Origin: Methanomassiliicoccales archaeon PtaU1.Bin124
GTDB taxonomy: Archaea > Thermoplasmatota > Thermoplasmata > Methanomassiliicoccales > UBA472
Assembly (NCBI GenBank): GCA_002067865.1
Contig: MVRC01000013.1
Coordinates: 124,001 to 188,000, forward strand
Reading direction: 5' to 3'
Length of the DNA stretch: 64,000 bases
The notes under the pieces: model-generated
Told to the model about the DNA's origin: nothing
What the model saw: only the letters and a program-made list of their open reading frames with translations
Database searches by the model: none
Program-made: the position numbers and the translations under genes
Part shown: positions 1-64,000 of the stretch, one piece after another
Numbering within the stretch: position 1 is the stretch's first letter
Layout: the number at the start of each line of letters is the position of its first letter

Positions 1-1064
1 ATGCCCCACCGCAGCAAGATGTCCGCAAAGCCCATCAGCCCCAGGCCGATCTTGCGGTTGCCCTTCACCACCGCATCGATCTGCGGCAGAGGGTATCTGC
101 TGGCATCGATGACGTCGTCCAGGAATCGGACCGCCACGTACACCGCGTCATCGAAACGCTCCCAGTCGATGTCCCCATCCCTCGATAGCAGTCGTGCCAG
201 GTTCACCGAGCCCAGATTGCACGCCTCGAACGGCAGCAGCGGCACCTCCCCGCAGGGATTGGTCGTTTCGAACTGACCTAGGAACGGCGTCGGATTATGC
301 CGGTTCATCTCGTCTAGGAACAACAGGCCTGGGTCTCCAGAGGACCAGGCGGAATGGCACAGCTCGTCGAACACCTGCCTGGCATCGGCCGTGCCCCAGA
401 CGCCGCCGTTGTGCGGGTTGATGAGGTCGTACCTTTCGCCCCGCTTCACCGCCTCCATGAACTTGTCGCTCACACCTACGGAGATGTTGAAGTTGGCCAA
501 CGAGGTCTTGTCCAGCTTGGCCTTTATGAATGAGATGATGTCGGGATGGTCCACCCGCAGCACGCCCATCGACGCGCCCCTGCGCCGCCCGCCCTGCTTC
601 ACGGCGTCGGTAGCGATGTCGAACACCCGCATGAAGGAGATCGGTCCAGAGGAAGTGCCGAATGTAGAAGCCACGATGTCGCCAGAAGGCCGCAGGCGGG
701 AGAAGGAGAATCCGGTGCCGCCGCCGCTCTGGTGCACCACCGCCGCCCACTTGACCGCGTCGAATATGCCCTCGATGCTGTCCTCCACCGGGATGACGAA
801 GCATGCCGCCAGCTGCTGCAGCCTCGTACCTGCGTTCATGAGCGTAGGGGAGTTGGGCATGAAGGTGAGGCTGCTCATCGCCTGGTAGAAGTCCTCCTCC
901 ATGTCCCTTCCGCCATACCGTCTGTCGGACTCGGCCATGTTCTTGGCCACGCGGCGGAACATCTGGGCCGGGGTCTCCACCACCGCCCCCTCTTCGTCCT
1001 TTATCAGATAGCGATGGCGCAGCACCCTGAGGGCGTTCTCGGTCAGCGCGGGATCGGCCTCCAT
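1..1064 (-). CDS. nrdJ: Adenosylcobalamin-dependent (class II) ribonucleotide reductase, 3' end outside window
   Basis: Reduces ribonucleotides to deoxyribonucleotides for DNA synthesis in the cytoplasm. About 354 N-terminal codons are present; the C-terminal part lies beyond base 1. The visible protein has the class II pattern: a FMPNSPTLMNAG motif, AACFVIPVEDS with the first redox cysteine, HQSGGGTGFSFSRLRP, then TTNPCGEVPLLPFEACNLGS, which holds the N-x-C-x-E radical-site motif. ATG at 1064 is the only ordinary start before an upstream TAA. A TATA-like stretch lies about 25 bases upstream, so the mRNA is probably leaderless. A neighbouring radical SAM gene (1610-2311) might suggest a class III system, but these motifs are class II. 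Identification is firm; only the length is unknown. Confidence 0.93.
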   Translation of the reverse strand, partial: MEADPALTENALRVLRHRYLIKDEEGAVVETPAQMFRRVAKNMAESDRRYGGRDMEEDFYQAMSSLTFMPNSPTLMNAGTRLQQLAACFVIPVEDSIEGIFDAVKWAAVVHQSGGGTGFSFSRLRPSGDIVASTFGTSSGPISFMRVFDIATDAVKQGGRRRGASMGVLRVDHPDIISFIKAKLDKTSLANFNISVGVSDKFMEAVKRGERYDLINPHNGGVWGTADARQVFDELCHSAWSSGDPGLLFLDEMNRHNPTPFLGQFETTNPCGEVPLLPFEACNLGSVNLARLLSRDGDIDWERFDDAVYVAVRFLDDVIDASRYPLPQIDAVVKGNRKIGLGLMGFADILLRWG

Positions 1065-1086
1065 GGAAGCGTCTAGGTAGCCCGGT

Positions 1087-1096
1087 GCTATTAAAC
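1087..1096 (-). promoter_or_regulatory. TATA box for nrdJ
   Basis: GTTTAATAGC read on the minus strand. It is centred about 27 bases upstream of the nrdJ ATG, which fits archaeal TBP/TFB spacing and a leaderless transcript. Confidence 0.5.
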
Positions 1097-1154
1097 CGTG
1101 CGCCCGCCAGAAGGATTATTTGACCGACGCTCGATATCCTCCTCCGGTGATCGG

Positions 1155-1397
1155 GTGAGATATGCCACTAAGTCGTCCCTGAGCAAGGATGAGATCCTGG
1201 ACAGGGCCGAGGAATTCTTCAAGAAGGACGGTCTGGTCGTCACTGACGGCTCATTGTGCAGGGTGTGCCTGGAGAAGGACGGAGGGTTCGTCACAGTTCA
1301 GGTCACGGAGCATGACGATCGCGAGGTCATCATCATGACCGAGGGCTACGATGTCAAAGTGAAGGCTTTCATGAAGATGCTGTCAAAGGAGGGTTGA
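1155..1397 (+). CDS. Small conserved-looking protein, unknown function
   Basis: An 80-residue protein with no family I can name. It starts with an amphipathic helix (LSKDEILDRAEEFFKK) followed by beta-rich sequence with one cysteine pair (CRVCLE), suggesting a compact alpha-beta fold. An ATG at 1098 in the same frame would give 99 residues, but it overlaps the likely promoter. GTG at 1155 is preferred because it lies about 35 bases after a TATA-like ATTATTTG. The stop is one base before the TRAM gene, so the two are probably co-transcribed and may act together, for example in RNA handling. That link is inferred from position only. Confidence 0.6.
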   Translation: MRYATKSSLSKDEILDRAEEFFKKDGLVVTDGSLCRVCLEKDGGFVTVQVTEHDDREVIIMTEGYDVKVKAFMKMLSKEG

Positions 1398-1398
1398 G

Positions 1399-1620
1399 AT
1401 GAAGTACAAGGAGTTCGACCGCGCCCCGCCGGTGAATCCGGTCAAGGAGGGCGACGTGATCAAGGTGAAGATCGTGGACCGGGGCAAGCAGGGGGACGGA
1501 ATGGCGCGGGTGCAGGGCCTGGTCATATTCGTGAAGGACGGGAAGGTGGGGGAGGAGATCGAAGTGAAGATCGTCCGCACCACCAGGAACGCCGCCTTCG
1601 CCGAGAAGGTCAGCGCCTGA
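1399..1620 (+). CDS. Single-domain TRAM protein, putative RNA chaperone
   Basis: A 73-residue protein that is essentially one TRAM domain, a small beta-barrel that binds RNA. Typical motifs are GDVIKVKIVDRGKQGDGMAR, then a V-x-V-x-G-F/L core (VQGLVIFVKDGKVGE) and a final K-IVRTTRNAAFAE strand. Stand-alone TRAM proteins of methanogens are known to act as RNA chaperones, including in the cold. An AGGAGG ribosome site overlaps the end of the preceding gene, supporting translational coupling. The 3' end overlaps the convergent radical SAM gene by 11 bases. A second TRAM protein lies at 61436-61648. Confidence 0.88.
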   Translation: MKYKEFDRAPPVNPVKEGDVIKVKIVDRGKQGDGMARVQGLVIFVKDGKVGEEIEVKIVRTTRNAAFAEKVSA

Positions 1621-2311
1621 AGGAACGTTCAAACCCTGAGCCGGTGACCCTGACCTGGGGGATGTGGCGGGATAGCGCTTCGCCGTAACGCATCATTTCC
1701 TCCTCAGGCGGAGAGGCGTCATTTATCCCGTTCCAGGGGTAGTCGTTCATACGGTTGCCGAGGAACTGGGTCAGCAGCGCCTCCTGCGCGTACGGGGCCA
1801 GCTGGGCGCCGAGGCGTTCTACGATCTCATCGCTGATGAAGCCGGGTATGGCCCTGGTCATGATCCTGACGTGCTTGCCCTTGGCCATTTCCAGGCTCCT
1901 CTTCAGGTCCTCCAGGTATCTCATGGTCCAGGCCTCGTCATGCCCGGACAGTCTGGTCCATACCTTCACATCGTCCAACGGGGCCTTGACCTCGAAGACC
2001 AGGCGGTCGATGGAGGGCAAGAGCTGCAATAGGAAGGCAGGGTCGTGACCGGACGTCTTCAATGTGATCTCGAGCCCTCTCTGCTTCAATGTGTGGATGA
2101 GCACCGGCAGCTCCTTCTGGTGCACCAGCGGTTCCATGCCGCCGATGTAGACCCTCCTCACCGCCGGGCCGCAGACCTCGTGAACGATGCTCTCCAGCGT
2201 CATGTCCTTCCGGTCCTGGCGGCTATGCATGCAATAACCGCACTTCATCACGCAGCCTGAGAGCGAAACGTTCGCCAGGTCCATGTTCTTCGTGACCGAG
2301 ATGACCTTCAT
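1610..2311 (-). CDS. Radical SAM protein, activating-enzyme-like
   Basis: A 233-residue radical SAM protein. The cluster-binding CxxxCxxC motif is at residues 20-27 (CVMKCGYC), and a GG-x-EP motif (IGGMEPLV) contributes to SAM binding. The length and layout resemble pyruvate-formate-lyase or class III ribonucleotide reductase activating enzymes, which generate a glycyl radical on a partner. No glycyl-radical partner is visible here, and the adjacent ribonucleotide reductase is class II, so the substrate is unknown. It is transcribed convergently with the TRAM gene. An AT-rich stretch before the ATG (around 2315-2340) is the likely promoter. Confidence 0.85.
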   Translation of the reverse strand: MKVISVTKNMDLANVSLSGCVMKCGYCMHSRQDRKDMTLESIVHEVCGPAVRRVYIGGMEPLVHQKELPVLIHTLKQRGLEITLKTSGHDPAFLLQLLPSIDRLVFEVKAPLDDVKVWTRLSGHDEAWTMRYLEDLKRSLEMAKGKHVRIMTRAIPGFISDEIVERLGAQLAPYAQEALLTQFLGNRMNDYPWNGINDASPPEEEMMRYGEALSRHIPQVRVTGSGFERSFRR

Positions 2312-2349
2312 GCGAATAATATTCCCCGAATGGGGATAAAATACTTAGC

Positions 2350-3180
2350 TCACTTCCAGGTCAGTGAGCTCTTCGGCAGGTCCCGCTTGTTGGTGACGAT
2401 GTGGTCAACCAGGTCCATCGGCGTCACCTCGAGCGATTGGGACAGCTCGGGATATCCTTCCCCTCCCTTGGTGGACCGACCCAGCTCCACCTTGTCCAGC
2501 TTGGCGATCTTCAGCTCACTGGCCAGTACGTACGTCTCCTTGCCCGCGGTCATGCAGGTGGCGGCGAGCGCCCGGGTGCCGACCTTGTTGACCACGCCCT
2601 CCGGAATTATGGCATCCGCCCCGACCACGCAGCAGTCGACCTCGTCTATGACGCCGCCGATCATACTGTCGGTGATGAGCCTGACGTTCATGCCCTGCTG
2701 GGTGAGCTTCTTGGCGGTCATGCGCCCCTCGCCGAACGGAAGGGACTCGGCCACGTACACCATCGGCTCGCCGTGCAGTTTCTGGTGGAGCAGCGCCGCC
2801 AGGATCGTGCCGGAATAGGATATGGTAAGGAACGTCGAAGACGACTGGATCTGCGCGAACCTCTCGGCGATGGACTTCGCTGCCTCCATCTCGTCGTGCG
2901 CGACCTCTTCTATCTTCTTCGCGATAGCCTCGTTCCAGTCGCTCAGCGACATGTTGCCAGCGATCTCGGAGATGATGGCCGATATGTTGTGGAACGGGGC
3001 TATGCCAGGCCTCGCCTCCTTCAACGCGGCCGCGAACTCCTGCCATTCCATGCGGTTCAGGTTGCGGTTGCTGCTCAGGACGGAGCGCAGGCTCTGCAGG
3101 AGCTTGGCGGTCATCTCGGAGCTTCCGGAGGTCATGTCCTCCTTGGCGGTCTGCACGATCGAAGACAGAACGAGTCGCAT
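2350..3180 (-). CDS. eIF2B-like protein, probable ribose-1,5-bisphosphate isomerase
   Basis: A 276-residue member of the eIF2B alpha/beta/delta superfamily. Archaeal members of this type isomerise ribose 1,5-bisphosphate to ribulose 1,5-bisphosphate in the AMP phosphorylase-RuBisCO nucleotide salvage route; others are methylthioribose-1-phosphate isomerases or initiation-factor-like. The C-terminal half shows the typical Rossmann-like signature VVGADAIIPEGVVNKVGT and the ETYVLASELK strand, while the N-terminal half is helical. The short length and unannotated archaeal context favour the ribose-bisphosphate enzyme over a translation factor. No AMP phosphorylase or RuBisCO gene is in the window, so the exact activity is inferred. 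Confidence 0.78.
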   Translation of the reverse strand: MRLVLSSIVQTAKEDMTSGSSEMTAKLLQSLRSVLSSNRNLNRMEWQEFAAALKEARPGIAPFHNISAIISEIAGNMSLSDWNEAIAKKIEEVAHDEMEAAKSIAERFAQIQSSSTFLTISYSGTILAALLHQKLHGEPMVYVAESLPFGEGRMTAKKLTQQGMNVRLITDSMIGGVIDEVDCCVVGADAIIPEGVVNKVGTRALAATCMTAGKETYVLASELKIAKLDKVELGRSTKGGEGYPELSQSLEVTPMDLVDHIVTNKRDLPKSSLTWK

Positions 3181-3244
3181 GGCGGTACCCCAGTATGCTG
3201 CGGGAAAATGATATCCATCAAGATAAAAATTTGGTCCGAGGCCC

Positions 3245-3724
3245 TCAGGCCTCGGCGCTGCTCACGAGGACCTCATCGGAAAACCTCTCAAGCTCGGCCA
3301 GCTGCTTGTCGTAATGGTCCTTGGGGTCGAGGCTGATGATGAAGTTGTAGCTGTTGGCTCCCATCTTCTTCCTCGTCCGCTTTATTATGTTCAGCACCGG
3401 CTTGAAGCCGTTCCACATCTCCAGCACGTCCAGGCCGTTCAGGACCACGATGCCGTCCTCGTTCTCCATCAGGAACTGCTCCAGGTAGCCCTCGAACATG
3501 TTCAGGTTCATCGGCGGTATGCAGTCCCCTCCGGCGCGGGGCGACAGCCACTTAGTGGTCATCGGCTCCTTCAGGTCGCCGAACTGCGTCGCGATCAGGC
3601 TCGGTGAATGCTTCGATATGTACAGTGTCGGCCTTCCCCTGGCAAGCTCCTTCCTCAGTATCTGATGGGTGCGCAGCGGCACGCGTTCTTCGATCAGGTA
3701 CATCTTGCCGTTCTCGAACTTCAT
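3245..3724 (-). CDS. DUF835 domain protein
   Basis: A 159-residue protein consisting of one DUF835 domain, a family common in Thermoplasmata and other Euryarchaeota. It resembles a signalling or RecA/KaiC-derived fold without a P-loop. Diagnostic stretches are PTLYISKHSP, a WLS segment, the GIVVLNGLDVLEMWNGF core (matching the LLDGLEYL motif of relatives) and a closing FIISLDPKDHYDKQLAEL. ATG at 3724 is chosen because an AGGAGG lies eight bases before it; an in-frame ATG at 3745 would place that ribosome site inside the coding region. The same domain is fused to the isoleucyl-tRNA synthetase at 55911-60179. Function unknown. Confidence 0.82.
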   Translation of the reverse strand: MKFENGKMYLIEERVPLRTHQILRKELARGRPTLYISKHSPSLIATQFGDLKEPMTTKWLSPRAGGDCIPPMNLNMFEGYLEQFLMENEDGIVVLNGLDVLEMWNGFKPVLNIIKRTRKKMGANSYNFIISLDPKDHYDKQLAELERFSDEVLVSSAEA

Positions 3725-3976
3725 GCTAACTTTCCTCCTGATCATCGACCACCCCTTGTGAGTACTTCCCCCTTGTCCGCTTGGTCGGTGAACAATCCGC
3801 AGGACCGCCGCCGGAACGGCGGGAATTCGCCAAAAGTCAATGGAAAATTATCGCCATGTTACGAACGCCTGCGCTCCGTCAGCAAAAAGGAGGGCATGGC
3901 CAGCAGCAAAAAAAGAGCGGTTGTGGGAAAGATGAGATAAAGGAAAAAAATTATGGAAAGGTCCGCCGGAAGAGCG

Positions 3977-4405
3977 TCACAGGTCCTTCTCGCGCAGCAG
4001 GTCCAATCCCTTGTCCATGAAGATCTTGGCCGCGTCCTTGGGGCGGTCTACGCGCAGAACCAGCACGGCGCCGTGCCTGCCGCTGAAGGCGTAGGAGTAA
4101 TCGATGTTGATGCCCGCCTCGCCCAGGATGTCGGCCACCTCGCGCAGCCCGCCGGGGCGGTCCTTCATCCTCACGCCCAGCACGTCGGTCGTGCGCACCA
4201 TGAAGCCCATTGAGCTGAGCTTCTTGCAGGCCTTCTCCGGTTGCGAGACCAGCGCCCGGATGACCCCGAAGCCCTCCGCCTCGGCGATGCTGAACGCCAG
4301 AATATCGATGCCTTCGTCTTCCATGGCCTTGGCGAACGCCGCCAGCTTTCCCGGCTTGTTCTCGGAGAACAGCGAGACCTGTTGGATCAAGTGCTCCTTC
4401 GGCAT
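3977..4405 (-). CDS. Tandem ACT domain regulatory protein
   Basis: A 142-residue protein made of two ACT domains, the ligand-binding folds that usually sense amino acids. The first begins QVSLFSENKPGKLAAFAKAM and the second LGVRMKDRPGGLREVADIL, both with the loop glycine that follows the first strand. Its ATG overlaps the stop of the phenylacetate-CoA ligase gene (TGATG), with an AGGAGG eight bases upstream, so the two genes are translationally coupled. ACT proteins downstream of this ligase are common in archaea and probably regulate aryl-acid activation in response to aromatic amino acids; that role is inferred. Confidence 0.88.
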   Translation of the reverse strand: MPKEHLIQQVSLFSENKPGKLAAFAKAMEDEGIDILAFSIAEAEGFGVIRALVSQPEKACKKLSSMGFMVRTTDVLGVRMKDRPGGLREVADILGEAGINIDYSYAFSGRHGAVLVLRVDRPKDAAKIFMDKGLDLLREKDL

Positions 4406-5706
4406 CACATCTGCCTCCTGTCGATCACGCGCTTGGCCTTACCCTCGAAGCGGGGCAGGGAGTCTGGGTTGGCCAGCTCGACCTCCACCGCCACGTTCAG
4501 GGAGGAACGGAGGGCGTGGGCCACCTTGCGCTTGATCTTCATCAGATCATCGATCTTGTCAGAGAAATACTCTCTCTTCAGCTCCACCCGCACCAGCAGG
4601 TCGTCCAGCTCTCCCTTCCGGTCGACCTCGATCATGAAGTGCTGCCCGACCTCCGGGATGGACATGAGGGTGTGCTCGATCTGCGACGGGAAGACGTTGA
4701 TGCCGCGGATGATGAGCATGTCGTCCACCCTTCCTTGGATGCGTCCGATGCGAGGCGAGGTGCGGCCACAAGAACAGACATCCTCATGCAGGGTGGTCAC
4801 GTCGCCCACGCGGTAACGGATCATGGGCAGTGCCTCCTTCTGCAGCATGGTGACGACCAGCTCGCCCTTCTCTCCCGGAGCGACCGTCTCATGCGTGTCT
4901 GGGTCGAGTATCTCCGTCAGCGCGAGGTCGCCCCATACGTGGATGCCCTTCTGCTCCGCGCATTCTGTGAACAACGGACCGGAGAGCTCGCTCGTTCCGA
5001 ATATGTCGTACGCTTTGATGCCGAGGTTCTCCTCGATGCGCGTCCTCATGCGCTCCGTCCACGGCTCGGCCCCGAGTATGGCGCGGCGCAGCTTTGTGTC
5101 CTTCCCGAAGTTGATGCCCATCTTCTCTGCGACCTCCCCCATATGGAGCAGGTACGACGGCGTGCAGGCGATGGCGGTGACGTTCATGTCGACCATGAGA
5201 TCGATCTGCCTCTCGGTGTTGCCTACGCTGGCCGGAAGGACGGCCGCCCCGATCCTCTCGGCCCCGTAGTGGAGGCCCAGACCGCCGGTGAAGAGGCCGT
5301 AACCATAACTGACCTGGATGGTGTCCCCGCGCCCCAGGCCGCAGGACGTGAGCGCCCTGGCCAGCGAGGTCGACCAGGCATCGAGGTCATGCTGGGTGTA
5401 TCCGACCACGGTGGGCTTGCCGGTCGTGCCGGAAGAGGCGTGGAAGCGGACCACGTCCTCCCTTGCCGTGACGAAAAGCTTGTCCGGGTAGTTGTCGCGC
5501 AGGTCGGACTTCTTCATGAACGGCAGCTTGACCACATCGTCCAGGCTCCTGATGTCGTCCGGATGCACCTTGGCCTCCTTCATGCGGGCGTGGTAGAAGT
5601 CGGAAAAGCTGTACAGCTTGTATGTCAAGGTCTTCAGAAGCTTGTACTGCAGGTCCTTCAGGTCCTGCACGGGCATGGTCTCGATGCGGGGGCTCCAATA
5701 GTCCAT
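4405..5706 (-). CDS. paaK: Phenylacetate-CoA ligase
   Basis: A 433-residue adenylate-forming enzyme that activates phenylacetate or related aryl acids to CoA thioesters with ATP, producing AMP and pyrophosphate. Seen motifs are the phosphate loop FHASSGTTGKPTVVGYT, the adenine-binding IFGTSELSGP, and the lower hinge RIQGRVDDMLIIRGINVFPS, in the usual order. The start at 5706 (MDYWSPRIETMP) matches the usual family N-terminus and has an AAGGTGTG ribosome site; the frame is open further upstream to 5802. It forms an operon with the ACT gene. In anaerobic archaea such ligases usually work with indolepyruvate ferredoxin oxidoreductase in aromatic amino acid synthesis or breakdown. Confidence 0.93.
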   Translation of the reverse strand: MDYWSPRIETMPVQDLKDLQYKLLKTLTYKLYSFSDFYHARMKEAKVHPDDIRSLDDVVKLPFMKKSDLRDNYPDKLFVTAREDVVRFHASSGTTGKPTVVGYTQHDLDAWSTSLARALTSCGLGRGDTIQVSYGYGLFTGGLGLHYGAERIGAAVLPASVGNTERQIDLMVDMNVTAIACTPSYLLHMGEVAEKMGINFGKDTKLRRAILGAEPWTERMRTRIEENLGIKAYDIFGTSELSGPLFTECAEQKGIHVWGDLALTEILDPDTHETVAPGEKGELVVTMLQKEALPMIRYRVGDVTTLHEDVCSCGRTSPRIGRIQGRVDDMLIIRGINVFPSQIEHTLMSIPEVGQHFMIEVDRKGELDDLLVRVELKREYFSDKIDDLMKIKRKVAHALRSSLNVAVEVELANPDSLPRFEGKAKRVIDRRQM

Positions 5707-5820
5707 AATCACACCTTGATGAGCGATGAACCAAATGTCATTGGTACATGGCTCAGGGAGGTATGCCGTGTCATCATAATAAAGATTGACTGAATTTGCC
5801 ACGGTCCATGCTAGCGATGC

Positions 5821-8016
5821 TCAGGGAGCCTGGCCGCTGAGGCGGAACGCTTCCGACGGCACGTAGATCTCGAACCTGGCGCCCCGGCCGAACTCTCCCG
5901 TCTCCTTGATTGTCATGCCGGTGATGGACAGCACCTGGCGGATGAGGAACAGCCCCAATCCCATGTTCTTTCCGACGCCCCACTGGAACACCCTCTCCTT
6001 CTGATCGGAGGGAATGCCGACACCGTCATCCTCCCACAGGATGGTCAGATCGTTCTCGTTGAGATAGGTGTGGATCCGAATGTTGGAGACCCTCTCCCCG
6101 TGGCGCATGGAGTTGTCCAGCAGGTTACGGAACACCTTGATGAGCATCGGGTCCGCGTAGACCGTGATGTTGTCCACGTCCACGCTCATATTGACCGGCG
6201 AGTCCATATCGGACAGCAGAGTGGAGAGGCGCTGCCACTGGGGCTCCTTCAGTCCCAGGTCCTGATAGTCCTTGGTGAACTTGACCTCGGTATGGAGCGA
6301 ACGCAGCACCTTGTCCATGCGGGTGAGGTAATGCTCGGAGTCGGGGTCGATGTTCTTCTTCTTCAGCAGGTCCACGTACCCCATGACCACCATCAGCTTG
6401 TTGATCAGGTCGTGCCTGGTCAGGCTCGACAGCAGGTTCAGCTTGGCGTTCGCCTGGCGCAGCGCCAGCTCGTTCTGCTTGATCTCTTCGATCAGGGTGT
6501 GAGTGCCGATCATGCGCAGTGGCTTGCCGTCCAGCGCCCTGTCCATGACCTTCCCCCTGTCCAGCACCCACTTGTAAGTGCCGTCCTTGCATCTCAGCCG
6601 GTGCTCTGACTGATAAGAGTCCGTCTCGCCCTTGATGTACGACTGCAATTGCACGATGGTCGATGTCTGATCGTCCGGATGGATCCGTTCCAGCCATGCG
6701 TTGTAATCGAGCTGGATCTCCCCCTCCTCGTATCCGAGCATCTCCATCCAGCGCTTTGAGAAGTACGTCTCGTTGGTGACGATGTTCCAATCCCAGACCC
6801 CTTGATCGGAACCTTCCAGCGCGTACTTCCAACGCTCTTCGCTGGCCATAAGTTCCGAGCGCTGCTTGTGCTCCAGGGTGACGTCATCGGTGATGACCAC
6901 GACCTCCTTCGAAGGCAGGCGGAAGATGCTGTTCTCCAGCCAGGCGTCCATGGCGGCGAAGTGCGTCGCAGGGAGCCTGAGAGGGGTCCCGGTCTTCCAG
7001 ACCTTCTGGGCCGCGGCGATGAAGGTGGTGCCGCCGATGCCAGGGCTCACCTCGCCGAGCGTATGGCCGATCAGCCTTTCCTTCGGCTGGCCGAACAAAT
7101 TAACGGACGCGCGGTTCGCCTCTTTCACGAAATAATCATCGCTCGTTGCGCCATCGTTCTTGACATCGTAGATCGTGACGCCGCTGCCGATCGTCTCGAA
7201 CAGCTCCAGAAAGCGCAGCTCGCTCTGCCTCAAGCGTTCCTCGGCCAGCTTCTGTTTGGTGATGTCCGTGTGCGTCCCGATCAAACGGATCGGACGACCG
7301 TTGTCATCCCTGGCCACGATCTTTCCCTTGACCTTGACCCAGACATAGCTGCCCTTCTTGTGCCTGATGCGATAGTCCAGCTCGAAGGTCTCGTACTTGC
7401 CTTCCAGATATTCCTGCAGGTGCCTTTCGACGATGGGGCGGTCCTCCGGATGGATGTTCTCCCTCCAGTTCTCCACGCTCGGCTGCAGCTCCCCCAGCGA
7501 ATAGCCGAACATCCTCAGGGAGCGGGAGCTCCAGAAGAGGGAGTTCTCTGTCAGATCGAAGTCCCACAGACCATCGTTGGTCGCCTCCATGGCCAGCTCG
7601 AGCCTTTCCTCGCTGTCGCGCATGGCCTTCTCCGCCTCATGGCGGCGGATGGCCTGGAGCACCATGTTCTCCAGCTCGGCGAACATGGAGTTGACGTCGG
7701 CGCCCTTCTGCAGGTAGAAGTCGGCGCCGTTGTTCAATGCCTGGACGACCACCTCCTCCCTGCCCTTGCCGGTGAATAGAATGAATGGGATGGGACCGAA
7801 CTCCTGCCGCACCTCCTTGAGCAGCTGGATCCCGTCCATGCCGTACATCTGGTAATCGCTCACTACCGCCTTGTAGAAGTCGGTGCGGAGGAGCATCAGC
7901 ACCTCCTCGCCCGAGGCCGCGGTCTCTACGATTAACTGGTTCGACATCTCCAGTGTGAACTTGACGACCTCCCTCAGGTCGGGCTCATCGTCCACGTAGA
8001 GGACCTTGTACAGCAA
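5821..8016 (-). CDS. REC-PAS-PAS-PAS sensor histidine kinase
   Basis: A 731-residue soluble hybrid kinase. An N-terminal receiver domain (YVDDE, phospho-acceptor D54 in VVSDYQMYGMDG) is followed by three PAS domains (about 135-260, 265-390 and 395-520), a histidine-containing helix pair (LTRHDLINKL near 535) and a HATPase domain with the N box (FRNLLDNSMRHG) and G boxes (DDGVGIP, GLGLFLIRQ). No membrane segment is seen, so it senses a cytoplasmic signal such as redox state or ligand. A receiver at the N-terminus makes it a phosphorelay component that can be driven by another kinase, a layout common in methanogens. The start is a TTG with a GAGG upstream. No partner regulator is adjacent. Confidence 0.88.
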   Translation of the reverse strand: MLYKVLYVDDEPDLREVVKFTLEMSNQLIVETAASGEEVLMLLRTDFYKAVVSDYQMYGMDGIQLLKEVRQEFGPIPFILFTGKGREEVVVQALNNGADFYLQKGADVNSMFAELENMVLQAIRRHEAEKAMRDSEERLELAMEATNDGLWDFDLTENSLFWSSRSLRMFGYSLGELQPSVENWRENIHPEDRPIVERHLQEYLEGKYETFELDYRIRHKKGSYVWVKVKGKIVARDDNGRPIRLIGTHTDITKQKLAEERLRQSELRFLELFETIGSGVTIYDVKNDGATSDDYFVKEANRASVNLFGQPKERLIGHTLGEVSPGIGGTTFIAAAQKVWKTGTPLRLPATHFAAMDAWLENSIFRLPSKEVVVITDDVTLEHKQRSELMASEERWKYALEGSDQGVWDWNIVTNETYFSKRWMEMLGYEEGEIQLDYNAWLERIHPDDQTSTIVQLQSYIKGETDSYQSEHRLRCKDGTYKWVLDRGKVMDRALDGKPLRMIGTHTLIEEIKQNELALRQANAKLNLLSSLTRHDLINKLMVVMGYVDLLKKKNIDPDSEHYLTRMDKVLRSLHTEVKFTKDYQDLGLKEPQWQRLSTLLSDMDSPVNMSVDVDNITVYADPMLIKVFRNLLDNSMRHGERVSNIRIHTYLNENDLTILWEDDGVGIPSDQKERVFQWGVGKNMGLGLFLIRQVLSITGMTIKETGEFGRGARFEIYVPSEAFRLSGQAP

Positions 8017-8087
8017 ACACTAGCCTCGGAGCCGACATGGATATCCAATAGATAAATGCGCCAACGAAATTATCAGGAATGGTGAAG

Positions 8088-8389
8088 TGCCAGGTGAGGG
8101 TAGTAGTCCCCCTTCTGTTTCAGGCGGCATTCAACTAAGCACCCTACCCGCCGGTCCTGAGATCGTCATTCCAGCTGTTTGGGCTTGCTCCGGTGGGGGG
8201 TCACCGTTTCACCAGATCCCGGGGAACGTCACCGTCGGACGGATCAACCTATTGACCCGGGCTGTGTCGTTTCTGCGTCCTTGCCCTGGCTCTCACCAGG
8301 CCGCTCGCGTGGCCCACCGCTCTCGTGGAGGGGGGAACTTCCTCAGCTGGGCTTGCGCCCTACCGTCGGCCGCCCTTCCTCTCCTGGCA
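8088..8389 (-). ncRNA. rnpB: RNase P RNA, archaeal type
   Basis: About 302 nt on the minus strand. The ends pair perfectly (TGCCAGG with CCTGGCA) as helix P1. Conserved blocks occur in order: GAGGAAGTTCCCC (5' strand of P4), CTGGTGAAACGGTG, GGAGCAAGCCCAAA, the TTAGTTGAATGCC block, and ACAGAAGGGGGACTACTA (3' strand of P4). This is the catalytic RNA that trims tRNA 5' leaders. A TATA box 25 bases upstream fixes the 5' end. The histidine kinase gene lies downstream on the same strand, 70 bases away. Confidence 0.94.
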
Positions 8390-8410
8390 ATCATGACCAT
8401 GAAGGATGGA

Positions 8411-8418
8411 TTATTTAA
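8411..8418 (-). promoter_or_regulatory. TATA box of the RNase P RNA gene
   Basis: TTAAATAA read on the minus strand, centred 25 bases before the predicted RNA 5' end at 8389. Confidence 0.65.
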
Positions 8419-8512
8419 TCGTGAGCGCAGGACGAGGGTCCGGCATCATTTCTGGGGCGTCGGAGAAATATTATCGTTCGATCACCTTTCCCTCATGGGC
8501 AGAGGGTTGTGA

Positions 8513-8743
8513 TTGATCGTTTCACTGAAGATATGGGACGATGAGGACGGACAGGGCGGAAGGTATGAGATCTACAATCGGAAATCGTTCACCTGCCGGA
8601 ACCTGGTCGGCGTTCTGACGTTCAAGAACAAGGTCGAGAAGGACACGCTCTACGAGATGCTGGTGAAGTACCATGCAGAGGTGGAGATCATCCCGAACGA
8701 CACGGTCTGCGGCAACTTCGCGGACAACTTCTTCAAGCTGTAG
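8513..8743 (+). CDS. Small protein, unknown function
   Basis: A 76-residue protein starting at TTG, with GAGG about eight bases upstream. It is mixed alpha-beta, with an acidic first strand pair (IWDDEDGQGGRYEIYNRKSF) and a pair of cysteines (FTCRNLVG, DTVCGNF). I do not recognise a family. It ends with TAG; reading through would add only a few codons before TGA, so a pyrrolysine reading is not supported. The next gene starts eight bases later with GGTGAGAGG as its ribosome site, so the two form a small operon. Both use host-like codons. Confidence 0.6.
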   Translation: MIVSLKIWDDEDGQGGRYEIYNRKSFTCRNLVGVLTFKNKVEKDTLYEMLVKYHAEVEIIPNDTVCGNFADNFFKL

Positions 8744-8751
8744 GTGAGAGG

Positions 8752-8991
8752 ATGGTGAACATCGAACTGACCATCACGCACCTCGGAGACACCGAGGCGG
8801 GGATTATCACGGTCATGTGCATGGAAGGGGAGCCGAGGGAGATGGGCAAGATCAAGTTCGAATCGCCCTCCGACCAGAGATGGTGGCTCATGGTGCTCAT
8901 GGAGATGCACCCGTTCGTCAGGCTGGCAGAGGAGAGCAAGTCCTACGACCCGAAGCTGAACGAACTTTATGGCAAGTGTTGCAGCCACTAG
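8752..8991 (+). CDS. Small protein, unknown function
   Basis: A 79-residue protein with a beta-rich N-terminus (VNIELTITHLGDTEAGIITVMCM) and a helical C-terminal part ending in KCCSH. No signal peptide or membrane helix. The ribosome site GGTGAGAGG immediately precedes the ATG. It is co-transcribed with the gene at 8513-8743 and converges on the winged-helix regulator gene at 8996. No family recognised. The terminal cysteine pair and histidine could bind metal, but there are too few ligands to claim it. Confidence 0.6.
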   Translation: MVNIELTITHLGDTEAGIITVMCMEGEPREMGKIKFESPSDQRWWLMVLMEMHPFVRLAEESKSYDPKLNELYGKCCSH

Positions 8992-8995
8992 TCCA

Positions 8996-9271
8996 TCACA
9001 GCTTGAACCCGGGCAGCTCGTCGAACAGCTCGCCGTACATCTTCGAGAACAAGGTGATGTACTCCTGGGCCTTGCCCGTGGTGGTATAAGTGGTCCTCTC
9101 TCCCTGCTCGGTGGTGCTGAGATACCCCTTCCCCGCCAGGAAGCTCAGGTGCTGCTGCCCTATCTTTGAGTTCAGGTCGCAGCGGTTGATGATGTTGGTG
9201 AACGATCTCGGCTCGCGGCAGAAGACCAGTATCTCCCAGTAGATCTCGTAGGAGGAGCGCCGGGACTTCAT
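8996..9271 (-). CDS. Winged-helix transcriptional regulator, small archaeal type
   Basis: A 91-residue protein built around one winged helix-turn-helix: YEIYWEILVFCREPRSFT (helix 1), IINRCDLNSKIGQQHLSFLAGKGYL (recognition helix and wing start) and a basic wing TTEQGERTTYTTTGKA. This matches small archaeal regulators of the HTH_45 kind, which often pair with a membrane protein. Its ATG follows the TGA of the membrane protein gene at 9273 by one base, so the pair is an operon and the membrane protein may control regulator activity. Targets are unknown; autoregulation is plausible. Confidence 0.8.
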   Translation of the reverse strand: MKSRRSSYEIYWEILVFCREPRSFTNIINRCDLNSKIGQQHLSFLAGKGYLSTTEQGERTTYTTTGKAQEYITLFSKMYGELFDELPGFKL

Positions 9272-9272
9272 C

Positions 9273-9908
9273 TCAGTCGCCCTCCAGCTTCTGTTTCAGC
9301 GCTTCCTCGATCTTCTCCGTCTCGGTGAGCCTGGCGTCCCAGACCTTGGAGTATATGGAAAAATATTTGGCGGTCAGGACGCCGACGGTCCCTACGCCAA
9401 TGGACATGAACGCCGCCAGCAGGGCGAACGCGTTATCGAGGAGAACGCTGCCCGAGGTATAGACGGCAGCGAGCTGGGTTATCAGCTGCACCCCGCCCAT
9501 GAGGATGAACAGCGCACCGCCGGCCGTCCCCAGGACGATCATCTTCGCCACGACCGGCCGGTTGGCGCGGTACAGGGCGGTCATCTTGATCATCAGGGAC
9601 GTGATCTGCTCCTCGCTGGCGTCACCGGGCAGTGCCTTGTATGATTCCCTGATGTCAGTGATGCCTTCGATCATCTCGGCGGTCTTCACTATCCAGTAGA
9701 CGCCCAGGGCCATCGCGATCGCGCCCAGGGGCACCAGCAGCAGGGACAGCGAAAGTATGTCCCCCGCCTGGACCCTCTCGTTCAGCGTGTTCACTGCGAA
9801 CGCCACGCTCAGACCCATCACCAGGGCCGCCGTGACCAGATTGAGCATGATGAGCCCGAAGAAGCTCCGCAGCTCTTTCCTGAACTTCCATTCCGTTTCT
9901 GATTTCAT
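9273..9908 (-). CDS. Multi-helix membrane protein paired with winged-helix regulator
   Basis: A 211-residue protein with about four hydrophobic helices. The first pair covers FGLIMLNLVTAALVMGLSVAFA and LLLVPLGAIAMALGVYWIV; the second pair is VLGTAGGALFILMGG and NAFALLAAFMSIGVG, ending in a charged cytoplasmic tail (DARLTETEKIEEALKQKL). ATG at 9908 is preferred over the upstream GTG at 9920 because GGTGA lies seven bases before it. The gene heads a two-gene operon with the winged-helix regulator, so it may sense membrane state or anchor the regulator. No enzyme family recognised. Confidence 0.7.
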   Translation of the reverse strand: MKSETEWKFRKELRSFFGLIMLNLVTAALVMGLSVAFAVNTLNERVQAGDILSLSLLLVPLGAIAMALGVYWIVKTAEMIEGITDIRESYKALPGDASEEQITSLMIKMTALYRANRPVVAKMIVLGTAGGALFILMGGVQLITQLAAVYTSGSVLLDNAFALLAAFMSIGVGTVGVLTAKYFSIYSKVWDARLTETEKIEEALKQKLEGD

Positions 9909-10045
9909 GAGGTATTTCACCCTATCGAAGCGATGGCGAAATGGGTGTATCTAGACCGAGGAAACTATGTTACATATTTCTAATCCGAGCATGGGCGGCC
10001 TTAGGACCATTAACATATTAACCCTGGACCAATAATCCGGATTTC

Positions 10046-10540
10046 ATGGAAGACCGGTTCATGAAATTACTGGAGAAGTACTACGAGGAAGATCTTTACG
10101 ATTACCGGGAGGACCTCTGCGAGGAGATCACCGAGCTGGACGAGCAGGCCCAGGATGCGGCGTTCGAAGCAAGGGTCGGCGGCCTGGTGCCGCTCATCGA
10201 TTCCATCAGGCACCATCTCGACAGGGATTATCCCGATCTGGCCGTGGAGGAGATCGCATCGGCCCTCAAATATCTCATCGACGGAGAGATGGGCAGCTCG
10301 GTCATCATCTATGGCGATGAGGTGATGGAAGGTTCCGACTATCCCGAGGACATTCAGAAGGTGGGCGAGGACATCGACAAGTGGATCGGCGAGTACGTCA
10401 CCAAGAAGAGGGCGAAGTTCGAGATCGTGGAGATCGTATTCGTGTTCGACCAGCTGATCAGAGGGTACAGGGGCAGCGAAGAGGACGACCAGTTCATCCT
10501 GATCCCTGAGTCGGAGTATGATGATGAAGAGGAGGAGTGA
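10046..10540 (+). CDS. Acidic protein, unknown function
   Basis: A 164-residue, strongly acidic, mostly helical protein ending in a run of aspartate and glutamate (YDDEEEE). No cysteines forming a motif, no membrane segment, no recognised family. There is no ribosome site; a TATA-like CATATTAA about 30 bases upstream suggests a leaderless mRNA starting at the ATG. The gene is divergent from the membrane protein/regulator pair, so the 137-base spacer holds both promoters. The extreme charge could mean a nucleic-acid mimic or a chaperone-like protein, but nothing proves it. Confidence 0.6.
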   Translation: MEDRFMKLLEKYYEEDLYDYREDLCEEITELDEQAQDAAFEARVGGLVPLIDSIRHHLDRDYPDLAVEEIASALKYLIDGEMGSSVIIYGDEVMEGSDYPEDIQKVGEDIDKWIGEYVTKKRAKFEIVEIVFVFDQLIRGYRGSEEDDQFILIPESEYDDEEEE

Positions 10541-10593
10541 GGGTTAAAAATCCCCCCATCATATAAAATAACTTTTTATTAATATATTTTCTA

Positions 10594-10785
10594 TTATTTA
10601 TATGCGATGACCACGGCACCGGTGGATTTCTCGACCTTCTGGAGGTCCTTGATCTGGGCCTCGGTCAGGTCTGCGAATTCCATGGCCTTGACCGCTATCA
10701 ACACGACCCCCAATTCCTTCTCTAGGGCCTTTATCTTGTTGAGCTGTGCGACCGAAAGCTGGGCTGGTTGAGGCAAACACACCAT
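10594..10785 (-). CDS. Small protein, unknown function
   Basis: A 63-residue protein with two similar halves: LNKIKALEKELGVVLIAVKA and IKDLQKVEKSTGAVVIAYK. Each is a helix followed by a hydrophobic strand, so the protein is an internal duplication of a helix-strand unit. ATG at 10785 has AGGTG six bases upstream; the GTG three codons earlier is less likely. It lies beside the AT-rich island at 10.8-11.8 kb but has normal codon use. No family recognised. Confidence 0.55.
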   Translation of the reverse strand: MVCLPQPAQLSVAQLNKIKALEKELGVVLIAVKAMEFADLTEAQIKDLQKVEKSTGAVVIAYK

Positions 10786-10926
10786 ATTTTTCACCTATGG
10801 CAAAATTGACACCTTATGGTATAAACAAATTCCCAGACAATGCGAATTGTTAATTTTATTATCAACTCGATTTTTCAGACCAAAATATATAATAAATTCT
10901 AACAATTTTCGTTAATGGAGATTTAA

Positions 10927-11826
10927 TTGGCTGAAAAAATAAATATTTCAGAATACAATTATCAATATGAAGATGACAAGGTCTCAATAAGTAATATTGA
11001 TCGTGATAATATTGATCGTGATTCCCAGATACCTAAACCGCCAAGAAAAATGGAAAAGTGGAAAAAAATAGCCATTTTTTCTATCATATTATTGTTAATT
11101 TCAAATTCCTTCTGGATTTCCCAGATGAATCAAAAAGTTGAAGGTACCAGTTATTATGAACTCGTCCGTATAAACAGTTTAACAGCAGATTATTATCAAT
11201 CTCTTAGAGAAAATGTTGGGCCTCAAAGCCCACAATGGAGTATATATTCAGATTCGGGGCAAAAGGATGTAGAGTTTTGCGCCGAATTGGCAAAACATGA
11301 TGCAGGAAAGATATATTGGCCAGAGTGGGATCGACCATATTATGAATTCACAAATACTCATGCATATAATGATGCTTATAATAAAATGTTTCAAATTTTA
11401 ACCATTATCGGTATTAAACCATCAAACTCACCTGCAATAATAATTGAAAAGACGCTTATATTTATCAATCAAAAAATATCTTATTGTCCAGATATAATAA
11501 ATAAATATTTTTCGCCTATCGAGACATTGTCTTGTGGCACTGGGGATTGTGATGATTATTCTATTTTATTTGCTTGTATTCTCGAAATTTGTGGCATAGA
11601 CACTGCCGTGTCATTTTACACAAATTCTTACAACAAGGGTCATGCTCTTGTTCTTGTTCATTTAAATGATATTGGAGATCATGGTGTCTATCATTATGAT
11701 GATTTAACAAGTCTCGGATTATCAGCTGGACGATGGCTTATGATAGACCCCCAGTTTCTTATTAACGAGCAAAATGATTCGTCGTGGATGGAACAATGGA
11801 AAATTAAGGTTGCAGCTGAGGTGTGA
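10927..11826 (+). CDS. Membrane-anchored transglutaminase-like protease fold protein
   Basis: A 299-residue protein. A charged N-terminal tail with the repeat NIDRDNIDRD is followed by one membrane helix (IAIFSIILLLISNSFWI, about 48-64) and a transglutaminase-like domain outside the membrane. The likely triad is C208 in CGTGDCDDY, H239 in KGHALVLVHL and D274 in WLMIDPQF. Such domains are usually cysteine peptidases or cross-linkers; the substrate is unknown. Start is TTG with GGAG eight bases upstream. The coding region is markedly AT-rich and codon use differs from all neighbours, suggesting recent transfer. A 15-base tandem duplication near 10990-11020 produces the NIDRD repeat. Confidence 0.75.
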   Translation: MAEKINISEYNYQYEDDKVSISNIDRDNIDRDSQIPKPPRKMEKWKKIAIFSIILLLISNSFWISQMNQKVEGTSYYELVRINSLTADYYQSLRENVGPQSPQWSIYSDSGQKDVEFCAELAKHDAGKIYWPEWDRPYYEFTNTHAYNDAYNKMFQILTIIGIKPSNSPAIIIEKTLIFINQKISYCPDIINKYFSPIETLSCGTGDCDDYSILFACILEICGIDTAVSFYTNSYNKGHALVLVHLNDIGDHGVYHYDDLTSLGLSAGRWLMIDPQFLINEQNDSSWMEQWKIKVAAEV

Positions 11827-11948
11827 CAAACCTTTTTCCACATCATAAAATGCCTGGCCGCTAAGTTTGACTGGGATGATAATTATTCAATCTCTGAAAG
11901 GTAATTTTATTATCACCCTCTTCCAATGAGAACCAATCAAGTGAGGAT

Positions 11949-12329
11949 ATGAGCAAGCCAACCAAGGTCGAGAAGGACCCGAGCAAGGACATGGCCGAGG
12001 GAGAGAGCGCACTTATGGAAAAGATCGCGGCAATGCCGGAACCGTACCGGAGCATGGGGGAGCGGTTGCATGCGATCATCAAGGCCAACGGGCCGGAGCT
12101 GATCCCAAGGGTCTGGTATGGGATGCCCGCCTACGCGAAGAACGGCAAGGTCATCATGTTCTTCAGAGGGGTCTTCGCCCAGAAAAAAGAGCGTTATATG
12201 ACGATAGGTTTCAATGAAGAGGCGCATCTGGATGATGGCAACATGTGGCCGACGGCATATGCGTTGATCGGGCTGAGCGAGGCAGAGGAAGCGAAGATCG
12301 CTGCCCTGGTGAAAAAAGCCTGTGGGTAA
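11949..12329 (+). CDS. DUF1801 (YdhG-like) domain protein
   Basis: A 126-residue protein of the DUF1801 family, small alpha-beta proteins of the frataxin-like/iron-chaperone group. The family pattern is clear: [16 protein letters not shown], then [21 protein letters not shown], then [20 protein letters not shown]. Bacterial relatives have been proposed to bind iron, but the role in archaea is untested. It lies between the AT-rich gene and the PadR regulator, converging with the latter (12 bases apart). GTGAGGAT just before the ATG may act as the ribosome site. Confidence 0.8.
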
Positions 12330-12341
12330 GTGCAATTTGTC

Positions 12342-13106
12342 TCAACGGTCGCCCTCATCGTATATTGCCAGACCATAGACCAGACCGGACTTCGAAACGA
12401 CCTTTGGGCGATCGAAACCGGCGGAGATCAATGCCATTTCCAGTTCGGCTACGGTAGTTCCGGGGAGCTTGGACAATTTGCTGACATCGTTGAAGAAGAT
12501 CCTGGCAAAGAGGTTGTCCGTTCTCTCGATCTCCACGACGAGCAACCTCCCGTTGTTCCGCAGCAACGATCTGACCGAACGGAGATGAGCGATGATATCG
12601 ACCTTCTTCTCTCCCATCAAGCAGTTGATGCCAGTGAATGTCAGGACGGCATCGAATTTTTCTCCGGTCCGACCGGTGGAAGGATAGACGATCTCAGCCC
12701 CGTTGGTGAGGCCCCTCATATCGACCAGGTCCAGCGTTGAATAGACCTTCTCATGTTTTTTAATGTCTACCATCGGCCTGGCGTCTCGCATAATCGTATC
12801 GAGATACAGCGAAAGGTCACAACAGAACAACTTGGCGGTGCTGGTGATGCTAGCCCTCAGTTGCTTTTTTCCTTTCGGGGTGAGGTCGTAGATCTTCTTC
12901 CGGACGGATCCGGATATTTCGACGTGAAAATGGATAAGGCCCTTCGCGGTCAGGTCGTCCAAGACCGGATAGATCGTCCCGGGGCTCTTCAGCTTCAGCT
13001 CCTTCATCATCTCCTTTCCATACATCGATCTCCCGTTCAACAACAGCATGATCCTTTCCTGGAGCGGCCCCGATATGGGCTGTCTCGATGAGCGATCGGA
13101 TGTCAT
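12342..13106 (-). CDS. PadR-family regulator with truncated methyltransferase-like C-terminal domain
   Basis: A 254-residue protein. Residues about 10-100 form a PadR winged helix: ISGPLQERIMLLLNGRSMYG, KSPGTIYPVLDDLTAKGLI and VRKKIYDLTPKGKKQL. The second half (about 130-250) reads like the back half of a SAM methyltransferase (FDAVLTFTGINCLMGEKK, LLRNNGRLLVVEIER, ELEMALISAGFD), but the usual glycine-rich SAM loop is absent, so it may be a ligand sensor rather than an enzyme. The ATG at 13106 is chosen from the PadR start; the frame is open further. It is divergent from the ArsA-like operon and overlaps its 5' leader region, and an inverted repeat lies beside both starts. Confidence 0.72.
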   Translation of the reverse strand: MTSDRSSRQPISGPLQERIMLLLNGRSMYGKEMMKELKLKSPGTIYPVLDDLTAKGLIHFHVEISGSVRKKIYDLTPKGKKQLRASITSTAKLFCCDLSLYLDTIMRDARPMVDIKKHEKVYSTLDLVDMRGLTNGAEIVYPSTGRTGEKFDAVLTFTGINCLMGEKKVDIIAHLRSVRSLLRNNGRLLVVEIERTDNLFARIFFNDVSKLSKLPGTTVAELEMALISAGFDRPKVVSKSGLVYGLAIYDEGDR

Positions 13107-13130
13107 CGGTATCGGGAACCAACACCAACG

Positions 13131-13138
13131 GTTATAAG
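13131..13138 (+). promoter_or_regulatory. TATA box of the ArsA-like operon
   Basis: GTTATAAG, centred 28 bases before the ATG at 13163, consistent with a leaderless operon mRNA. Confidence 0.55.
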
Positions 13139-13139
13139 A

Positions 13140-13158
13140 ATATCGGCAAATCCGATAT
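13140..13158. promoter_or_regulatory. Inverted-repeat operator candidate
   Basis: A perfect 7-base inverted repeat, ATATCGG-CAAAT-CCGATAT. It sits between the TATA box and the ArsA-like start and just upstream of the divergent PadR gene. Bound protein here would block initiation of the operon. Half-site copies (ATCGG, CCGATAT) recur on both sides. Binding by the adjacent PadR protein is inferred. Confidence 0.55.
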
Positions 13159-13162
13159 CGAG

Positions 13163-14092
13163 ATGACCGATATGGTACAAAAAACGATGAGGGAGATAGC
13201 CCAGCAAAGAAAATATCTGTTCTTCGGAGGAAAGGGGGGCGTCGGCAAGACCACCATGGCCGCAGCGACATCTCTGTGGCTGGCAGATCATGGATACAAT
13301 ACTCTGGTGATCGCCACCGACCCTACGGTCAGCCTGCCGGAGATCTTCGGACAGCGCATCGATGGGACCGAACCGACGAAGATAGATGGGGTGGAACGAC
13401 TGCACGGACTCAACATCAACCCCAAGGAGGCGCCGGGCGTGTTCCAGAGGAGGTTGGAGGGGATGACCAGCGGGTTCGGGAACCCGCTCGATAAGGAGAT
13501 GATGAGCACGCCATGTGCCGAGGAGATGGCCGCCTTCGATCAGTTCGTCGGTTATCTCCAGGACGAATCCTACGAACGCATTGTCTTCGACACCGCGCCC
13601 ACCGGTCACACTCTACGGGAACTATCCATGCCGTTCGATTGGTCCACGTTCATGGCCGACCAGATCAGGGACAGGAAGGTATTGGCCTCATCCCTCGGAT
13701 GGAACGACCCCGAGGAAACATTGGGCATGCTGAGGAAAGAGAAGGAGAGGTACGACAACGCCATCGCCACGTTGACAGACTCGAGCACGACCGCCTTCAA
13801 CCTGGTCCTCTTGGCTGAAAAATTGCCATTGGAAGAGACGGCCAGGGCGGTGAAGGACCTGAAAGGGTTCGGGATCCAGGTCCCATCGCTGATCATTAAT
13901 CTGGTCATTCCGCCGGAGTCTCTCCAAGGCAATCAGCTCCTTACTCGAAGGAGCGAGAACCAGGCAAGGTACCTCGGCGAGATCGCCAAGAGGTTCGATC
14001 AAAAGGCCATCATGACCGTTCCGCTGCTGGACCGGGACGTCCAAGGGCTGGAGTCGTTGAGGTCGATCGGTCATGTTCTCTTCGGAGGCTGA
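13163..14092 (+). CDS. ArsA/Get3-family ATPase
   Basis: A 309-residue deviant P-loop ATPase. The ArsA/Get3 signature GGKGGVGKT is at residues 22-30, switch II is DTAPTGHT at 143-150, and C118 lies in STPCAEEMAAFDQF, matching the position of a metalloid-binding cysteine in bacterial ArsA. Only this one of the ArsA metal cysteines is obvious. The family either energises arsenite export or targets tail-anchored membrane proteins. No ArsB pump is present, and a thioredoxin-like protein and a flavin reductase follow, so a redox or metal-stress role is plausible. The start at 13163 is supported by the TATA spacing; the in-frame ATG at 13088 overlaps the PadR start. Confidence 0.82.
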   Translation: MTDMVQKTMREIAQQRKYLFFGGKGGVGKTTMAAATSLWLADHGYNTLVIATDPTVSLPEIFGQRIDGTEPTKIDGVERLHGLNINPKEAPGVFQRRLEGMTSGFGNPLDKEMMSTPCAEEMAAFDQFVGYLQDESYERIVFDTAPTGHTLRELSMPFDWSTFMADQIRDRKVLASSLGWNDPEETLGMLRKEKERYDNAIATLTDSSTTAFNLVLLAEKLPLEETARAVKDLKGFGIQVPSLIINLVIPPESLQGNQLLTRRSENQARYLGEIAKRFDQKAIMTVPLLDRDVQGLESLRSIGHVLFGG

Positions 14093-14096
14093 TCGG

Positions 14097-14408
14097 ATGA
14101 AGATCACCATCCTCTCGATCTCCTGCTGCAATCCCGCATTGAAAGGAGAGGACGAGGCATATCGAACAAGGGTCGAGGAGGTGCTTGGACAGATGAACGT
14201 TCCTGCCCAGGTCAACGTGATGACGATAACGGAGGCTATGTCCGCCATGAACGACAGGACAGTGGCCCAGCTTCGCCCCTTGGTGAACAAGTTCGGCATG
14301 TCGATCCTACCGGCCTTGTTGATCGACGACGACCTCGCTCTGTACGGGGGCATCCCTACTGCGGAAAAGATGAGCGAGGTCATAAAAAAACACGCAGGGA
14401 GGGTTTGA
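14097..14408 (+). CDS. Thioredoxin-like protein with vicinal cysteines
   Basis: A 103-residue thioredoxin-fold protein. It opens with a strand and then a vicinal cysteine pair (KITILSISCCNPALKG), followed by helices and the cis-proline strand FGMSILPALLIDDDLALYGG, typical of small thioredoxin-like and ArsD-like proteins. A CC pair rather than CxxC suggests metalloid or sulfur binding more than disulfide exchange. The ATG is four bases after the ArsA-like stop with GGAGG eight bases upstream, so the two are one operon, as in ArsD-ArsA pairs where ArsD hands metalloid to ArsA. That analogy is inference. Confidence 0.7.
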   Translation: MKITILSISCCNPALKGEDEAYRTRVEEVLGQMNVPAQVNVMTITEAMSAMNDRTVAQLRPLVNKFGMSILPALLIDDDLALYGGIPTAEKMSEVIKKHAGRV

Positions 14409-14409
14409 C

Positions 14410-14973
14410 ATGAAGAGGTCGTTGGGACCGTCCCCCCTTCTTTTTCCTTCACCCGCGATCGTCATCTGCTCCTATGACAAGGAGGGGAGGGCGAATGCGA
14501 TGACGGCCGCCTGGAGCGGCATATCCTGCTCGGACCCGCCATGCGTTTCGATATCGCTGCGGAAGGAGACCTACACCTACTGGAACATCATGGAGACCAA
14601 GGCCTTCACGGTCAACATTCCCTCCGAGGAAATGGTGCGGTCCGTCGATTCCTTCGCCATGACGTCCGGAAGGAAGGCTGATAAGTTGCGGAACGCTGGA
14701 ATGACGCCGATCCGTTCTGAAGTGGTGAACGCCCCGTTCATCGACGAGTTCCCCATGGCCCTCGAATGCCAAGCGGTCCAGTTCATTGAATTGGGGATGC
14801 ATACCATGTTCGTCGGCGAGATCAAGGACGTCAAGGTGTCCGAAGAGACCATCGGGAGGTCAGGCGAGGGGTTGATGATGGACATCAGACCGTTGGTATA
14901 TTCGCACGATGACCACTCATACTACTCGGTCGGAAAGAAGGTGGCGAATGTGGGGGTGAGCATCGGGCGGTGA
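14410..14973 (+). CDS. Flavin reductase-like (FMN-binding split barrel) protein
   Basis: A 187-residue member of the flavin reductase family. The usual features are present: a PSPAIVICSYDKEGRANAMTA segment lining the FMN site, SCSDPPCVSISLRKETYTY, and FTVNIPSEEMVRSVDSFA. Archaeal relatives bind FMN and transfer electrons, for example to flavoproteins or metal centres. It begins one base after the stop of the thioredoxin-like gene, so it is the third gene of the operon. Together the three could reduce and handle a metalloid, corrinoid or other redox-active species; the substrate cannot be read from the sequence. Confidence 0.87.
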   Translation: MKRSLGPSPLLFPSPAIVICSYDKEGRANAMTAAWSGISCSDPPCVSISLRKETYTYWNIMETKAFTVNIPSEEMVRSVDSFAMTSGRKADKLRNAGMTPIRSEVVNAPFIDEFPMALECQAVQFIELGMHTMFVGEIKDVKVSEETIGRSGEGLMMDIRPLVYSHDDHSYYSVGKKVANVGVSIGR

Positions 14974-15026
14974 CCATCGTTCGATAATGCTAATTATTCG
15001 GCGAGTCACATCTTCATTGGGTTGAT

Positions 15027-15494
15027 ATGACCGTGCTCGAGACCGTAACATCCGTCGACATAAGTCGATATTTGGGGAAATGGTATGAGATAGCCAAGTT
15101 CCCAGTATCGTTCGAGAACGGCCTGGTCGGCATCACCGCCGAATATTCTTTATTGCCAAACGGTAAGGTCCGTGTGGTGAACAGTGGTCATGTGGGGAGC
15201 ATCGACGGAAAGTTGAAGGTCGCAAAGGGTAAAGCATGGGTAGTCGACAGAACGACCAACGCCAAACTCAAGGTCCGCTTCTTTTGGCCCTTTGCTGCCG
15301 ATTACTGGATCATCGAGCTCGGTGCCGACTATGAATATGCGGTGGTGAGCGGTCCGATGAAAAACTACCTGTGGATCTTATCGAGAAGGCCGGTGATGGA
15401 CGAATCGTTATACCAGGAGATCCTCGAACGCCTGCTGGAAAAAGGATTTGATGTTTCGAGATTGGAGAAGAACCTTCAATCGAGTGCGAAGTAA
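15027..15494 (+). CDS. Lipocalin (Blc-like)
   Basis: A 155-residue lipocalin. The family mark G-x-W occurs at residues 17-19 within SRYLGKWYEIAKFP, followed by beta strands such as ITAEYSLLPNGKVRVVNSG and YEYAVVSGPMKNYLWILSR, which match the bacterial outer-membrane lipocalin Blc and plant temperature-induced lipocalins. These bind lipids or hydrophobic ligands. No signal peptide is visible, so it is probably cytoplasmic here. Lipocalins are rare in archaea and the gene is likely bacterial in origin. It starts after GGTTGAT with an AT-rich promoter upstream, as its own transcript. Confidence 0.9.
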   Translation: MTVLETVTSVDISRYLGKWYEIAKFPVSFENGLVGITAEYSLLPNGKVRVVNSGHVGSIDGKLKVAKGKAWVVDRTTNAKLKVRFFWPFAADYWIIELGADYEYAVVSGPMKNYLWILSRRPVMDESLYQEILERLLEKGFDVSRLEKNLQSSAK

Positions 15495-15660
15495 GATCAA
15501 CCGACATCGAATCTGGAGCGGTCCAAACAAATTATTTGAATTTTATAATAATATAGGTCGCTCCATATGCTGTTCGAAGTGGTAGGTCAAGTTCTACGAA
15601 CGCCAACCAATGGAGTAACATTAAAATAATTTTCTTGTTACTGACCAAGATGGTCGTTCA

Positions 15661-16398
15661 ATGGCCTTTCATTCGATCACATATAACGAAAAATTTCGTT
15701 TTGCCACTGTCCACAACTACGGATGCACCTTCAACTGCCCCGTATGCAGTTACAAACTACGCAGCGGAGAGCATGGCCGAGCAGGGCTATCATTCCCGAA
15801 GCCGAAACGTTTCTTGACGGTTCCAGAGATGAAGAAGGCATTGGCGTCAGTAGAGTTGGACAAGGTATACTTCATGGGAGGGGAGCCCACCGTTGCGACG
15901 GAATTGCCGGAAATGCTATCCTATGTCAAGAACGACCTTGGTGCAAAGGCTTTCCTCGGCCATACGAACGGCAGTCGCTTACCGATCCCAGATCTGGATG
16001 GGGCCAACGTTGGATTGAAGGCCTGGGATGAAAAGATACACCTGGCATACACCGGTAGACCTAAGGGGCCGATCTTTGCCAATTTCGAAGCAGCATACCG
16101 CTCCGGCATGGACATGAAGGCCAACATGGTGTTCGTTCCCGGTCTGGTCGATATCGATCAACTGGGATCGACCGCGGAATGGTTGGCGAACCTGGACCGC
16201 AACATACCCTTCCACATAATGGGCTACATCCCGGTCCCTGGGCAGATGTATTTGAGGCCTACAAAGGACCAAATGAACCAGGCAGTCGAGACCGTCCAAT
16301 CTTTCCTGAAGAATGTCCACGCCTCCCATCTGTCCTCGGACGAGGCGCTTGATCTAACGAAGAGGGATGAACGGTTCATCGTTAAGGTCATTGCCTGA
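15661..16398 (+). CDS. Radical SAM protein
   Basis: A 245-residue radical SAM enzyme. The cluster-binding CxxxCxxC is at residues 22-29 (CTFNCPVC), and the SAM-contacting GGEP motif is in YFMGGEPTVATELP. Later GLKAWDEKIHLAYTGRP and a GYIPVPG segment match single-domain radical SAM proteins related to activating enzymes. The substrate is unknown. It has no close operon partners: the lipocalin ends 166 bases upstream and a membrane protein starts 271 bases downstream. A TATA-like ACATTAAAATAAT about 35 bases before the ATG suggests a short or absent leader. Confidence 0.87.
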   Translation: MAFHSITYNEKFRFATVHNYGCTFNCPVCSYKLRSGEHGRAGLSFPKPKRFLTVPEMKKALASVELDKVYFMGGEPTVATELPEMLSYVKNDLGAKAFLGHTNGSRLPIPDLDGANVGLKAWDEKIHLAYTGRPKGPIFANFEAAYRSGMDMKANMVFVPGLVDIDQLGSTAEWLANLDRNIPFHIMGYIPVPGQMYLRPTKDQMNQAVETVQSFLKNVHASHLSSDEALDLTKRDERFIVKVIA

Positions 16399-16669
16399 TG
16401 GCCGCTCTCAATCCCACCCTTTCTTTCTCTACTTATCCGCAAATAGTTGAGATAATCAACCACCGTCTTTTTTAATGTGATTGGTTAAAGAATCGTTTCA
16501 AATCCTTGGGTGATTAGTAAGAAAAATTTCCTAGCCAGGATAATATTCCTATACCTAAAGGAATGGTTTCAAAGCCGTTGGTCTCACCATATCAATTCTC
16601 GATACGATGAACAACACGGCCCTCCCTCGTTTACGCAGACATTCCATACCTTTATTCCATGATATCTGA

Positions 16670-17167
16670 ATGATTATCGAAGGAAACACCGTGCTATATG
16701 GGTCACTGAAAATCGGTATCGGATTCGGTTTGGTCGGGGGGATCGTTGGGACCATCCTAATGGATATGGTCATGATGATCACCTTCGTGATCGCAGGTCA
16801 GCCCGCGGACATATTCTTCACTGCTGTCGGCGAGAAATTTGGGGATGGTGCCCTGGTCGGTCTGGCAATTCACAATCTTATAGGCCTCACCGGAGGATTG
16901 GTCTTCTCCCTATCGGTGTTGAGCATCGAGGCACTTCAGATCGACAGCGTGCGGAAAGGACTCAAATTGGGTCTTGCCGCTGGAGCTGTCACGATCCCGC
17001 TCGGTTGTATCCCATTGGCCATCTGGTTGGGGGAACCGATCTTGGTCGTGGTCGCCTTCTCGATGATACCCCACCTGGTCTGGGGTACGGTGGTGGGATG
17101 GACGCTCGGGTATGGTCTTCTTTCTTACGAACATAAAATTGAGAAAAGGACAAGGTCCGAGGGATAG
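16670..17167 (+). CDS. Four-helix membrane protein, unknown
   Basis: A 165-residue integral membrane protein with four predicted helices: IGFGLVGGIVGTILMDMVMM, IHNLIGLTGGLVFSLSV, LGLAAGAVTIPLGCIPLAI and AFSMIPHLVWGTVVGWTLG, with a short basic tail. The second helix starts with a conserved-looking H-N-L-x-G. I do not recognise a family. It converges with the MFS exporter gene 40 bases downstream. No ribosome site is clear, so a leaderless or weakly translated mRNA is possible. Confidence 0.6.
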   Translation: MIIEGNTVLYGSLKIGIGFGLVGGIVGTILMDMVMMITFVIAGQPADIFFTAVGEKFGDGALVGLAIHNLIGLTGGLVFSLSVLSIEALQIDSVRKGLKLGLAAGAVTIPLGCIPLAIWLGEPILVVVAFSMIPHLVWGTVVGWTLGYGLLSYEHKIEKRTRSEG

Positions 17168-17207
17168 ATCCCCGGCCCCTCAAGAGTGAAAAATCATTTT
17201 CTGCACA

Positions 17208-18806
<1,599 letters not shown>

Positions 18807-18855
18807 TCAGGATCTCTTCCGGTCTTTCCTCGCTCTCTGTTCTTTCGTAGCCGAT

Positions 18856-19125
18856 TCAATAGACTCGCTTCACCATCTTCTGGTACTCAGCCTCGGTCAT
18901 CTTGTCGAACCACTTCGATTGCCGAAAGAGGGCCAGCCAGTGCGATATCACACCCAACCCCCAGAAGAACATGACGAACAGGAACCATGGGAATCCCCCG
19001 CCACCGTTCCACCACAGTACGACCAGCAATGCGTTCACTATCAGATACAGCCCCAGGTCCGAATAGAAATCGACCTTGGCCTCGGCCTTCTTCCTGGCGC
19101 GGATATACAGTTCCTCGTCTTCCAT
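18856..19125 (-). CDS. 2TM domain protein
   Basis: An 89-residue protein with two membrane helices (LGLYLIVNALLVVLWW and FPWFLFVMFFWGLGVISHWLAL) after a charged N-terminus that begins EELYIRARKKAEAKVDFY. This is the layout of the 2TM family, often found attached to, or next to, histidine kinases and transporters. It lies 58 bases upstream of the MFS exporter and 3 bases after the frameshifted small gene, so all three probably form one operon. The GGGGG before the ATG provides the ribosome site. Function unknown. Confidence 0.75.
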   Translation of the reverse strand: MEDEELYIRARKKAEAKVDFYSDLGLYLIVNALLVVLWWNGGGGFPWFLFVMFFWGLGVISHWLALFRQSKWFDKMTEAEYQKMVKRVY

Positions 19126-19128
19126 GTC

Positions 19129-19301
19129 TTATACCCCCTTCCTCGCTGCCCTCCCCCTGGCGAAGACGTTCATGATGGCGCAGATGGTCCTGTTGAACGG
19201 GCAGATTCCGGCGTATCGATAGGTGCCGTCATCGTTGCGGTGCCATCTTCCCTTGCGGGCAGGTTTCTTCTCTTCATCCAGATCGTTTTTATTTCCTTCA
19301 T
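19129..19301 (-). pseudogene. Small gene with apparent one-base frameshift
   Basis: From ATG at 19301 the frame starts MKEIK and then diverges. The frame one base off continues with a sensible sequence (KPARKGRWHRNDDGTYRYAG, then a CPFNRTIC segment and a basic tail) ending at TAA 19129, three bases before the 2TM gene start. This second frame has no ordinary start of its own, as a TGA immediately precedes it. One extra A in the A5 run at 19286-19290 would join them into a 57-residue protein. So it is either a broken gene, a sequencing error in a homopolymer, or slippage. Confidence 0.45.
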
Positions 19302-19491
19302 CTCACTTCACATCTCCATCGGCGCTTCCTTGCGCTAAAACTAGGATGAAAGGGAGGTGATATGAGGGGGTGTTCCTTGCAAATGATGAAAAATGGCTCC
19401 CGGACAATCAAGGATTACCCTTTTTCATCTCGCCGATGCAAAATTAGGGTAGTGGTCGATCGATCCTACGATGCCTGGATAGAAAAAAGCC

Positions 19492-20439
19492 CTATCTCAT
19501 TGGTATTTGAACGGTCACCTTTGACGCTCGCTCGCGCAAAAGTGTATCTCGCCAGGTTTCGAATGACCATTGGTCGTGAACGATGCCCGACCTGACATCG
19601 GCCACCATGCTCTCTGATTTTAGTGACGTGATGAGGTCGCTGTGCTTTCCGACGGTCGGCGCCCAGCAATATCCGCACACCTGGTCCATTATGTTGCTAT
19701 GGATGAAGGTCAAGATGAACGTGGCCCCGTATCTTTTTTTGATCTGATTGATGAACTCGGTCCTGTCGCACCCTGGCTTCAGCCCTATCCTAACTATGAA
19801 GGTAGCTCCGGCGGTCCTGGCCGGGTCCCAATTCAGTTCGTATTGGACCGACCCTTCCTGCTCCATCATTTCCAGGTGATATCTGGCGGTCTTTGGAGTG
19901 ATATTAATCTCGTCGGCCAGGTCTATGATCGGTTTGCGCGCGTTTTGATGGAGCGCGTTGATGATGCGATAATCAAGTTGGGTTAGTTTTCGATCACCTG
20001 TGAACTCCCTCTCCAGGGGCTCGGTGCCTACCAGCACTTTCATTGATATGGTGACACTGGGGCGGGACATCTTCAAGATCTTCGCGATGTTCTCCGCAGT
20101 AGGTCCTAGGTCCTCAATGCTCCTTAGGATCAATGTCAACGATGTTAGATTCGCAGCAGATGTCAAAACAGACGAAACCGACCCGTTCTTTTTGAGCTGG
20201 TCAAGTGATCCTTCCAATATGGCGCATTCACAAACGCCGTCGAGCTGAGCCCCTACGGCTCCCAGGTAGCTCCTGGAAATACTTGCAGTGAACCCCTTGA
20301 TGACCCCTTGATCCACCAATGATTGCATTCTCCGATGGACAATGGCCACGCCTATCCCCAGCTTATCTGCGATGTCTCGCTGGGGGAGCCTCGAATTGGC
20401 CATCAATAATTGGCAGATCTGCAGATCGATTTCGTCCAT
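19492..20439 (-). CDS. Lrp/AsnC-like regulator with two DNA-binding domains
   Basis: A 315-residue protein with two AsnC-type winged helices. The first is at residues 1-55 (DLQICQLLMANSRLPQRDIA, then the IGVAIVHRRMQSLVDQGVIKG recognition region). The second is around 160-215 (LDYRIINALHQNARKPIIDL, then ITPKTARYHLEMMEQEGSV). An effector-like alpha-beta region follows each, with C-terminal cysteines in QVCGYCWAP. Archaeal regulators of this shape sense small molecules or metals. The start at 20439 (MDEIDLQ) lies about 25 bases after a TATA-like TTTTTACA, so leaderless; the frame is open to 20541. No operon partner. Confidence 0.8.
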   Translation of the reverse strand: MDEIDLQICQLLMANSRLPQRDIADKLGIGVAIVHRRMQSLVDQGVIKGFTASISRSYLGAVGAQLDGVCECAILEGSLDQLKKNGSVSSVLTSAANLTSLTLILRSIEDLGPTAENIAKILKMSRPSVTISMKVLVGTEPLEREFTGDRKLTQLDYRIINALHQNARKPIIDLADEINITPKTARYHLEMMEQEGSVQYELNWDPARTAGATFIVRIGLKPGCDRTEFINQIKKRYGATFILTFIHSNIMDQVCGYCWAPTVGKHSDLITSLKSESMVADVRSGIVHDQWSFETWRDTLLRERASKVTVQIPMR

Positions 20440-20672
20440 TCCATGATATGTAGCATCGTCGGTGTAAAAAGATGTGTGCCGGGGTGGCAGCATGGTATTT
20501 CCATCTGATGGCATAATGCGAAGGAATGTTAAATGAAACATACTCTAGAGAAACGGTCAATCCCATCAGGTGAATGATCTGGCCATCGTCTTATTCTAGC
20601 AATCGACGATGAATCTATATGGTCATCTTCAGGCAAACCTTTTTAATCAACCCCTCCGTTCGGTGTCGCTAG

Positions 20673-20759
20673 GCAGGGGTAGCCAAGCCTGGCCAACGGC
20701 GCTAGATTGAGGGTCTAGTCCTTAGTGGTCCGTGCGTTCAAATCGCACCTCCTGCACCA
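20673..20759 (+). tRNA. tRNA-Leu (GAG anticodon)
   Basis: Acceptor stem GCAGGGG pairs with CTCCTGC. The anticodon stem CTAGA/TCTAG encloses loop TTGAGGG, giving anticodon GAG for CTC/CTT leucine codons. A long variable arm and the T-arm GTGCGTTCAAATCGCAC confirm a class II tRNA. CCA is encoded at 20757-20759. TTTTTAATC about 30 bases upstream is the likely TATA box. No intron. Confidence 0.96.
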
Positions 20760-20787
20760 CTTTTCACCATTCTTCTTCAGGACGAGG

Positions 20788-21384
20788 TCATCGCTCCTTC
20801 AGCTTCGGTGAGGCGACCAAATAACCGCCGAACACCATCATCCAGATCATCGCTGGGAAGGCGATCATCCTCTCGGCGCCCCCATGGCCTATGCTTCCAG
20901 CGACATCGATCGAGCCGCCGTCGACCAATATCATGATCGGGACGAAGATGAGGCCGATAAGTCCAGCTGCCAGAGAGGCGTACTTCAGGAAACCGTTCGA
21001 AAGTTGGCCAATGACGATCGCCTCGATGTTGATGAACACGAATGCGAACAGGGCGAACAGACCGTGCAGGCCGATAGGACTGTCAAGCGGGATGAGACCA
21101 GCGCCGATGGCGCCAATGCCGGCCAGAATCATGATCGTGAAGTTCTTCTTAGACGGGATGACCAGATAGAGCGCATATCCCGAAAGGATGTTGAACACGC
21201 CCACGCCCATCAAAGAGAGATTGAAGACCAATCTGGTCTGATCGATCGTTCCCAGGTCGCTGATCGCGTTGTTATGCATGCTGTAACCCGGCGCTATCGA
21301 TTCGCACAGCATCAGCAGCAGCATGAACTGCGCCGACGCGAGCGCCAACAGATACCCTGCCCAAGTCTTTCCCCCGAACCTCAT
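20788..21384 (-). CDS. DUF998 family membrane protein
   Basis: A 198-residue protein with about six membrane helices and the DUF998 pattern: a first helix followed by CESIAPGYSMHNNAISDLG, then LVFNLSLMGVGVFNILSGY, and later LGIPLDSP-like loops. The family is widespread and of unknown function, possibly lipid- or stress-linked. ATG at 21384 is preferred because GGTGGAG lies five bases upstream; an ATG at 21405 is in frame. It stands alone, converging with the tRNA-Leu gene. Confidence 0.82.
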   Translation of the reverse strand: MRFGGKTWAGYLLALASAQFMLLLMLCESIAPGYSMHNNAISDLGTIDQTRLVFNLSLMGVGVFNILSGYALYLVIPSKKNFTIMILAGIGAIGAGLIPLDSPIGLHGLFALFAFVFINIEAIVIGQLSNGFLKYASLAAGLIGLIFVPIMILVDGGSIDVAGSIGHGGAERMIAFPAMIWMMVFGGYLVASPKLKER

Positions 21385-21644
21385 CGACTCCACCTTCCCC
21401 GTCATTTATCGGCAATGATAATAAATGATTTCACCCCGAATGATCGAACAGATCAACTATTTCCATTGAAAAATCGACTTATTTTCACAGCTTCGAATTT
21501 TTATCATTGTCGATTCTGGATAATCAGTTCGGAGCCCTTTTTATGTCCCTCCCCCTTACTTTAACAAAATCAGAGGATGCACATGTCATTTAGGTTCCTT
21601 TTATCTCGGGGGGAAAGGGCCTGAACCAAGCGGAGTTCGGCATC

Positions 21645-22262
21645 ATGGCGCTGCTGCTAGACACAGCGGTGTTCATGGCATTGATCGGCTACGTCATCGG
21701 GCGAGGCAACGAGGGCGGACAGCTGGCGCTTTGGGAGAAGGCCGGGTTGATATTCATGGTCACCATCCTGACCGCGCCGCTCATCATCAACGGCTATTTC
21801 AGCCAGATAACGGTCGGCGCAGTGCTCTTGGCGCTCGTGGTCATCGCCACCGTCCTTCTCATCGGCACCGACGCCTGGTGGGAAGCGAAGCACAAGCTGC
21901 GCCGCATGCACCGTCCGGTCGTCGAATCATACATGCTTTCACTGGGCGACCTCGGTCTGCAGATGGACGACAGCGTTCCCAACGCCGAGAAGGGCATGGT
22001 CTGGGTGTACGCTCACAACTCCGGCAAGGGGAAGGCCAAGGCGGTCCGCATCGACACCAACATCCCGGACACGATGGTCTTCTCTCAGGTCTGGCAGGAC
22101 GGCATGATATCCAGGAACATCGACGTCCTCGCTCCGGAACTGCCGGTCTGCATCGGCGTGGTTCGAACGCCGCAGCGGAGCGATGAGCAGTACTGGATAT
22201 CCTTCGAGTACCAATCCGAGTCCGAGGTCAGCTACCGCGAGCGATACGAGCTGGTAATCTGA
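21645..22262 (+). CDS. Membrane protein with soluble C-terminal domain, unknown
   Basis: A 205-residue protein. Three hydrophobic stretches occupy the first 80 residues (LLLDTAVFMALIGYVIG, AGLIFMVTILTAPLIING and VGAVLLALVVIATVLLIG). The remaining 120 residues form a soluble beta-rich domain with AEKGMVWVYAHNSGKGKAKA and a YWISFEYQSESEVSY segment, which looks like an extracellular or cytoplasmic immunoglobulin-like fold. No family recognised. GGAG lies upstream of the ATG. It ends 83 bases before the KaiC/GvpD-like gene but has no clear operon link. Confidence 0.6.
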   Translation: MALLLDTAVFMALIGYVIGRGNEGGQLALWEKAGLIFMVTILTAPLIINGYFSQITVGAVLLALVVIATVLLIGTDAWWEAKHKLRRMHRPVVESYMLSLGDLGLQMDDSVPNAEKGMVWVYAHNSGKGKAKAVRIDTNIPDTMVFSQVWQDGMISRNIDVLAPELPVCIGVVRTPQRSDEQYWISFEYQSESEVSYRERYELVI

Positions 22263-22345
22263 CGAGATTACCATTTGCTGCAACTGACCTCGAAACATAC
22301 TTAAGTCCACATGACCGGTTATATGAGATACGCAGAGGTCTCTGA

Positions 22346-23866
22346 ATGAACGAGTCGCAGAGGAGCATCCCGCAGGAACTGGAATCGTTCTTCTCCTCCC
22401 CCGGCGGCCACTCCTTGGTGGTTCGGGGGGAAGCAGGTACTGGCAAGACCACCCTGGCACTGCACATCATAGAGACCATGTCGACCTACGACCGCTGCTT
22501 CTATTTCTCCACCCGCGTCTCCGATTACCTGTTGCTGAGGCAGTTCCCCTGGCTCGGGGGCAGCCTGTACGGCGAGGACCTGGACGAATGGATCAAGAAC
22601 CAATCCTCCTGGTACGAGGAGCTGCAGCGCACCTACGAGCAGGATAGGAAGGAGAAGATGCTCAAGGGCGAAGGCTCCACGCTGGACGAGGGCCTGAACT
22701 CGCTAAGAAGGTCGTTCGTGGAGAAGTCCCGCGGCACTGGGTCGTTGCGGGACGAGAAGGGCGTCATCCTGGAGGAACTGGAGAAGGTCTACCATACCGT
22801 CAGGGACGCACTGCCGAACCGCTCGCTCATCGTGATCGACAGCCTCGATGCCTTGGCAGAGAAGTACGACCGCAGCAACGGCGACATCATACGCGTTCTG
22901 CAGAAGGACCTGGTGGAAAGCTACGGCTGCAACCTGGTCTACATCCTGGAGAACAACGACCGGGCGCTCGACTACCTGGGCGACGGCGTCATCGTGCTGG
23001 AGACGGGCGAGTTGCGCTCCCGTGTCGTCAGGCAGATGCGCATCACCAAGCTACGCGCTCAGGCCATCAAGCAGTCCCGCTACCTCTACACATTGAACGG
23101 AGGGCGCGTCAAGGCGTTCCCCAACATCGGCGAAACGAACTTCCTGGAGAAGGTGCGCTGGCGCCGCCTGCCCGATAAGAACGGCAGGACCTCCTTCGGC
23201 TGGTCCGAGCTGGACCGCATCACCTCGGGCGGGGTGGAGAAGGGCGGCCTGGCCATCATAGAACTGGGCGCGCACGTCCCGACCTCCTTCATCGAGATGA
23301 TCGAGCGTTCGCTCGTGGCGAACTTCGTGTCGCACAATCGGGGCGTGCTGTGGGTGCCGCTGAAGAAGGCGTCGGCGGAGATCGCGCGCAGCAAGCTCGT
23401 CGGATCGCTTGACGGACCGGCGGTCGACAAGCACGTCCGCATTCTCGAGGTCGCCTCCCAAGTGGACCGTTCGCCGGCCCCATACTGTTTCCAGGTGGAG
23501 GGCGCCGATGCCTCGGTCGACCTGAAGTGGAAGAACCTCACCTATAGCCTGGACGGTTCGGCCTCACCATTCCTCTCATTGATCGGTTTTGACACCATGG
23601 AATCATTGTACGGCGAGGGGGTGGCGGACCAGATGGCCGATCACCTTTCCTCCATCAGGCGGCACATGGGCGTGTTCGTCGGGATCGTCTCCCAGTCCAC
23701 CCGGTCCACCCAGAGGCTGGCCGATATCGCCAACCTCTATGTCAAGGTGGAGCGCAGCGGCGGCGGCCTCATCGTCTATGGGGAGGAGCCGTTCACCGAA
23801 TGCAACGTGCTCAGCGTCGAGGGCTTCGACGACTCGATCGTCACTAAACTGGTGCCGATGCTCTGA
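22346..23866 (+). CDS. KaiC/GvpD-like P-loop ATPase with degenerate second half
   Basis: A 506-residue protein of the RecA/KaiC group. The first half has a good Walker A (GEAGTGKTT, 28-36) and Walker B (SLIVIDSLDAL near 155). The second half repeats the fold (SFGWSELDRITSGGVEKGG, SLIGFDTMESLYG) but lacks the GKT loop, so it is probably structural. The layout resembles GvpD, a regulator of gas-vesicle genes in haloarchaea, and other archaeal GvpD-like signalling proteins. No gas-vesicle genes are present. Ribosome site AGAGGT precedes the ATG. It may act in the chemotaxis-type signalling encoded nearby; this is inference from position. Confidence 0.78.
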   Translation: MNESQRSIPQELESFFSSPGGHSLVVRGEAGTGKTTLALHIIETMSTYDRCFYFSTRVSDYLLLRQFPWLGGSLYGEDLDEWIKNQSSWYEELQRTYEQDRKEKMLKGEGSTLDEGLNSLRRSFVEKSRGTGSLRDEKGVILEELEKVYHTVRDALPNRSLIVIDSLDALAEKYDRSNGDIIRVLQKDLVESYGCNLVYILENNDRALDYLGDGVIVLETGELRSRVVRQMRITKLRAQAIKQSRYLYTLNGGRVKAFPNIGETNFLEKVRWRRLPDKNGRTSFGWSELDRITSGGVEKGGLAIIELGAHVPTSFIEMIERSLVANFVSHNRGVLWVPLKKASAEIARSKLVGSLDGPAVDKHVRILEVASQVDRSPAPYCFQVEGADASVDLKWKNLTYSLDGSASPFLSLIGFDTMESLYGEGVADQMADHLSSIRRHMGVFVGIVSQSTRSTQRLADIANLYVKVERSGGGLIVYGEEPFTECNVLSVEGFDDSIVTKLVPML

Positions 23867-23920
23867 GCGTCGATCATTCTATTTTTTTGGTATAAAAATT
23901 TGTAAGGTAATGGGTTTGGC

Positions 23921-26212
23921 TCACTTCTTTCTGAGCCCGTTCTGGCCCTGAAGCTGTCCACCGGCGCCCTTCGAGGCCTTCTTCTTGCCCTTGCGCTTGA
24001 AGCCGCCCTTGCGGAACTTCTTCATGTAGATGAACAGTCCGATCACGCAGCCCAGCATGACCAGGCCGACGTAGAAGAACATGCTCTCGAAGATGCCCCA
24101 GAGGAACTTCTCCACCGGCTTCGGAACCGGGACCTCGGCGGTGGTGGCGTTGACGAGTTCGGAGAACTCGCCCGGATCGATGGCGTTGATGGCGCACACC
24201 TTGAAGTAATACGTCACATTGAGCGGCAGGTTCGTGTTGTTCAGGTACGTGTTAATGGTGGTCTTGAAGTAGAACATGGTCTCGTTGCTGAAGCCGCGGT
24301 AGACGTTGTATCCGGAGATGGGCTGGCCGCCGTTGTCCCTGGGCGCATCCCAGCTGAGGTAGATGTAGTCCGCTCCCGCCCTCGCGGTCACGTTCACCGG
24401 CGCATCAGGCACGGTGCCGCTCAGGTGCGGGGTGGCGTAGATACGGTTCGACTGGTCGCTGTAGCCGATGGTGTTGAACGCCCTGACATAGTAGGTGTAG
24501 GACTTCTTGTTCGCCACGGCGGTGTCGTTGTAGCTCGTCATGGCGGTGTCAGCGATCTTCTCGAACGAGCCGGTGTTTCCATTGGCCCGGTAGATGCTGT
24601 AGTACTGGATGACCGTCGTTCCCTGGTCCGCCGGAACATCCCAGCTGAGGTCTACGAACGCATTGCCTTCCAGGAAGGTGACGTTCAGAGGCTGGGTCGG
24701 CGTCTTGCCGGAGGAGATCTTGAGGTAACCGCTCCTAGGCCCCTCTCCAGCGGCGTTCAAGGCGGAGACCTTGTAGTAATATTCCACGCTGATCTCCAAC
24801 CCCGCCACGATGTAGGTGGTGGAATTGGTCGTGCCGATGAACTTCATGGTGTCCAGGGTCAGGCCGCGATAGATGTTGTACGCCACGATGCTGGACCCGC
24901 CATCGTCCAGAGGCGCGTTCCAGTTGAGGATGACGTAGTGGTTCTCCGAATGGCCCGTCAGCTCCAATGGTCTTCCCGGGGTCGTCATCGGGGTGACCGC
25001 GACCGTCTGAGAGGCGCCGATGCCTACGGAGTTCTCGGCCACGATGTAGTAGTAATAGGTCACGCCGTTCTCGACGTCCTCGTCCGTCCAGGTGAGCACG
25101 TCGTTCAAGGTGGCGTGGAGCGCCATGGTGTCGTTGGATAGGCCGCGGTACACCCAATAGCGCACGACGCTGCTGCCGCCATCATCGACCGGATACCAGT
25201 AGAGTATGACGGTCCTGTTGCCAGGGATGGCCGCGTTGATCGAGACATGGGGCTGGCCGTAGGTGTTGGCGAACACCTGGTACGAGATGACGCCGTCCCC
25301 GACCTGGTTGAAGGCCGAGATCTTGTAGTAGTAGGTGGCATCGTCTGTCAGGCCGCGGTCCACATATGTGTTGGCCGGTTCGATCGTTGCGATGATCGTG
25401 AACCCGGTGGAATCGTTGCCGCGGTAGATCTTGTATCCGATGATGGGAGACCCCCCGTTGTCGGCCGGGGTGTTCCATGTGAGGGTGATGTTGCGCACGC
25501 CGTTGAAGGCCTGCAGACCGGTGACGGTACCGGGGACGACGTCGGGCGTGCCGGAAACGGAATCGCTGGCCAGTCCTTCCCCGGCCTGGTTGAATGCGGT
25601 GATGCGATAGCTGTAGGTGGTTCCGATCTCCAGCTTGGAATCGACATACCACAATCTACCGCTGACATTGCCGATCTTGACCCATCCGCCGGATATGGCC
25701 CGGTAGATGTTGTATCCCAGGATCTCAGAGCCGCCGTCGAAATCGGGCGCGCTCCAGGTGACGTTCAGGAACAGGTTGCCCGGCGTTGCCACCGGGAATA
25801 TCGGTCTGTTCGGTACCGACAGCGGCGTGGCGGAGACGATCGCCGAGATGTTACCATCCCCAGCGCCGTTCACCGCCTTTATGCCGTAGTAATAGGTGAC
25901 ACCGTTCACCAGGCCGACGTCCTCGTAGGCGAGGACATTGCCCAATGTGACCAGCAGATGCAGATCGTACGCGTTGACGCCCCGGTACACGCGGTACTCG
26001 GTGATGGCCGAGTCGTTGCTGTAGGCCGGGGCGGTCCACGTGAGCGACACCTTCCCGTTCCCTGCGACCGCTGCGGGTGCGAGGGGGGCGGTGGGCGCTC
26101 CATCGGAAGGGGCAGAGGACACTACGCTAAACATCGGGAGCAGCAGGACCATCAGCACGAAGAGGCTGACCGCCTTGACCGTTATGCTTCTCATGACGCT
26201 CTGGGTTGCCAT
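23921..26212 (-). CDS. Secreted, membrane-anchored protein with seven fibronectin type III repeats
   Basis: A 763-residue surface protein. An N-terminal signal peptide (about 1-35, with a VSLFVLMVLLLPMFSVVSS core) is followed by seven fibronectin-III repeats of about 92 residues. Each has the pattern L-x-W-x-x-P-x-x-x-GG-x-x-I-x-x-Y-x-x-YRG. A membrane helix (FFYVGLVMLGCVIGLFIYMK) and a strongly basic tail end the protein. It is therefore anchored with repeats outside the cell, as for adhesins or S-layer-associated proteins. It has its own TATA (about 26262-26272) and is not part of an operon. Tandem repeats may vary in number between strains. Confidence 0.87.
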   Translation of the reverse strand: MATQSVMRSITVKAVSLFVLMVLLLPMFSVVSSAPSDGAPTAPLAPAAVAGNGKVSLTWTAPAYSNDSAITEYRVYRGVNAYDLHLLVTLGNVLAYEDVGLVNGVTYYYGIKAVNGAGDGNISAIVSATPLSVPNRPIFPVATPGNLFLNVTWSAPDFDGGSEILGYNIYRAISGGWVKIGNVSGRLWYVDSKLEIGTTYSYRITAFNQAGEGLASDSVSGTPDVVPGTVTGLQAFNGVRNITLTWNTPADNGGSPIIGYKIYRGNDSTGFTIIATIEPANTYVDRGLTDDATYYYKISAFNQVGDGVISYQVFANTYGQPHVSINAAIPGNRTVILYWYPVDDGGSSVVRYWVYRGLSNDTMALHATLNDVLTWTDEDVENGVTYYYYIVAENSVGIGASQTVAVTPMTTPGRPLELTGHSENHYVILNWNAPLDDGGSSIVAYNIYRGLTLDTMKFIGTTNSTTYIVAGLEISVEYYYKVSALNAAGEGPRSGYLKISSGKTPTQPLNVTFLEGNAFVDLSWDVPADQGTTVIQYYSIYRANGNTGSFEKIADTAMTSYNDTAVANKKSYTYYVRAFNTIGYSDQSNRIYATPHLSGTVPDAPVNVTARAGADYIYLSWDAPRDNGGQPISGYNVYRGFSNETMFYFKTTINTYLNNTNLPLNVTYYFKVCAINAIDPGEFSELVNATTAEVPVPKPVEKFLWGIFESMFFYVGLVMLGCVIGLFIYMKKFRKGGFKRKGKKKASKGAGGQLQGQNGLRKK

Positions 26213-26635
26213 AGTGTCTTCCTTCTTTCCGCTCTTAGCGAACTATCCGACTGGCGCGATACCTTAAAAACGCTCTTTGCAAAATATCAAACCTGATACT
26301 AATTAATCGAAGCGAGCCAGCGTTCGTCCGGGTTCATCTGCATTTTCGTTCCCCGTAATGATAACTTCACGTTCGTAACATATTCGTGTCATACGTTAGT
26401 GCAGGGTATGTCATCAATACAGATGACGATTTTACAAATAACGTATGACGCTCGGATGAAAAGCTCACAAACGTTCGAGATTATTTGTTCCAGTGGAAAT
26501 GAAGGGGTGAAAAAGAGCATCGAAATGGAATTGAATAAGATCTAGGTCTTTTTCGACCCAGTAAAGATAATTATTTATAGCGAGATATCAATTATGTGTC
26601 TGACAGAGCGTCCGACTACTTAGGAAGGATCACTG
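26213..26635. other. 423-base intergenic region with inverted repeats
   Basis: Gap between the fibronectin-III gene and cheR, both on the minus strand. It holds the fibronectin-III gene's TATA near 26265, an 11-base perfect inverted repeat at 26388-26449, and a plus-strand TATA-like ATTATTTATAG near 26570. No reading frame with a convincing start was found. Confidence 0.6.
26388..26449. repeat. 11-base inverted repeat with 40-base spacer
   Basis: GTCATACGTTA (26388-26398) and its perfect reverse complement TAACGTATGAC (26439-26449). The spacer has a third half-site-like GTATGTCAT. It could be an operator pair or an RNA stem; it lies about 175 bases upstream of the fibronectin-III gene start. 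Confidence 0.5.
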
Positions 26636-27496
26636 TCACTTCGATTGCGGAGAACAATTTCCTCCCCTCTCCGCAATCCTCTTTTGATAAATCCTCTCGC
26701 GCGCCTTCACCTGCACGAACGCCTTCGCCGCCTCGCCCACGAGCGATTCGGTGTTACCCATGATGAAATATCCGCCATCGTTCAATGCGCGGTAGAAGTT
26801 CATGTAGAGCTTCTCCTGCATCTCCTTGGTGAAGTAGATGACGACGTTGCGGCAGAAGATGACGTCGAAGTTCGTACCGGCCGATCCTTTGAAGAGATCG
26901 AGGAACTTGAAGTCCACCATCTCCATGATCTCATTGGTGAGCTGATAGTTGGTCCCGTTGAAGGTGAAGTACTTCTCCAGGTAGGGCTTGGGTATGTTCG
27001 TCACCTGCCTTGGCAGATATGAACCGGTCAAGGCGGTCTGGATCGAACCCTCGTCGATGTCCGTTCCCAGTATGGTGAGATGGAAGTTGCCGATATCATC
27101 CCCCAGCAGTTCGCGCATGATGATCGCCAGGGAGTACGGCTCCTCGCCGCTGGAGCATCCCGCGCTCCAGATCTTGATGGTGTTCCGGCTCTTCATCACC
27201 TTGTCGTAGATCATCAGCGGCAGAATCTCCTCCTCCACCGCCTTGAACACGAACTCGTCCCGGTAGAATTGAGTGACGTTGATGGTGATGTCCCTCATCA
27301 GCTCGTCATACTCTTCGGGATGGGAGCCGAGGAAACGGATGTAATCATTATAGTCATGGGTGGAAGTGGCCCTCATCCGGACCGCGAAGCGACGCTGCAG
27401 ATAGGTGTCCTTGTACTGGTCGCAGTCAAGGGTGGTGGCATCGTATATGTGCTTCTTGAGGGAGAGGAACTCCCGGTCTGTGCATACCTTGTCCAT
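26636..27496 (-). CDS. cheR: Chemoreceptor glutamate methyltransferase CheR
   Basis: A 286-residue protein that methylates glutamates on chemoreceptors with SAM, setting adaptation. The N-terminal helical domain (LQRRFAVRMRATSTHDYNDY) and the catalytic domain are in order: VTQFYRDEFVF, the SAM loop IWSAGCSSGEEPYSLAI, LGTDIDEGSIQTA, and the catalytic region DVIFCRNVVIYF. Length is standard. It is divergent from the cheW-cheY-cheB operon by about 200 bases plus one small gene. TATA at 27521-27530 suggests a leaderless mRNA. An 11-base hairpin lies across its last codons. Confidence 0.95.
   Translation of the reverse strand: MDKVCTDREFLSLKKHIYDATTLDCDQYKDTYLQRRFAVRMRATSTHDYNDYIRFLGSHPEEYDELMRDITINVTQFYRDEFVFKAVEEEILPLMIYDKVMKSRNTIKIWSAGCSSGEEPYSLAIIMRELLGDDIGNFHLTILGTDIDEGSIQTALTGSYLPRQVTNIPKPYLEKYFTFNGTNYQLTNEIMEMVDFKFLDLFKGSAGTNFDVIFCRNVVIYFTKEMQEKLYMNFYRALNDGGYFIMGNTESLVGEAAKAFVQVKARERIYQKRIAERGGNCSPQSK
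26643..26678 (+). terminator. Perfect 11-base hairpin inside the 3' end of cheR
   Basis: GATTGCGGAGA (26643-26653) and TCTCCGCAATC (26668-26678), loop 14 bases, followed on the plus strand by CTCTTTTGAT. It overlaps the last codons of cheR on the minus strand. It could stop a plus-strand transcript begun at the TATA near 26570, or mark the 3' end of cheR mRNA. Confidence 0.4.
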
Positions 27497-27520
27497 GCGA
27501 TTGCTTCATTTCCGCCGCCC

Positions 27521-27530
27521 CTTTTAATCC
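27521..27530 (-). promoter_or_regulatory. TATA box of cheR
   Basis: GGATTAAAAG on the minus strand, about 29 bases before the cheR ATG. Confidence 0.5.
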
Positions 27531-27694
27531 CCTTTCACCCGGTTATCAAAACGGAAAATCAGGAACATGCTGGCTAGCCTGATTATCAATGAAGATTCTC
27601 AGTATCGAGAAGGATAATTGAACATGACGGTTAAAATATCCCCCGGGCGATTTTTCTCTCAAGCCTAAGCGAGGCCTACTAGGAGAATGCAAAC

Positions 27695-27964
27695 ATGGAA
27701 CCATCGATGAAGAACGTCGAATGTTCGGACTGGGACGAACCCGAGGACTATCAGTGCGAGATCGCATATCGCGCTAGGAACCTGGAGAACCTCGCCCCTC
27801 CCAAGCCGGTGTTCAAGGCCGGTCAGAACGATGGCGTCGACATCATCGGCCGCATCGAGAAGGTGCCGAAGGTGATCAAAAACCGCTCCACCCCGGACCC
27901 GTTCTATTTCGCCAAGAGGCGGACCCCGGTCCCCAATATGGCCATCAGGGAACTTCAGTTCTGA
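27695..27964 (+). CDS. Small protein beside chemotaxis genes, unknown
   Basis: An 89-residue protein, largely polar, with a run of prolines and basic residues at the C-terminus (YFAKRRTPVPNMAIREL). No known family, membrane helix or metal motif. AGGAG lies 11 bases before the ATG, and a TATA-like TTAAAATATC about 60 bases upstream gives its own transcript. A hairpin-plus-U-tract follows (27979-28002), so it is not co-transcribed with cheW. Its position between cheR and the cheW operon hints at a link to signalling but nothing more. Confidence 0.6.
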   Translation: MEPSMKNVECSDWDEPEDYQCEIAYRARNLENLAPPKPVFKAGQNDGVDIIGRIEKVPKVIKNRSTPDPFYFAKRRTPVPNMAIRELQF

Positions 27965-27978
27965 TACAGATCACGGAA

Positions 27979-28002
27979 ACGGGGCTGAGGGCACGGCCCC
28001 GT
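27979..28002 (+). terminator. Hairpin terminator after the small gene at 27695
   Basis: ACGGGGC and GCCCCGT pair perfectly (7 bases) around a 10-base loop, and a T-rich stretch follows at 28015-28030. Confidence 0.5.
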
Positions 28003-28093
28003 CATCCGCCCTCCGATTTTCATTTCTCACTCATCCAGTCATCATTTTTCGAATAACTGCCAGGCTCTCAGGCTTGATAACCAAGTCGTTGCC

Positions 28094-28254
28094 TTTAATA
28101 GACAAAATCACAACCTAAGCTCAACAGAGTGCAAGCATTGACCGAGGCGAAGCGCTAGGGAGCTTCGCAGAACCGGACGGTGCAGGCCAGTCCGCCGGAA
28201 CGGGGCTCCGTTCGAGGCGGGACAACGATCAAAAGAAATGAAAAGGTGTGGCAA
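28094..28254 (+). promoter_or_regulatory. Promoter and structured 5' leader of the cheW operon
   Basis: TATA CTTTAATA at 28094-28101 predicts a start near 28123 and a leader of about 130 bases, unusual in a genome with many short leaders. The leader can form three hairpins in a row: 28147-28153 with 28162-28168 (7 bases), 28174-28178 with 28190-28194 (5 bases), and 28198-28203 with 28208-28213 (6 bases). It ends with AGGTG before the ATG. No known riboswitch class was recognised. Confidence 0.5.
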
Positions 28255-28785
28255 ATGGCGAGAAAGAGACGCGAGAAAGTGGAAATATCCGGTGACGAGG
28301 AACAGCTCGTCTCCTTCAAGCTGGGCAAGGGAACCTTCGCTGTCAAGGTGGCCAATGTCCGGGAGATCGTGAAGGTGCAGGACATCACCCGCATCCCCAA
28401 GATGCCGGATTACGTGGAGGGTGTCATGAACCTGAGGGGCCAGATCACCACCGTGATCGACCTGAAGAAGCGGTTCAACATCGAGACCGGAGAGGACATG
28501 GGGCGCACTGCCCAGTCGCGCATCATCGTGGCCGAGATAGGCGACAACCAGCTCGGCATCGTGGTGGACGCCGTCGAGGACGTCATGCGCGTCCCGCTGC
28601 AGAGCATCTCCGCCCCGCCGAAGACGTTGTCGTCCGGAGTGGACACCGCTTTCCTCACTGGAATATGCAAGATGCCTGACAAGCTCATCATGCTGCTCGA
28701 CCTCAACAACCTCATCGAGTCCGAAGAGGAGAGGGAGAAGCTGCTTGGCGTGAACAACGAAGGCGCAAAGGGTGAAGTGGCATGA
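28255..28785 (+). CDS. cheW: Chemotaxis coupling protein CheW
   Basis: A 176-residue scaffold that links chemoreceptors to the kinase CheA. The fold is seen in order: LVSFKLGKGTFAVKVANVRE, the receptor-contact region ITRIPKMPDYVEGVMNLRGQ, the ITTVIDLKKRF strand and LGIVVDAVEDVMRV. An extra basic N-terminus (RKRREKVE) precedes the fold. ATG at 28255 is set by AGGTG seven bases upstream. It is the first gene of cheW-cheY-cheB; cheY starts inside its stop codon region (4-base overlap). No cheA lies in the window, so its partner kinase must be encoded elsewhere or be replaced by another kinase. Confidence 0.95.
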   Translation: MARKRREKVEISGDEEQLVSFKLGKGTFAVKVANVREIVKVQDITRIPKMPDYVEGVMNLRGQITTVIDLKKRFNIETGEDMGRTAQSRIIVAEIGDNQLGIVVDAVEDVMRVPLQSISAPPKTLSSGVDTAFLTGICKMPDKLIMLLDLNNLIESEEEREKLLGVNNEGAKGEVA

Positions 28786-29150
28786 GCGAACCGAAGAAGG
28801 TCATGATCGTCGACGACTCCATGGTCATGCGCAACATGATCAGGGACGTCCTCACCAAGAACGGATTCAACGTGGTCGGCCAGGCAAAGTGCGTGGCCGA
28901 TGCTGTCAACCTCTACCCCCAGCTCAAACCGGACCTGGTCACCATGGACGTGGTCATGCCGGGCGAGACGGGCATCGAGGGCGTGAAGAAGCTGGTCGCG
29001 CTGGACCCCGCCGCCAGGGTGCTGATGGTCTCCGGTCTGAACCAGAAGAACCTGGTCATCCAGGCCATGGAGAACGGCGCCAAGGACTACATCGTCAAGC
29101 CGTTCGAGGCAGACGATCTGCTCAAGGCGGCCACAAAGGTCACCGCGTGA
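28782..29150 (+). CDS. cheY: Chemotaxis response regulator CheY
   Basis: A 122-residue single receiver domain. The acidic pair is in VDDS (residues 10-13), the phospho-acceptor is D56 in VTMDVVMPG, the switch serine is in LMVSGLN and the lysine in YIVKPFEAD. It would carry phosphate from CheA to the motility output, through CheF in archaea with archaella. No archaellum or cheF gene is visible here. ATGA overlap with cheW indicates translational coupling. Confidence 0.94.
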   Translation: MSEPKKVMIVDDSMVMRNMIRDVLTKNGFNVVGQAKCVADAVNLYPQLKPDLVTMDVVMPGETGIEGVKKLVALDPAARVLMVSGLNQKNLVIQAMENGAKDYIVKPFEADDLLKAATKVTA

Positions 29151-29167
29151 TCATCTGAGGTCATCCC

Positions 29168-30205
29168 ATGGGAAGATCGATCTCGGTCCTGGTAGTGGAC
29201 GATTCAGTCGTGATGAGGCAGATCATCACGGACATACTCGAGCGTGAGGCCGGCATCAAGGTGGTCGGAACCGCCAAGAACGGCAAGGAGGCCATCACCA
29301 AGGTGAAGGAGCTCAATCCGGACGTGGTCTCGATGGACATCGAGATGCCCGTGATGGACGGCATCACCTCGCTGCAGCACATCATGCAGGAGTCTCCCCG
29401 CCCGGTGGTAATGCTCAGCGCCGTCGGCAAGAGGCAGGCGGAGCTGACCATGAAATCGCTGGAGCACGGGGCGGTCGATTTCATTCCCAAGACCGGAGCA
29501 TCCCTATCGATCGACCTGGAAAAGGAACAAGAGGTCATTCGCCAGAAGATCCGCACCGCCGCTAGCATCAAGGTCGCCACGCCGGACAAGGTGGTGGAAC
29601 GGCCGATCATATGCAACGAGGTGCAATCGACCAGCGGCGACTGGTGCGTGTTCATCGGAGCATCGACCGGCGGACCAAAGGCACTGCCCGAGGTCATGAG
29701 CCGTTTGCCAGGCAACCTTCCTGCTGGCGTGTGCATCGTGCAGCACATGCCCGAGGGGTTCACCAAGTCCTTCGCGGAGAGGCTGAACTGGGGCTCGCAG
29801 CTCGAGGTCAAGGAGGCCTCCGAGGGCGATGAGGTGAAGCCAGGCATCGCTTTGCTGGCACCAGGCAACAAGCACATGGAGATCATAGAGAACAAGGTCC
29901 ATCTGACCAACGACCCCAAGATACACTTCGTGCGTCCGGCGGTCGACGTGATGATGAAGACCGGTTCCCGGTTCTACGGGCCCAGGAGCGTGGGCGTGGT
30001 GCTCACCGGAATGGGGGCCGATGGGGCCGAGGGGATGAGCATGATCAAGGCCGCAGGCGGCAAGACGCTCGTACAGGACGAGGCCACATCTGTCGTGTAC
30101 GGCATGCCCAAGGCATGCGTCGAAGCCAACGCGGCCGACAAGGTCGTGCCTTTGAACTCGATCGCCAGGAACATAGTGATGGCGCTAAGCGATGTAGGTG
30201 TGTGA
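29168..30205 (+). CDS. cheB: Chemotaxis methylesterase/deamidase CheB
   Basis: A 345-residue two-domain protein. The N-terminal receiver has acceptor D57 in VSMDIEMPVMDG. The C-terminal esterase has the catalytic serine in FIGASTGGPKAL, the histidine in IVQHMPEGFTKSFA and the aspartate in LTGMGADGAEG. It removes receptor methyl groups set by CheR. It starts 17 bases after cheY, in the same operon. Confidence 0.96.
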   Translation: MGRSISVLVVDDSVVMRQIITDILEREAGIKVVGTAKNGKEAITKVKELNPDVVSMDIEMPVMDGITSLQHIMQESPRPVVMLSAVGKRQAELTMKSLEHGAVDFIPKTGASLSIDLEKEQEVIRQKIRTAASIKVATPDKVVERPIICNEVQSTSGDWCVFIGASTGGPKALPEVMSRLPGNLPAGVCIVQHMPEGFTKSFAERLNWGSQLEVKEASEGDEVKPGIALLAPGNKHMEIIENKVHLTNDPKIHFVRPAVDVMMKTGSRFYGPRSVGVVLTGMGADGAEGMSMIKAAGGKTLVQDEATSVVYGMPKACVEANAADKVVPLNSIARNIVMALSDVGV

Positions 30206-30280
30206 GCACCACATCGAAACATCTTAGGAAATGCATTAAGAATCTCAGGCATATACCTGCGAACGAAGGGGGAACGGGAA

Positions 30281-30943
30281 ATGGAAGCGACGGAAACCAC
30301 AGAGGAGATCGACGACCTGCAGCAGTACGCCCTGAAGGAGCTGGGCAGCGTCGGGGCCACCTACGCATTGGCAGCATTGTCCAATCTGGCCAAGAAGCCG
30401 GTCACGGTCGAATCGACCGAGTGCGTCATAGGGCCGATCACCTCCATGCCCTCCCGCTTCGGCAAGACCGGCGACAAGTTCGCCGTCATCTGCATCGACG
30501 TGAACTCCGCGCAGCTGAGCCGCATCCTGATGCTGCTCCCCAAGGATGCCGGAACGTACATCTCCGACATGATCTTCGGCCGCGACTATTCCCCCAGGGC
30601 AGATTTCCTGGAGGAGGACAAGGACGCCCTGATCGAGATGGGGGACATCTGCATCAGGGAGTACTTCGGACCGATCATCCGCTTCCTGAACATCGAGATC
30701 ATGCCCAACGCCCCCTCGATCGAGCTCGGCGAGGTCGGACCTCACGGCTCCATACCGGGCTTCCTCCATGGCATGCAGAGCGGATATCTAGCTCGCATAG
30801 AGACCAACCTGATCGACGCGGACAAGAACTACCAGGGGATGGTCTGCTTCTACCCTGACAAGGAGACCAGGGCCCTCGCCTTCAAGAAGTTCGGCGTCGA
30901 CTACGAATCTCAGGCCGAGACGTTCAAGAAGTTCGGCCTCTAG
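30281..30943 (+). CDS. CheC-like protein with degenerate phosphatase motifs
   Basis: A 220-residue CheC/FliY-family protein. Canonical CheC phosphatases carry two D/S-x3-E-x2-N motifs. Here the first site reads ALKELGSVGATYALAALS with serine in place of asparagine, and the second reads DALIEMGDICIREYF with aspartate in place of asparagine. It is therefore probably inactive as a phosphatase and may act as a structural or CheD-binding partner. It follows cheB by 75 bases, possibly in the same operon. A canonical copy lies at 35009-35635. Confidence 0.82.
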   Translation: MEATETTEEIDDLQQYALKELGSVGATYALAALSNLAKKPVTVESTECVIGPITSMPSRFGKTGDKFAVICIDVNSAQLSRILMLLPKDAGTYISDMIFGRDYSPRADFLEEDKDALIEMGDICIREYFGPIIRFLNIEIMPNAPSIELGEVGPHGSIPGFLHGMQSGYLARIETNLIDADKNYQGMVCFYPDKETRALAFKKFGVDYESQAETFKKFGL

Positions 30944-31162
30944 GCGCGTTAAGTGGTTCGCCGCATGACGAAACTCATTTTGATTCCATAACGAACCCGA
31001 TATCCTCGGCCAGATCGCCTCAATTATCAAAAAAACGAATATCGCCGATGATAACTGGGTCGGCCCGTTTATAATCTCCCTTCGGAATTTTGAACCTACA
31101 AAAACGAGAGGTAGCGGTACAGCCGAGGCCTGCTCGAAACATCAATGTTAAAGGGGAAAAAC

Positions 31163-34100
31163 ATGACCAACGAGAAGAAGCTTGACTGCGAGGGTATATT
31201 CGAGTCGATGCCGACCGCGGCATTCGTTATGGACAGGGAGTGGCGCATCACCCACTTCAACGCCGCTGCGGAGAAGCTGACCGGTACCCCCAAGAGCGAG
31301 GCCATCGGTATGAAGGCCAGGGACATCTTCGGTTCCATCGGCCGCAAGGGCGATGCCGTGACCGCCGCCTTGGCCGGAGGAGAGGAGGTCGAACTGGCCG
31401 ACTTCAAGTTCGTCGACGCCGACGATCATGACGTCGTCTGCGGCCTGAAGGCCCGTCCTATGAAGGACGAGAAGGGCTGGAACGGCGGAACGGTGTTCCT
31501 GCAGAGCGACAACTCGCAGTGCGGCCGCATGGACCAGCTCATGGCCGCGGTGCACACTCCGATCATGGCCGTCGACACTGACTTCAACATCACCTACATG
31601 AGCCCCTCGGGCCTGAAGATGCTGGGCAAGGGCGAGGCCGATGTGGTGGGAAAGAAGTGCCACTCATTCTTCAACACCCCTGCCTGCAACACCGAGCACT
31701 GCCTCATCAAGAAGTGCTTCGGCGATGGCAAGGCGCATGACGGCGACACGGTCGCCCACCTCCCGAACGGAGAGGTGCCGATCAGGGTGCATGCCCAGAC
31801 CATAAAGGACGCCGAGGGCAAGGTCATCGGCGCGGTCGAGCAGATCTTCGACATCACCACTGAGGTGGAGATAACCAAGGAGGCCCGCAGGCTGGTCGAG
31901 GCAGGAAAGGCCGGCCAGGTCAAGGAAAGGATCAAGGCCGACCGGTTCGACAAGAACTACAAGGCCATCGTCACCAGCATGAACGAGATGCTGGACACCT
32001 ACCAGGCCCCGTTGCTGGTGGTCAACGCCTACATGAAGAAGCTGGCCGCCGGAGAGATGCCGAACAAGATCACAGCTGACTACAAGGGCGACTTCTCCAA
32101 GCTGAAGGACCACATCAATGAGTGCATCGACGCCATCAACCTGCTCGTGACCGACGCAAGCATGCTGGTCGAAGCCTCCGCCAATGGGGACTTCACCAAG
32201 AGGGCGGACGTCACCAGGCACAAGGGCGATTACGCTAAGATCGTCTCCGGCGTGGATGCGACCTTGGACACCGTCACGAAGCAGATCTTCTGGTACGAAC
32301 AGATCCTGGACTCCATACCGTTCCCGATATCGGTCACGGACATGAACATGAACATGACCTTCCTCAACAAGGCCTCGGAGAACATCGTCAAGAAGTCCCG
32401 GGCCGAGATGAAGGGCAAGCACTGCAGCAACTGGAACGGCAGGATATGCAACACCGAGGACTGCGGCATCGCTCGCCTGCGCAACGGCAATCACAAGACC
32501 TTCTCCGACCGCGGTGGCAAGGTCACGCAGGTCAACTGCGCTTACCTGAAGGATACCAACGGTGAGAACGTCGGCCACATCGAGGTGCTGCAGGACGTCT
32601 CCGGCGCCATGAAGCCGGCGCAGTACAACAAGATCGAGGTGGAACGCCTGGCCAACAACCTGAAGAACATCGCCAGGGGAGATCTCACCATCGACAACAA
32701 CATCACCGCCCCGGATCAGTACACTCAGGAGGCGTACGATAACTTCCAGAAGATCTATGCCAGCCTGAAGGACCTGAACACCGCCATCGGCAACCTCGTC
32801 ATGGACGCGGGCATGCTCGTGGCCGCGGCGAAGTCCGAGGAGTTCGACACCAGGGCCGACACCAGCAGGCACAGCGGCGAGTTCGCCAATGTGGTCAAGG
32901 GCGTCAACGACACCCTGGACGTGGTGGTGGACAAGATATTCTGGTACGAGCAGCTGCTGGACGCCGTGCCATGGCCTCTGTCGGTAACTGACAAGGACAT
33001 GAACTGGACCTTCATCAACAAGCCGGTCGAGGACATGCTGGGCGTGAAGCGCAAGGACATCCTCGGCAAGCAGTGCAGCAACTGGAACGCAGCCATCTGC
33101 AAGACCAAGAACTGCGGCATCGCCAGGCTGAAGGAGGGTCTGAAGGAGACCAAGTTCGACCAGGCCGGCGGACACTTCAAGGTGGACTCGGCCTACATCA
33201 GGAACGCCAAGGGCGAGAACATCGGCCACATCGAGGTCGTGCAGGACGTGACCGCCACCGAGAGGGCCGCTGCCTACCGCACCAAGGCGTTCGAACAGCT
33301 CAACAGCAACTTCGTGCTGCTGGCCGAGGGCAACACCAACATCAACCAGGAGCTGGACGACGCGGACAAGTACACTGAGGACGTCCATGCCCAGTATGTC
33401 GAGATCTACAAGAACCTCGACATCGTGGTGCAATCCATCGGCAAGCTCATCGCCGATGCCAAGATGCTGTCCGATGCCGCCGTCGCCGGTGAGCTGGAGA
33501 CAAGGGCCGACATCACGCAGCACAAGGGCAAGTACGCCGAGGTCGTGCAGGGCGTCAACGACACCCTGGACGCAGTCATCGGACCGATCAACGAGGCCAT
33601 GCGCGTGGCCGATGCCTATGCCGGCGGCGATATGACCGCGCGCGTGGAGATCGAGACGAAGGGCGACTTCACCAAGTTCGCCAGCTCTCTCGACCAGATC
33701 GGCAAGAGCCTGACCAACCTGCTGACGGAGGTCAACCGGTCGGTGGAGATGGTCTCGTCCACGTCACAGGAGCTGGCCTCCTCCGCCGAGGAGATGAACG
33801 CCTCTACCGAACAGGTATCGAGCGCCATCCAGCAGATATCCAAGGGCGCGCAGAACCAGGCCGCCCAGGTGGAGGACACCGCCAAGATCATGGCCGAGAT
33901 GGCCAACTCGGTGGAGATCGTGGTGGAGAAGTCCACCAGCGCCATGTCCGCCGCCAACAAGGCCACGGAGAACGCCTCCAAGGGACGCGAGACGGTGCAG
34001 AACACCGTGCGCAAGATGCAGGAGATCCAGAAGGTGGTCACGGAGAGCGCCAAGGTCATCGAGTCCCTGGGCAAGAGGTCCGAGGAGATCGGTCAGATCG

Positions 34101-34783
34101 TGGACGTCATCACCAACATATCGGACCAGACCAACCTGCTGGCCCTGAACGCGGCCATAGAGGCGGCCCGTGCCGGCGAGCAGGGACGCGGATTCGCCGT
34201 CGTGGCAGAGGAGGTCAAGAACCTGGCCGAGGACTCCCGCGAGGCGGCCGAGCGCATCGCCAAGATGATCAAGGAAGTGCAGAGCGAGACGTCCAAGGCG
34301 GTCGAGTCTATGGACCGCGGCACCAAGGAGGCCGCGGAAGGCATGGTCATCGTCGACCTGGCCGGAAAGGCGTTCGCCGACATCGCGGTCGTGGCGGGTC
34401 AGACCAGCAACGAGGTCACCGAGATCACCAAGCTGATGACCTCCCAGAAGGACGGCACCCAGCGGGCGGCGAAGTCGGTCGATGGCATAGCGTCCATCGC
34501 CGAGGAGACCGCCTCCGCATCGGAGGAATCCGCCTCGTCGACCGAGGAGCTTACGGCCAGCATGGAGGACATGACCGCCCGTGCGCAGTCGCTGTCCGAG
34601 ATGGCCGTGAACCTGCAGAAGATCTCTGGCCAGTTCAAGATATCCGACGATGCCCCGGCGCATGCCGTGGCGGCTCCGACGATCGCGAAGCCCAAGGCCC
34701 CGGCCAAGCACGGCAAGGAAGACAACAAGGTGCCGGCCAAGGTCAAGGAATCGTTGGCCAAGCGCGGTCTGGCACACAACTGA
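31163..34783 (+). CDS. Large soluble chemoreceptor with repeated cysteine-rich PAS domains
   Basis: A 1,206-residue methyl-accepting protein without membrane helices, so cytoplasmic. It has four PAS domains, separated by repeated HAMP-like helical units (repeats of ADxxxHKGxYAxxVxGVxxTLD), then a signalling hairpin (about 860-1130) with tip sequence [23 protein letters not shown] domains 2, 3 and 4 contain cysteine clusters: C-x8-C-x4-C-x4-C beginning near residue 166, and C-x7-C-x4-C near 421 and 638 ([19 protein letters not shown] and [19 protein letters not shown]). These could bind an iron-sulfur cluster, metal or a redox ligand. No C-terminal CheR-tether is seen. AAAGGGG precedes the ATG; the frame also allows a start at 31145. 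Confidence 0.92.
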
Positions 34784-34797
34784 GGTCCAATCACTTA

Positions 34798-34837
34798 CCC
34801 GGCCGGAAGGCCGGGACATCCAATTTCTTCCCTTTTT
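34798..34837 (+). terminator. Hairpin and U-tract after the chemoreceptor gene
   Basis: CCCGGCC and GGCCGGG (7 perfect pairs) close a GGAA tetraloop, followed by a T-rich stretch ending in six Ts. Confidence 0.65.
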
Positions 34838-34917
34838 TAATTTTCCAGACATCCCTTGTCAATATCAGCCCTGATTACCAGATGTTCGGTATTAATATCG
34901 TCCTACCGCCACTACTA

Positions 34918-34977
34918 TCTCAGCTCAGAAATCACGCTAGCCACTTGGGGTCATCGAACTAAGGGCGATAGCTGAGA
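34918..34977 (+). promoter_or_regulatory. 5' leader stem upstream of cheC
   Basis: TCTCAGCT (34918-34925) is the exact reverse complement of AGCTGAGA (34970-34977). The TATA-like GTATTAATATC at 34889-34899 places transcription start at about 34920, so the stem would open the leader RNA and close a 44-base domain. Confidence 0.4.
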
Positions 34978-35008
34978 AGATACGCAATCACACTCAAGAG
35001 GTCGAACG

Positions 35009-35635
35009 ATGGAAAACGAAGCCGTAAGCGAGCCTAATTTCACGGAAATGCAGCTGGATGCCCTGAAGGAACTGGGCAACATCGGGGCATCGCACGCCTC
35101 AACCGCCTTGACGAACCTCATCAAGCGCGATGTCATGATCGACGTCCCCGATTGCTTCGTCTGCAAGGTGGAGAAGCTGCCGGACGCCTTCGGCGACAAG
35201 AACAAGATGGTCGTCAGCGCCTACTTCGACGCCATCGGGCCGAAGACCGGACACATCATCATGATCCTTCCGGTAGATATGTCGATGATCCTCACCGACA
35301 TGATCACTGGCACAGAGCACGTGGCGGGCAGGGAGTTCACCGAGGACGACAAGGAGATGGCCGCAGAGATCGGCAATATCCTCGTTTCCGCGTACCTGAG
35401 CTCCATCGGTGATTTCGCCAACGTCATGCTCCTTCCCTCCCCGCCGTCGATGGCCATCGACATGCTCGGGGCGATCATGCAGATGCCGGCCCAGATGGCG
35501 GCGCAGAACTACGATTACGTCGTGGTGATCAAGACCGAGTTCAAGTACGAAGGGGACTCGTTCCCCGGATTCATGCTTTACATACCAGACCCAGACACCC
35601 AGAAGATCCTAATGACGAAGTTTGGAATAGAGTGA
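35009..35635 (+). CDS. cheC: CheC phosphatase, canonical
   Basis: A 208-residue CheC that dephosphorylates CheY-P. Both active-site motifs are intact: DALKELGNIGASHASTAL and EMAAEIGNILVSAYLSSIGD, the latter followed after about 20 residues by the conserved proline region LLPSPPSM. It starts from its own promoter and is followed four bases later by cheD, its usual activator and partner. This contrasts with the degenerate copy at 30281. Confidence 0.94.
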   Translation: MENEAVSEPNFTEMQLDALKELGNIGASHASTALTNLIKRDVMIDVPDCFVCKVEKLPDAFGDKNKMVVSAYFDAIGPKTGHIIMILPVDMSMILTDMITGTEHVAGREFTEDDKEMAAEIGNILVSAYLSSIGDFANVMLLPSPPSMAIDMLGAIMQMPAQMAAQNYDYVVVIKTEFKYEGDSFPGFMLYIPDPDTQKILMTKFGIE

Positions 35636-35639
35636 GCGA

Positions 35640-36224
35640 ATGGATTCCATCCGACCGTTGGAAAGGGCGACCATCGATGCCGGACCGGCAGAGGAGATGA
35701 CGACGCGGCGCGTCGACTCCGACCTTGAAGGCAGAGTAGGCGAGATCAAGCGGGACGCAACTTGCGGTGTGGGCGAATATCACCTGGTCTCCGCCCCGGG
35801 CAAGCTGACCTGCATCGGGCTGGGCAGCTGTGTTGGCATCGCCATATACGACCTACGCCTGGGCATCGGCGGCATGGCCCATGCCATGCTCCCCAAGTAC
35901 GATGAGGGCCGGGACAAGAAGAACGCCTCGAAGTACGCGGACAGCTCCATCTTCATCATGGTCGACGAGCTCATTGAGCTCGGCTGCAGCAAGGTGTCCC
36001 TCCGCGCCAAGATGGCCGGGGGCGCGCAGATGTTCTCTTTCATCACGTCCGACAGCCTGAACATCGGGCAGCGCAACGCCGATGTGGCAAGGGAGACGCT
36101 CAAGAAGGAGCGCATCCCCTTGGTAGGCGAGCACTGCGGCGGCAGCAAGGGCAGGACCACCGTGTTCGACCCGTCCACCGCCCAGTACCGCGTGCAGATA
36201 GGGCCCGAGAGCTTCGAGATCTGA
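35640..36224 (+). CDS. cheD: Chemoreceptor glutamine deamidase CheD
   Basis: A 194-residue protein. The CheD core is clear: TCIGLGSCVGIAIYD with the catalytic cysteine, GGMAHAMLPK with the histidine, then SVKMAGGAQMF-like sequence (LRAKMAGGAQMF). It deamidates receptor glutamines and also stimulates CheC. An N-terminal extension of about 40 residues precedes the core. It forms an operon with cheC (4-base gap) and converges with msrA, leaving only two bases between stops. Confidence 0.94.
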   Translation: MDSIRPLERATIDAGPAEEMTTRRVDSDLEGRVGEIKRDATCGVGEYHLVSAPGKLTCIGLGSCVGIAIYDLRLGIGGMAHAMLPKYDEGRDKKNASKYADSSIFIMVDELIELGCSKVSLRAKMAGGAQMFSFITSDSLNIGQRNADVARETLKKERIPLVGEHCGGSKGRTTVFDPSTAQYRVQIGPESFEI

Positions 36225-36226
36225 GC

Positions 36227-36712
36227 TCAGATGTGGCATTGGGCGTTCTTGTTCTTCTCGAAGTACCTCTGGTGATAGTCCTCCGCCCTCCAGAACATGG
36301 TGGCGGGGACGATCTGCGTGGCAATGGCCCGGCGGAACCGCCCGCTCGTCTCCATCTCCTTCTTGGAGCGCTCTGCCTCGGCCCTCTGCTCCTCATCGTA
36401 ATAGAAGATGACCGAGCGGTACTGGCTTCCGACGTCGACCCCCTGGCGGTTCACCTGGGTCGGGTCATGCATGTTCCAGAACGCCTCCAGCAGCTGAGCG
36501 TACGACACCTCCGAAGGGTCGTAGGTGACCTCGGTGGTCTCGGCGTGGCCGGTCTTGCCGGTGCATACCATCTTGTACGTAGGGTTCTCGGTGGTCCCGC
36601 CCGTGTAACCCACCACCGCTTCCTTGACCCCGGCGACCCTGCGGAAAGCCGCCTCCACACCCCAAAAACATCCTGCGGCGAACGCTGCCTTCTTCAGTCC
36701 TTCCGATGCCAT
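36227..36712 (-). CDS. msrA: Peptide methionine sulfoxide reductase A
   Basis: A 161-residue repair enzyme that reduces methionine-S-sulfoxide in proteins. The catalytic cysteine is in AAFAAGCFWGVEAAF, and GYTGGTTENPTY, WNMHDPTQVNRQGVDVGSQYRS and the C-terminal YHQRYFEKN are all typical. ATG at 36712 fits the family N-terminus; the frame is open to 36760. A recycling cysteine is near the C-terminus (NAQCHI). It stands alone, convergent with cheD. Confidence 0.95.
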   Translation of the reverse strand: MASEGLKKAAFAAGCFWGVEAAFRRVAGVKEAVVGYTGGTTENPTYKMVCTGKTGHAETTEVTYDPSEVSYAQLLEAFWNMHDPTQVNRQGVDVGSQYRSVIFYYDEEQRAEAERSKKEMETSGRFRRAIATQIVPATMFWRAEDYHQRYFEKNKNAQCHI

Positions 36713-36867
36713 GCCTATCGAGAATAAAATTCCACCCTCTGTTATTTCAGGGTTTTCCATCTAGCGTGATCTCGTGGACAGCTGGTCCCGATGCATCGGA
36801 ACGGTGCCGGTGAAAGATTAATAATGGGGGAATGGCTAGGTAAGGACCGGACCAGGTAAGGCAGCAC

Positions 36868-37767
36868 ATGGATGATAACGGATACCGCATGTTCTTGGAG
36901 GACGGCAAGATCTACCCCGTACTGGACGTCGTCACCCTCGACGACCAGGACCTCATCGACCAGATCGAATCGATGGTGGAGAGGTTCGATGGCATATACC
37001 TATACGCCAACGTGGGAAAGAGCCTCCCGGGAAGGATGAAGGCCCTCTACAGTTCGGGGAAGAGGGGAAATTTCGCCTGTCCCCAGGCGGACGTGGAACC
37101 GCTCATGGACTTCATCGAGCTCGCCTCGGACAGCTCCATGTTCGCGGACAACATCGAGGGATATGTGTTCTCCAACGTCATTCCGCCGCTCTTCCGCTAT
37201 GAGTACGAGGTGCTGGATGATTACGGCAACTCCATCAGCCACGCCTGCTCCTGCAACGAATGCAAGGACTACCTGGGAGAATTGACGGAGCTTCTGGCCA
37301 AGGCCGAACTGGTGTTGGAGGAGCCGACCGAATATTCCGATCACTACGAGTTCGCGCAGCGCATCTGGCTATGGGCCAAGGCGCACGGGCTGGCAGAGAG
37401 GATGGACAGCGTGCAGGAGGCCAGGCTGGCGGCCTATGCCCCGCTCATGGACAAGCTGTCCTCGTTCGACGCGGCCACCTACCTATTGTTCCCCGAGACC
37501 GAATATCCGGACCTGGTGCTGCATGTGAACGGGTTCGGCATGAACGACCTGGCCGAGTATGGCATACACGACCGCTGGCTGGAATACTTCAGCGGCATGG
37601 TGACCGCCACAGGCTTCGGCATCGAGCCAGACGAGGACCACATCCTGGCCATGAACGTGAACGACGGCACCAAGCTGCTCCGCCTGAAATATCTGGAGCC
37701 GGGGCGGAGGGTGTTCATCGAGACCAAGCTCAGCCCGGAGGTGATGAAGCGTGTTCTCCAAGGCTAA
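36868..37767 (+). CDS. Protein of unknown function paired with AAA ATPase
   Basis: A 299-residue soluble protein. The middle has a small cysteine cluster (HACSCNECKDY, C-x-C-x2-C) that could bind zinc. Flanking segments are alpha-beta. I recognise no family. The ribosome site AGGTAAGG lies just upstream and TATA-like GATTAATAATG about 50 bases upstream. It ends four bases before, or 17 bases overlapping, the AAA ATPase gene depending on that gene's start, so the two are an operon. The ATPase may remodel or load this protein, but that is inference. Confidence 0.68.
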   Translation: MDDNGYRMFLEDGKIYPVLDVVTLDDQDLIDQIESMVERFDGIYLYANVGKSLPGRMKALYSSGKRGNFACPQADVEPLMDFIELASDSSMFADNIEGYVFSNVIPPLFRYEYEVLDDYGNSISHACSCNECKDYLGELTELLAKAELVLEEPTEYSDHYEFAQRIWLWAKAHGLAERMDSVQEARLAAYAPLMDKLSSFDAATYLLFPETEYPDLVLHVNGFGMNDLAEYGIHDRWLEYFSGMVTATGFGIEPDEDHILAMNVNDGTKLLRLKYLEPGRRVFIETKLSPEVMKRVLQG

Positions 37768-37771
37768 GCAG

Positions 37772-38665
37772 ATGAGGGTGAAGGTCTACCCCATCTTCCG
37801 CTCCGACGCCATTAACAAGAGGGCGCTGGAGCACTTCATCCTGGAGCATTTCCGCAGCGAGGACATAGGGGACTTCAAGCTGGGCGAGCTCATCTACGTG
37901 AAGGTGGAGAGGGTGGAGCCGGCGGAGGCCATCCACACCGACCGCCACACCATGCTGGAGGTCGTCGTGCAGGACGACGGCATGGACCTGGAGCGCTTTG
38001 TCTACCAAGGAAAGGACGAAGGCCTGGACGAGGAGCTGATATCATCCAACCTGGGCCGTTCCTACCTCCGTCTGTTCCGGGAGGGAAAGGAGCCCTGGAA
38101 GAAGATCCTGCTGACCGGCGAGCCCGGCACCGGGAAGACGTTCTTCGCGCACGAGCTGCTGCGCGCCGCGCAGGAGAGGGGGCTGAAGGTGTACGCCATC
38201 CCCGCCTCGATGTTCGTGGGGGAGTTCGTGGGCGATACCATCCGCGTGGTGAACGCCGTCAAGAAGGGCATCGGGAAGGACTGTATGCTCTTCATCGATG
38301 ACTGCGACCTGCTGCTCCACACCCGCAACGACATGAAGTCGTACGGGGCATTGCTGGAATCGGTGGTGGCGTTCCTCAACTTCATCGACGAGTTCGAAGG
38401 GCACATGGTGGCCGCCTCGAACGACCGGGAGATCGACCCGGCCATCGAGAACCGCATGTTCGGCATACGGTTCGACCTGCCCCGCCACGACATGCTGATG
38501 CGCTACATGGCCAAGACCGATCCGCACGTCACGCCGAGGGAGGCGATCGCGCTGATGGAGAGGCGGGCCTCATATAGGGATGCGCAGAAGTACCTGGTGC
38601 TGAAGGCCGCCGGACTGGACAAAGAGGCAGGCCAGGGGCATCGTCACGATCCCCTGTACCGCTGA
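37772..38665 (+). CDS. AAA-family ATPase
   Basis: A 297-residue ATPase. After an N-terminal domain of about 100 residues, Walker A is at 116-123 (GEPGTGKT), Walker B is in CMLFIDDCDLL, sensor 1 is in HMVAASNDREID and the arginine finger region in ENRMFGIRFDLP. This resembles single-ring AAA proteins such as those related to proteasomal or Cdc48 ATPases, but shorter. A GTG at 37751, overlapping the upstream gene, is also possible as start. It is the second gene of a two-gene operon and ends exactly at the convergent dehydrogenase gene. Confidence 0.78.
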   Translation: MRVKVYPIFRSDAINKRALEHFILEHFRSEDIGDFKLGELIYVKVERVEPAEAIHTDRHTMLEVVVQDDGMDLERFVYQGKDEGLDEELISSNLGRSYLRLFREGKEPWKKILLTGEPGTGKTFFAHELLRAAQERGLKVYAIPASMFVGEFVGDTIRVVNAVKKGIGKDCMLFIDDCDLLLHTRNDMKSYGALLESVVAFLNFIDEFEGHMVAASNDREIDPAIENRMFGIRFDLPRHDMLMRYMAKTDPHVTPREAIALMERRASYRDAQKYLVLKAAGLDKEAGQGHRHDPLYR

Positions 38666-39655
38666 TCAAAGACGCCTGGCGACCGCCGAGGCCATCTCGT
38701 TCGTGCTTAGCGAACCGCCGGCGTCTCGAGTCATGGCGCCGTCCAGCCACGCCCGCTCCACCGCCTGCTCCAGCCTTCTGGCCTCGGTGTCCATCTTCAG
38801 GAACCGGAGCATCATCACCGCCGTGAGGAGAGTGGCGGTGGGGTTGGCGATGCCCCTCCCGGCGATGTCCGGGGCGGAGCCGTGGGTCGGTTCGAACAAT
38901 GCCCATTTGTCGCCATAGTTGCCCGACGGCGCAAAGCCCAATCCGCCCACCAGGGCGGCCGCCTCGTCCGACAGGATGTCGCCATAGAGGTTCAGGGTGA
39001 CCCAGCACGCCTGTTCCCTCGGCTTGGTGATCATGGCTGCCGCGGCGGCGTCGACCAGCAGTTCCTTGGCCTGCAGCCCGGTCCCCTCCATCTCCTCGAA
39101 GAAGACCTTGCGGAAGAGGCCGTCCGACCTTCTCAACGCGTTGGACTTGTGCACGCAGGTGACCTCGCCCAGGCCTTCCCTCTTGGCCAGGTCCGCTGCA
39201 TACTTCACCAGCCTGCGGCACACATGCTCGGAGACCTTCCGTTCCAGTATGACCGCGTCGCCCTCCTCCCTTTCTTTGCCGGTGTACATCCCTTCGGTGT
39301 TCTCCCGGACGATGGTGAGGTTGAGGTCGACCAGGCCGACGTCCTTGCGCAGCCGCCTGACCGGCCGTACGTTGGCATAGAGGTCGAAATTCTTCCTGAG
39401 GAAAAGGATCGGTGATCTGTAGGTCGGGTCATAGGAGGGAGGGGAGGTGATGGCGCCGAAGAGGCAGCAATCGCTTCCCTTGAGCGTGTCCAGCGTGACA
39501 TCTGGCAGATATGAGCCGGTCCGTCTGAAGCAATCCTGGCCCATCTCGGCCGGGATCAGTTCCAATGGCAGCTCCATCGCTTCCAGCACTCTGACCGTGG
39601 CCGAAACGACCTCCGGTCCGATGCCGTCCCCCACGATGACCGCGACCTTCTTCAT
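38666..39655 (-). CDS. 3-isopropylmalate dehydrogenase-type decarboxylating dehydrogenase (LeuB/AksF)
   Basis: A 329-residue NAD-dependent beta-decarboxylating dehydrogenase. It has GDGIGPEVV at the N-terminus, the substrate loop LRKNFDLYANVRPVR, the VRENTEGMYTG signature, the LYGDILSDEAAALVGGLG segment and FEPTHGSAPDIAGRG. Homologues oxidise isopropylmalate (leucine) or homoisocitrate and longer analogues (coenzyme B in methanogens). The two cannot be separated from sequence reading alone. Its ATG overlaps the stop of the deoxyhypusine synthase gene (ATGA), so they are co-transcribed. Confidence 0.88.
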   Translation of the reverse strand: MKKVAVIVGDGIGPEVVSATVRVLEAMELPLELIPAEMGQDCFRRTGSYLPDVTLDTLKGSDCCLFGAITSPPSYDPTYRSPILFLRKNFDLYANVRPVRRLRKDVGLVDLNLTIVRENTEGMYTGKEREEGDAVILERKVSEHVCRRLVKYAADLAKREGLGEVTCVHKSNALRRSDGLFRKVFFEEMEGTGLQAKELLVDAAAAAMITKPREQACWVTLNLYGDILSDEAAALVGGLGFAPSGNYGDKWALFEPTHGSAPDIAGRGIANPTATLLTAVMMLRFLKMDTEARRLEQAVERAWLDGAMTRDAGGSLSTNEMASAVARRL

Positions 39656-40584
39656 CCCAGCCGCTCCACCAGGGCAGCCACTGCCAGAGGCAGGGTGATG
39701 GTCGCGTCGCCCTCGACATTCACTTGCCAGGCCTCCTCGCGTACCTTGCCCCAGGAGATCGCCTCGCGGACCTGCGCCCCGGACAATGAACCGTCCCACT
39801 CCGGTGCTGTGGTCATGTAGATCGCATAGTCCAGACCGCCGCGGAACTGGTTCCACCAGATGACGTGATGCTTGGAGATGCCCCCGCCGATGATGACCGC
39901 CCCGCTCTCCGGAGCGTGGAATATGATATCGCTCAGGTCCTGCTCGTCCTGGAACATGTTGATGTGCAGCTTGCGGTGGGTCTGCCAGTACATCCAGATC
40001 TGGCTACCGAAGGAGCCGTCGGTGATGCCCGGCACGAAGATGGGGATCTTGTTCTTGTGGGCCCAGTAGAGCAGCGAGTCCTCGTTGTCCAGCCTGGCCC
40101 CGACCGCGTCGATGATCTCCCTGGTGGAAATGGACGTCTTCCCTTCCAGTATCTCCTCGAACATGGGGAGAAGCCTCTCTTCCAAGATCAGGCCATATGA
40201 TTCGTCAGGGACCAACACGTTCCCAAGGCGGTTGATGCTCTGGGTCCTCAGCTCGGCGTCGTCCATCAGGAAGTCGCCATGATAGTAATCCTTCCAGGTC
40301 CTGGCCAGGTCGTGGTCCAGCGTGCCGCAGGTGGTGATCACCACATCGACCAGCTTGCGTTTCACCATCTCCACGATGACCCCCCTGGTGCCGGTGGCCA
40401 TGAGGCAGGCCGGGAAGGAAAGGAACTTAACACAGCCTTCCGAACGGACCATCTTCTCCATGATGTCCACCGCATCGCCGACCTTCCTTCCGGTGAATCC
40501 GCCGGAGTCCTTCATCTGACGGACCAGTTGGTCCACGCTCATTCCAGCCGAGACGGAGATGTCCTTGACCTTCCTGCCTTCCAT
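39652..40584 (-). CDS. dys: Deoxyhypusine synthase
   Basis: A 310-residue enzyme that transfers a butylamine group from spermidine to a lysine of the archaeal factor aIF5A, using NAD. Recognised parts are the DLARTW segment, GALVPDESYGLILEE-like region (VLVPDESYGLILEE), IFVPGITDGSFGSQIWMY and the active-site region EWDGSLSGAQVREAISWGK with the catalytic lysine. The start at 40584 (MEGRKVKDISV) fits the family; the frame runs further upstream to 40767. It is translationally coupled to the dehydrogenase gene. It is an essential archaeal/eukaryotic function. Confidence 0.93.
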   Translation of the reverse strand: MEGRKVKDISVSAGMSVDQLVRQMKDSGGFTGRKVGDAVDIMEKMVRSEGCVKFLSFPACLMATGTRGVIVEMVKRKLVDVVITTCGTLDHDLARTWKDYYHGDFLMDDAELRTQSINRLGNVLVPDESYGLILEERLLPMFEEILEGKTSISTREIIDAVGARLDNEDSLLYWAHKNKIPIFVPGITDGSFGSQIWMYWQTHRKLHINMFQDEQDLSDIIFHAPESGAVIIGGGISKHHVIWWNQFRGGLDYAIYMTTAPEWDGSLSGAQVREAISWGKVREEAWQVNVEGDATITLPLAVAALVERLG

Positions 40585-40717
40585 CGTCTTACCGATGTCA
40601 TCGAAGGCCTGACAGTAGAAAAATGTTTTGGACGTATCGAATGGGTACGATGAGGTGTCTGGCTCGGTTGTTTCGCTCGTTGAACAGGTAACATTGGGGT
40701 CGGTGCCTTGGTCCCCC

Positions 40718-41308
40718 TCAGAAGTCGATGAGCTTCTTCGCTTCCCAATCGGCCATGATGGAATCAAGCTGGCGACGGGAGCTCTCCTCGCTGCCCGAGT
40801 TATCTAGGACCTTCCAGTCATCGTTCGTCAGCGCCAGCACCTTCCGCCTGTACTTGCGCAGGTTGTCGGCGTCCTCGAACATCTCGTGGGCGTCCTGCCG
40901 CGAGGACAATCTGGACATGGCCACCTCGGGGTCGATGTCGACCAGCAGCATGGCCTTCGGGACAGGCAGCATCTTGCAGAAGAAATCGTAACCTGCATGC
41001 ATGAGCGATTCCGGCAGGTAGGCGGTGCCCATGAGGTATCTCACGAAGATGAGCGTCTTGTCCTCCTTCCGGTCCTTCCTGATCCTGCCGACGGACATCA
41101 GCACGTCGATGATGTAGAAGACCGCGGCCACGGTGTGCATGGCCTTCCCTTCCGACTGCAGCGCCTTGCGGCTGATCCTGCCGTACCATCTCTCGGAGGG
41201 ATGATGGACCACCTCGACCTTCCCCATCCCTTCATACCTGTCGGCTATCCAGTGGGCGATGGTGCTCTTCCCCGAGCCATCGATGCCGTCGACCACGATC
41301 CAGCGCAT
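40718..41308 (-). CDS. Thymidylate kinase-like nucleotide kinase
   Basis: A 196-residue P-loop kinase with Walker A GIDGSGKST at residues 7-15, a DR-like RY motif in FVRYLMGTAY, and a lid region RLSSRQDAHEMFED. This pattern matches thymidylate kinases, which phosphorylate dTMP, although divergence leaves the exact nucleotide uncertain. ATG at 41308 has GGAGG five bases upstream and lies one base after the stop of the upstream membrane kinase-like gene, forming an operon. Confidence 0.75.
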   Translation of the reverse strand: MRWIVVDGIDGSGKSTIAHWIADRYEGMGKVEVVHHPSERWYGRISRKALQSEGKAMHTVAAVFYIIDVLMSVGRIRKDRKEDKTLIFVRYLMGTAYLPESLMHAGYDFFCKMLPVPKAMLLVDIDPEVAMSRLSSRQDAHEMFEDADNLRKYRRKVLALTNDDWKVLDNSGSEESSRRQLDSIMADWEAKKLIDF

Positions 41309-41309
41309 C

Positions 41310-42044
41310 TCATCCTCCGACGCCAAGTACCCAGAGGATGGCCACGGTGCTCAGGGGGATGACCAGGTTATCATATTCGCCCGGGGTGTAGAGCTCGACG
41401 ACCGCGACGTACGCGGCGACGAACAATGACACGGGCAGCACCCATATCACCGCCAGATGGTGCGTTCCATAGATGCCAGAAGTAAAAAGGAGATCATAGT
41501 AGAAGAAGACGAAGATGCTCGCGGCCAGGGCGAAGGTGAAGACGGCCATCGTTCCTTCCAGCGTCTTACCGTGGTGTATCTTCCTCTTCCCATATCGCTT
41601 GCCGATGAGACCTCCCATGCCGTCGCCGTAGGCCATGCAGACGATGCCGATGGAGGCGAGCATGAGGTTGTCGAAGGCGAAGAATGCCAGCAGGGCCCAG
41701 GAGATGGCGTAGTAGACGAGCCCCAGCTTGTGCCCGTTGATCGATGCCTGGGCCAGGAACGACCGCCGCACCTCCGCGTCCAGTTTGCTCTGCGGTTCAT
41801 CCTTCCTGGTGGCCTCGCGGGTCAGCATGAAGAGCACGGGAATGAACGGCACCGCGGTCAGAAGGGACATCACCCAGTTCGATTGGAAGACCCACCACCA
41901 GATGACGATGTTGCCGATCATGATGTGGATGAACTTGCGATGCATGTTGTACTTCTTGAGCAGCTCCCACTTGCTCGCGACGAACACCATGACGATGACA
42001 TAGGTATAGGTGATAAGCAGACCGAGAACGTCACCGTCGACCAA
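41310..42044 (-). CDS. CTP-dependent polyprenol/phytol kinase-like membrane protein
   Basis: A 244-residue membrane protein with about seven helices and the family signature HRKFIHIMIGNIVIWWW near the start, IGIVCMAYGDGMGGLIGKRYG in the middle and KIHHGKTLEGTMAVF. This matches the dolichol kinase/phytol kinase/CDP-diglyceride-synthase-like group that uses CTP to phosphorylate lipid alcohols, here probably archaeal isoprenoid alcohols or diglycerides. Start TTG 42044 is supported by GAGAGG eight bases upstream and by TATA TTTTTTATAT (about 42067-42078). An in-frame GTG at 42128 overlaps that promoter. Confidence 0.75.
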   Translation of the reverse strand: MVDGDVLGLLITYTYVIVMVFVASKWELLKKYNMHRKFIHIMIGNIVIWWWVFQSNWVMSLLTAVPFIPVLFMLTREATRKDEPQSKLDAEVRRSFLAQASINGHKLGLVYYAISWALLAFFAFDNLMLASIGIVCMAYGDGMGGLIGKRYGKRKIHHGKTLEGTMAVFTFALAASIFVFFYYDLLFTSGIYGTHHLAVIWVLPVSLFVAAYVAVVELYTPGEYDNLVIPLSTVAILWVLGVGG

Positions 42045-42237
42045 GGATATCGCCTCTCGAAAGGAATAATGATATAAAAAACTCCCCAGCAGGGGGTGAT
42101 AACCGTCCCGAACGCTTCTTATAATCACTTTATCAATAATGGAAAAACGACCAGACCCAGTCGTTTTTATTGAAATGAGATAACCAGTCGCAATCTTTTA
42201 TATATGGTCATTCTCAATCAAAGTGACAAGTGCTGGA

Positions 42238-42921
42238 ATGAATGATAAGGACCTGCGCCTGATGGCTTATCTCAAGGAATCCATCGGAGAACCAGCTAAG
42301 CCTGGGCCGATATTGCTTGACGTCAAGTCCACACAGTTCGTCCGTATCAACCTGCTACTTTTGAAGGCACTTTCTCCGGAGAATGGGATGCCAGGCATCT
42401 TCATCGCCATCGACCGTCCGCACCAGTACATGGTACATCTGCTGACGATGCACCAGATCAATTCCACCGGACTGGTATTCCTCGACGCCATCAGTCGATT
42501 TTCCGCGGACACGAAGACGGCCTCGGCCAAGGTGGGGTTCGTTCATGGGCCTTCGCACGTGGATGAGCTTCCCAACGCCATCAGGGAATGGTCCACCAAC
42601 GCCAACGGCAATTCGCTGGACATGCAGAGCCTGCGTTTCGCCATGATCGACAACCTGGCAGCACTTCTGACGTACAACAGCTATTCCAGCGTCGAGCTCT
42701 TCCTGCGCAACTTCGTGGGGGTCCTCTCCACCACCAAACTGGTGATCCCGTTCGTGGTCGACAAGGAGAGGAACTGCGTGCTCTACGAGATGGTGCGCTC
42801 CCTCTGTGAGAACGAGATAAGTGTGAACGAGAACGCCATTGCTGGAATGGGCGGCCAGATGCCGCCGCAAAGGCCACAGATGCCCCAGCAGAGGCCCAAT
42901 CAGATAACCCAGTTCAGATGA
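42238..42921 (+). CDS. P-loop-less RecA/KaiC-like protein
   Basis: A 227-residue protein that looks like a KaiC/RecA fold without Walker A. Its strand-helix pattern includes GIFIAIDRPHQYMVHLL, and a Walker-B-like FAMIDNLAALLTYNSYSS is present. The last 25 residues are rich in proline and glutamine. It overlaps the start of the real KaiC-like ATPase gene by four bases, so the two probably form a complex, active and inactive. A GTG 15 bases upstream (42223) is an alternative start nearer the TATA (42195-42206). Confidence 0.62.
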   Translation: MNDKDLRLMAYLKESIGEPAKPGPILLDVKSTQFVRINLLLLKALSPENGMPGIFIAIDRPHQYMVHLLTMHQINSTGLVFLDAISRFSADTKTASAKVGFVHGPSHVDELPNAIREWSTNANGNSLDMQSLRFAMIDNLAALLTYNSYSSVELFLRNFVGVLSTTKLVIPFVVDKERNCVLYEMVRSLCENEISVNENAIAGMGGQMPPQRPQMPQQRPNQITQFR

Positions 42922-43646
42922 GTGTGAAACAAGACATGATAGCCAACGATGCCTGCGCGAGAAAGAAGCCGGATATGGTAAGGCTGACGACCGGGATCCC
43001 GGGCCTGGATGAGATGATTGAAGGCGGGTTCCCATTCCCGTCAGTGATACTGTTGGCCGGCAGCGCCGGCACTGGCAAGACAACGTTCGCCATGAGGTAC
43101 CTCTGTGAAGGGGCGAAGCAGGGCGAGCAGGGACTGTATTTCACAACCCTGTCCGAGCCGACCCAGTGGATGTTGCGCTACGCCACTCAGTTCGACTTCA
43201 TGGACCCAGCCTACTTCAACGACCAGATCGTCTACTGCGACCTGGGCGACAAGCTGCGCGAAATGAACGAGAACGAGCTGCTGAACATGATGGAGGAGAA
43301 GATCGCCGAGGTCATGCCCCAGCGCATCGTAATCGACCCCATCACCGTCATCGGCAATTTCATGAAGGGCGACTACCGCCAGTTCCTCTTCGACCTCACT
43401 AACAGACTGAAGAACTGGAACGCCACCACGCTCATGACCGGCGAGGTGAAGCCGGGCGAGATCTATCCGCCGGAGGTCGCTTATGCCGCAGACGGCATCG
43501 TGCTTCTGATCCTATCGGAAGAGATGGGCGCGAGGCGCAAGTACCTCGAGGTGCTGAAGATGCGCGGCACGAACCACCAGACCGGCAAGCAGTCCATCGA
43601 CATATCCCGTCAGGACGGCATCGTCGTGCTGAAGGCCCGCTTCTGA
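42918..43646 (+). CDS. KaiC/RAD55-family ATPase
   Basis: A 242-residue RecA-like ATPase. It has the KaiC entry motif TTGIPGLDEMIEGGFPFPS, Walker A GSAGTGKTT (48-56) and Walker B RIVIDPITVIG. Such single-domain proteins are numerous in archaea and act in signalling or DNA repair; archaeal relatives include ArlH. The ATGA overlap with the upstream P-loop-less relative suggests a dedicated pair. No archaellum gene is near. Confidence 0.88.
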   Translation: MSVKQDMIANDACARKKPDMVRLTTGIPGLDEMIEGGFPFPSVILLAGSAGTGKTTFAMRYLCEGAKQGEQGLYFTTLSEPTQWMLRYATQFDFMDPAYFNDQIVYCDLGDKLREMNENELLNMMEEKIAEVMPQRIVIDPITVIGNFMKGDYRQFLFDLTNRLKNWNATTLMTGEVKPGEIYPPEVAYAADGIVLLILSEEMGARRKYLEVLKMRGTNHQTGKQSIDISRQDGIVVLKARF

Positions 43647-43751
43647 GAAGCACAAATCCTTTTCCATCCCTTCATTTTTACACCGTTGGCCATGTGCCGG
43701 TCCATGTCACATGATAAACATTAAAAACCTGTAACGTGCAATCTGGACCGA

Positions 43752-44789
43752 ATGGAGCCATTCCTTTTTCTCATCGCCATCCTATCCCTGGTGCTGGCGC
43801 TCGTCTTCGCCTTCACCAATGGTTTCCATGATGCCAGCTCGACCGTCGCCACGATGATAGCATGCGGCGCGGCCACTCCAGAGAGCGCCGTCATCCTCTC
43901 GGCCGCATGGGGGTTTGCTGGAGCGATGCTTGGGGGAACGGCCGTGGCGCTCACCATGCTCAGCCTCCTAACGGTGCCTCTGGGCGTGGAGCTGGTCTAC
44001 ATCATGTTCGCATCGGTCGCATCGGCCTCGGCCTGGAACCTGGTCACCTGGAGGTTCGGCATCCCCTCCTCTTCGACCCATGCGCTGGTGGGCGGCCTGA
44101 TCGGAGGGGCGATCGCAGCGTCCGGGCTGTCGGACGTGAACTGGGGCCTGAGCGAGCTGCTGGAACACGGTCAGATGGTCGGCATAACCAAGGTGGTCAT
44201 CTTCCTCTTCCTCTCGGTGCTCATCGGCTTCGTGCTTGGATACATCACCTTGAAGCTGTCCAAGTTCCTGCTGCGCAACGCGCACAAGACCGCCAACAGG
44301 AACATCAAGCGGTCCCAGTTCCTCCTATCGGGTCTGTTGTCGTTCAGTCACGGCGCCAACGACGCCCAGAAGGTCATGGGGGTCATGGTGCTGGTGATCG
44401 CTTCGGTGGGCTGGTCCTCGGAAACGACCATCCCTCTCTGGATCATGCTGGCCTCGGCCATCGCCATGACCATCGGGACGCTCGGCGGGGGATGGAAGAT
44501 AATCAAGACGCTGGCACAGAGGATATTCCGCATCAAGCCGATACACAGCTTCGATTCGCTGGTCAGCTCCACCGCAGCGGTCCTGGGGTCGACGTTCATC
44601 GGCGCGCCGGTCTCATCGACGCATGTGGTGGCATCGAGCATCATGGGGGTCGGGGCCGGTGAGAACGCTAAGATGGTGCAGTGGTCCATGGGGAAGGAGA
44701 TGGTCTACTCATGGCTGCTGACGATACCGGTCGCAGCAATTATTTCCGGGCTCATCTATCTGATCGTCAATGGGTTAGCAAGCATCTGA
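43752..44789 (+). CDS. pit: Inorganic phosphate transporter, PiT family
   Basis: A 345-residue permease with about ten helices. Both halves carry the PiT signature: FAFTNGFHDASSTVATMIA near the start and LSFSHGANDAQKVMGVMVL in the second half, and both halves have the P-S/SSTHA/V motif (GIPSSSTHALVGG, GAPVSSTHVVASS). It imports phosphate with a cation, usually sodium or proton. It is followed four bases later by a PhoU-like gene, a common pairing that controls the permease. Confidence 0.94.
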   Translation: MEPFLFLIAILSLVLALVFAFTNGFHDASSTVATMIACGAATPESAVILSAAWGFAGAMLGGTAVALTMLSLLTVPLGVELVYIMFASVASASAWNLVTWRFGIPSSSTHALVGGLIGGAIAASGLSDVNWGLSELLEHGQMVGITKVVIFLFLSVLIGFVLGYITLKLSKFLLRNAHKTANRNIKRSQFLLSGLLSFSHGANDAQKVMGVMVLVIASVGWSSETTIPLWIMLASAIAMTIGTLGGGWKIIKTLAQRIFRIKPIHSFDSLVSSTAAVLGSTFIGAPVSSTHVVASSIMGVGAGENAKMVQWSMGKEMVYSWLLTIPVAAIISGLIYLIVNGLASI

Positions 44790-44792
44790 GGG

Positions 44793-45449
44793 ATGGAAAT
44801 GAACAAGGGGAGTACAGGCAAAGATGGTCAAAAGAAGGGGATTCTCAGCTTCATGTTCCCTTCGAACTACGATTTCTACCAGATGCTGTTCGATCAGGCC
44901 CAGCAAACCCAGGTCGGGGTAAGGGCGTTGCATGAATGGCTCATATCTGAATGCAACTGCGACCCTGAAGGGATCAGGCTGGAGGAGGAGAAAGGGGACG
45001 GCATTCGCCTGGCGACCGAGAGGCAGTTGCAGGAGGCGTTCTCCACCCCGTTCGACCGTCAGGACATCTATACCATGTCCAGGCAGATGGACCACATCCT
45101 GAACTACTCGTTGACCACCGCATATGAGATGAGGGCGTTCGGGGTGCAGGCCGATAACGCCATCATGACGATGACGAAGGCCCTGGAGAACGGGGTCGAC
45201 CTCATCGCCAAATCCGTCATGCTGCTGAAGACGGACCCGCAGAAGGCGGAGGAGACCATCCCCCTCATCCGCGGCTACGAGCACGAGATCGAGAAGACCT
45301 ATGTCCAGGCGATATCCACGGTGTTCGCCAAGGACGACCCCATCACGGCCATGAAGAAGAGAGAGGTGTACCATCACCTAAAGGACGCCGGCCGCAACAT
45401 GAGCATCACGGTCGATGTGCTGCACCGCATCATCGTCGGGCTGACCTAA
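44793..45449 (+). CDS. DUF47 family PhoU-like protein
   Basis: A 218-residue, all-helical protein of the DUF47/PhoU-like family that accompanies PiT transporters. Marks include FPSNYDFYQMLFDQAQQ at the start, HILNYSLTTAYEMRAF and the final KKREVYHHLKDAGRNMSITVDVLHRI. These proteins bind metals at helical clusters and probably regulate phosphate uptake. It is the second gene of the pit operon. Confidence 0.9.
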   Translation: MEMNKGSTGKDGQKKGILSFMFPSNYDFYQMLFDQAQQTQVGVRALHEWLISECNCDPEGIRLEEEKGDGIRLATERQLQEAFSTPFDRQDIYTMSRQMDHILNYSLTTAYEMRAFGVQADNAIMTMTKALENGVDLIAKSVMLLKTDPQKAEETIPLIRGYEHEIEKTYVQAISTVFAKDDPITAMKKREVYHHLKDAGRNMSITVDVLHRIIVGLT

Positions 45450-45723
45450 GGGCATTGATCGAAGGAACGCATCAAAATCCGTTTGAGTCGTATCGTCCTC
45501 ACCGATGAACGAACGAGCCTGCTCGGTTATCGAATGTGAAAAAGACTGGATTTGCGCGATTTCGCACCGCCCTGGTCATGAGTACAAGTGTCATTATCAT
45601 TCATTAACATTAATAATTTGATTTTCACAGGCCAGTTTACGAAAAACGATGTTCTCAAAAGGGATATCATCATATATGGGAACCATTATTCCGACTTAAA
45701 CCTGCTTAATAGGGGTATTGAAA

Positions 45724-47868
45724 ATGATAGAATTGAATCCATTGATCTATCTGATTCCTATTGCGGGCGCCTTTGGTCTGCTCTGTGTGGCAATACTGAC
45801 GAGGTGGGTGTTCAAGAAGGACACCGGAACCGAAGAGATGAGGTTCGTCAGCGACGCCATCAAGGAAGGAGCTATGGCCTACCTGGCCCGGCAATATAAG
45901 ACGATCGCGATCATCAGCGTGATTCTTGGCCTAGTCATCATGGCGGCCATCAACGTGCTGACTGGTGTTGCATTCCTGATCGGTGCCGCTTGCTCGGCCC
46001 TGTCCGGATACATCGGCATGTATGTGTCGGTCAACTCCAACATCAGGACCGCAAGCGCGGCCCGCCGGAACCTGAACGAGGCCTTGCAGGTCTCCTTCCG
46101 TGGCGGCGCCGTCTCTGGCATCGCCGTGGTCACCCTGAGCCTTTTGGGTGTCGCCGGTGTGTTCTTCTTGTTCTGGTGGATCGAGTCCCCGACCCTGATC
46201 CTCGGTGTCGATAAGGGCATCAGCGAGGCACTTCTCCTGGCAGTCGGTTATGCCTTCGGTGCTTCCTTCGCAGCCCTGTTCGCCCAGTTGGGCGGCGGTA
46301 TCTACACCAAGGCCGCGGACGTTGGTGCTGACCTCGTCGGTAAGGTCGAGGCCGGTATCCCTGAGGACTCCCCGAAGAACCCCGCCGTTATCGCTGACCT
46401 CGTCGGTGACAACGTCGGTGACTGCGCCGGTCGTGGCGCAGACCTGTTCGAGTCCACCGCCGCTGAGAACATCGGTGCCATGATCCTCGGTGCATTCCTG
46501 TACGCCGCCACTGGTGAGGTCGGATTCGTATTCTTCCCCCTGGTCGCTCGTGCTCTGGGTATCTTCGCTGGCGTAGTCGGTATCTTCCTGGTCAAGCTGC
46601 GCAGCGAGGACGAGGAGCCGATGAAGGCCTTGAACCGCGGTTACTATGTATCCTGCGTCTTGGCCATGGTGCTGTTCGCATATGCTGCGATGGAACTACT
46701 CGGTGAAAACTGGATCTACTTCGTGGGATGCGGCATCATCGGTATCGTGCTCAGCATCGCCATCGTGTTCATTACCCAGTATTACACAGCAGGTTCCTAC
46801 CGCCCGGTGCGTGAGATCGCCGCCGCGTCCGAGACCGGCCCGGCGACCAACATCATCAGCGGTTTCGCCATCGGTCTCGAGACCACCTTCCTGCCCATCA
46901 TGTGCATCGCTGCAGCATTGCTCGGTGCATACGAGCTGGGTCAGTTGGCCGCCCCGGCGGGATCCGCCGCCGGAGTCGTGTTCCAGTACGGCCTGTACGG
47001 AACTGCCGTGGCCACCATGGGTATGCTCGCTCCGTGCGCGTTCGTCCTTGCCGAGGACACCTTCGGTCCGATCACCGACAACGCTGGCGGCATCGTCGAG
47101 ATGTCCGAGCAGCCCAAGGAGATCCGCGACCGCACTGACAAGCTGGACTCTGTCGGTAACACCACCAAGGCCCTTACCAAGGGATATGCAATGGGTTCCG
47201 CCGCCCTCGCCGCCTACCTGCTGTTCGGAGCGTTCTTCGACCAGGTGGCCGAGAAGATGGGATGGGCTGACCCGACCCAGGCCTACGTCGTCGACATCGC
47301 TCAGCCCGAGGTCTTCGTCGGCGCCCTCATCGGCGCCATGCTCGTGTTCCTGTTCGCCTCCCTGGCCATCCGCGCCGTGGGCAAGGCCGCACAGGACATG
47401 ATCGCCGAGGTTCGCCGCCAGTTCAAGGAGAACCCGAACATCCTCGGCGGCAACGACAAGCCCGACTACGCCAAGTGCGTCGATATCTCGACCAAGGGCG
47501 CCCTGAAGGCCATGATCCTGCCCGGTATCCTGCCGGTCGCGGTCCCGGTCCTCTTCGGTGTCTTCATGCACTACGCCTACGGCGGCATCATCGCCTACCA
47601 GGCCGTCGGTGCCATGCTCATGGTCGGCACCATCGCCGGTGTCCTGATGGCCCTTACGCTGAACAACGGCGGAGGCGCCTGGGACAACGCGAAGAAATTC
47701 GTTGAGTCCAAGGGCATGAAGAAGACCCCGGTCCACGCAGCTGCGGTCGTCGGTGACACCGTCGGTGACCCGTTCAAGGACACCGCCGGTCCGTCCCTGC
47801 ACGTGCTGGTCAAGCTGCTGTCCACCATCACCCTGGTGTTCGCCGGCGTGATCGTGCTGGGCTTCTAA
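45724..47868 (+). CDS. hppA: Membrane-bound proton pyrophosphatase, K+-independent type
   Basis: A 714-residue ion-pumping pyrophosphatase with about 16 helices. It couples hydrolysis of pyrophosphate to ion export. Catalytic motifs are DVGADLVGKVEAGIPED and DNVGDCAGRGADLFES, with a matching DTVGDPFKDTAG near the C-terminus. The position that decides potassium dependence reads GNTTKAL, with lysine, the type that does not need K+ and pumps protons. The start ATG at 45724 has GGGG about ten bases upstream. A 274-base AT-rich spacer precedes it with no clear gene. A long T-rich tract ends the transcript. Confidence 0.96.
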   Translation: MIELNPLIYLIPIAGAFGLLCVAILTRWVFKKDTGTEEMRFVSDAIKEGAMAYLARQYKTIAIISVILGLVIMAAINVLTGVAFLIGAACSALSGYIGMYVSVNSNIRTASAARRNLNEALQVSFRGGAVSGIAVVTLSLLGVAGVFFLFWWIESPTLILGVDKGISEALLLAVGYAFGASFAALFAQLGGGIYTKAADVGADLVGKVEAGIPEDSPKNPAVIADLVGDNVGDCAGRGADLFESTAAENIGAMILGAFLYAATGEVGFVFFPLVARALGIFAGVVGIFLVKLRSEDEEPMKALNRGYYVSCVLAMVLFAYAAMELLGENWIYFVGCGIIGIVLSIAIVFITQYYTAGSYRPVREIAAASETGPATNIISGFAIGLETTFLPIMCIAAALLGAYELGQLAAPAGSAAGVVFQYGLYGTAVATMGMLAPCAFVLAEDTFGPITDNAGGIVEMSEQPKEIRDRTDKLDSVGNTTKALTKGYAMGSAALAAYLLFGAFFDQVAEKMGWADPTQAYVVDIAQPEVFVGALIGAMLVFLFASLAIRAVGKAAQDMIAEVRRQFKENPNILGGNDKPDYAKCVDISTKGALKAMILPGILPVAVPVLFGVFMHYAYGGIIAYQAVGAMLMVGTIAGVLMALTLNNGGGAWDNAKKFVESKGMKKTPVHAAAVVGDTVGDPFKDTAGPSLHVLVKLLSTITLVFAGVIVLGF

Positions 47869-47887
47869 GACCGAAAACCCCTTTCCA

Positions 47888-47911
47888 TTTTCCTTTCTTT
47901 TTTTATTTTTC
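47888..47911 (+). terminator. T-tract terminator after hppA
   Basis: TTTTCCTTTCTTTTTTTATTTTT follows the hppA stop by about 20 bases, typical of archaeal termination without a hairpin. Confidence 0.6.
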
Positions 47912-47991
47912 TCTCTGGGCCAGTCGACCATTTAAATAGTTAATGTTTAAATAAGAGTTACCGCATGGCGGATTAGTTACGAGGGTCTCTC

Positions 47992-48561
47992 ATGTATTTG
48001 TTGACGCAACGTGAGAACGTTGTTCGCATTCCCCCAGACCGCCTGGGCGATGACCTTGACGTGGTCGTGAACCAGTTGGCTAGGGAATCCTACGAAGGCA
48101 GGATCGAGGGCGACTCGCTGACCGTCCTCATCAGGAACATCGAGCCTGTCGGTCCGGGCCGCATCGTGCACGGCGACGGAGCTGTCTATCAGACCGTCAA
48201 ATACAACGCGCTGATATTCCGCCCCCAGAACCAGGAGGTCGTGGAGGGCGAGGTGGTCGAGGTCATAAAGTTCGGCGCATTCGTGCGTTTCGGACCGCTG
48301 GACGGCCTGCTGCACATCAGCCAGGTCATGGACGACCGCATCGACATCGATGATGCCGGCCAGAGGCTCATCGGCAAGGACACCAAGAGGGACCTGAAGG
48401 TCCACGACAGGGTCCGCGCCCGTGTCGTCTCCCTTTCGCTCAACGAGCGCAACCCGCGCGAGAGCAAGATCGGCCTTACCATGCGCCAGACCGGCCTGGG
48501 CCGCTTCGAGTGGCTGGCCGAGGAAAGGGCCAAGAAGGCCGAGAAGGGTGGTGCGGCATGA
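47992..48561 (+). CDS. rpo7: RNA polymerase subunit Rpo7 (E')
   Basis: A 189-residue subunit that forms the stalk of archaeal RNA polymerase with Rpo4 and binds emerging RNA. The N-terminal RNP-like domain is followed by an S1/OB domain: NQEVVEGEVVEVIKFGAFVR, GPLDGLLHISQVMDDRI, and DRVRARVVSLSL. TATA GTTTAAATAA at about 47944-47954 precedes it. It starts the classic archaeal cluster Rpo7-Spt4-DPCK-S24e-S27ae; the next gene overlaps its stop. Confidence 0.97.
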   Translation: MYLLTQRENVVRIPPDRLGDDLDVVVNQLARESYEGRIEGDSLTVLIRNIEPVGPGRIVHGDGAVYQTVKYNALIFRPQNQEVVEGEVVEVIKFGAFVRFGPLDGLLHISQVMDDRIDIDDAGQRLIGKDTKRDLKVHDRVRARVVSLSLNERNPRESKIGLTMRQTGLGRFEWLAEERAKKAEKGGAA

Positions 48562-48743
48562 AGATCCTGAAGGCATGCAAGCACTGCAGCTTCATCACCG
48601 AGGAGGACGTCTGTCCGCTGTGCGGCAACCAGACCTCCAAGGAATGGCAGGGCTATGTGATCATCATCGATCACACCAAGTCCGAGATCGCCAAGAGGAT
48701 GGGCATCAATGTCAACGGCAAGTTCGCGCTCAAGGTGCGCTGA
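48558..48743 (+). CDS. spt4: Transcription elongation factor Spt4 (RpoE'')
   Basis: A 61-residue zinc protein, partner of Spt5, that binds RNA polymerase to keep elongation going. The zinc ligands are CKHC near the start and CPLCGN. The remaining part (VIIIDHTKSEIAKRMGI) is the Spt5-binding face. It starts within the rpo7 stop region (ATGA overlap). Length matches archaeal Spt4. Confidence 0.95.
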   Translation: MKILKACKHCSFITEEDVCPLCGNQTSKEWQGYVIIIDHTKSEIAKRMGINVNGKFALKVR

Positions 48744-48750
48744 ACTCATC

Positions 48751-49266
48751 GTGCCGAAGAACGGGTGGGTGCTGCCCGACAGGATGAGGGAGTGTCTGAG
48801 TATGCCATTCGGGGAGGTCATGACGGAGTCCGAGGCGGTCAAGGCCGCCAAGCGCTGCAGAATGGTGAGCAGCGTCGGAGACGTGGTCTCCCTGGCCATG
48901 GTGCAGAACGGCATTTTGCCTCATCTTACGATATACGACCGCGTCACGGAACGGGCTCCGATGACGCTTTTGGACAACCACCTCAAGGAAATGCCCGGAA
49001 TGAATGTCACGGTGCAGAACCCGCCCGGCCGCATCACACCGGAGCTGGTCTGTGCCATATCTACGGCCATGCACTCCCCCCAGCCGACCAAGATGTTGGT
49101 CGAGGGCGAGGAGGATCTGGCCGGGCTGGTTTGCGCAGCGCTGGGACCCGACGGCTCCTGTCTGGTCTACGGTCTGCCCAAAAAGGGCCTGGCCTTCGTC
49201 GAGATGGACGAGGCCGTCAGGGAGAACGCTAAACGCCTGATATACCAAATGGAGGAATCAGAGTGA
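48751..49266 (+). CDS. GTP-dependent dephospho-CoA kinase
   Basis: A 171-residue member of the former DUF359 family, the archaeal enzyme that adds the 3' phosphate to dephospho-CoA with GTP, the last step of CoA synthesis. Seen are the LPDRMRECLSMPFGEV start, SVGDVVSLAMVQNGILPHLTIYD, NPPGRITPEL and LVEGEEDLAGLVCAAL. Start GTG 48751 follows the Spt4 stop by seven bases and fits the family. Position between spt4 and rps24e is conserved across archaea. Its end overlaps the rps24e start. Confidence 0.93.
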   Translation: MPKNGWVLPDRMRECLSMPFGEVMTESEAVKAAKRCRMVSSVGDVVSLAMVQNGILPHLTIYDRVTERAPMTLLDNHLKEMPGMNVTVQNPPGRITPELVCAISTAMHSPQPTKMLVEGEEDLAGLVCAALGPDGSCLVYGLPKKGLAFVEMDEAVRENAKRLIYQMEESE

Positions 49267-49595
49267 ACTTCGAGATAGAGAGCAAGAAGCAGAACCTGCT
49301 TCAGAAGAGATGGGAAGTCATCTTCAAGATCGAGCACAAGGGCGCCCCCACCCCTAAGAGGGACGAGATGCGCCAGAAGGTCGCCGAGGCCTTGAACGCC
49401 AAGAAGGAAGCGGTCGTCATCGACCACACAAACACCGACACCGGCATCGGCATATCCACCGGATACGCCAAGGTGTACGAGAACGTCGAGGCGGTCAAGA
49501 AGAGCGAGAAGCACTACCTGCTCGTCCGCCACGGCCTGGCGGAGAAGAAGGTAAAGGTAAAGAAGGCGGCCAAGGCGGCCGGGAAGAAGAAGTGA
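49263..49595 (+). CDS. rps24e: Ribosomal protein S24e
   Basis: A 110-residue small-subunit protein. The S24e pattern is clear: KKQNLLQKRWEVIFKIEHKG, GAPTPKRDEMRQKVAEAL and the ISTGYAKVYENVE strand, ending in a basic tail. It overlaps the kinase stop by four bases and is followed 11 bases later by rps27ae. Confidence 0.97.
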   Translation: MNFEIESKKQNLLQKRWEVIFKIEHKGAPTPKRDEMRQKVAEALNAKKEAVVIDHTNTDTGIGISTGYAKVYENVEAVKKSEKHYLLVRHGLAEKKVKVKKAAKAAGKKK

Positions 49596-49605
49596 GGTGA
49601 CCTGA

Positions 49606-49812
49606 ATGGCAAAGGATGACAAGAAGGGAGCCCCAAAGGCAAAGGTCGTCAGGAAGTCCAAGAAGGACGCTTACGCAGTCGGCAAGGACGGAAAGCTGGA
49701 GCGCAAGAAGAAGCACTGCCCGAAGTGTGGACCCGGCGTGTTCCTGGCGGTCCATGAGGACCGCTCCTCCTGTGGCAAGTGCGGCTACACCGAGTTCAGC
49801 AAGAAGAAGTGA
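49606..49812 (+). CDS. rps27ae: Ribosomal protein S27ae
   Basis: A 68-residue zinc protein of the small subunit. The zinc ligands are two pairs, CPKCG and CGKCG, with a basic N-terminal tail rich in lysine. GGTGA precedes the ATG. The operon ends with T-rich sequence at 49829-49862. Confidence 0.96.
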
Positions 49813-49828
49813 TCGATCTTCTCAAACC

Positions 49829-49862
49829 GTTTTAAAAAACCATTTTCATTTTCCATTTTTCT
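49829..49862 (+). terminator. T-rich terminator of the ribosomal cluster
   Basis: Repeated T runs (TTTTAAAAAACCATTTTC and TTTCCATTTTTCTC) follow the rps27ae stop. Confidence 0.5.
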
Positions 49863-49961
49863 CAAATCATGCATAGTTTTATTCTCTGAGATGAAAATTC
49901 AATCGCCTGGTGGGGAGAAACGAGAGTAAGACCATTAGCTTGGTGGTTCGGTCTGGCAATC

Positions 49962-50642
49962 GTGATGGGACTGTTATCGAGCACGCTCGTCCCAGGGTAT
50001 GTGCCAGCCTCGGTCTCGATGAACTATGTGGGGAACCCCGGTGGTGCGTGCGACATCTCGGTCACGGTGGTTAACAACGGGACAGAGGTCCTGACCGTTT
50101 GGAACGTGACCGCCGTGCTCGTCAGTGGGGTCGACTCGACCTTTGTGGATGGGAATCTCACTTATTCGATGTTCCTTGGCAGCATGGAGATACTGCCAGG
50201 CGAGTCGCACACGTTCACACATCATGGTGGGATGCCTAACTGGAACATACCTAGCATGGAGGTCAGGGCTTTCGTCATTGTCTCTAATGGACCTCTCGGG
50301 ACGAAAAGCACTGTGGAAGGCTGGAATTGGGTCCATTTCGGGGAAGCCTCAAGCGGGGACGGACTGCAGTTACCTGCATTTTTCACATTTCTGCCCCTCC
50401 TGTTCTTCGTGGTGGCGTTCTTTGGATTCGTCATTCAGTATGCTGTTGAACGTCCATACTGGGACCTGTGGATCAAGGACAAGATCGATGAGAAGGGAAG
50501 CACGCCGCTGCTCAGATGGCGCTGGTTCATCTTCAGGTGGGCGGATGAAGGTCATATGGACTGGGTCGTCGCTCTGTGGTTAGGTATCGCGTTATTCATG
50601 GCATTAATGGTCTTCATCGCGATGAACGCCATACCTCACTAG
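49962..50642 (+). CDS. Surface membrane protein, N-terminus uncertain
   Basis: A protein of about 226 residues: an exterior beta-rich domain (NNGTEVLTVWNVTAVLVSG) with several asparagine-glycosylation-like sites, then a helix (FFTFLPLLFFVVAFFGFVIQ), an acidic-basic loop and a final helix (WVVALWLGIALFMALMVFIA). The first GTG at 49962 leaves a shortened signal peptide. The same frame upstream codes RPLAWWFGLAIVMGLLSS, a good signal peptide, but has no normal start. An ATG at 49891 in another frame would join it if one AG of the GAGAG at 49922-49926 were absent. Function unknown. Confidence 0.6.
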   Translation: MMGLLSSTLVPGYVPASVSMNYVGNPGGACDISVTVVNNGTEVLTVWNVTAVLVSGVDSTFVDGNLTYSMFLGSMEILPGESHTFTHHGGMPNWNIPSMEVRAFVIVSNGPLGTKSTVEGWNWVHFGEASSGDGLQLPAFFTFLPLLFFVVAFFGFVIQYAVERPYWDLWIKDKIDEKGSTPLLRWRWFIFRWADEGHMDWVVALWLGIALFMALMVFIAMNAIPH

Positions 50643-50726
50643 AACTAGCAACATGTTTTTCGTAAATTCTCTGACAAACACCTTCCCTAACAACCTTTTT
50701 ATTTTCTGATTTTCTCGATCTATTTG

Positions 50727-51359
50727 ATGCGCATTCGCTCGGCGATCATAGCGATGATCATCCTATGCGGACTTCTTGCCCCATCAGTTTCAGTCGAAGC
50801 GTTGGCCGAGCCAAGGTACCTAAGCCTCAATTTTAAAGAGGTGCCACATGACTACAGCGATGGAACGTTGGTATTTTCTTTTCAAGGAACATCTGGCGTG
50901 ACGATACATAACATAACCATCGCATTCAATTGCACCGTCGTCGATGGCAAGTATGTAGCGGACGAAATGAACATCGTTCATTTCTCCGAAGAGAATTTCA
51001 GCTTGGGAACAGGGACTGTGAGAAATATCGATTTCTCCTTGTCGAACATCCAGAGAATGGAGACGCAGGTGACCGTATGGGCATCGTATGAGAATCAAAC
51101 CTCATACAAGGTCGAGAGGACATTGACCCTTGTCCCCGGACCCCATCCGGTCGGTTCATCGAGCAACTTTCTCTTCATGAACGTCGCCCTCATCATCCCT
51201 CCATTGTTCTTCGCAGCCCTGATGGGTGGGTATGTCATCCGGACACCAAGGTCTGAGCGCAACATGCCGAAGGCAGTGGCGATATCACTTGTTCTGGCCA
51301 TCGGTCTGTTGCTCTTCCTGTTATTTCTGGCGACCAATTTTTTCGTCAGTTTCTCCTAA
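50727..51359 (+). CDS. Surface membrane protein with signal peptide and two C-terminal helices
   Basis: A 210-residue protein. A signal peptide (IRSAIIAMIILCGLLAPSVSV) is followed by about 110 residues of beta-rich exterior domain with several N-x-S/T sites, and then two membrane helices (FMNVALIIPPLFFAALMGGY and AISLVLAIGLLLFLLFLATNFF). It resembles the preceding gene in layout, and the two may be distant paralogues in one transcription unit. Start ATG 50727; the TTG just before is less likely. No family recognised. Confidence 0.68.
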   Translation: MRIRSAIIAMIILCGLLAPSVSVEALAEPRYLSLNFKEVPHDYSDGTLVFSFQGTSGVTIHNITIAFNCTVVDGKYVADEMNIVHFSEENFSLGTGTVRNIDFSLSNIQRMETQVTVWASYENQTSYKVERTLTLVPGPHPVGSSSNFLFMNVALIIPPLFFAALMGGYVIRTPRSERNMPKAVAISLVLAIGLLLFLLFLATNFFVSFS

Positions 51360-51370
51360 TGCCTGGCCCA

Positions 51371-51805
51371 TCATCTCTTTTCTACACGCGCCTTGAGGGC
51401 GCGGTTCATCTCTTCAAATGCTGGTTTCGTCTGCAGCTCGAGCCTTTTCCTCAATAGCGGTACGAGCAATCCCTTGAACGTCTCCTCCTGGAGAAATGTG
51501 GTCGAACCATCGCCGTTGGAGGCCCACTTCAATGAATGTTCTCCATCGAAGAGACCTCCGATCCCCACCCTGCCGATCCATCGGATGCCATTTTTTCGAG
51601 AGAACTCCAGCACCTTTGGCCTGAAGCGAAAGGGCTCACCGTCCTTTGGCTGAAGCAATATGCTCAGCCTTCCCCCTACCTTTCCCTCTCCTTCGAAGGA
51701 TATCATGAACGGGTTCCATTCTCGATAGCTAGGAAAATCGTTCAGTATCTCCCAGATCTCATCGACGCTTCCATTGACTGAAATCGAAGTGGAAATTCTA
51801 TACAC
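51371..51805 (-). CDS. SRPBCC-family (START-like) lipid/ligand-binding protein
   Basis: A 144-residue protein of the SRPBCC fold, a helix-grip pocket that binds hydrophobic ligands. It starts with IWEILNDFPSYREWNPFMIS, a hallmark of the polyketide-cyclase-like branch, then GGRLSILLQPKDGEPF, and ends with a long helix (LVPLLRKRLELQTKPAFEEMNRAL). The ligand is unknown. It stands alone, convergent with the membrane protein gene. Confidence 0.88.
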   Translation of the reverse strand: MYRISTSISVNGSVDEIWEILNDFPSYREWNPFMISFEGEGKVGGRLSILLQPKDGEPFRFRPKVLEFSRKNGIRWIGRVGIGGLFDGEHSLKWASNGDGSTTFLQEETFKGLLVPLLRKRLELQTKPAFEEMNRALKARVEKR

Positions 51806-52015
51806 CCTTCTTCCCCCGATTTTGATTAAAAAGGTCAGGAACGACTATTTCCGTTTTTCTCGATGTCAGGCCTGGTCCTTCTGCTCTCTTCCTTCACATA
51901 TGTCCTGGTATACCACCAGCTGTTCGGGATGAACCGAGGCCGCTGGAACATTTCTCAGATGACATTCTATGAGATAGCAAAGTATAATGAGAAGTTTCCA
52001 TATTGCGACGCAACT

Positions 52016-52089
52016 GGGCTCGTAGTGTAGCTTGGATATCACAAAGGCCTCCGGAGCCTTAGACCGGGGTTCGAATCCCCGCGGGCCCG
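52016..52089 (+). tRNA. tRNA-Arg (CCG anticodon)
   Basis: Acceptor GGGCTCG pairs with CGGGCCC including one G-U. The anticodon stem AAGGC/GCCTT encloses CTCCGGA, anticodon CCG, reading CGG. The T-arm is CCGGGGTTCGAATCCCCG. No CCA is encoded and no intron is seen. TATA-like AGTATAATG lies about 30 bases upstream. Confidence 0.95.
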
Positions 52090-52116
52090 CTCATCTCTCA
52101 ACTTCTCCGGTCAAGC

Positions 52117-52695
52117 TTACAGCAGATTGGACGCCTTCAGCTCCTTCTTGACATGCTCCACTGCCTTGACCACGTCTGCCTCTGTCCTCGCTCCGGTGCA
52201 CACCATCTTGCCCGAACCGAACAGCAGGACCACGACCTTGGGCGAGTCTATGCGGTAGACCAGTCCAGGGAACTGCTCTGGCTCGTACTCCACCCTCTCC
52301 AGCCCCAGCGATATCGCGATGGCGTTCAGGTTGATCTCCTGGCCCAGATCGGCCGAGGCGACGATGTTCTGCACCTCGAAGGTCGGGTTCTTGGCGATCG
52401 GCACACCAGCCTTCCTTATCTTGTCGGCCGCGGTGGCGATGGCCCTTCCTATCTGGTCGAGGTTCTTCGCGCCGGTACAGACCAGCTTGCCGCTATGGAA
52501 TATCAGTGTCGCCGACTTCGGGTCCTTGATCCGGTAGATCAGCCCGGGGAACGATTCAGGGTCGTATTCCGCCCCTTCCAGCTGCAATGCAAGGCTGGAC
52601 AGATCGAGCTCGGTTCCTAGGTTCGCAGACCCGACTATGTTCTGGATGCAGATGTTAGAAATGGTACCACTCGAGGGCTAGATGGACTTGCTCAT
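52117..52695 (-). CDS. tbp: TATA-binding protein with in-frame TAG at codon 6
   Basis: General transcription factor that bends the TATA box. The two direct repeats are intact: NIVGSANLGTELDLSSLALQ with EYDPESFPGLIYRIKDPKSA, and NIVASADLGQEINLNAIAIS with VEYEPEQFPGLVYRIDSPK. The normal N-terminal strand of repeat 1 (ISNICIQNIV) lies upstream of the first ordinary start in this frame (TTG 52587), so translation must begin earlier. ATG 52695 is in frame but followed by AGC AAG TCC ATC TAG; after the TAG the frame runs open. Either TAG is read as pyrrolysine, as expected in some methanogens, or a rare start (ATT at 52662) is used. From 52695 the length is 192 residues, normal for archaeal TBP. 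Confidence 0.85.
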
Positions 52696-52757
52696 TATAT
52701 CATTGAAACGGTCCGTTCGTCCCGGACATCCAACAAAACCTGGTTTATTTTCAATGA

Positions 52758-52767
52758 GTTTTTATCA
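52758..52767 (+). promoter_or_regulatory. TATA box of the phosphomevalonate dehydratase operon
   Basis: GTTTTTATCA, about 29 bases before the ATG at 52792; leaderless start is likely. The spacer also holds the divergent TBP promoter. Confidence 0.5.
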
Positions 52768-52791
52768 TCCCTTCATCTTTTCCGCCATCAC

Positions 52792-53961
52792 ATGTTCCTG
52801 ACGAACGATGAAGAGGCCATTCTGGCTGGTGAGCAGGGCGAGGCCAAGCGCAAGTCGATGGAGCTTCTGCTGGCGTTGGGAAAGATCTACAAGGCCGAAA
52901 AGCTGGTGCCGATCACCTCGGCCCATCTCAGCGGGGTCTCCTACAAGACGATCGGAGAGGGCGGACTGGACTTCCTGCGGGAAATGGCCAAGGACGGCAA
53001 GGTCTCGGTCAAGAGCACGCTGAACCCCGCTGGCATGGACATGCACCGCTGGAGGGAGATGAGGATCGAACCCTCCTTCGCAGAGAGGCAGATCGAGATC
53101 GTCAAGCTCTACTGCAAGATGGGGGTGGAAACGAACTGCACCTGCACGCCTTACCTCGCCGGGAACGTTCCGGGCAAGGGAGAGAACGTGGCCTGGGCCG
53201 AATCCTCCGCCCTTTCGTTCGCCAATTCGATGCTGGGCGCGAGGACCAACAGGGAAGGAGGGCCGGGAGCGCTGGCCGCCGCCCTGCTGGGCAAGACCCC
53301 ATATTACGGTCTGCATCTGGACGAGAACCGCCTCCCCACCGTCATCGTCGAGGCGGAACTGGAGGACCAGCTGCTCGATTACTCGTTGCTGGGCCAGGTG
53401 GTCGGCATGAAGTTCGGGGCCGCCATCCCTTATTTCCGAGGCATCCGGCCGGACGTGAACCAGGCGAAGATCATGGCGGCCGCCATGGCCGCGGCCGGCT
53501 CGGTGGCATTGTTCCATGTCCAGGGACAGACGCCGGAGGCCAGTAAGTTCGATCTGAAGGGCGTGGAGAAGGTCCAGATCACCCGCCGCGACCTGGAGGA
53601 TGCGAAGGACAAGCTGACCACGTCCCAGGACCCCGACCTCATCGCCTTGGGCTGCCCTCATCTCTCCGAGACGGAGATGAAGACCATCGCCAAAGGCCTG
53701 GACGGGAAGAAGAAGCGGAATGACATAGAGGTGTGGTTCTGCACCTCCCAGCGTGTCAAGACCTGGTGCCCCAAGGAAACGGCCGTGCTGGAGAGGTTCG
53801 GCAAGGTGCTGAGCGACACGTGCATGGTGGTGGCGCCGATCGAAAAGACCCACAAGGTGACCGCGTCCAACTCCTGCAAGGCATGCAACTATCTGCCCGG
53901 GCTGTGCTCGCAGAAGTGCATGTGCCGCAGCACCGAGCAGCTGATGGAGCTGATATTGTGA
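52792..53961 (+). CDS. Phosphomevalonate dehydratase large subunit (aconitase X)
   Basis: A 389-residue subunit of the archaeal enzyme that dehydrates 5-phosphomevalonate to trans-anhydromevalonate phosphate, in the archaeal route to isopentenyl diphosphate. The aconitase-X pattern is clear: SAHLSGVSYKTIGEGGLDF, CTCTPYLAGNVPGKGENVAW, SSALSFANSMLGARTNREGG, and C-terminal cysteines in SCKACNYLPGLCS, some of which bind an iron-sulfur cluster. The small subunit starts in its stop codon, so the genes are coupled. Confidence 0.9.
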   Translation: MFLTNDEEAILAGEQGEAKRKSMELLLALGKIYKAEKLVPITSAHLSGVSYKTIGEGGLDFLREMAKDGKVSVKSTLNPAGMDMHRWREMRIEPSFAERQIEIVKLYCKMGVETNCTCTPYLAGNVPGKGENVAWAESSALSFANSMLGARTNREGGPGALAAALLGKTPYYGLHLDENRLPTVIVEAELEDQLLDYSLLGQVVGMKFGAAIPYFRGIRPDVNQAKIMAAAMAAAGSVALFHVQGQTPEASKFDLKGVEKVQITRRDLEDAKDKLTTSQDPDLIALGCPHLSETEMKTIAKGLDGKKKRNDIEVWFCTSQRVKTWCPKETAVLERFGKVLSDTCMVVAPIEKTHKVTASNSCKACNYLPGLCSQKCMCRSTEQLMELIL

Positions 53962-54737
53962 TGCTGCAGGGACGAAGCATATCGAAGGGAAAGGGCAGGG
54001 GCAAAGCGTTGGTCATCAATGGGCCGTTCAGCTTCCTGGGCGGGGTGGACGTGCCGAGCGGAAAACTGACCGTCGGCTCTGGCAAGGAAGGGGAAGTGCT
54101 CAAGGACCGCGTGTTCGTCTTCACCCAGGGAAAGGGGTCGACGGTAGGTTCGTACACCATCATGGACCTGAAGAAACACGGCAACCTGCCTGCCGCCATC
54201 ATCAACCAGTCGGCGGAGACGATCGTTGCGACCGGCGCCGTCATGGCCAACGTCCCCATGGTCGACGGCATAGATATCGGCCTGATCCAGGATGGCGACG
54301 AAGTAGAGGTCGATGGGGATGCTGGCTCCGTCAGCCTGATCGGTCTCGACGAGACCGCGGTGGTCACCTGCGTCATGGAGTACGAAGGCAGATACCTCAT
54401 CGTCAAGCGCAGCGACAAGGTCTCCACGAACAAGCTCAAATGGGCTGGGATTTCTGGCTATATCGAAAAGGGGGAGACCCCGCTCGAGACGGCGTACAAG
54501 GAGATATCCGAGGAGGTCCAGATGGAGAACCCCAAGCTGATCAGGATCCTTCCGGTCATCCACATCCGGGCCGAAGGAAGGTCGTGGGCCATCCATCCGT
54601 TCCACTTCCAAGCCCCGACCGACAAGGTCGTCCTGGACTGGGAGGCCACTGATTATAAGTGGGTCACCCTGGCCGAGGCCGATACCTACGACCTGGTGAA
54701 CGGGTTCAGGCAGTTGCTGAAGGACATCGCTCAGTGA
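53961..54737 (+). CDS. Phosphomevalonate dehydratase small subunit fused to a Nudix domain
   Basis: A 258-residue fusion. Residues 1-128 match the swivelling DUF126 small subunit (GRSISKGKGRGKALVINGPF, QGKGSTVGSYTIMDLKKHG), which completes the dehydratase active site. Residues 129-258 are a Nudix domain with the Nudix box at 166-188: GYIEKGE-x7-KEISEEVQM. The arginine of the box is lysine and the final glycine is glutamine, but the catalytic glutamates are kept. The usual small subunit is about 130 residues, so the Nudix part is an addition. It could hydrolyse a diphosphate or nucleotide. Because type I isopentenyl-diphosphate isomerase is also Nudix, a link to isoprenoid synthesis is possible but unproved. 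The ATG overlaps the large-subunit stop (TGATG). Confidence 0.88.
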   Translation: MLQGRSISKGKGRGKALVINGPFSFLGGVDVPSGKLTVGSGKEGEVLKDRVFVFTQGKGSTVGSYTIMDLKKHGNLPAAIINQSAETIVATGAVMANVPMVDGIDIGLIQDGDEVEVDGDAGSVSLIGLDETAVVTCVMEYEGRYLIVKRSDKVSTNKLKWAGISGYIEKGETPLETAYKEISEEVQMENPKLIRILPVIHIRAEGRSWAIHPFHFQAPTDKVVLDWEATDYKWVTLAEADTYDLVNGFRQLLKDIAQ

Positions 54738-55117
54738 CGGCGCATCTTGTCGCCGTCGGTCATGGAGAAACGGTCGCTGCCCTTGTACGTATGGACGCCT
54801 ATGTTGTTGACGTCCATGGTCTTGTCATCGCCGTTCTTGCCGATGTCATCGATGATGCTGCTCTCCGGGGAAGGCTCCCTTGACAACAGCCATCTGAGCA
54901 CGACGAACGGGACCGCGATGATCGAGAAGATAATGGCGCTGATGGCGAGCAGGTCCCCCGGCCTGGAAAGATAATAAAATATGCTGAATGTCGCGATCGC
55001 TGCCACGGCCAGCATTCCGCCGGTCCTTCTTAGGACCGACCCCTCCCCATTACTGTCTTCGTTGATCTTCCCCACCGAGGGAGCGATTCGCGTCCGCGGT
55101 ATTTTAAACAATTCCAC
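54731..55117 (-). CDS. Small membrane protein, two helices
   Basis: A 128-residue protein. A polar N-terminus leads to two hydrophobic helices (TGGMLAVAAIATFSIFYYLS and LLAISAIIFSIIAVPFVVLRW), followed by a charged cytoplasmic tail (DDIGKNGDDKTMDVNNIG). No family recognised. It converges with the Nudix fusion gene, overlapping it by seven bases, and lies seven bases from the HNH nuclease gene's stop. Confidence 0.6.
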   Translation of the reverse strand: MELFKIPRTRIAPSVGKINEDSNGEGSVLRRTGGMLAVAAIATFSIFYYLSRPGDLLAISAIIFSIIAVPFVVLRWLLSREPSPESSIIDDIGKNGDDKTMDVNNIGVHTYKGSDRFSMTDGDKMRRH

Positions 55118-55124
55118 TAGGGGA

Positions 55125-55853
55125 TTAATCTAAACCCAATGAGGATAGATCATCACCTATCTCTTCATCAATGGACATGAGGTGCTCTTCCATGCAAAGG
55201 CGCCTCACCTCCTCCTCCGTCCTGCCGTCCTTCCTCAAGGCCGCCACATCCTCCAGGGTGTGGGTCCTGTGACAGTCGTGGCAGAGCGTGATCAGGTTGC
55301 CTGGATGTTCGGTCCCGCCGCGGCATCGGGGGATGATGTGGTGGACCTCCAAGGCCGCCCGGCCGTTCCTCTTCTTCGGCAGGTCCTGGAAGGTGCGCCC
55401 GCACTCCTGGCAGGTGAACCTGTCCCTTCTTAGGATGGTGATGTGGATTCGAGGCCAGAGCTGCCTTCTCAATGATGCGTCGCAGGCGTCGCTGAAGATC
55501 TCCTCCCTGCACCCGCCCTCGTACCAGCCGCTATGTCCTGGCTGCTTCGTTCCCTTGTATGCCCGCTTGAACGAGCTCCATTCGCCGCACAGCTTCTGGC
55601 TTAGTGAACCAGGAATGTGCCTCTTGCCGCAATGATCGCAATGCACCGAACCCCGGGAGGAGATCTTCTTGCCTTCTGCTGTGACCTTGTAAGGGCAGGA
55701 GCGGAAGAGCATCCAGTCGCAGGAGATCGGTACGACCTCGGAGGCCTGGTGGAAGACATAGCTCTGCACACCTGGCTCAAGCGCATGGTTCGTCTTCAGT
55801 CCGCAATATGCGTCCTTTCCCAAGTTCATGGCATGGCAGCAGCTAGAGTGCAT
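55125..55853 (-). CDS. HNH endonuclease family protein with zinc-binding cysteines
   Basis: A 242-residue protein. The N-terminal half carries cysteine pairs including CDHCGKRH (zinc-binding-like). The C-terminal half is a HNH nuclease: CQECGRTFQDLP, LEVHHIIPRCRGGTEHPGN and LCHDCHRTHT, with the HH/N/H pattern. HNH proteins nick or cut DNA or RNA and occur in mobile elements, restriction and repair. No intron, intein or toxin partner is seen here. ATG at 55853 lies about 20 bases after a TATA-like GATTATATTTG; the in-frame TTG at 55865 is less likely. Confidence 0.82.
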   Translation of the reverse strand: MHSSCCHAMNLGKDAYCGLKTNHALEPGVQSYVFHQASEVVPISCDWMLFRSCPYKVTAEGKKISSRGSVHCDHCGKRHIPGSLSQKLCGEWSSFKRAYKGTKQPGHSGWYEGGCREEIFSDACDASLRRQLWPRIHITILRRDRFTCQECGRTFQDLPKKRNGRAALEVHHIIPRCRGGTEHPGNLITLCHDCHRTHTLEDVAALRKDGRTEEEVRRLCMEEHLMSIDEEIGDDLSSLGLD

Positions 55854-55910
55854 CTGATCCCGCAAATATAATCCGGTATTATATATAAAAAAATGAGGGT
55901 TTTAAAGCGT

Positions 55911-58900
55911 TTACAACGTGGCGTCGACCTCTTTCTCCAGCAGGTTCAGCTCATGCGGGTCCAGGGTGGACGGGTTCAGCGCCATGATCAGGATGGAGTG
56001 GTTGATCGCCACCTGGTCGCGCAGCGACTGGATGAACCTCAGGACCGTCAGGAAGTTGTTGTTGGTGATGAGGTATTCCAGGCCGTCCAGCAATATGACC
56101 CCGCCGTTGTTGGAGAGGAACTGCTCCAGCGAGTAGGACAGCTTCTCCAGGTCCTTCGGGCGCAACGAGTTCTCCTTGCCCACATTGCTCAGCCAGATCA
56201 TCTGAGCGTCACCGATCTGGTACTTGCTCTTGATCTTGACCGGGTAGTTGCGGGTGATGCAGAAGCCTTTCATGCCGATGCCGATGGTCTTCTCGAAGAA
56301 GGCGTAGGCCCGTTCGGACTTGTCCTCCTTGATCAGATAGCTGAAGGACTGCTCCAGCGCCTTGATCTCCATCGGTTGGGCCTGTACCGCTTGGGCCACC
56401 GGGGCCGCTGCGGCCGGCGCAGGCGCCGGTGCCTGGGCCTCCTCTTCCTCCACCGTGCTCACAATGACGGCCGCGCCGCACGAGGCGCAGGATAGCTGGT
56501 CGGGCATGACCGGCTTGCCGCAGTTGCGGCAGCTGATGGGCTTCTCCAGCAGTCCGTCCGAGACGTAGGTGAAGATCGACTCGAGCGTCTTGTTGCCCAG
56601 CCCCTTCACCGACGAAAGGTCGTCCTTGCTGGCGGACTTCAGCTTCTCCACGCTGTTGAAGCCGGAATCGTAGAGCATCTCCGCCTTCACCGGGTTCATG
56701 CGGGGGATGCGCCTCAGCATGATCAGCATCTTGTCCCGGGGCATGGCCGACGGGCCGGCGGTGGCGCACTTGGGGCACTTGCCCGTTTCGTCCAATGGCC
56801 CGCCGCAGGTGTTGCACTTGCCTCCGGTATCCATCCGGCTCAGCACGTGACAGATCTTCTTCGCCTCGGTCTTGCCCACGCCCGGTACGTTGGCCAGCTT
56901 GTCCTCGTCCAGGGCCTTGAGCGATTCGATGTTCTTATGGCCGGCCTCGACCAGTGCCAGGGCGATCTTCGAATTGACCCCCTGCACCTTCATCAGCTCC
57001 ACGATGGACTCGCGGATGTGCAGCGAGGTGACGGCCACCTCCAGCTTCTCGCCATCGATGTCCCAGTGCATCTTGTACTCGCCCCTGGGCTCGAGGAAGA
57101 ACTGCATCTTGCGGCAGCGCGTCTCCGACTTGATGTGCTCCTGCCAGATCTTGATGTACTCCTCGATCTTGGCCGGCGCGGACAGCTCCACGCTGACATA
57201 CTCCTCCACGTCCAGCTTCATGTCCTTGCGCATCTGCTGGATGCGGCGGATGATCTCTCGGGAGTAGCCCTCGGCCTCGATCTCGGCGGTGACTTCGAAG
57301 TCCAGGTAGATCTCGCCACCGGAATACTTCACCGCGACCACGTTCTCCGGGAGGGTCGTGACGAACGAGACCATGTTCTGCTCGATCTTGACGAACTGCC
57401 CTTCGATGCCCAGTTGGTACTCTCCCCGGTCCACGCTCTCCTTGATCATCTTGGCGGGGCGGGACTTGAGCAATATCGCGATCTTGCTGGCCCATTGCCT
57501 GTATACCTTCCCGATGGCGTTGGGGTTCGGCACGACGGTCAGGTTCGTCTCCGGCCACTGCTCGCCCGGCGCGACGTACTCGACCTTCTTCACGTTGGCC
57601 TGGGGCAGAAGTATCTGCTCCAGCGGCCTCATGGCCTCCATGGACTCCTTGGTGTTGGGCAGCAGGACCATCCTCTTCAGGGGCCAGCGCAGCTTCATGT
57701 TCCTGGCCTGGCGCTCCCTGGTGACGATCTCCACGACCTCCTTGACCACGTCCATGGCCGATTCCAGCCTCTCATCCACCTTGGTGAGGTCGGATCCGGG
57801 CCAGTCCAGCATATGGACCGAGTCCTTCCTTCCGTCCAGGTGCTTGTAGATGATGTCGGTGACGTGCGGGCAGATGGGCGCCAGCAGCAGGTTCAGGTCC
57901 GTGACCGTCTGGTACAGCGTGACGTAGGCGGCAAGCTTGTCCAGGTTGCCCTCCTCTTCCCACATACGGTCGCGGATCAGGCGGACGTACCAGCGGGAAA
58001 GGTCCTCCAGCACGAACTCCTCCAGCGCCCTGGTGGCCTTGTGCATGTCATAGGCGTTCAGGTCCCTGGTGACCTCGTTCTTCAACTTCTCCGTGCGGGA
58101 GACGAGCCACTTGTCCTCCGGCCTCATGTTGGCCATGACCCTCTCCGTGTCGACGGTGTCGATGTCGAAGTTGTCGATGGACATGTAGGTGGTGGCGAAG
58201 TTGACCACGTTCCACAGGACGTTCAGCATCTTGCGGGCGTTCTTCACACCCTCGTTCTGGAAGGATATGTCCTCCCATGGGGCCGATGAGCGCAGCAGAT
58301 AGAAGCGCAGCGAGTCCGCGCCGTAGTCCTTGACCACCTTCTCCGGCTCGATGACGTTGCCGCGGCTCTTGGACATCGGCAGGCCCTGAGGGTCCAGCAT
58401 CCAGCCGACCATGAGCACCGATTCGTAGGGGGCGCGACCGAACGCCATGACCCCCGCCGCCAGCTGCGAGTAGAACCACCCGCGGGTCTGGTCGTGGCCC
58501 TCGCAGATCCACTTGGCCGGCCAGAGCCTCTCGAACTCCGCCCTCTTGCGGGGGAACCCGAGCTGCGCCCAGGAAGCGACCGCAGAATCGAACCAGACGT
58601 CCAGGACGTCGGCGACGCGGCGCATCTCGCCCGAGCACTTCGGGCACTTGAACGTGACGTGGTCGATCCAGGGGCGGTGCAGGTCCATGTCGCTGCGGTA
58701 GCCGTCCCCCTTCTCCAGGTCCTCCGCGGTGGCGACGACCTTCATGTCGCCGCACTTCCCGCACACCCAGACCGGGATGGGGATGCCCCAGTACCTCTGC
58801 CTGGAGATGCACCAGTCGCGCGCGTTCATGACCCAGTCGTACTCACGCGATGACCCGGCCCAATCCGGGGTCCAGCGCACCCGCTCGATCTCCTCGAGCA

Positions 58901-60179
58901 TCTGGTTCTTGACCGCCGTGACCTTCAGGAACCACTGGTTGGTGGTACGGAAGATGATGGGCGACTTGCAGCGCCAGCAATGACCGTAACGGTGCGCGAT
59001 GGTGGTCTGGTAGAACAGGAAGCCCTTGTCGGTCAGGTCCTGCAGGATCATCGGGTTGGCCTTCTTGATGTGCAGCCCGTTGTACTTGGTGCCGATCTGG
59101 TCCGTGTACTTGCCGGACTCATCGACGGGGCAGAAGGGGGCGATGCCGTACTCCTTGCCCAGCTCGAAGTCCTCAGGACCAAAGCCCGGAGCGATGTGCA
59201 CCAGGCCGGTGTTCGAGGCCTCGACGGTCTTGGATGCTATGACGTGATGCACCCACTTGCCGGAGACCTCCTTCTGGTAAGGCACGACGTCCTCGAAGAT
59301 GGAGCGGTATTCCAGACCGACCAGGTCGTCGCCCTCCATCTCTTCCAGTATGTCATACCCTTCCCATCCGCCCAGGTCTCGGATGGATTCCACCAGGTCC
59401 TTCATGACGATGACCGTCTCGGTCTCGCCGATCCTGCGGAAACGGACCCTGACATACTTGAAGTCGGGATGGGCCGCCACGGCCAGGTTGGCCGGCAGCG
59501 TCCACGGCGTGGTGGTCCAGATGAGCAGGAACGTCTTCGAATCGTCCTTCAGCGGGAACTTGACGTAGATCGAAGGGTCCTTCTCGTCCGAATATTCGAT
59601 CTCCGCCTCGGCCAGCGCGGTCTCGCAGCGGGGGCAGCAGGGCAGCACCCTGTTGGCCTGCAGCAGCAGACCCTTGTCATAGGCCCTCTTCAGCGTCCAC
59701 CAGGCCGCCTCGATATAACTTGAGTTGATGGTGAGATAGGGATTGTCCCAGTCCATCCACACGCCGAGGTCCTTGAACTGCTCGTTCATCTTGCGCTGAT
59801 ACTCCACAGCGAAGTTCTTGCAGGTGGAGACGAAGCGGTCGATGCCGTACTCCTCGATCTCCTTCTTGTTCTTGACCCCGATGCTCTGCTCCACCTTGAC
59901 CTCGATGGGCAGGCCGTGCATGTCGTAACCGGGCTTGTCGAAAACGTTGAAGCGCTGCATGCGCTTGAACCGGAGGATGGTGTCCTTGATCGTCTTGTTC
60001 CAGGTCGTACCCAGATGGATGGAGCCGGTGGTGTACGGCGGCCCATCGACGAAATAGAAGTCCGGACCGGACGCCCGCAGCTCCTTCGTTCGTTTGTAAA
60101 CGTCTATTTTCTTCCAATCTTCCCTGATCTGCTTCTCGAGCTCGACAGGGTTGTAGTTTCCAGAGACTGGCTTTATCAT
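55911..60179 (-). CDS. ileS: Isoleucyl-tRNA synthetase with C-terminal HhH, zinc-ribbon and DUF835 extension
   Basis: A 1,422-residue protein read in one uninterrupted frame. The synthetase part (about 1-1060) has the class I HLGT motif (55-58, HIGH equivalent) and MSKSRGN (about 600), the editing domain, and the archaeal-type C-terminal domain with VTSLHIRESIVELMKVQG. After that it continues with a helix-hairpin-helix (ANVPGVGKTEAKKICHVL), a zinc ribbon (CNTCGGP-x5-CPKC), a second HhH (LSSVKGLGNKTLESI), another zinc ribbon (CRNCGKP-x7-CASCG), an alanine-proline linker and a DUF835 domain (GGVILLDGLEYLITNNNF). A normal archaeal IleRS ends near 1,060. Start ATG 60179 follows AAGG; 60206 is possible. 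The extension could tie tRNA charging to a signalling or nucleic-acid-binding function; this is inference. Confidence 0.94.
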   Translation of the reverse strand: MIKPVSGNYNPVELEKQIREDWKKIDVYKRTKELRASGPDFYFVDGPPYTTGSIHLGTTWNKTIKDTILRFKRMQRFNVFDKPGYDMHGLPIEVKVEQSIGVKNKKEIEEYGIDRFVSTCKNFAVEYQRKMNEQFKDLGVWMDWDNPYLTINSSYIEAAWWTLKRAYDKGLLLQANRVLPCCPRCETALAEAEIEYSDEKDPSIYVKFPLKDDSKTFLLIWTTTPWTLPANLAVAAHPDFKYVRVRFRRIGETETVIVMKDLVESIRDLGGWEGYDILEEMEGDDLVGLEYRSIFEDVVPYQKEVSGKWVHHVIASKTVEASNTGLVHIAPGFGPEDFELGKEYGIAPFCPVDESGKYTDQIGTKYNGLHIKKANPMILQDLTDKGFLFYQTTIAHRYGHCWRCKSPIIFRTTNQWFLKVTAVKNQMLEEIERVRWTPDWAGSSREYDWVMNARDWCISRQRYWGIPIPVWVCGKCGDMKVVATAEDLEKGDGYRSDMDLHRPWIDHVTFKCPKCSGEMRRVADVLDVWFDSAVASWAQLGFPRKRAEFERLWPAKWICEGHDQTRGWFYSQLAAGVMAFGRAPYESVLMVGWMLDPQGLPMSKSRGNVIEPEKVVKDYGADSLRFYLLRSSAPWEDISFQNEGVKNARKMLNVLWNVVNFATTYMSIDNFDIDTVDTERVMANMRPEDKWLVSRTEKLKNEVTRDLNAYDMHKATRALEEFVLEDLSRWYVRLIRDRMWEEEGNLDKLAAYVTLYQTVTDLNLLLAPICPHVTDIIYKHLDGRKDSVHMLDWPGSDLTKVDERLESAMDVVKEVVEIVTRERQARNMKLRWPLKRMVLLPNTKESMEAMRPLEQILLPQANVKKVEYVAPGEQWPETNLTVVPNPNAIGKVYRQWASKIAILLKSRPAKMIKESVDRGEYQLGIEGQFVKIEQNMVSFVTTLPENVVAVKYSGGEIYLDFEVTAEIEAEGYSREIIRRIQQMRKDMKLDVEEYVSVELSAPAKIEEYIKIWQEHIKSETRCRKMQFFLEPRGEYKMHWDIDGEKLEVAVTSLHIRESIVELMKVQGVNSKIALALVEAGHKNIESLKALDEDKLANVPGVGKTEAKKICHVLSRMDTGGKCNTCGGPLDETGKCPKCATAGPSAMPRDKMLIMLRRIPRMNPVKAEMLYDSGFNSVEKLKSASKDDLSSVKGLGNKTLESIFTYVSDGLLEKPISCRNCGKPVMPDQLSCASCGAAVIVSTVEEEEAQAPAPAPAAAAPVAQAVQAQPMEIKALEQSFSYLIKEDKSERAYAFFEKTIGIGMKGFCITRNYPVKIKSKYQIGDAQMIWLSNVGKENSLRPKDLEKLSYSLEQFLSNNGGVILLDGLEYLITNNNFLTVLRFIQSLRDQVAINHSILIMALNPSTLDPHELNLLEKEVDATL

Positions 60180-60327
60180 CGCCTTCAACTCCGCCCAATC
60201 GCGCATCCGTTTATGAATCTGACGGTTCTGGATTCTCCCGAGGCCGTCGCGTCGGCGATTGAACTGGGTGGGGTATGCACAATTGGTTAGATATAAACTG
60301 CCACATTTTTCTAGAAGCGGTGGAGGC

Positions 60328-61353
60328 TCAGAACATGTCCAAACGGCTCTGCTTTCCGCTCACAGGGGGCTCCGGCCTCTTCCCCATCTTGTCCAGGGCG
60401 GAACGCACCCTGGCCTCGGTGAAGTCATGCTCCTTCACCAGCATCTCGATGACGTGGTCGGGCTCCGGCGGTTTCACGTCCAATGAATAGTTGTCGGTGT
60501 GCTCGAAGTGCAGGAAGATGTCCCTCACCTGTTCATACTCGGGCATCTCCTTGTCGAGCGCGGCCATGACCGTTTGGAAGTCCCCATGCTCTTTGATCAG
60601 CTTGAGCCCCTTCTTCGGGCCGATGCCCCTGATGCCCTCATTGAAGTCCGTGCCCATGAGGATGCAGATGTCGATGAGCTGCTCCCGGGATATGTCCAAG
60701 GTGCGGAGGACCTCTTCCAGCTCCACCATCTCCATCTTCACGTCCCGGTACTCGTTCCGACCCGGCATCTTCCTTCGACCGGCCAGGGTGAGGTTCTTCA
60801 GCAGCCGGGGGGCGCCGAACAGCAGCGAATCGAAGTCCTGGCTCGATGCCGCCCATACGTCCCCCTTTTGGGCCATGTACGCTGCCTGGGCCTCTCCCTC
60901 CCCCGGCGCCTGGACGATGGGGATGCCCAGATGGACCAATAGGATGCGGGACGAGGCGACGATATCGTTGGTGATCTTGGTGGACTGGGTGGCCTTGGAG
61001 TATGCCGCCTCCGTGTCCCCCGCCTTGACGGCCTCATGCCATTCCTGCTGGGCCTTGGCCCGCCGTTCATGCCTCTCCTGGATGGTCGCCGCCTTCAGCC
61101 GGGAGGGAAGGCCGTCGAAGACGTACACCGGCCGCATGCCCATCTCGATCAGGTTGGCGTTCCGGTTCAACAGCCCGGCCAAGTGGGACGTGACCCTTCC
61201 TTGATCGTCCTTCAACGGTGTGCCGTCTGGCTGCCTGATCACCGAGAGGAACTGGTAGATGGCGTTGTATGCGTCTATGGCCACGGTCTTACCGCCCAGC
61301 TGGGCCGGCTCCATCTCATGGAAAGTGACCAGGTCGGAGAGGTTGACGCCCAT
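60328..61353 (-). CDS. fen: Flap endonuclease 1 (FEN-1)
   Basis: A 341-residue structure-specific nuclease that removes RNA-DNA flaps in replication and repair. It begins MGVNLSDLVTFHEM, with the catalytic aspartates in AIDAYNAIYQFL and VYVFDGLPSRLK, then APGEGEAQAAYMA and SQDFDSLLFGAPRLL, and the H3TH motif IRGIGPKKGLKLIKEHG. The tail ends QSRLDMF, a PIP box for binding the PCNA clamp. ATG at 61353 fits the family; the frame extends to 61371. The IleRS gene follows on the same strand with a 148-base gap and its own TATA. Confidence 0.96.
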   Translation of the reverse strand: MGVNLSDLVTFHEMEPAQLGGKTVAIDAYNAIYQFLSVIRQPDGTPLKDDQGRVTSHLAGLLNRNANLIEMGMRPVYVFDGLPSRLKAATIQERHERRAKAQQEWHEAVKAGDTEAAYSKATQSTKITNDIVASSRILLVHLGIPIVQAPGEGEAQAAYMAQKGDVWAASSQDFDSLLFGAPRLLKNLTLAGRRKMPGRNEYRDVKMEMVELEEVLRTLDISREQLIDICILMGTDFNEGIRGIGPKKGLKLIKEHGDFQTVMAALDKEMPEYEQVRDIFLHFEHTDNYSLDVKPPEPDHVIEMLVKEHDFTEARVRSALDKMGKRPEPPVSGKQSRLDMF

Positions 61354-61435
61354 GATATCCCGACCCCGCATCCCTTCTCGGCCTAATCAAACATGCGGGA
61401 AAGCAATAAGAGGCCCGGCCTACCATCCATTCCCC

Positions 61436-61648
61436 ATGAGGGACGAGTACGGTTTCAAGGGGAAGAAGCCAGTGGAGGTCGGGAACATCTACGACATCGC
61501 CATAACGGACCTGGGCGCGCAAGGGGACGGCGTAGGCACGGTGAACGGTTTCGTGGTGATAGTCCAAGATGGGGTGAAAGGAAAGAAGTACAAGGTCAAG
61601 ATAACAAAGGTCGGCCCGAAGATGGCCTTCGGGAAGATCGTGGAGTGA
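61436..61648 (+). CDS. Single-domain TRAM protein, second copy
   Basis: A 70-residue TRAM protein. GKKPVEVGNIYDIAITDLGA, QGDGVGTVNGFVVIVQDGVK and VKITKVGPKMAFGKIVE give the complete beta-barrel pattern. Probable RNA chaperone, like the gene at 1399-1620 but only moderately similar to it. It is divergent from FEN-1 and its stop adjoins the small membrane protein gene. No ribosome site precedes the ATG, so a leaderless mRNA is likely. Confidence 0.88.
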   Translation: MRDEYGFKGKKPVEVGNIYDIAITDLGAQGDGVGTVNGFVVIVQDGVKGKKYKVKITKVGPKMAFGKIVE

Positions 61649-61822
61649 TCATTCCTTGAAATAAGGAACGAACGCCATGATCATGACGATGCCGATCCAG
61701 ACCAGCAGGATCATGAAGATGCAGATGCTGGACTGTGCTACCATGGCCACGGCCAAAAGCAACAGCGGGATGACGACCATCAGCAGCACTATCAACCAAT
61801 TCCGACTCAGCTTGAACTTCAC
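61649..61822 (-). CDS. Small membrane protein
   Basis: A 57-residue protein with two hydrophobic helices, NWLIVLLMVVIPLLLLAVAM and SICIFMILLVWIGIVMIMAFV, after a short basic N-terminus. Start GTG 61822 gives the usual basic start before a helix; an in-frame TTG at 61861 would add 13 residues. It is convergent with the TRAM gene. No function can be assigned. Confidence 0.55.
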   Translation of the reverse strand: MKFKLSRNWLIVLLMVVIPLLLLAVAMVAQSSICIFMILLVWIGIVMIMAFVPYFKE

Positions 61823-61883
61823 GGACCCACTCGCCTCTGAATGAAATGACCCGCTTATCAACCTTTTGGCGATATGCCAGCGC

Positions 61884-62291
61884 TCACTTCTCTTTGTTCT
61901 TGCGCACGAACTTCAATCCGGACCAGGTATCGTCGATGGACGAGACCTTGACATCGGAGAGCCCGTTCGAGACGCCTGCGTCACGCACCAGCTTGCCGTT
62001 GAGGTCGGTCTTCATCTGGGAAGACTCCTTCGGCCAGCACACCCAAAGCACGCCTTCGTTGCTTACGTAGGACATCATCTTGGGGAACTGGTCATTGAGG
62101 TCTTTCTTGGTGGTGGTGAACATCTGGATGAAATCGGTATCGGCCACCGGACGGTCGAGCTCCTCGGTGTTCTTGGGAAGGCGCCCCAGAACCTGCCGGT
62201 ATCCAGCCGGCGGGTTGTGCAGGTAGACCTTATATCCGTCCTTGATGCCCAGCTTGTACACGAGGGATTTCTTGGAGCCTATCCTGGTCAT
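61884..62291 (-). CDS. DUF3052 family protein
   Basis: A 135-residue protein of the DUF3052 family. The N-terminus SLVYKLGIKDGYKVYLHNPPAGY, the middle VLWVCWPKESSQMKTDLNG and the end DDTWSGLKFV are diagnostic. The family is common in actinobacteria and some archaea and has no known function. TATA at 62311-62320 gives a leaderless start at 62291. Confidence 0.85.
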   Translation of the reverse strand: MTRIGSKKSLVYKLGIKDGYKVYLHNPPAGYRQVLGRLPKNTEELDRPVADTDFIQMFTTTKKDLNDQFPKMMSYVSNEGVLWVCWPKESSQMKTDLNGKLVRDAGVSNGLSDVKVSSIDDTWSGLKFVRKNKEK

Positions 62292-62310
62292 GGTAGTTCC
62301 CGCTCTGGGT

Positions 62311-62320
62311 GTATTTATAC
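62311..62320 (-). promoter_or_regulatory. TATA box of the DUF3052 gene
   Basis: GTATAAATAC on the minus strand, centred 24 bases before the ATG at 62291. Confidence 0.6.
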
Positions 62321-62404
62321 TGTCTTAGGGGTAATGCATCACCCATCATAAAGGCGACGGTCCGCCGGAGTTATCATCAATCGTTGAAAAAATGGCCGAA
62401 ATCA

Positions 62405-63070
62405 CTATGCTGGAAAGCGTCTCCAGCTCTCCATCTCCGCCTTCATGTCCTTCGCTCCGAACAGTGCGCTGCCCGCCGCCAAGGCGGTCGCGCCGGCCTT
62501 GACGCAGGTCCTTCCCGTAGCGGCGTTAATGCCGCCGTCTATCTCGATGTCGAAGTCGAGGCCGTGCTCGTCCCTGTACCTTCTCGCCTGCTCTATCTTC
62601 GGCACGACCTCGGACATGAACGACTGACCGCCGAAGCCCGGGTTGACGGTCATGATCAGGAGCAGCTCGATGTTCTGCAGGTACGGTTCGGCCATCTCCA
62701 GCGGAGTGGCGGGGTTCACGCTCACCCCGGCCTTCTTGCCCAGCGCATGGATCTTGTCGATGTTCTGCGAGACGACCTCGCTCGCCTCCACATGGACCGT
62801 GATATAGTCCGCACCGGCCGATGCGAAGTCCTTGATGTACCTTTCCGGCTTGACGATCATCAGGTGCACATCGAACGGCAGCTTGGAGTGCGGACGAAGG
62901 TTCTTGATGACGCTCGGCCCGATGGTGATGTTCGGCACGAACATGCCGTCCATGACATCCACATGGACCCAGTCGGCCCCACTCGCCTCTACCCGCCTGA
63001 CCTCCTCGCCCAGGCGGGAGAAATCGGCCGAAAGGATGGATGGCGCTACCTTGATCATCCCTCTAGGCAT
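62405..63070 (-). CDS. rpe: Ribulose-phosphate 3-epimerase
   Basis: A 221-residue TIM-barrel enzyme that interconverts ribulose 5-phosphate and xylulose 5-phosphate. Signature stretches are VAPSILSADFSRLGEEV, WVHVDVMDGMFVPNITIG, FDVHLMIVKP, IMTVNPGFGGQSF and FDIEIDGGINAATG. Length is standard. ATG 63070 is used; an ATG four codons later is possible. It is downstream of the universal stress protein gene and likely co-transcribed (15-base gap). Confidence 0.95.
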   Translation of the reverse strand: MPRGMIKVAPSILSADFSRLGEEVRRVEASGADWVHVDVMDGMFVPNITIGPSVIKNLRPHSKLPFDVHLMIVKPERYIKDFASAGADYITVHVEASEVVSQNIDKIHALGKKAGVSVNPATPLEMAEPYLQNIELLLIMTVNPGFGGQSFMSEVVPKIEQARRYRDEHGLDFDIEIDGGINAATGRTCVKAGATALAAGSALFGAKDMKAEMESWRRFPA

Positions 63071-63085
63071 GGCTTTCTTGATATT

Positions 63086-63481
63086 TCAAGGAACGACAAT
63101 GACTGGCACGTTGGAATGCTGCAGCAGTTCTCTTGCCACGCTGCCGATGTAAGGAGCCTCGGAGCACCTGGCGCCCTTGGCCCCGATGACGATCAGGCTG
63201 AAAGGATGGTTCTCATCGTTGGCGGTCTCCAGTATCATCTCGGAAGGGTTCCCTATCAAAACCTTCGTCTCGTACATCACCCTGCCAGCCTGGAGTATCT
63301 CTATCGGGACGTGGAAGACCGGTTCCAGCTCATTCTCGGAGGGTCGCGGAGAACCGGGCGTGACGGGAAGGACGTGCAGCACCAGCACCTGGGACGAGAA
63401 CGACAGCGCCATGTCCCTGGCCATCTTTGCCGTCCGTTTCGAACCGGGAGAGCCATCCACGCATAGCAATATCCAGGCCAT
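63086..63481 (-). CDS. Universal stress protein (UspA family)
   Basis: A 131-residue USP. The fold begins AWILLCVDGSPGSKRTAKMA and the ATP-type motif is GAKGARCSEAPYIGSVARELL (G-x2-G then GS). ATP binding is plausible. ATG at 63481 fits the family start, with GAGG about eight bases upstream; the frame opens to 63526. It forms a two-gene unit with rpe. Confidence 0.88.
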   Translation of the reverse strand: MAWILLCVDGSPGSKRTAKMARDMALSFSSQVLVLHVLPVTPGSPRPSENELEPVFHVPIEILQAGRVMYETKVLIGNPSEMILETANDENHPFSLIVIGAKGARCSEAPYIGSVARELLQHSNVPVIVVP

Positions 63482-63630
63482 CTTCTGCCTCGTCCCGCAG
63501 GTCCCGCTGGGGCAACTTTCTGCCATGTGAGTTCAATTAATCCTCCACTGGCATAAACCTATGCAGTACCGATTCTCGTCATAACGCCTGGCCTGAAAAT
63601 ATTTAATAAAAAGACGGGGATTAACGCACT

Positions 63631-63846
63631 ATGGTAGAAAGGAAGTCACCGATCAGGGAGATAGAGAAGTGCAGCGTTAAGGGATGCAACAACCCTGCGG
63701 AACGTTCCATCTCGGTCGAGGCGGCCGTCGAGGCAGGGCTGGAGGTCGACGAGAACGCTCGCCGGGCCCATCTCTGCAAAGAGCACTACAAGGCCTACAA
63801 GAAAGGCTCGAAGGACGACCGGACGATAGGTACCCTGGGCCATTGA
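63631..63846 (+). CDS. Small zinc-binding-like protein
   Basis: A 71-residue protein with a C-x4-C near the start (CSVKGC) and a later H-x-C-x2-H (HLCKEH), a four-ligand set that suggests one zinc site. The tail is basic (YKAYKKGSKDDRT). Small zinc proteins of this type are common in archaea and often unknown in function. TATA AATATTTAATAAAA about 25 bases upstream suggests a leaderless or short-leader mRNA. Confidence 0.75.
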   Translation: MVERKSPIREIEKCSVKGCNNPAERSISVEAAVEAGLEVDENARRAHLCKEHYKAYKKGSKDDRTIGTLGH

Positions 63847-63856
63847 AGCAGATCAT

Positions 63857-64000
63857 ATGGACCACGGATCTCTCAGTTCATCGCAGAGGAAGGCACCGTG
63901 GGTCCAGATGCTCTCCAGCGCCGGCATGTCCGGTTCGGCGCTGCTCATCCCCAATCTTCTTAGGGACGGTTTCAGCGCCGATACGGTGACCATCGGTTTC
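63857..64000 (+). CDS. Possible MFS transporter N-terminus, cut by the window end
   Basis: The first 48 residues of an open frame starting at ATG 63857 and running off the window. After a polar start, SSAGMSGSALLIPNLLRDGF and the following DTVTIGF match the first helix and loop of major facilitator transporters. Only one helix is visible, so the call is tentative. It follows the zinc-protein gene by 10 bases and may be co-transcribed. Confidence 0.4.
   Translation, partial: MDHGSLSSSQRKAPWVQMLSSAGMSGSALLIPNLLRDGFSADTVTIGF

Follow-up and report, generated by a model that had tools for sequence, protein, structure and literature searches.

Within the 64,000-nucleotide window analysed here, which belongs to a 2.2-Mb genome in 18 contigs, lies a compact four-gene cassette formed by a regulator gene on the reverse strand (12342–13106) and a divergent three-gene operon on the forward strand (13172–14973). 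The operon encodes an ArsA-type ATPase, a small protein with two adjacent cysteines (hereafter CC) and a flavin reductase, with gaps of 4 bp and 1 bp between the genes. Reading the operon in full revealed no pump, ArsC or ArsR gene inside the cassette, in agreement with the pump-less operon described in a first-pass annotation of this DNA, and a scan found no terminator downstream. The pN/pS values of 0.28–0.50 across all four genes indicate that each is under purifying selection.

The full gene order occurs in two of the 300 class genomes, the window's own (G000) and G223 (locus L049), whose proteins are 60 % (regulator), 73 % (ArsA), 44 % (CC) and 65 % (flavin reductase) identical to those of the window. 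Since G223 carries the same order, the survey proposed by the first-pass annotation, which would have taken a lack of conserved gene order as a refutation, came out in its favour. The G223 copy is flanked by genes for an AhpC-type peroxiredoxin, an aldehyde dehydrogenase, an ABM monooxygenase, a pirin, FMN_red and prismane-family proteins; no such stress genes adjoin the cassette in the window. We found no description of this four-gene cassette in open-licence papers.

The regulator (254 aa; pN/pS 0.35; orthologue at L049:6629–7369) begins with a winged helix that is certain from its profile match, as residues 20–84 (12855–13049, reverse strand) score 44.5 bits against the PadR family PF03551, with a cut-off of 27 (E = 1.6e-11). 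The tail gave no significant Pfam match. Searching with a profile built from the two known tails weakly picks out two Pfam-confirmed class I methyltransferases at a marginal E of 0.004–0.006, and hhalign gives 79 and 82 % for the tail against these same proteins; the marginal similarity extends over about residues 148–248 (12363–12665, reverse strand). No GxGxG SAM loop (motif I) is found in residues 86–254, as had been noted before. The tail is likely, although not firmly, identified as a truncated methyltransferase, so that of the fusion originally proposed the PadR half stands and the methyltransferase kinship is marginal. ArsM was considered as the origin of the tail and rejected (hhalign 20 %, lower than UbiE-like proteins), while the AlphaFold model of the regulator (pLDDT 40) was unusable and set aside. 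Three tail cysteines are kept in both known orthologues: the vicinal pair Cys95–Cys96 after the wing (codons 12819–12824, reverse strand), a proposed ligand or redox site, and Cys162 (12621–12623, reverse strand), a possible third ligand, correspond to residues 93, 94 and 161 in G223. The winged helix also weakly matches MsvR, a redox regulator of methanogens.

Full-length regulators are confined to G000 and G223 among the 300 class genomes, with no further orthologue in that set; 70 of the 300 gave a regulator match, which outside these two genomes consisted mostly of winged-helix alignments. The two sampled genus-mates of the window genome lack the gene, and tblastn returned no match on plasmids. 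Of 389 genomes of the phylum, two contain the tail with an unambiguous score. Five weaker tail matches from that search were discarded, two for their stops (L135, L138), one for its unlikely frame (L134) and two as methyltransferases (L136, L137). The regulator is the most novel part of the cassette, and a PadR-methyltransferase arsenic sensor was not found described in open-licence papers.

Between the divergent genes, the perfect 7-base inverted repeat pointed out in the first pass was located at position 13140 (ATATCGG-N5-CCGATAT), between a TATA-like box, GGTTATAA (13130–13137), and the ArsA start at 13163 or 13172. By itself such a repeat is not rare, with comparable perfect 7-bp repeats in 25 of 1084 59-bp tiles of the window. 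The 65-bp intergenic region, however, is identical to that of G223 at 56 of 65 positions, against 44 of 111 for the fourfold sites of ArsA, a difference with a probability of about 1e-14 if sites are assumed independent. The exact form with 6-bp arms, TATCGG-N5-CCGATA, occurs once in the window's own genome and twice in G223, where the second match (C48:564–580) falls within an aldehyde dehydrogenase gene, at its 3' end, and was rejected as a regulon site. It is this single genome occurrence, together with the identity to G223, that raises the repeat above chance; the conservation in G223 was decisive, as repeat frequency alone would not have excluded a chance origin. The inverted repeat is, at the level of conservation, an operator in the divergent promoter region, as proposed earlier, and the regulator is predicted to bind it.

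The putative operator comprises dyad 1 (TATCGGCAAATCCGATA, 13141–13157) and dyad 2 (TATCGAGATGACCGATA, one mismatch, 13156–13172), the latter overlapping both dyad 1 and the ArsA start. A further half-site, TATCGG, lies on the regulator side (13110–13115) and corresponds to the palindrome CCGATATCGG in G223. The TATA-like box is kept in G223 and, because the TTATAA within it is palindromic, could serve both divergent genes as a promoter element. Neither half-site is present in the intergenic region of the parent ArsA-CC pair (L051).

The ATPase (13172–14092, forward strand; alternative start 13163) belongs to the ArsA/Get3 family, scoring 230.5 bits against TIGR00345 (cut-off 135) and 241.8 against PF02374 (cut-off 24.3; E = 1.2e-71), and archaeal relatives with solved structures match it at 7e-54 and 1e-49. 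It has one ATPase domain and reaches 191 bits against TIGR04291, the equivalog model of the arsenical pump-driving ArsA, which spans two domains and has a cut-off of 650. Its sole cysteine, C115 (codon 13514–13516), is the equivalent of the C113/C422 metalloid site, just as the first-pass annotation had read it, and would be present twice per homodimer if ArsA dimerises; the C172-type metalloid cysteine is absent. The motif cysteine (STPC[AT]EE) is found in 35 of 35 CC-paired ArsA rows, which include duplicates and represent 28 distinct sequences. In the canonical two-domain ArsA at L124 (genome G200), an intact ArsD-ArsA example from the same family, both metalloid cysteine sites align with it, whereas two Get3-like paralogues, L121 and L123, are without it. 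Phylogenetically, the ArsAs of the two cassettes pair as sisters (100/100), and their long stem falls within the clade of the order. Such a placement, although its exact position is loosely fixed, would be expected if a paralogue had taken on a changed role.

The CC protein (103 aa, 14097–14408, forward strand) has C10 and C11 (codons 14124–14129) as its only cysteines and no CxxC motif. Both are invariant in the 16 homologues of our alignment, from which L064, a diverged homologue without the pair, is excluded. Its confident structure model (pLDDT 87.5) has a thioredoxin fold, and the vicinal-cysteine thioredoxin-like protein of the first pass is thereby borne out. Against the ArsD model NF033727, CC scores 18.2 bits (cut-off 90; the ArsD of L124 scores 95.2), and this model reaches E 0.01 with 1 of the 16 CC members; a third cysteine, as in the Cys12-Cys13-Cys18 triad of ArsD, is lacking, and its profile, compared directly with the ArsD of the family itself, gives 9 %. 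With the structure model, the best four Foldseek matches are ArsD chains (top E 4e-3), and the VIA-align scores are level between ArsD (Z 8.1) and thioredoxins (Z 8.6). TIGR00412 and PF13192 are matched by all 16 aligned members, the window protein scoring 23.1 bits against TIGR00412 (cut-off 62). By the curated models CC falls outside canonical ArsD, and we describe it as ArsD/ArsE-like.

The last gene (14410–14973, forward strand) encodes the flavin reductase, an FMN-binding split-barrel protein (PF01613, 115.5 bits against a cut-off of 27, E = 3.2e-33), again as first annotated. Its five nearest relatives outside the cassette adjoin genes for a CDF-type exporter and a RACo-type corrinoid activator; two CDF genes and one RACo gene among these neighbours were tested with Pfam and the remainder read by eye. 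The two cassette flavin reductases are sisters in the tree, followed by the CDF-linked copy of G200.

CC is encoded in 15 of the 300 class genomes; the window's family, sampled with 13 genomes, accounts for 11 of these. A genome_contigs search gave 20 CC loci out of 63 pattern stretches, most of them in records titled as Methanomassiliicoccales. After seven contigs seen twice were dropped, 29 CC loci remained besides the window, and ArsA adjoins CC in 27 of them (the exceptions are L064 and L099). Taken globally, this distribution identifies the ArsA-CC pair as an old module of the window's order. Most such pairs are not near ars pumps. ArsR-like genes lie 2–4 kb from seven of them, which is weak evidence because the genomes concerned are closely related. 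The window genome holds a second pair, L051, beside a heliorhodopsin gene; PMC8612252 and PMC11109279 treat heliorhodopsin neighbours, and ArsA is not mentioned in the text searched of either.

Homologues of two of the four cassette proteins have an independent ars neighbourhood in a peat archaeon, as judged from gene content. At this locus (L099), one strand carries, in this order, genes for a B12-binding protein, ACR3, ArsM and a flavin reductase that shares 42 % identity with the window's. An ArsR gene lies divergently at the far end of this row, and genes for a CC protein and an AhpD-like protein converge on it. Its ACR3 and ArsM (arsenite methyltransferase) exceed the NCBIfam curated cut-offs, and an ordinary ArsA-CC pair is present in that genome as well (L187). 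At L098, an ArsC-family gene, whose best model stays below its cut-off, lies 1.4 kb after the ArsA-CC pair. The window's own genome encodes an ACR3 pump with its own ArsR 35 kb away (G000:C13:223337, its only ACR3 locus), and ACR3 is above the cut-off in 10 of 15 genomes. Because of this separate pump and its ArsR, the first-pass description of a self-contained system is wrong. In addition, both the ArsA-CC pair and the flavin reductase have their paralogues in older modules that lie in other surroundings, next to heliorhodopsin in the first case and to the CDF metal exporter and RACo in the second.

Compared with arsRDABC-type operons, the cassette resembles the ArsD-ArsA half: an ArsA-family ATPase with a C113/C422-type cysteine adjoins a thioredoxin-fold protein with vicinal cysteines, and a regulator gene lies alongside. 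In contrast to those systems, in which the metalloid cysteines of ArsA and ArsD have been described (PMC2440759, PMC4562236; the ArsD triad in the latter), its ArsA has a single domain and no C172, CC is one cysteine short of the ArsD triad and scores below the ArsD cut-off, pump, ArsC and ArsR are missing, a flavin reductase is added, and the regulator is a PadR protein (PF03551) instead of an ArsR/SmtB-family member. By gene content, the cassette is not a canonical ars operon. CC shares its fold with the small thioredoxin-like MTH895/ArsE family (Thioredoxin_3), but carries a CCxP-type motif where that family has CxxC. Like AfArsR, which uses Cys95, Cys96 and Cys102, and the two-cysteine SpArsR, which responds to methylarsenite (both in the text consulted of PMC11868830), the regulator has vicinal cysteines past a winged helix; unlike them, it is a PadR protein with a remnant methyltransferase-like domain attached. 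ArsA homologues do occur outside ars operons (Castillo and Saier 2010, PMC2963123), and the archaeal single-domain ArsA in a pump-less operon recalls these cases, although the partners named in the text consulted are CstA and gas-vesicle proteins and not CC, a flavin reductase or PadR.

In its anatomy the cassette resembles the metal-carrying half of an arsenic system, with a new repressor placed in control. We propose, with a probability of about 0.5, that it is an inducible pump-less chaperone set whose ligand is a thiophilic metalloid or soft metal, with trivalent arsenicals or antimonials as the most likely candidates. Starting from the conserved operator, gene order, selection and cysteines, we infer the sensor chemistry, the ligand and its transfer as follows. 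The PadR-type repressor would sit on the two overlapping dyads just downstream of the shared TATA-like box, shutting down the operon and its own gene. A thiophilic ligand, or oxidation, would engage Cys95-Cys96, perhaps with Cys162, and release the repressor, the methyltransferase remnant acting as an effector or dimerisation domain without methylation. Mechanistically, the ligand would be held by Cys10-Cys11 of CC and handed to ArsA, whose homodimer would pair two Cys115; ATP hydrolysis would then pass the ligand to an ACR3 pump coded elsewhere, or it would be held. The flavin reductase would supply reductant, either reducing pentavalent arsenicals or keeping thiols reduced. The cassette itself may have arisen when paralogous copies of two modules conserved in the order came together under a new regulator.

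Operator conservation, purifying selection, the invariant ArsA cysteine and C10 C11 all favour the chaperone-set reading, together with the ArsD matches in Foldseek, the L099 neighbourhood, the ArsC-family gene of L098 and the demethylation of DMAs(III) by Methanomassiliicoccus luminyensis CZDD1, as given in the text consulted of PMC10579292. For an environmental Methanomassiliicoccus, PMC7824343 gives an ars operon with acr3, and it describes the host-associated genomes it analysed, in the text consulted, as lacking pump-driving ATPase genes. Weighing against the chaperone-set reading are the absence of a pump, ArsC and ArsR from the cassette, the separate ACR3 with its own ArsR, the lack of ars pumps next to most ArsA-CC pairs, the missing C172-type and third ArsD cysteines, the low ArsD-model score, the 9 % from the profile comparison with ArsD and the VIA-align scores that leave ArsD level with thioredoxins. 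The stress-gene neighbours in G223 also count against it and lead to a tentative, rather doubtful alternative, a cassette for thiol or oxidative (or nitrosative or electrophile) stress. Here the vicinal cysteines of the regulator would form a disulfide switch, CC would carry disulfides or persulfides, the flavin reductase would feed electrons, and ArsA would be a redox holdase. The thioredoxin fold of CC and the weak MsvR match are consistent with such a role, but CC lacks CxxC, the metalloid-site cysteine of ArsA is invariant, L099 groups CC and a flavin reductase with arsenic genes, and the stress genes are absent beside the window's cassette.

The CDF and RACo neighbours of the best flavin reductase relatives likewise speak against the chaperone-set reading, and would fit a module delivering a metal cofactor or soft metal for corrinoid or metal homeostasis, not detoxification. 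Neither gene type adjoins the cassette in the window or G223, and we hold this version to be very unlikely. Most improbable is a Get3-like ATPase that targets tail-anchored proteins with a small partner. TIGR00345 does take in Get3, and the matches to archaeal relatives with solved structures speak for it; yet ArsA proteins match best, a Get3-like paralogue without the STPC cysteine (L121) is encoded separately in the genome, and this reading would leave unexplained why the ATPase is co-regulated with a flavin reductase and a regulator that bears cysteines.

If the chaperone-set reading is true, methanogens of rice paddies and wetlands would possess an inducible arsenical or metalloid carrier system, made by re-wiring two older modules to a sensor of a new kind. 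What the order-wide ArsA-CC pair does could then be tested directly. The operator is short and conserved, suited to footprinting, and the small size of the proteins allows transfer assays in vitro. A narrower and unlikely version of the chaperone set would handle methylated trivalent arsenicals, sensed by a PadR protein whose methyltransferase remnant would have been recruited as the sensor. Such a two-thiol system may fit these compounds because methylarsenite needs just two ligands, as described for SpArsR (PMC11868830, text consulted). CC (Cys10-Cys11) and the ArsA homodimer (2 x Cys115) would offer two thiolates each, and the sensor a single vicinal pair (Cys95-Cys96); in canonical ArsD and ArsA the number is three. 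Cys162, as a possible third thiol in the regulator, argues against this version. The order is also the one in which DMAs(III) demethylation is described, in the text consulted of PMC10579292.

The two copies of the cassette lie among different genes. In the other genome found to carry the full cassette (locus L049:1-14000), the neighbours are aldehyde dehydrogenase, peroxiredoxin, ABM, pirin, FMN_red and prismane-family genes, whereas in the window the operon is followed by a Blc-type lipocalin (15027-15494; PF08212, 7e-43). The five nearest flavin reductase relatives outside the cassette (L169, L170, L171, L172 and L173) share a conserved gene neighbourhood, in which the reductase is found with a CDF-type exporter and a RACo-type corrinoid activator.

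At some loci the housekeeping ArsA-CC pair has a companion of its own. At 8 of the 29 distinct CC loci, a heliorhodopsin gene (PF18761) is divergent from the pair, and this gene adjoins one for an ACT plus metallo-beta-lactamase protein. The arrangement is present in the window's own genome (L051:6167-9907, contig C6) and at L050, L055, L056, L058, L061, L062 and L096, every locus being of the window's family or so titled in its record. This adjacency offers a lead on heliorhodopsin function.

The same family also holds a near-canonical ars operon (L124:999-7606), comprising a two-domain ArsA, ArsD, an ArsE-like protein, ACR3, ArsC and ArsR. In the peat-archaeon ars operon (L099:8562-11613), a B12-binding (corrinoid-type) protein, placed between ArsR and ACR3-ArsM, may be relevant to how methyl groups are added to arsenic or removed from it.

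Follow-up and report, generated by a model that had tools for sequence, protein, structure and literature searches.

The isoleucyl-tRNA synthetase (IleRS) of Methanomassiliicoccales archaeon PtaU1.Bin124 is encoded in a single frame with a C-terminal tail that ends in a DUF835 domain, and it is near certain that this fusion is real and ancient. The tail is probably part of a signalling network, as judged from comparisons of sequence. The gene lies in a stretch of 64,000 nucleotides from contig MVRC01000013.1, and this whole stretch is called the window here.

The ileS gene of the window and its spread

The initial annotation had described an IleRS joined in one frame to helix-hairpin-helix (HhH) motifs, two zinc ribbons and, after an Ala/Pro linker, a DUF835 domain. 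Each part of this description was confirmed by the open reading frame, by Pfam, by TIGR00392 and by the positions of the CxxC pairs. The frame has no internal stop and runs for about 371 codons beyond the normal IleRS end. Its features are as follows.

55911-60206, minus strand: ileS, isoleucyl-tRNA synthetase with C-terminal tail; single open reading frame of 1431 aa plus stop
57027-60206, minus strand: ordinary IleRS portion, residues 1-1060; HIGH, editing and KMSKS motifs intact
57027-57611, minus strand: DUF5915, residues 866-1060; native C-terminal tRNA-binding part of IleRS, directly after which the tail begins
56850-56999, minus strand: HhH unit 1, residues 1070-1119; Pfam HHH_5
56766-56816, minus strand: zinc ribbon 1 (CxxC...CxxC), residues 1131-1147; missing from many relatives
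56559-56735, minus strand: HhH unit 2, residues 1158-1216; Pfam HHH_5 at about 1160-1216
56478-56531, minus strand: zinc ribbon 2 (CxxC...CxxC), residues 1226-1243; Pfam match at 1224-1245; missing from many relatives
56352-56465, minus strand: Ala/Pro/Glu linker, residues 1248-1285; disordered in the model and fast evolving
55914-56336, minus strand: DUF835 domain, residues 1291-1431; KaiC-like by predicted fold, P-loop absent; constant element of the tail

The protein scored 982 bits against the ileS model TIGR00392 (curated cut-off, 621) and is thus a member of the IleRS family. Pfam placed tRNA-synt_1 at residues 27-649 (E 8e-129) and Anticodon_1 at residues 698-844, and the catalytic and editing motifs HLGT, MSKS, TTTPWTLP and HIAPGFGPED are intact. 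The DUF5915 part matched the IleRS of P. megaterium and yeast in Foldseek. A domain search of the tail, as the initial annotation had proposed, returned two HHH_5 matches, a zinc ribbon and DUF835 (PF05763), the last at residues 1295-1426 with an E value of 3e-34 and 118 bits (gathering cut-off, 33.1) over model positions 3-135 of 136. The CxxC pairs of the ribbons lie at residues 1131/1144 and 1226/1240. A structural model of residues 866-1431 (pTM 0.44) consisted of folded modules and a disordered linker with a local pLDDT of about 35, so that the DUF835 domain is probably free to swing.

We then looked at the spread of the fusion. A comparison of ileS lengths, also proposed by the initial annotation, gave two main classes of open frame among 400 Thermoplasmata genomes, one of about 985-1110 aa and one of about 1200-1700 aa. 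When the IleRS protein was read in 40 other genomes, 32 were tailed, from 18 families including the window's own (f1), and 8 were tail-less. For seven more families (f12, f16, f21, f26, f28, f29 and f32), assignment to the tailed form is by score and, in most cases, frame length alone. In a collection of named records, 67 of the best 80 DUF835 loci were in frame with an IleRS; the other 13 had truncated or interrupted ends, mostly still with IleRS or HhH tail sequence. One of these 13 (L100, RumEn M1) seems to carry a frameshift in its draft assembly. The 80 loci carried the record labels Thermoplasmata, Methanomassiliicoccales, Euryarchaeota or plain archaeon, with a single one labelled Terrabacteria. 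The latter (L150, VBAP01000157, Terrabacteria group bacterium) has an archaeal IleRS-DUF835 gene and is probably a misbinned contig. Sampled genomes of the phylum's other classes gave no match of comparable score. Two long DUF835 frames in those classes (G414:C22 and G403:C10) encode coiled-coil-like proteins, not IleRS.

In most of Thermoplasmata, the tailed form is thus the normal IleRS, though some lineages have lost it, and the fusion is not unique to a single genome, given the 18 families in which it was read. The initial annotation had known of no described case; none was found in the literature searched, a search that did not cover the mBio 2017 KaiC review. The idea that two genes were joined by an error of assembly or by a frameshift has nothing in its favour except that the window is one contig. 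Since the in-frame fusion is present in those 32 further genomes and 67 loci, an artefact is excluded for all practical purposes; moreover, the fusion recurs in dozens of independent assemblies and the whole frame is under purifying selection.

Conservation and fold of the DUF835 domain

DUF835 closes every tail, whereas the number of ribbons varies from 0 to 3 and that of HhH units from 0 to 2 across relatives; some tails have no ribbon, and one has neither HhH nor ribbon. The tail DUF835 (142 aa) is 49-85% identical between families. Mean identity among fused proteins was 61% in the catalytic parts, 54% in DUF835, 49% in DUF5915 and 25-30% in the HhH units. We calculated dN/dS for close pairs whose dS did not exceed about 0.6, leaving out distant pairs because their synonymous sites were saturated, and obtained 0.00-0.14 for DUF835, 0.02-0.12 for the catalytic core and mostly 0.3-0.5 for the linker. 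DUF835 thus evolves as slowly as the catalytic core, while ribbons and linker come and go. The suggestion of the initial annotation that nucleic-acid-binding HhH motifs and ribbons are combined with a signalling-like DUF835 therefore stands for the signalling-type domain on an essential synthetase; the nucleic-acid-binding reading becomes secondary, since HhH units and ribbons are variable and absent from some tails but DUF835 is constant. In L129 (UBA147), the tail extends well over 1000 residues past the native IleRS end and contains acidic stretches and TPR-like repeats among the HhH and ribbon units.

The model of the DUF835 domain (pLDDT 94.6) had ArlH/FlaH, the KaiC-like protein PH0284 and KaiC as its top PDB matches, which indicates a KaiC/RecA-like fold; in Foldseek, the comparison with FlaH gave an E value of 1.5e-6 and a TM-score of up to 0.77. 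No Walker A motif (P-loop) was present in IleRS-type DUF835 sequences, either in a set of 33 or in a set of 51 (84 in total), and the domain is for this reason likely to be iKaiC-like and not a KaiC-type ATPase. We therefore predict with high confidence that the tail DUF835 is a KaiC-like domain without P-loop. It would share its fold with the KaiC-like ATPases and ArlH (FlaH) but differs from them in lacking Walker A and in its size, about 140 residues versus about 230. A profile-profile (HMM-HMM) comparison of DUF835 with the KaiC proteins of its own genome was not significant (probability 1.7%), and the link to KaiC thus draws on fold and literature. RadA was considered as the origin of the HhH plus RecA-like tail and rejected: RadA/Rad51 appeared in the Foldseek list for the whole tail, but with an rmsd of 17-21, so that RadA and the tail have only the order of modules in common.

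In the literature searched, a single paper (PMC5847659) names DUF835, which it counts, as iKaiC, among the output domains of response regulators. These REC-DUF835 regulators belong to the same Pfam family, PF05763, and are also present in the window's genome. Their input is a receiver domain, whereas in the IleRS fusion a complete, catalytically intact tRNA synthetase occupies the place of the input.

A tailed IleRS paralogue without catalytic motifs

A second, tailed IleRS-like gene of 1302-1624 aa was found in family f11 (11 genomes of five genera; L173-L178, L180, L182-L184 and L233). One genome of family f34 (L189) has a similar gene of 1102 aa with a decayed N-terminal half. These proteins align along IleRS at 26-30% identity. 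In all genes checked, ten from f11 and the one from f34, HIGH, GYDMHGLP, KMSKS, DVWFDS, DQTRGWF and both editing motifs are missing. The domain layout is nevertheless kept: in three f11 proteins, Pfam recognized tRNA-synt_1 (E 1e-20 to 1e-44), Anticodon_1 (1e-26 to 1e-28), DUF5915, HHH_5 and DUF835. The f11/f34 paralogue is thus a pseudo-synthetase (pseudo-IleRS), while the window's gene is not. The same genomes encode a normal, tail-less IleRS of another type, which scored over the cut-off in 15 of 17 f11/f34 genomes and was present as fragments in two. The long f11 frames had first been taken as other synthetases.

Within the pseudo-IleRS group, identity was 59% in DUF835, 49% in DUF5915, 48% in HhH unit 1 and 42% in the anticodon domain, but only 35-37% in the catalytic parts and 31% in the CP1 editing domain. 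Compared to fused IleRS, the order of constraint thus appears reversed, with DUF835 highest and the CP1 editing and catalytic parts lowest. Since the tail is common to both, the dead copy likely derives from fused IleRS; the core tree is unrooted and the pseudo-IleRS are long-branched relative to fused and alternative IleRS, which limits their placement accordingly. Retention of the tRNA-binding half and the tail by a dead copy suggests that both have a function independent of aminoacylation. The initial annotation had proposed regulation of, or by, tRNA charging. Regulation of charging cannot be the whole story, since in one family the tail persists on a paralogue that has no catalytic motifs, and regulation by charging, that is, sensing, is favoured.

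Probable DUF835 network, losses of the tail and proposed function

The window's genome has 12 DUF835 matches, including REC-DUF835, two 7TM-DUF835, V4R-like-DUF835 and REC-PAS-DUF835 proteins, the domain names other than DUF835 being partly read by eye from the sequence. The relatives of the tail domain are thus signalling proteins, which bears out the earlier description of DUF835 as signalling-like. Some eight strong KaiC-like ATPase matches were also found in this genome, one of them within the window. Two genes of the window belong here; the second is the stand-alone DUF835 gene already reported near its start.

42918-43646, plus strand: KaiC-like ATPase, Walker A intact (GSAGTGKT); candidate member of the same network
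3245-3745, minus strand: stand-alone DUF835 protein of 166 aa; no more than a distant relative of the IleRS-type domain

The KaiC-like ATPase gene is overlapped by a gene at 42223-42921, whose product resembles a KaiC-like domain without P-loop. In a DUF835 tree, the IleRS-type and pseudo-IleRS domains, solo copies (f4, f19 and f23) and membrane proteins of family f13 formed one subfamily (support 84) separate from the other DUF835 domains, with inner forks that are unsure because of the few alignment columns. The f13 proteins (L185-L188) look like receptors: their N-terminal part is large and PEGA/cadherin-like, and they have a transmembrane segment and, at the C-terminus, an IleRS-type DUF835. 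Their long frames, too, had first been taken as other synthetases and are PEGA-type membrane proteins instead.

A Ras-family GTPase is tied to the DUF835 family by gene neighbourhood. The single Ras-like GTPase gene of the window's genome directly adjoins a V4R-DUF835 gene; the same arrangement was read in families f1, f3, f4 and f8, and further genomes of the order have coordinates consistent with it. The Ras-like gene of the pair (L219 = G000:C15; L220-L224) is the sole one in most Ras-bearing genomes of the order. Family f23 (L193-L195) has three genes in a row, for a solo IleRS-type DUF835, a conserved unknown protein of 150 aa and a Ras-like GTPase. In two f11 genomes (G086 and G039), the gene directly upstream of the pseudo-IleRS is Ras-like, with 44-77 bp between the frames. 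Three distinct DUF835 contexts (V4R-DUF835, solo IleRS-type and pseudo-IleRS) thus have a Ras-like neighbour in common. Canonical ileS has no KaiC, Ras or other DUF835 gene adjoining, so that the tie of the canonical IleRS itself to the network is indirect. Several relatives have a KaiC-like gene at a distance of 6-16 kb from ileS; we gave it no weight, since it is not constant, being absent near ileS in G156.

The tail was lost at least twice in Thermoplasmata, and within the order Methanomassiliicoccales, tail-less lineages are nested among tailed ones in the unrooted core tree. A separate-gene form of the extension, which the initial annotation had named as counterevidence, was sought among relatives and none was found. 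Tail-less relatives had either other DUF835 genes only or no match to the IleRS-type DUF835 model, the latter in G160 (f3-g15, 1.8 Mb) and in 62 of 66 f2 genomes, those outside g14. These 62 also had no strong KaiC match and no good Ras-like match except one odd 1174-aa frame (G316), and G160 showed the same joint absence. In f3-g21, tail and Ras gene are missing and KaiC is kept. Conversely, f2-g14 and f3-g25 keep the tail, shortened and without ribbons, and have no Ras gene. Both tail-losing lineages within the order also lack the Ras gene. These absences speak for a connection of the tail with the network, but there are only two or three losses, and the pattern is confounded with genome reduction in f2. 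Most f2 genomes are 1.0-1.9 Mb in size and whole families have disappeared from them, and tail, DUF835, KaiC and Ras might have vanished together in this gut-type family through shrinkage, with no functional tie. We consider this very unlikely, given that the joint loss recurs in G160, whose genome is not small, and that the Ras-DUF835 neighbourhoods are independent evidence for a tie.

We propose that the tail would be an ancient docking module in which DUF835, as a P-loop-less iKaiC domain on a flexible linker, joins IleRS to the KaiC-like ATPase/Ras-like GTPase/DUF835 signalling network of Thermoplasmata. The synthetase part would be the sensing head, whose tRNA(Ile)- or isoleucine-bound state is relayed via the tail, reporting isoleucine supply to the network. 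Docking is the well-supported part of this proposal; docking module and sensing head taken jointly have, in our estimate, an even chance of being correct. We infer that the partner would be a KaiC-like ATPase or the Ras-like GTPase, that the signal would run outward from IleRS and that its topic would be isoleucine charging. The most specific version is tentative and rather doubtful as a whole: IleRS, or the dead IleRS where another IleRS took over charging, would sense isoleucine or uncharged tRNA(Ile) and signal via its iKaiC tail to the Ras-like GTPase and/or the KaiC-like ATPase.

Alternatively, the tail might serve aminoacylation, HhH units and ribbons aiding tRNA binding and DUF835 oligomerizing IleRS or gating its activity, which would be regulation of charging only. 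Appended tRNA-binding domains are common in synthetases, RecA/KaiC-like folds oligomerize, and the HhH units and ribbons lie directly behind the native tRNA-binding domain. However, they are the least conserved parts and are missing from some tails where DUF835 stays, the tail-less close relatives (f2, f3-g15 and f3-g21) have an otherwise ordinary IleRS, and the pseudo-IleRS has retained its tail with all catalytic motifs gone, so that we regard this explanation as unlikely. Sensing is favoured over a charge-tuning tail for the same reason, as the dead copy keeps the tail. The flexible linker, the well-folded separate modules and the DUF835 subtype shared with the f13 membrane proteins would also fit a passive localization tag, by which IleRS or pseudo-IleRS is held on a scaffold, for instance a membrane receptor or a ribosome-associated assembly, and no information is passed. 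This seems distinctly improbable to us, since DUF835 relatives are output domains of sensors and a dead synthetase kept as full-length cargo would require a cargo function.

The closest functional parallels to sensing by IleRS are eukaryotic LeuRS and Gcn2, by likeness of logic and not by membership. LeuRS is a leucine sensor for Rag GTPase/mTORC1 (PMC5622079). It is a branched-chain synthetase of class I whose role as a sensor can be separated from catalysis and is linked to a small Ras-family GTPase, as would be the case for the IleRS fusion. It differs in having no fused KaiC-like domain and in being a eukaryotic LeuRS as opposed to an archaeal IleRS, and the GTPase link on the archaeal side consists in the gene neighbourhood of DUF835 relatives only. 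If the sensor reading is true, Thermoplasmata would have an archaeal counterpart of eukaryotic synthetase-to-small-GTPase amino-acid sensing. Most of an archaeal class has a signalling-type domain built into an essential synthetase, and there is a dead paralogue that would separate sensing from catalysis. The fusion offers a concrete test case for sensing of amino-acid supply in archaea. It is also one of few entry points to the inputs and partners of KaiC-like ATPases and DUF835 domains. Gcn2 has a HisRS-related, non-charging domain that reads uncharged tRNA and is joined to a signalling domain (PMC4335047). The f11 pseudo-IleRS resembles it in combining a non-charging synthetase-like module with a signalling domain, but Gcn2 consists of a kinase and a HisRS-like part, and pseudo-IleRS of a class I IleRS with putative tRNA binding and an iKaiC domain.

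In eight pseudo-IleRS loci whose downstream side was inspected, the gene is followed by a ketopantoate-reductase-like gene. The pseudo-IleRS loci are often near an MtaB-type tRNA methylthiotransferase gene. One pseudo-IleRS (L182, in G006) has some 240 extra residues after DUF835, very acidic and repetitive, with a C2H2-finger-like stretch inside.
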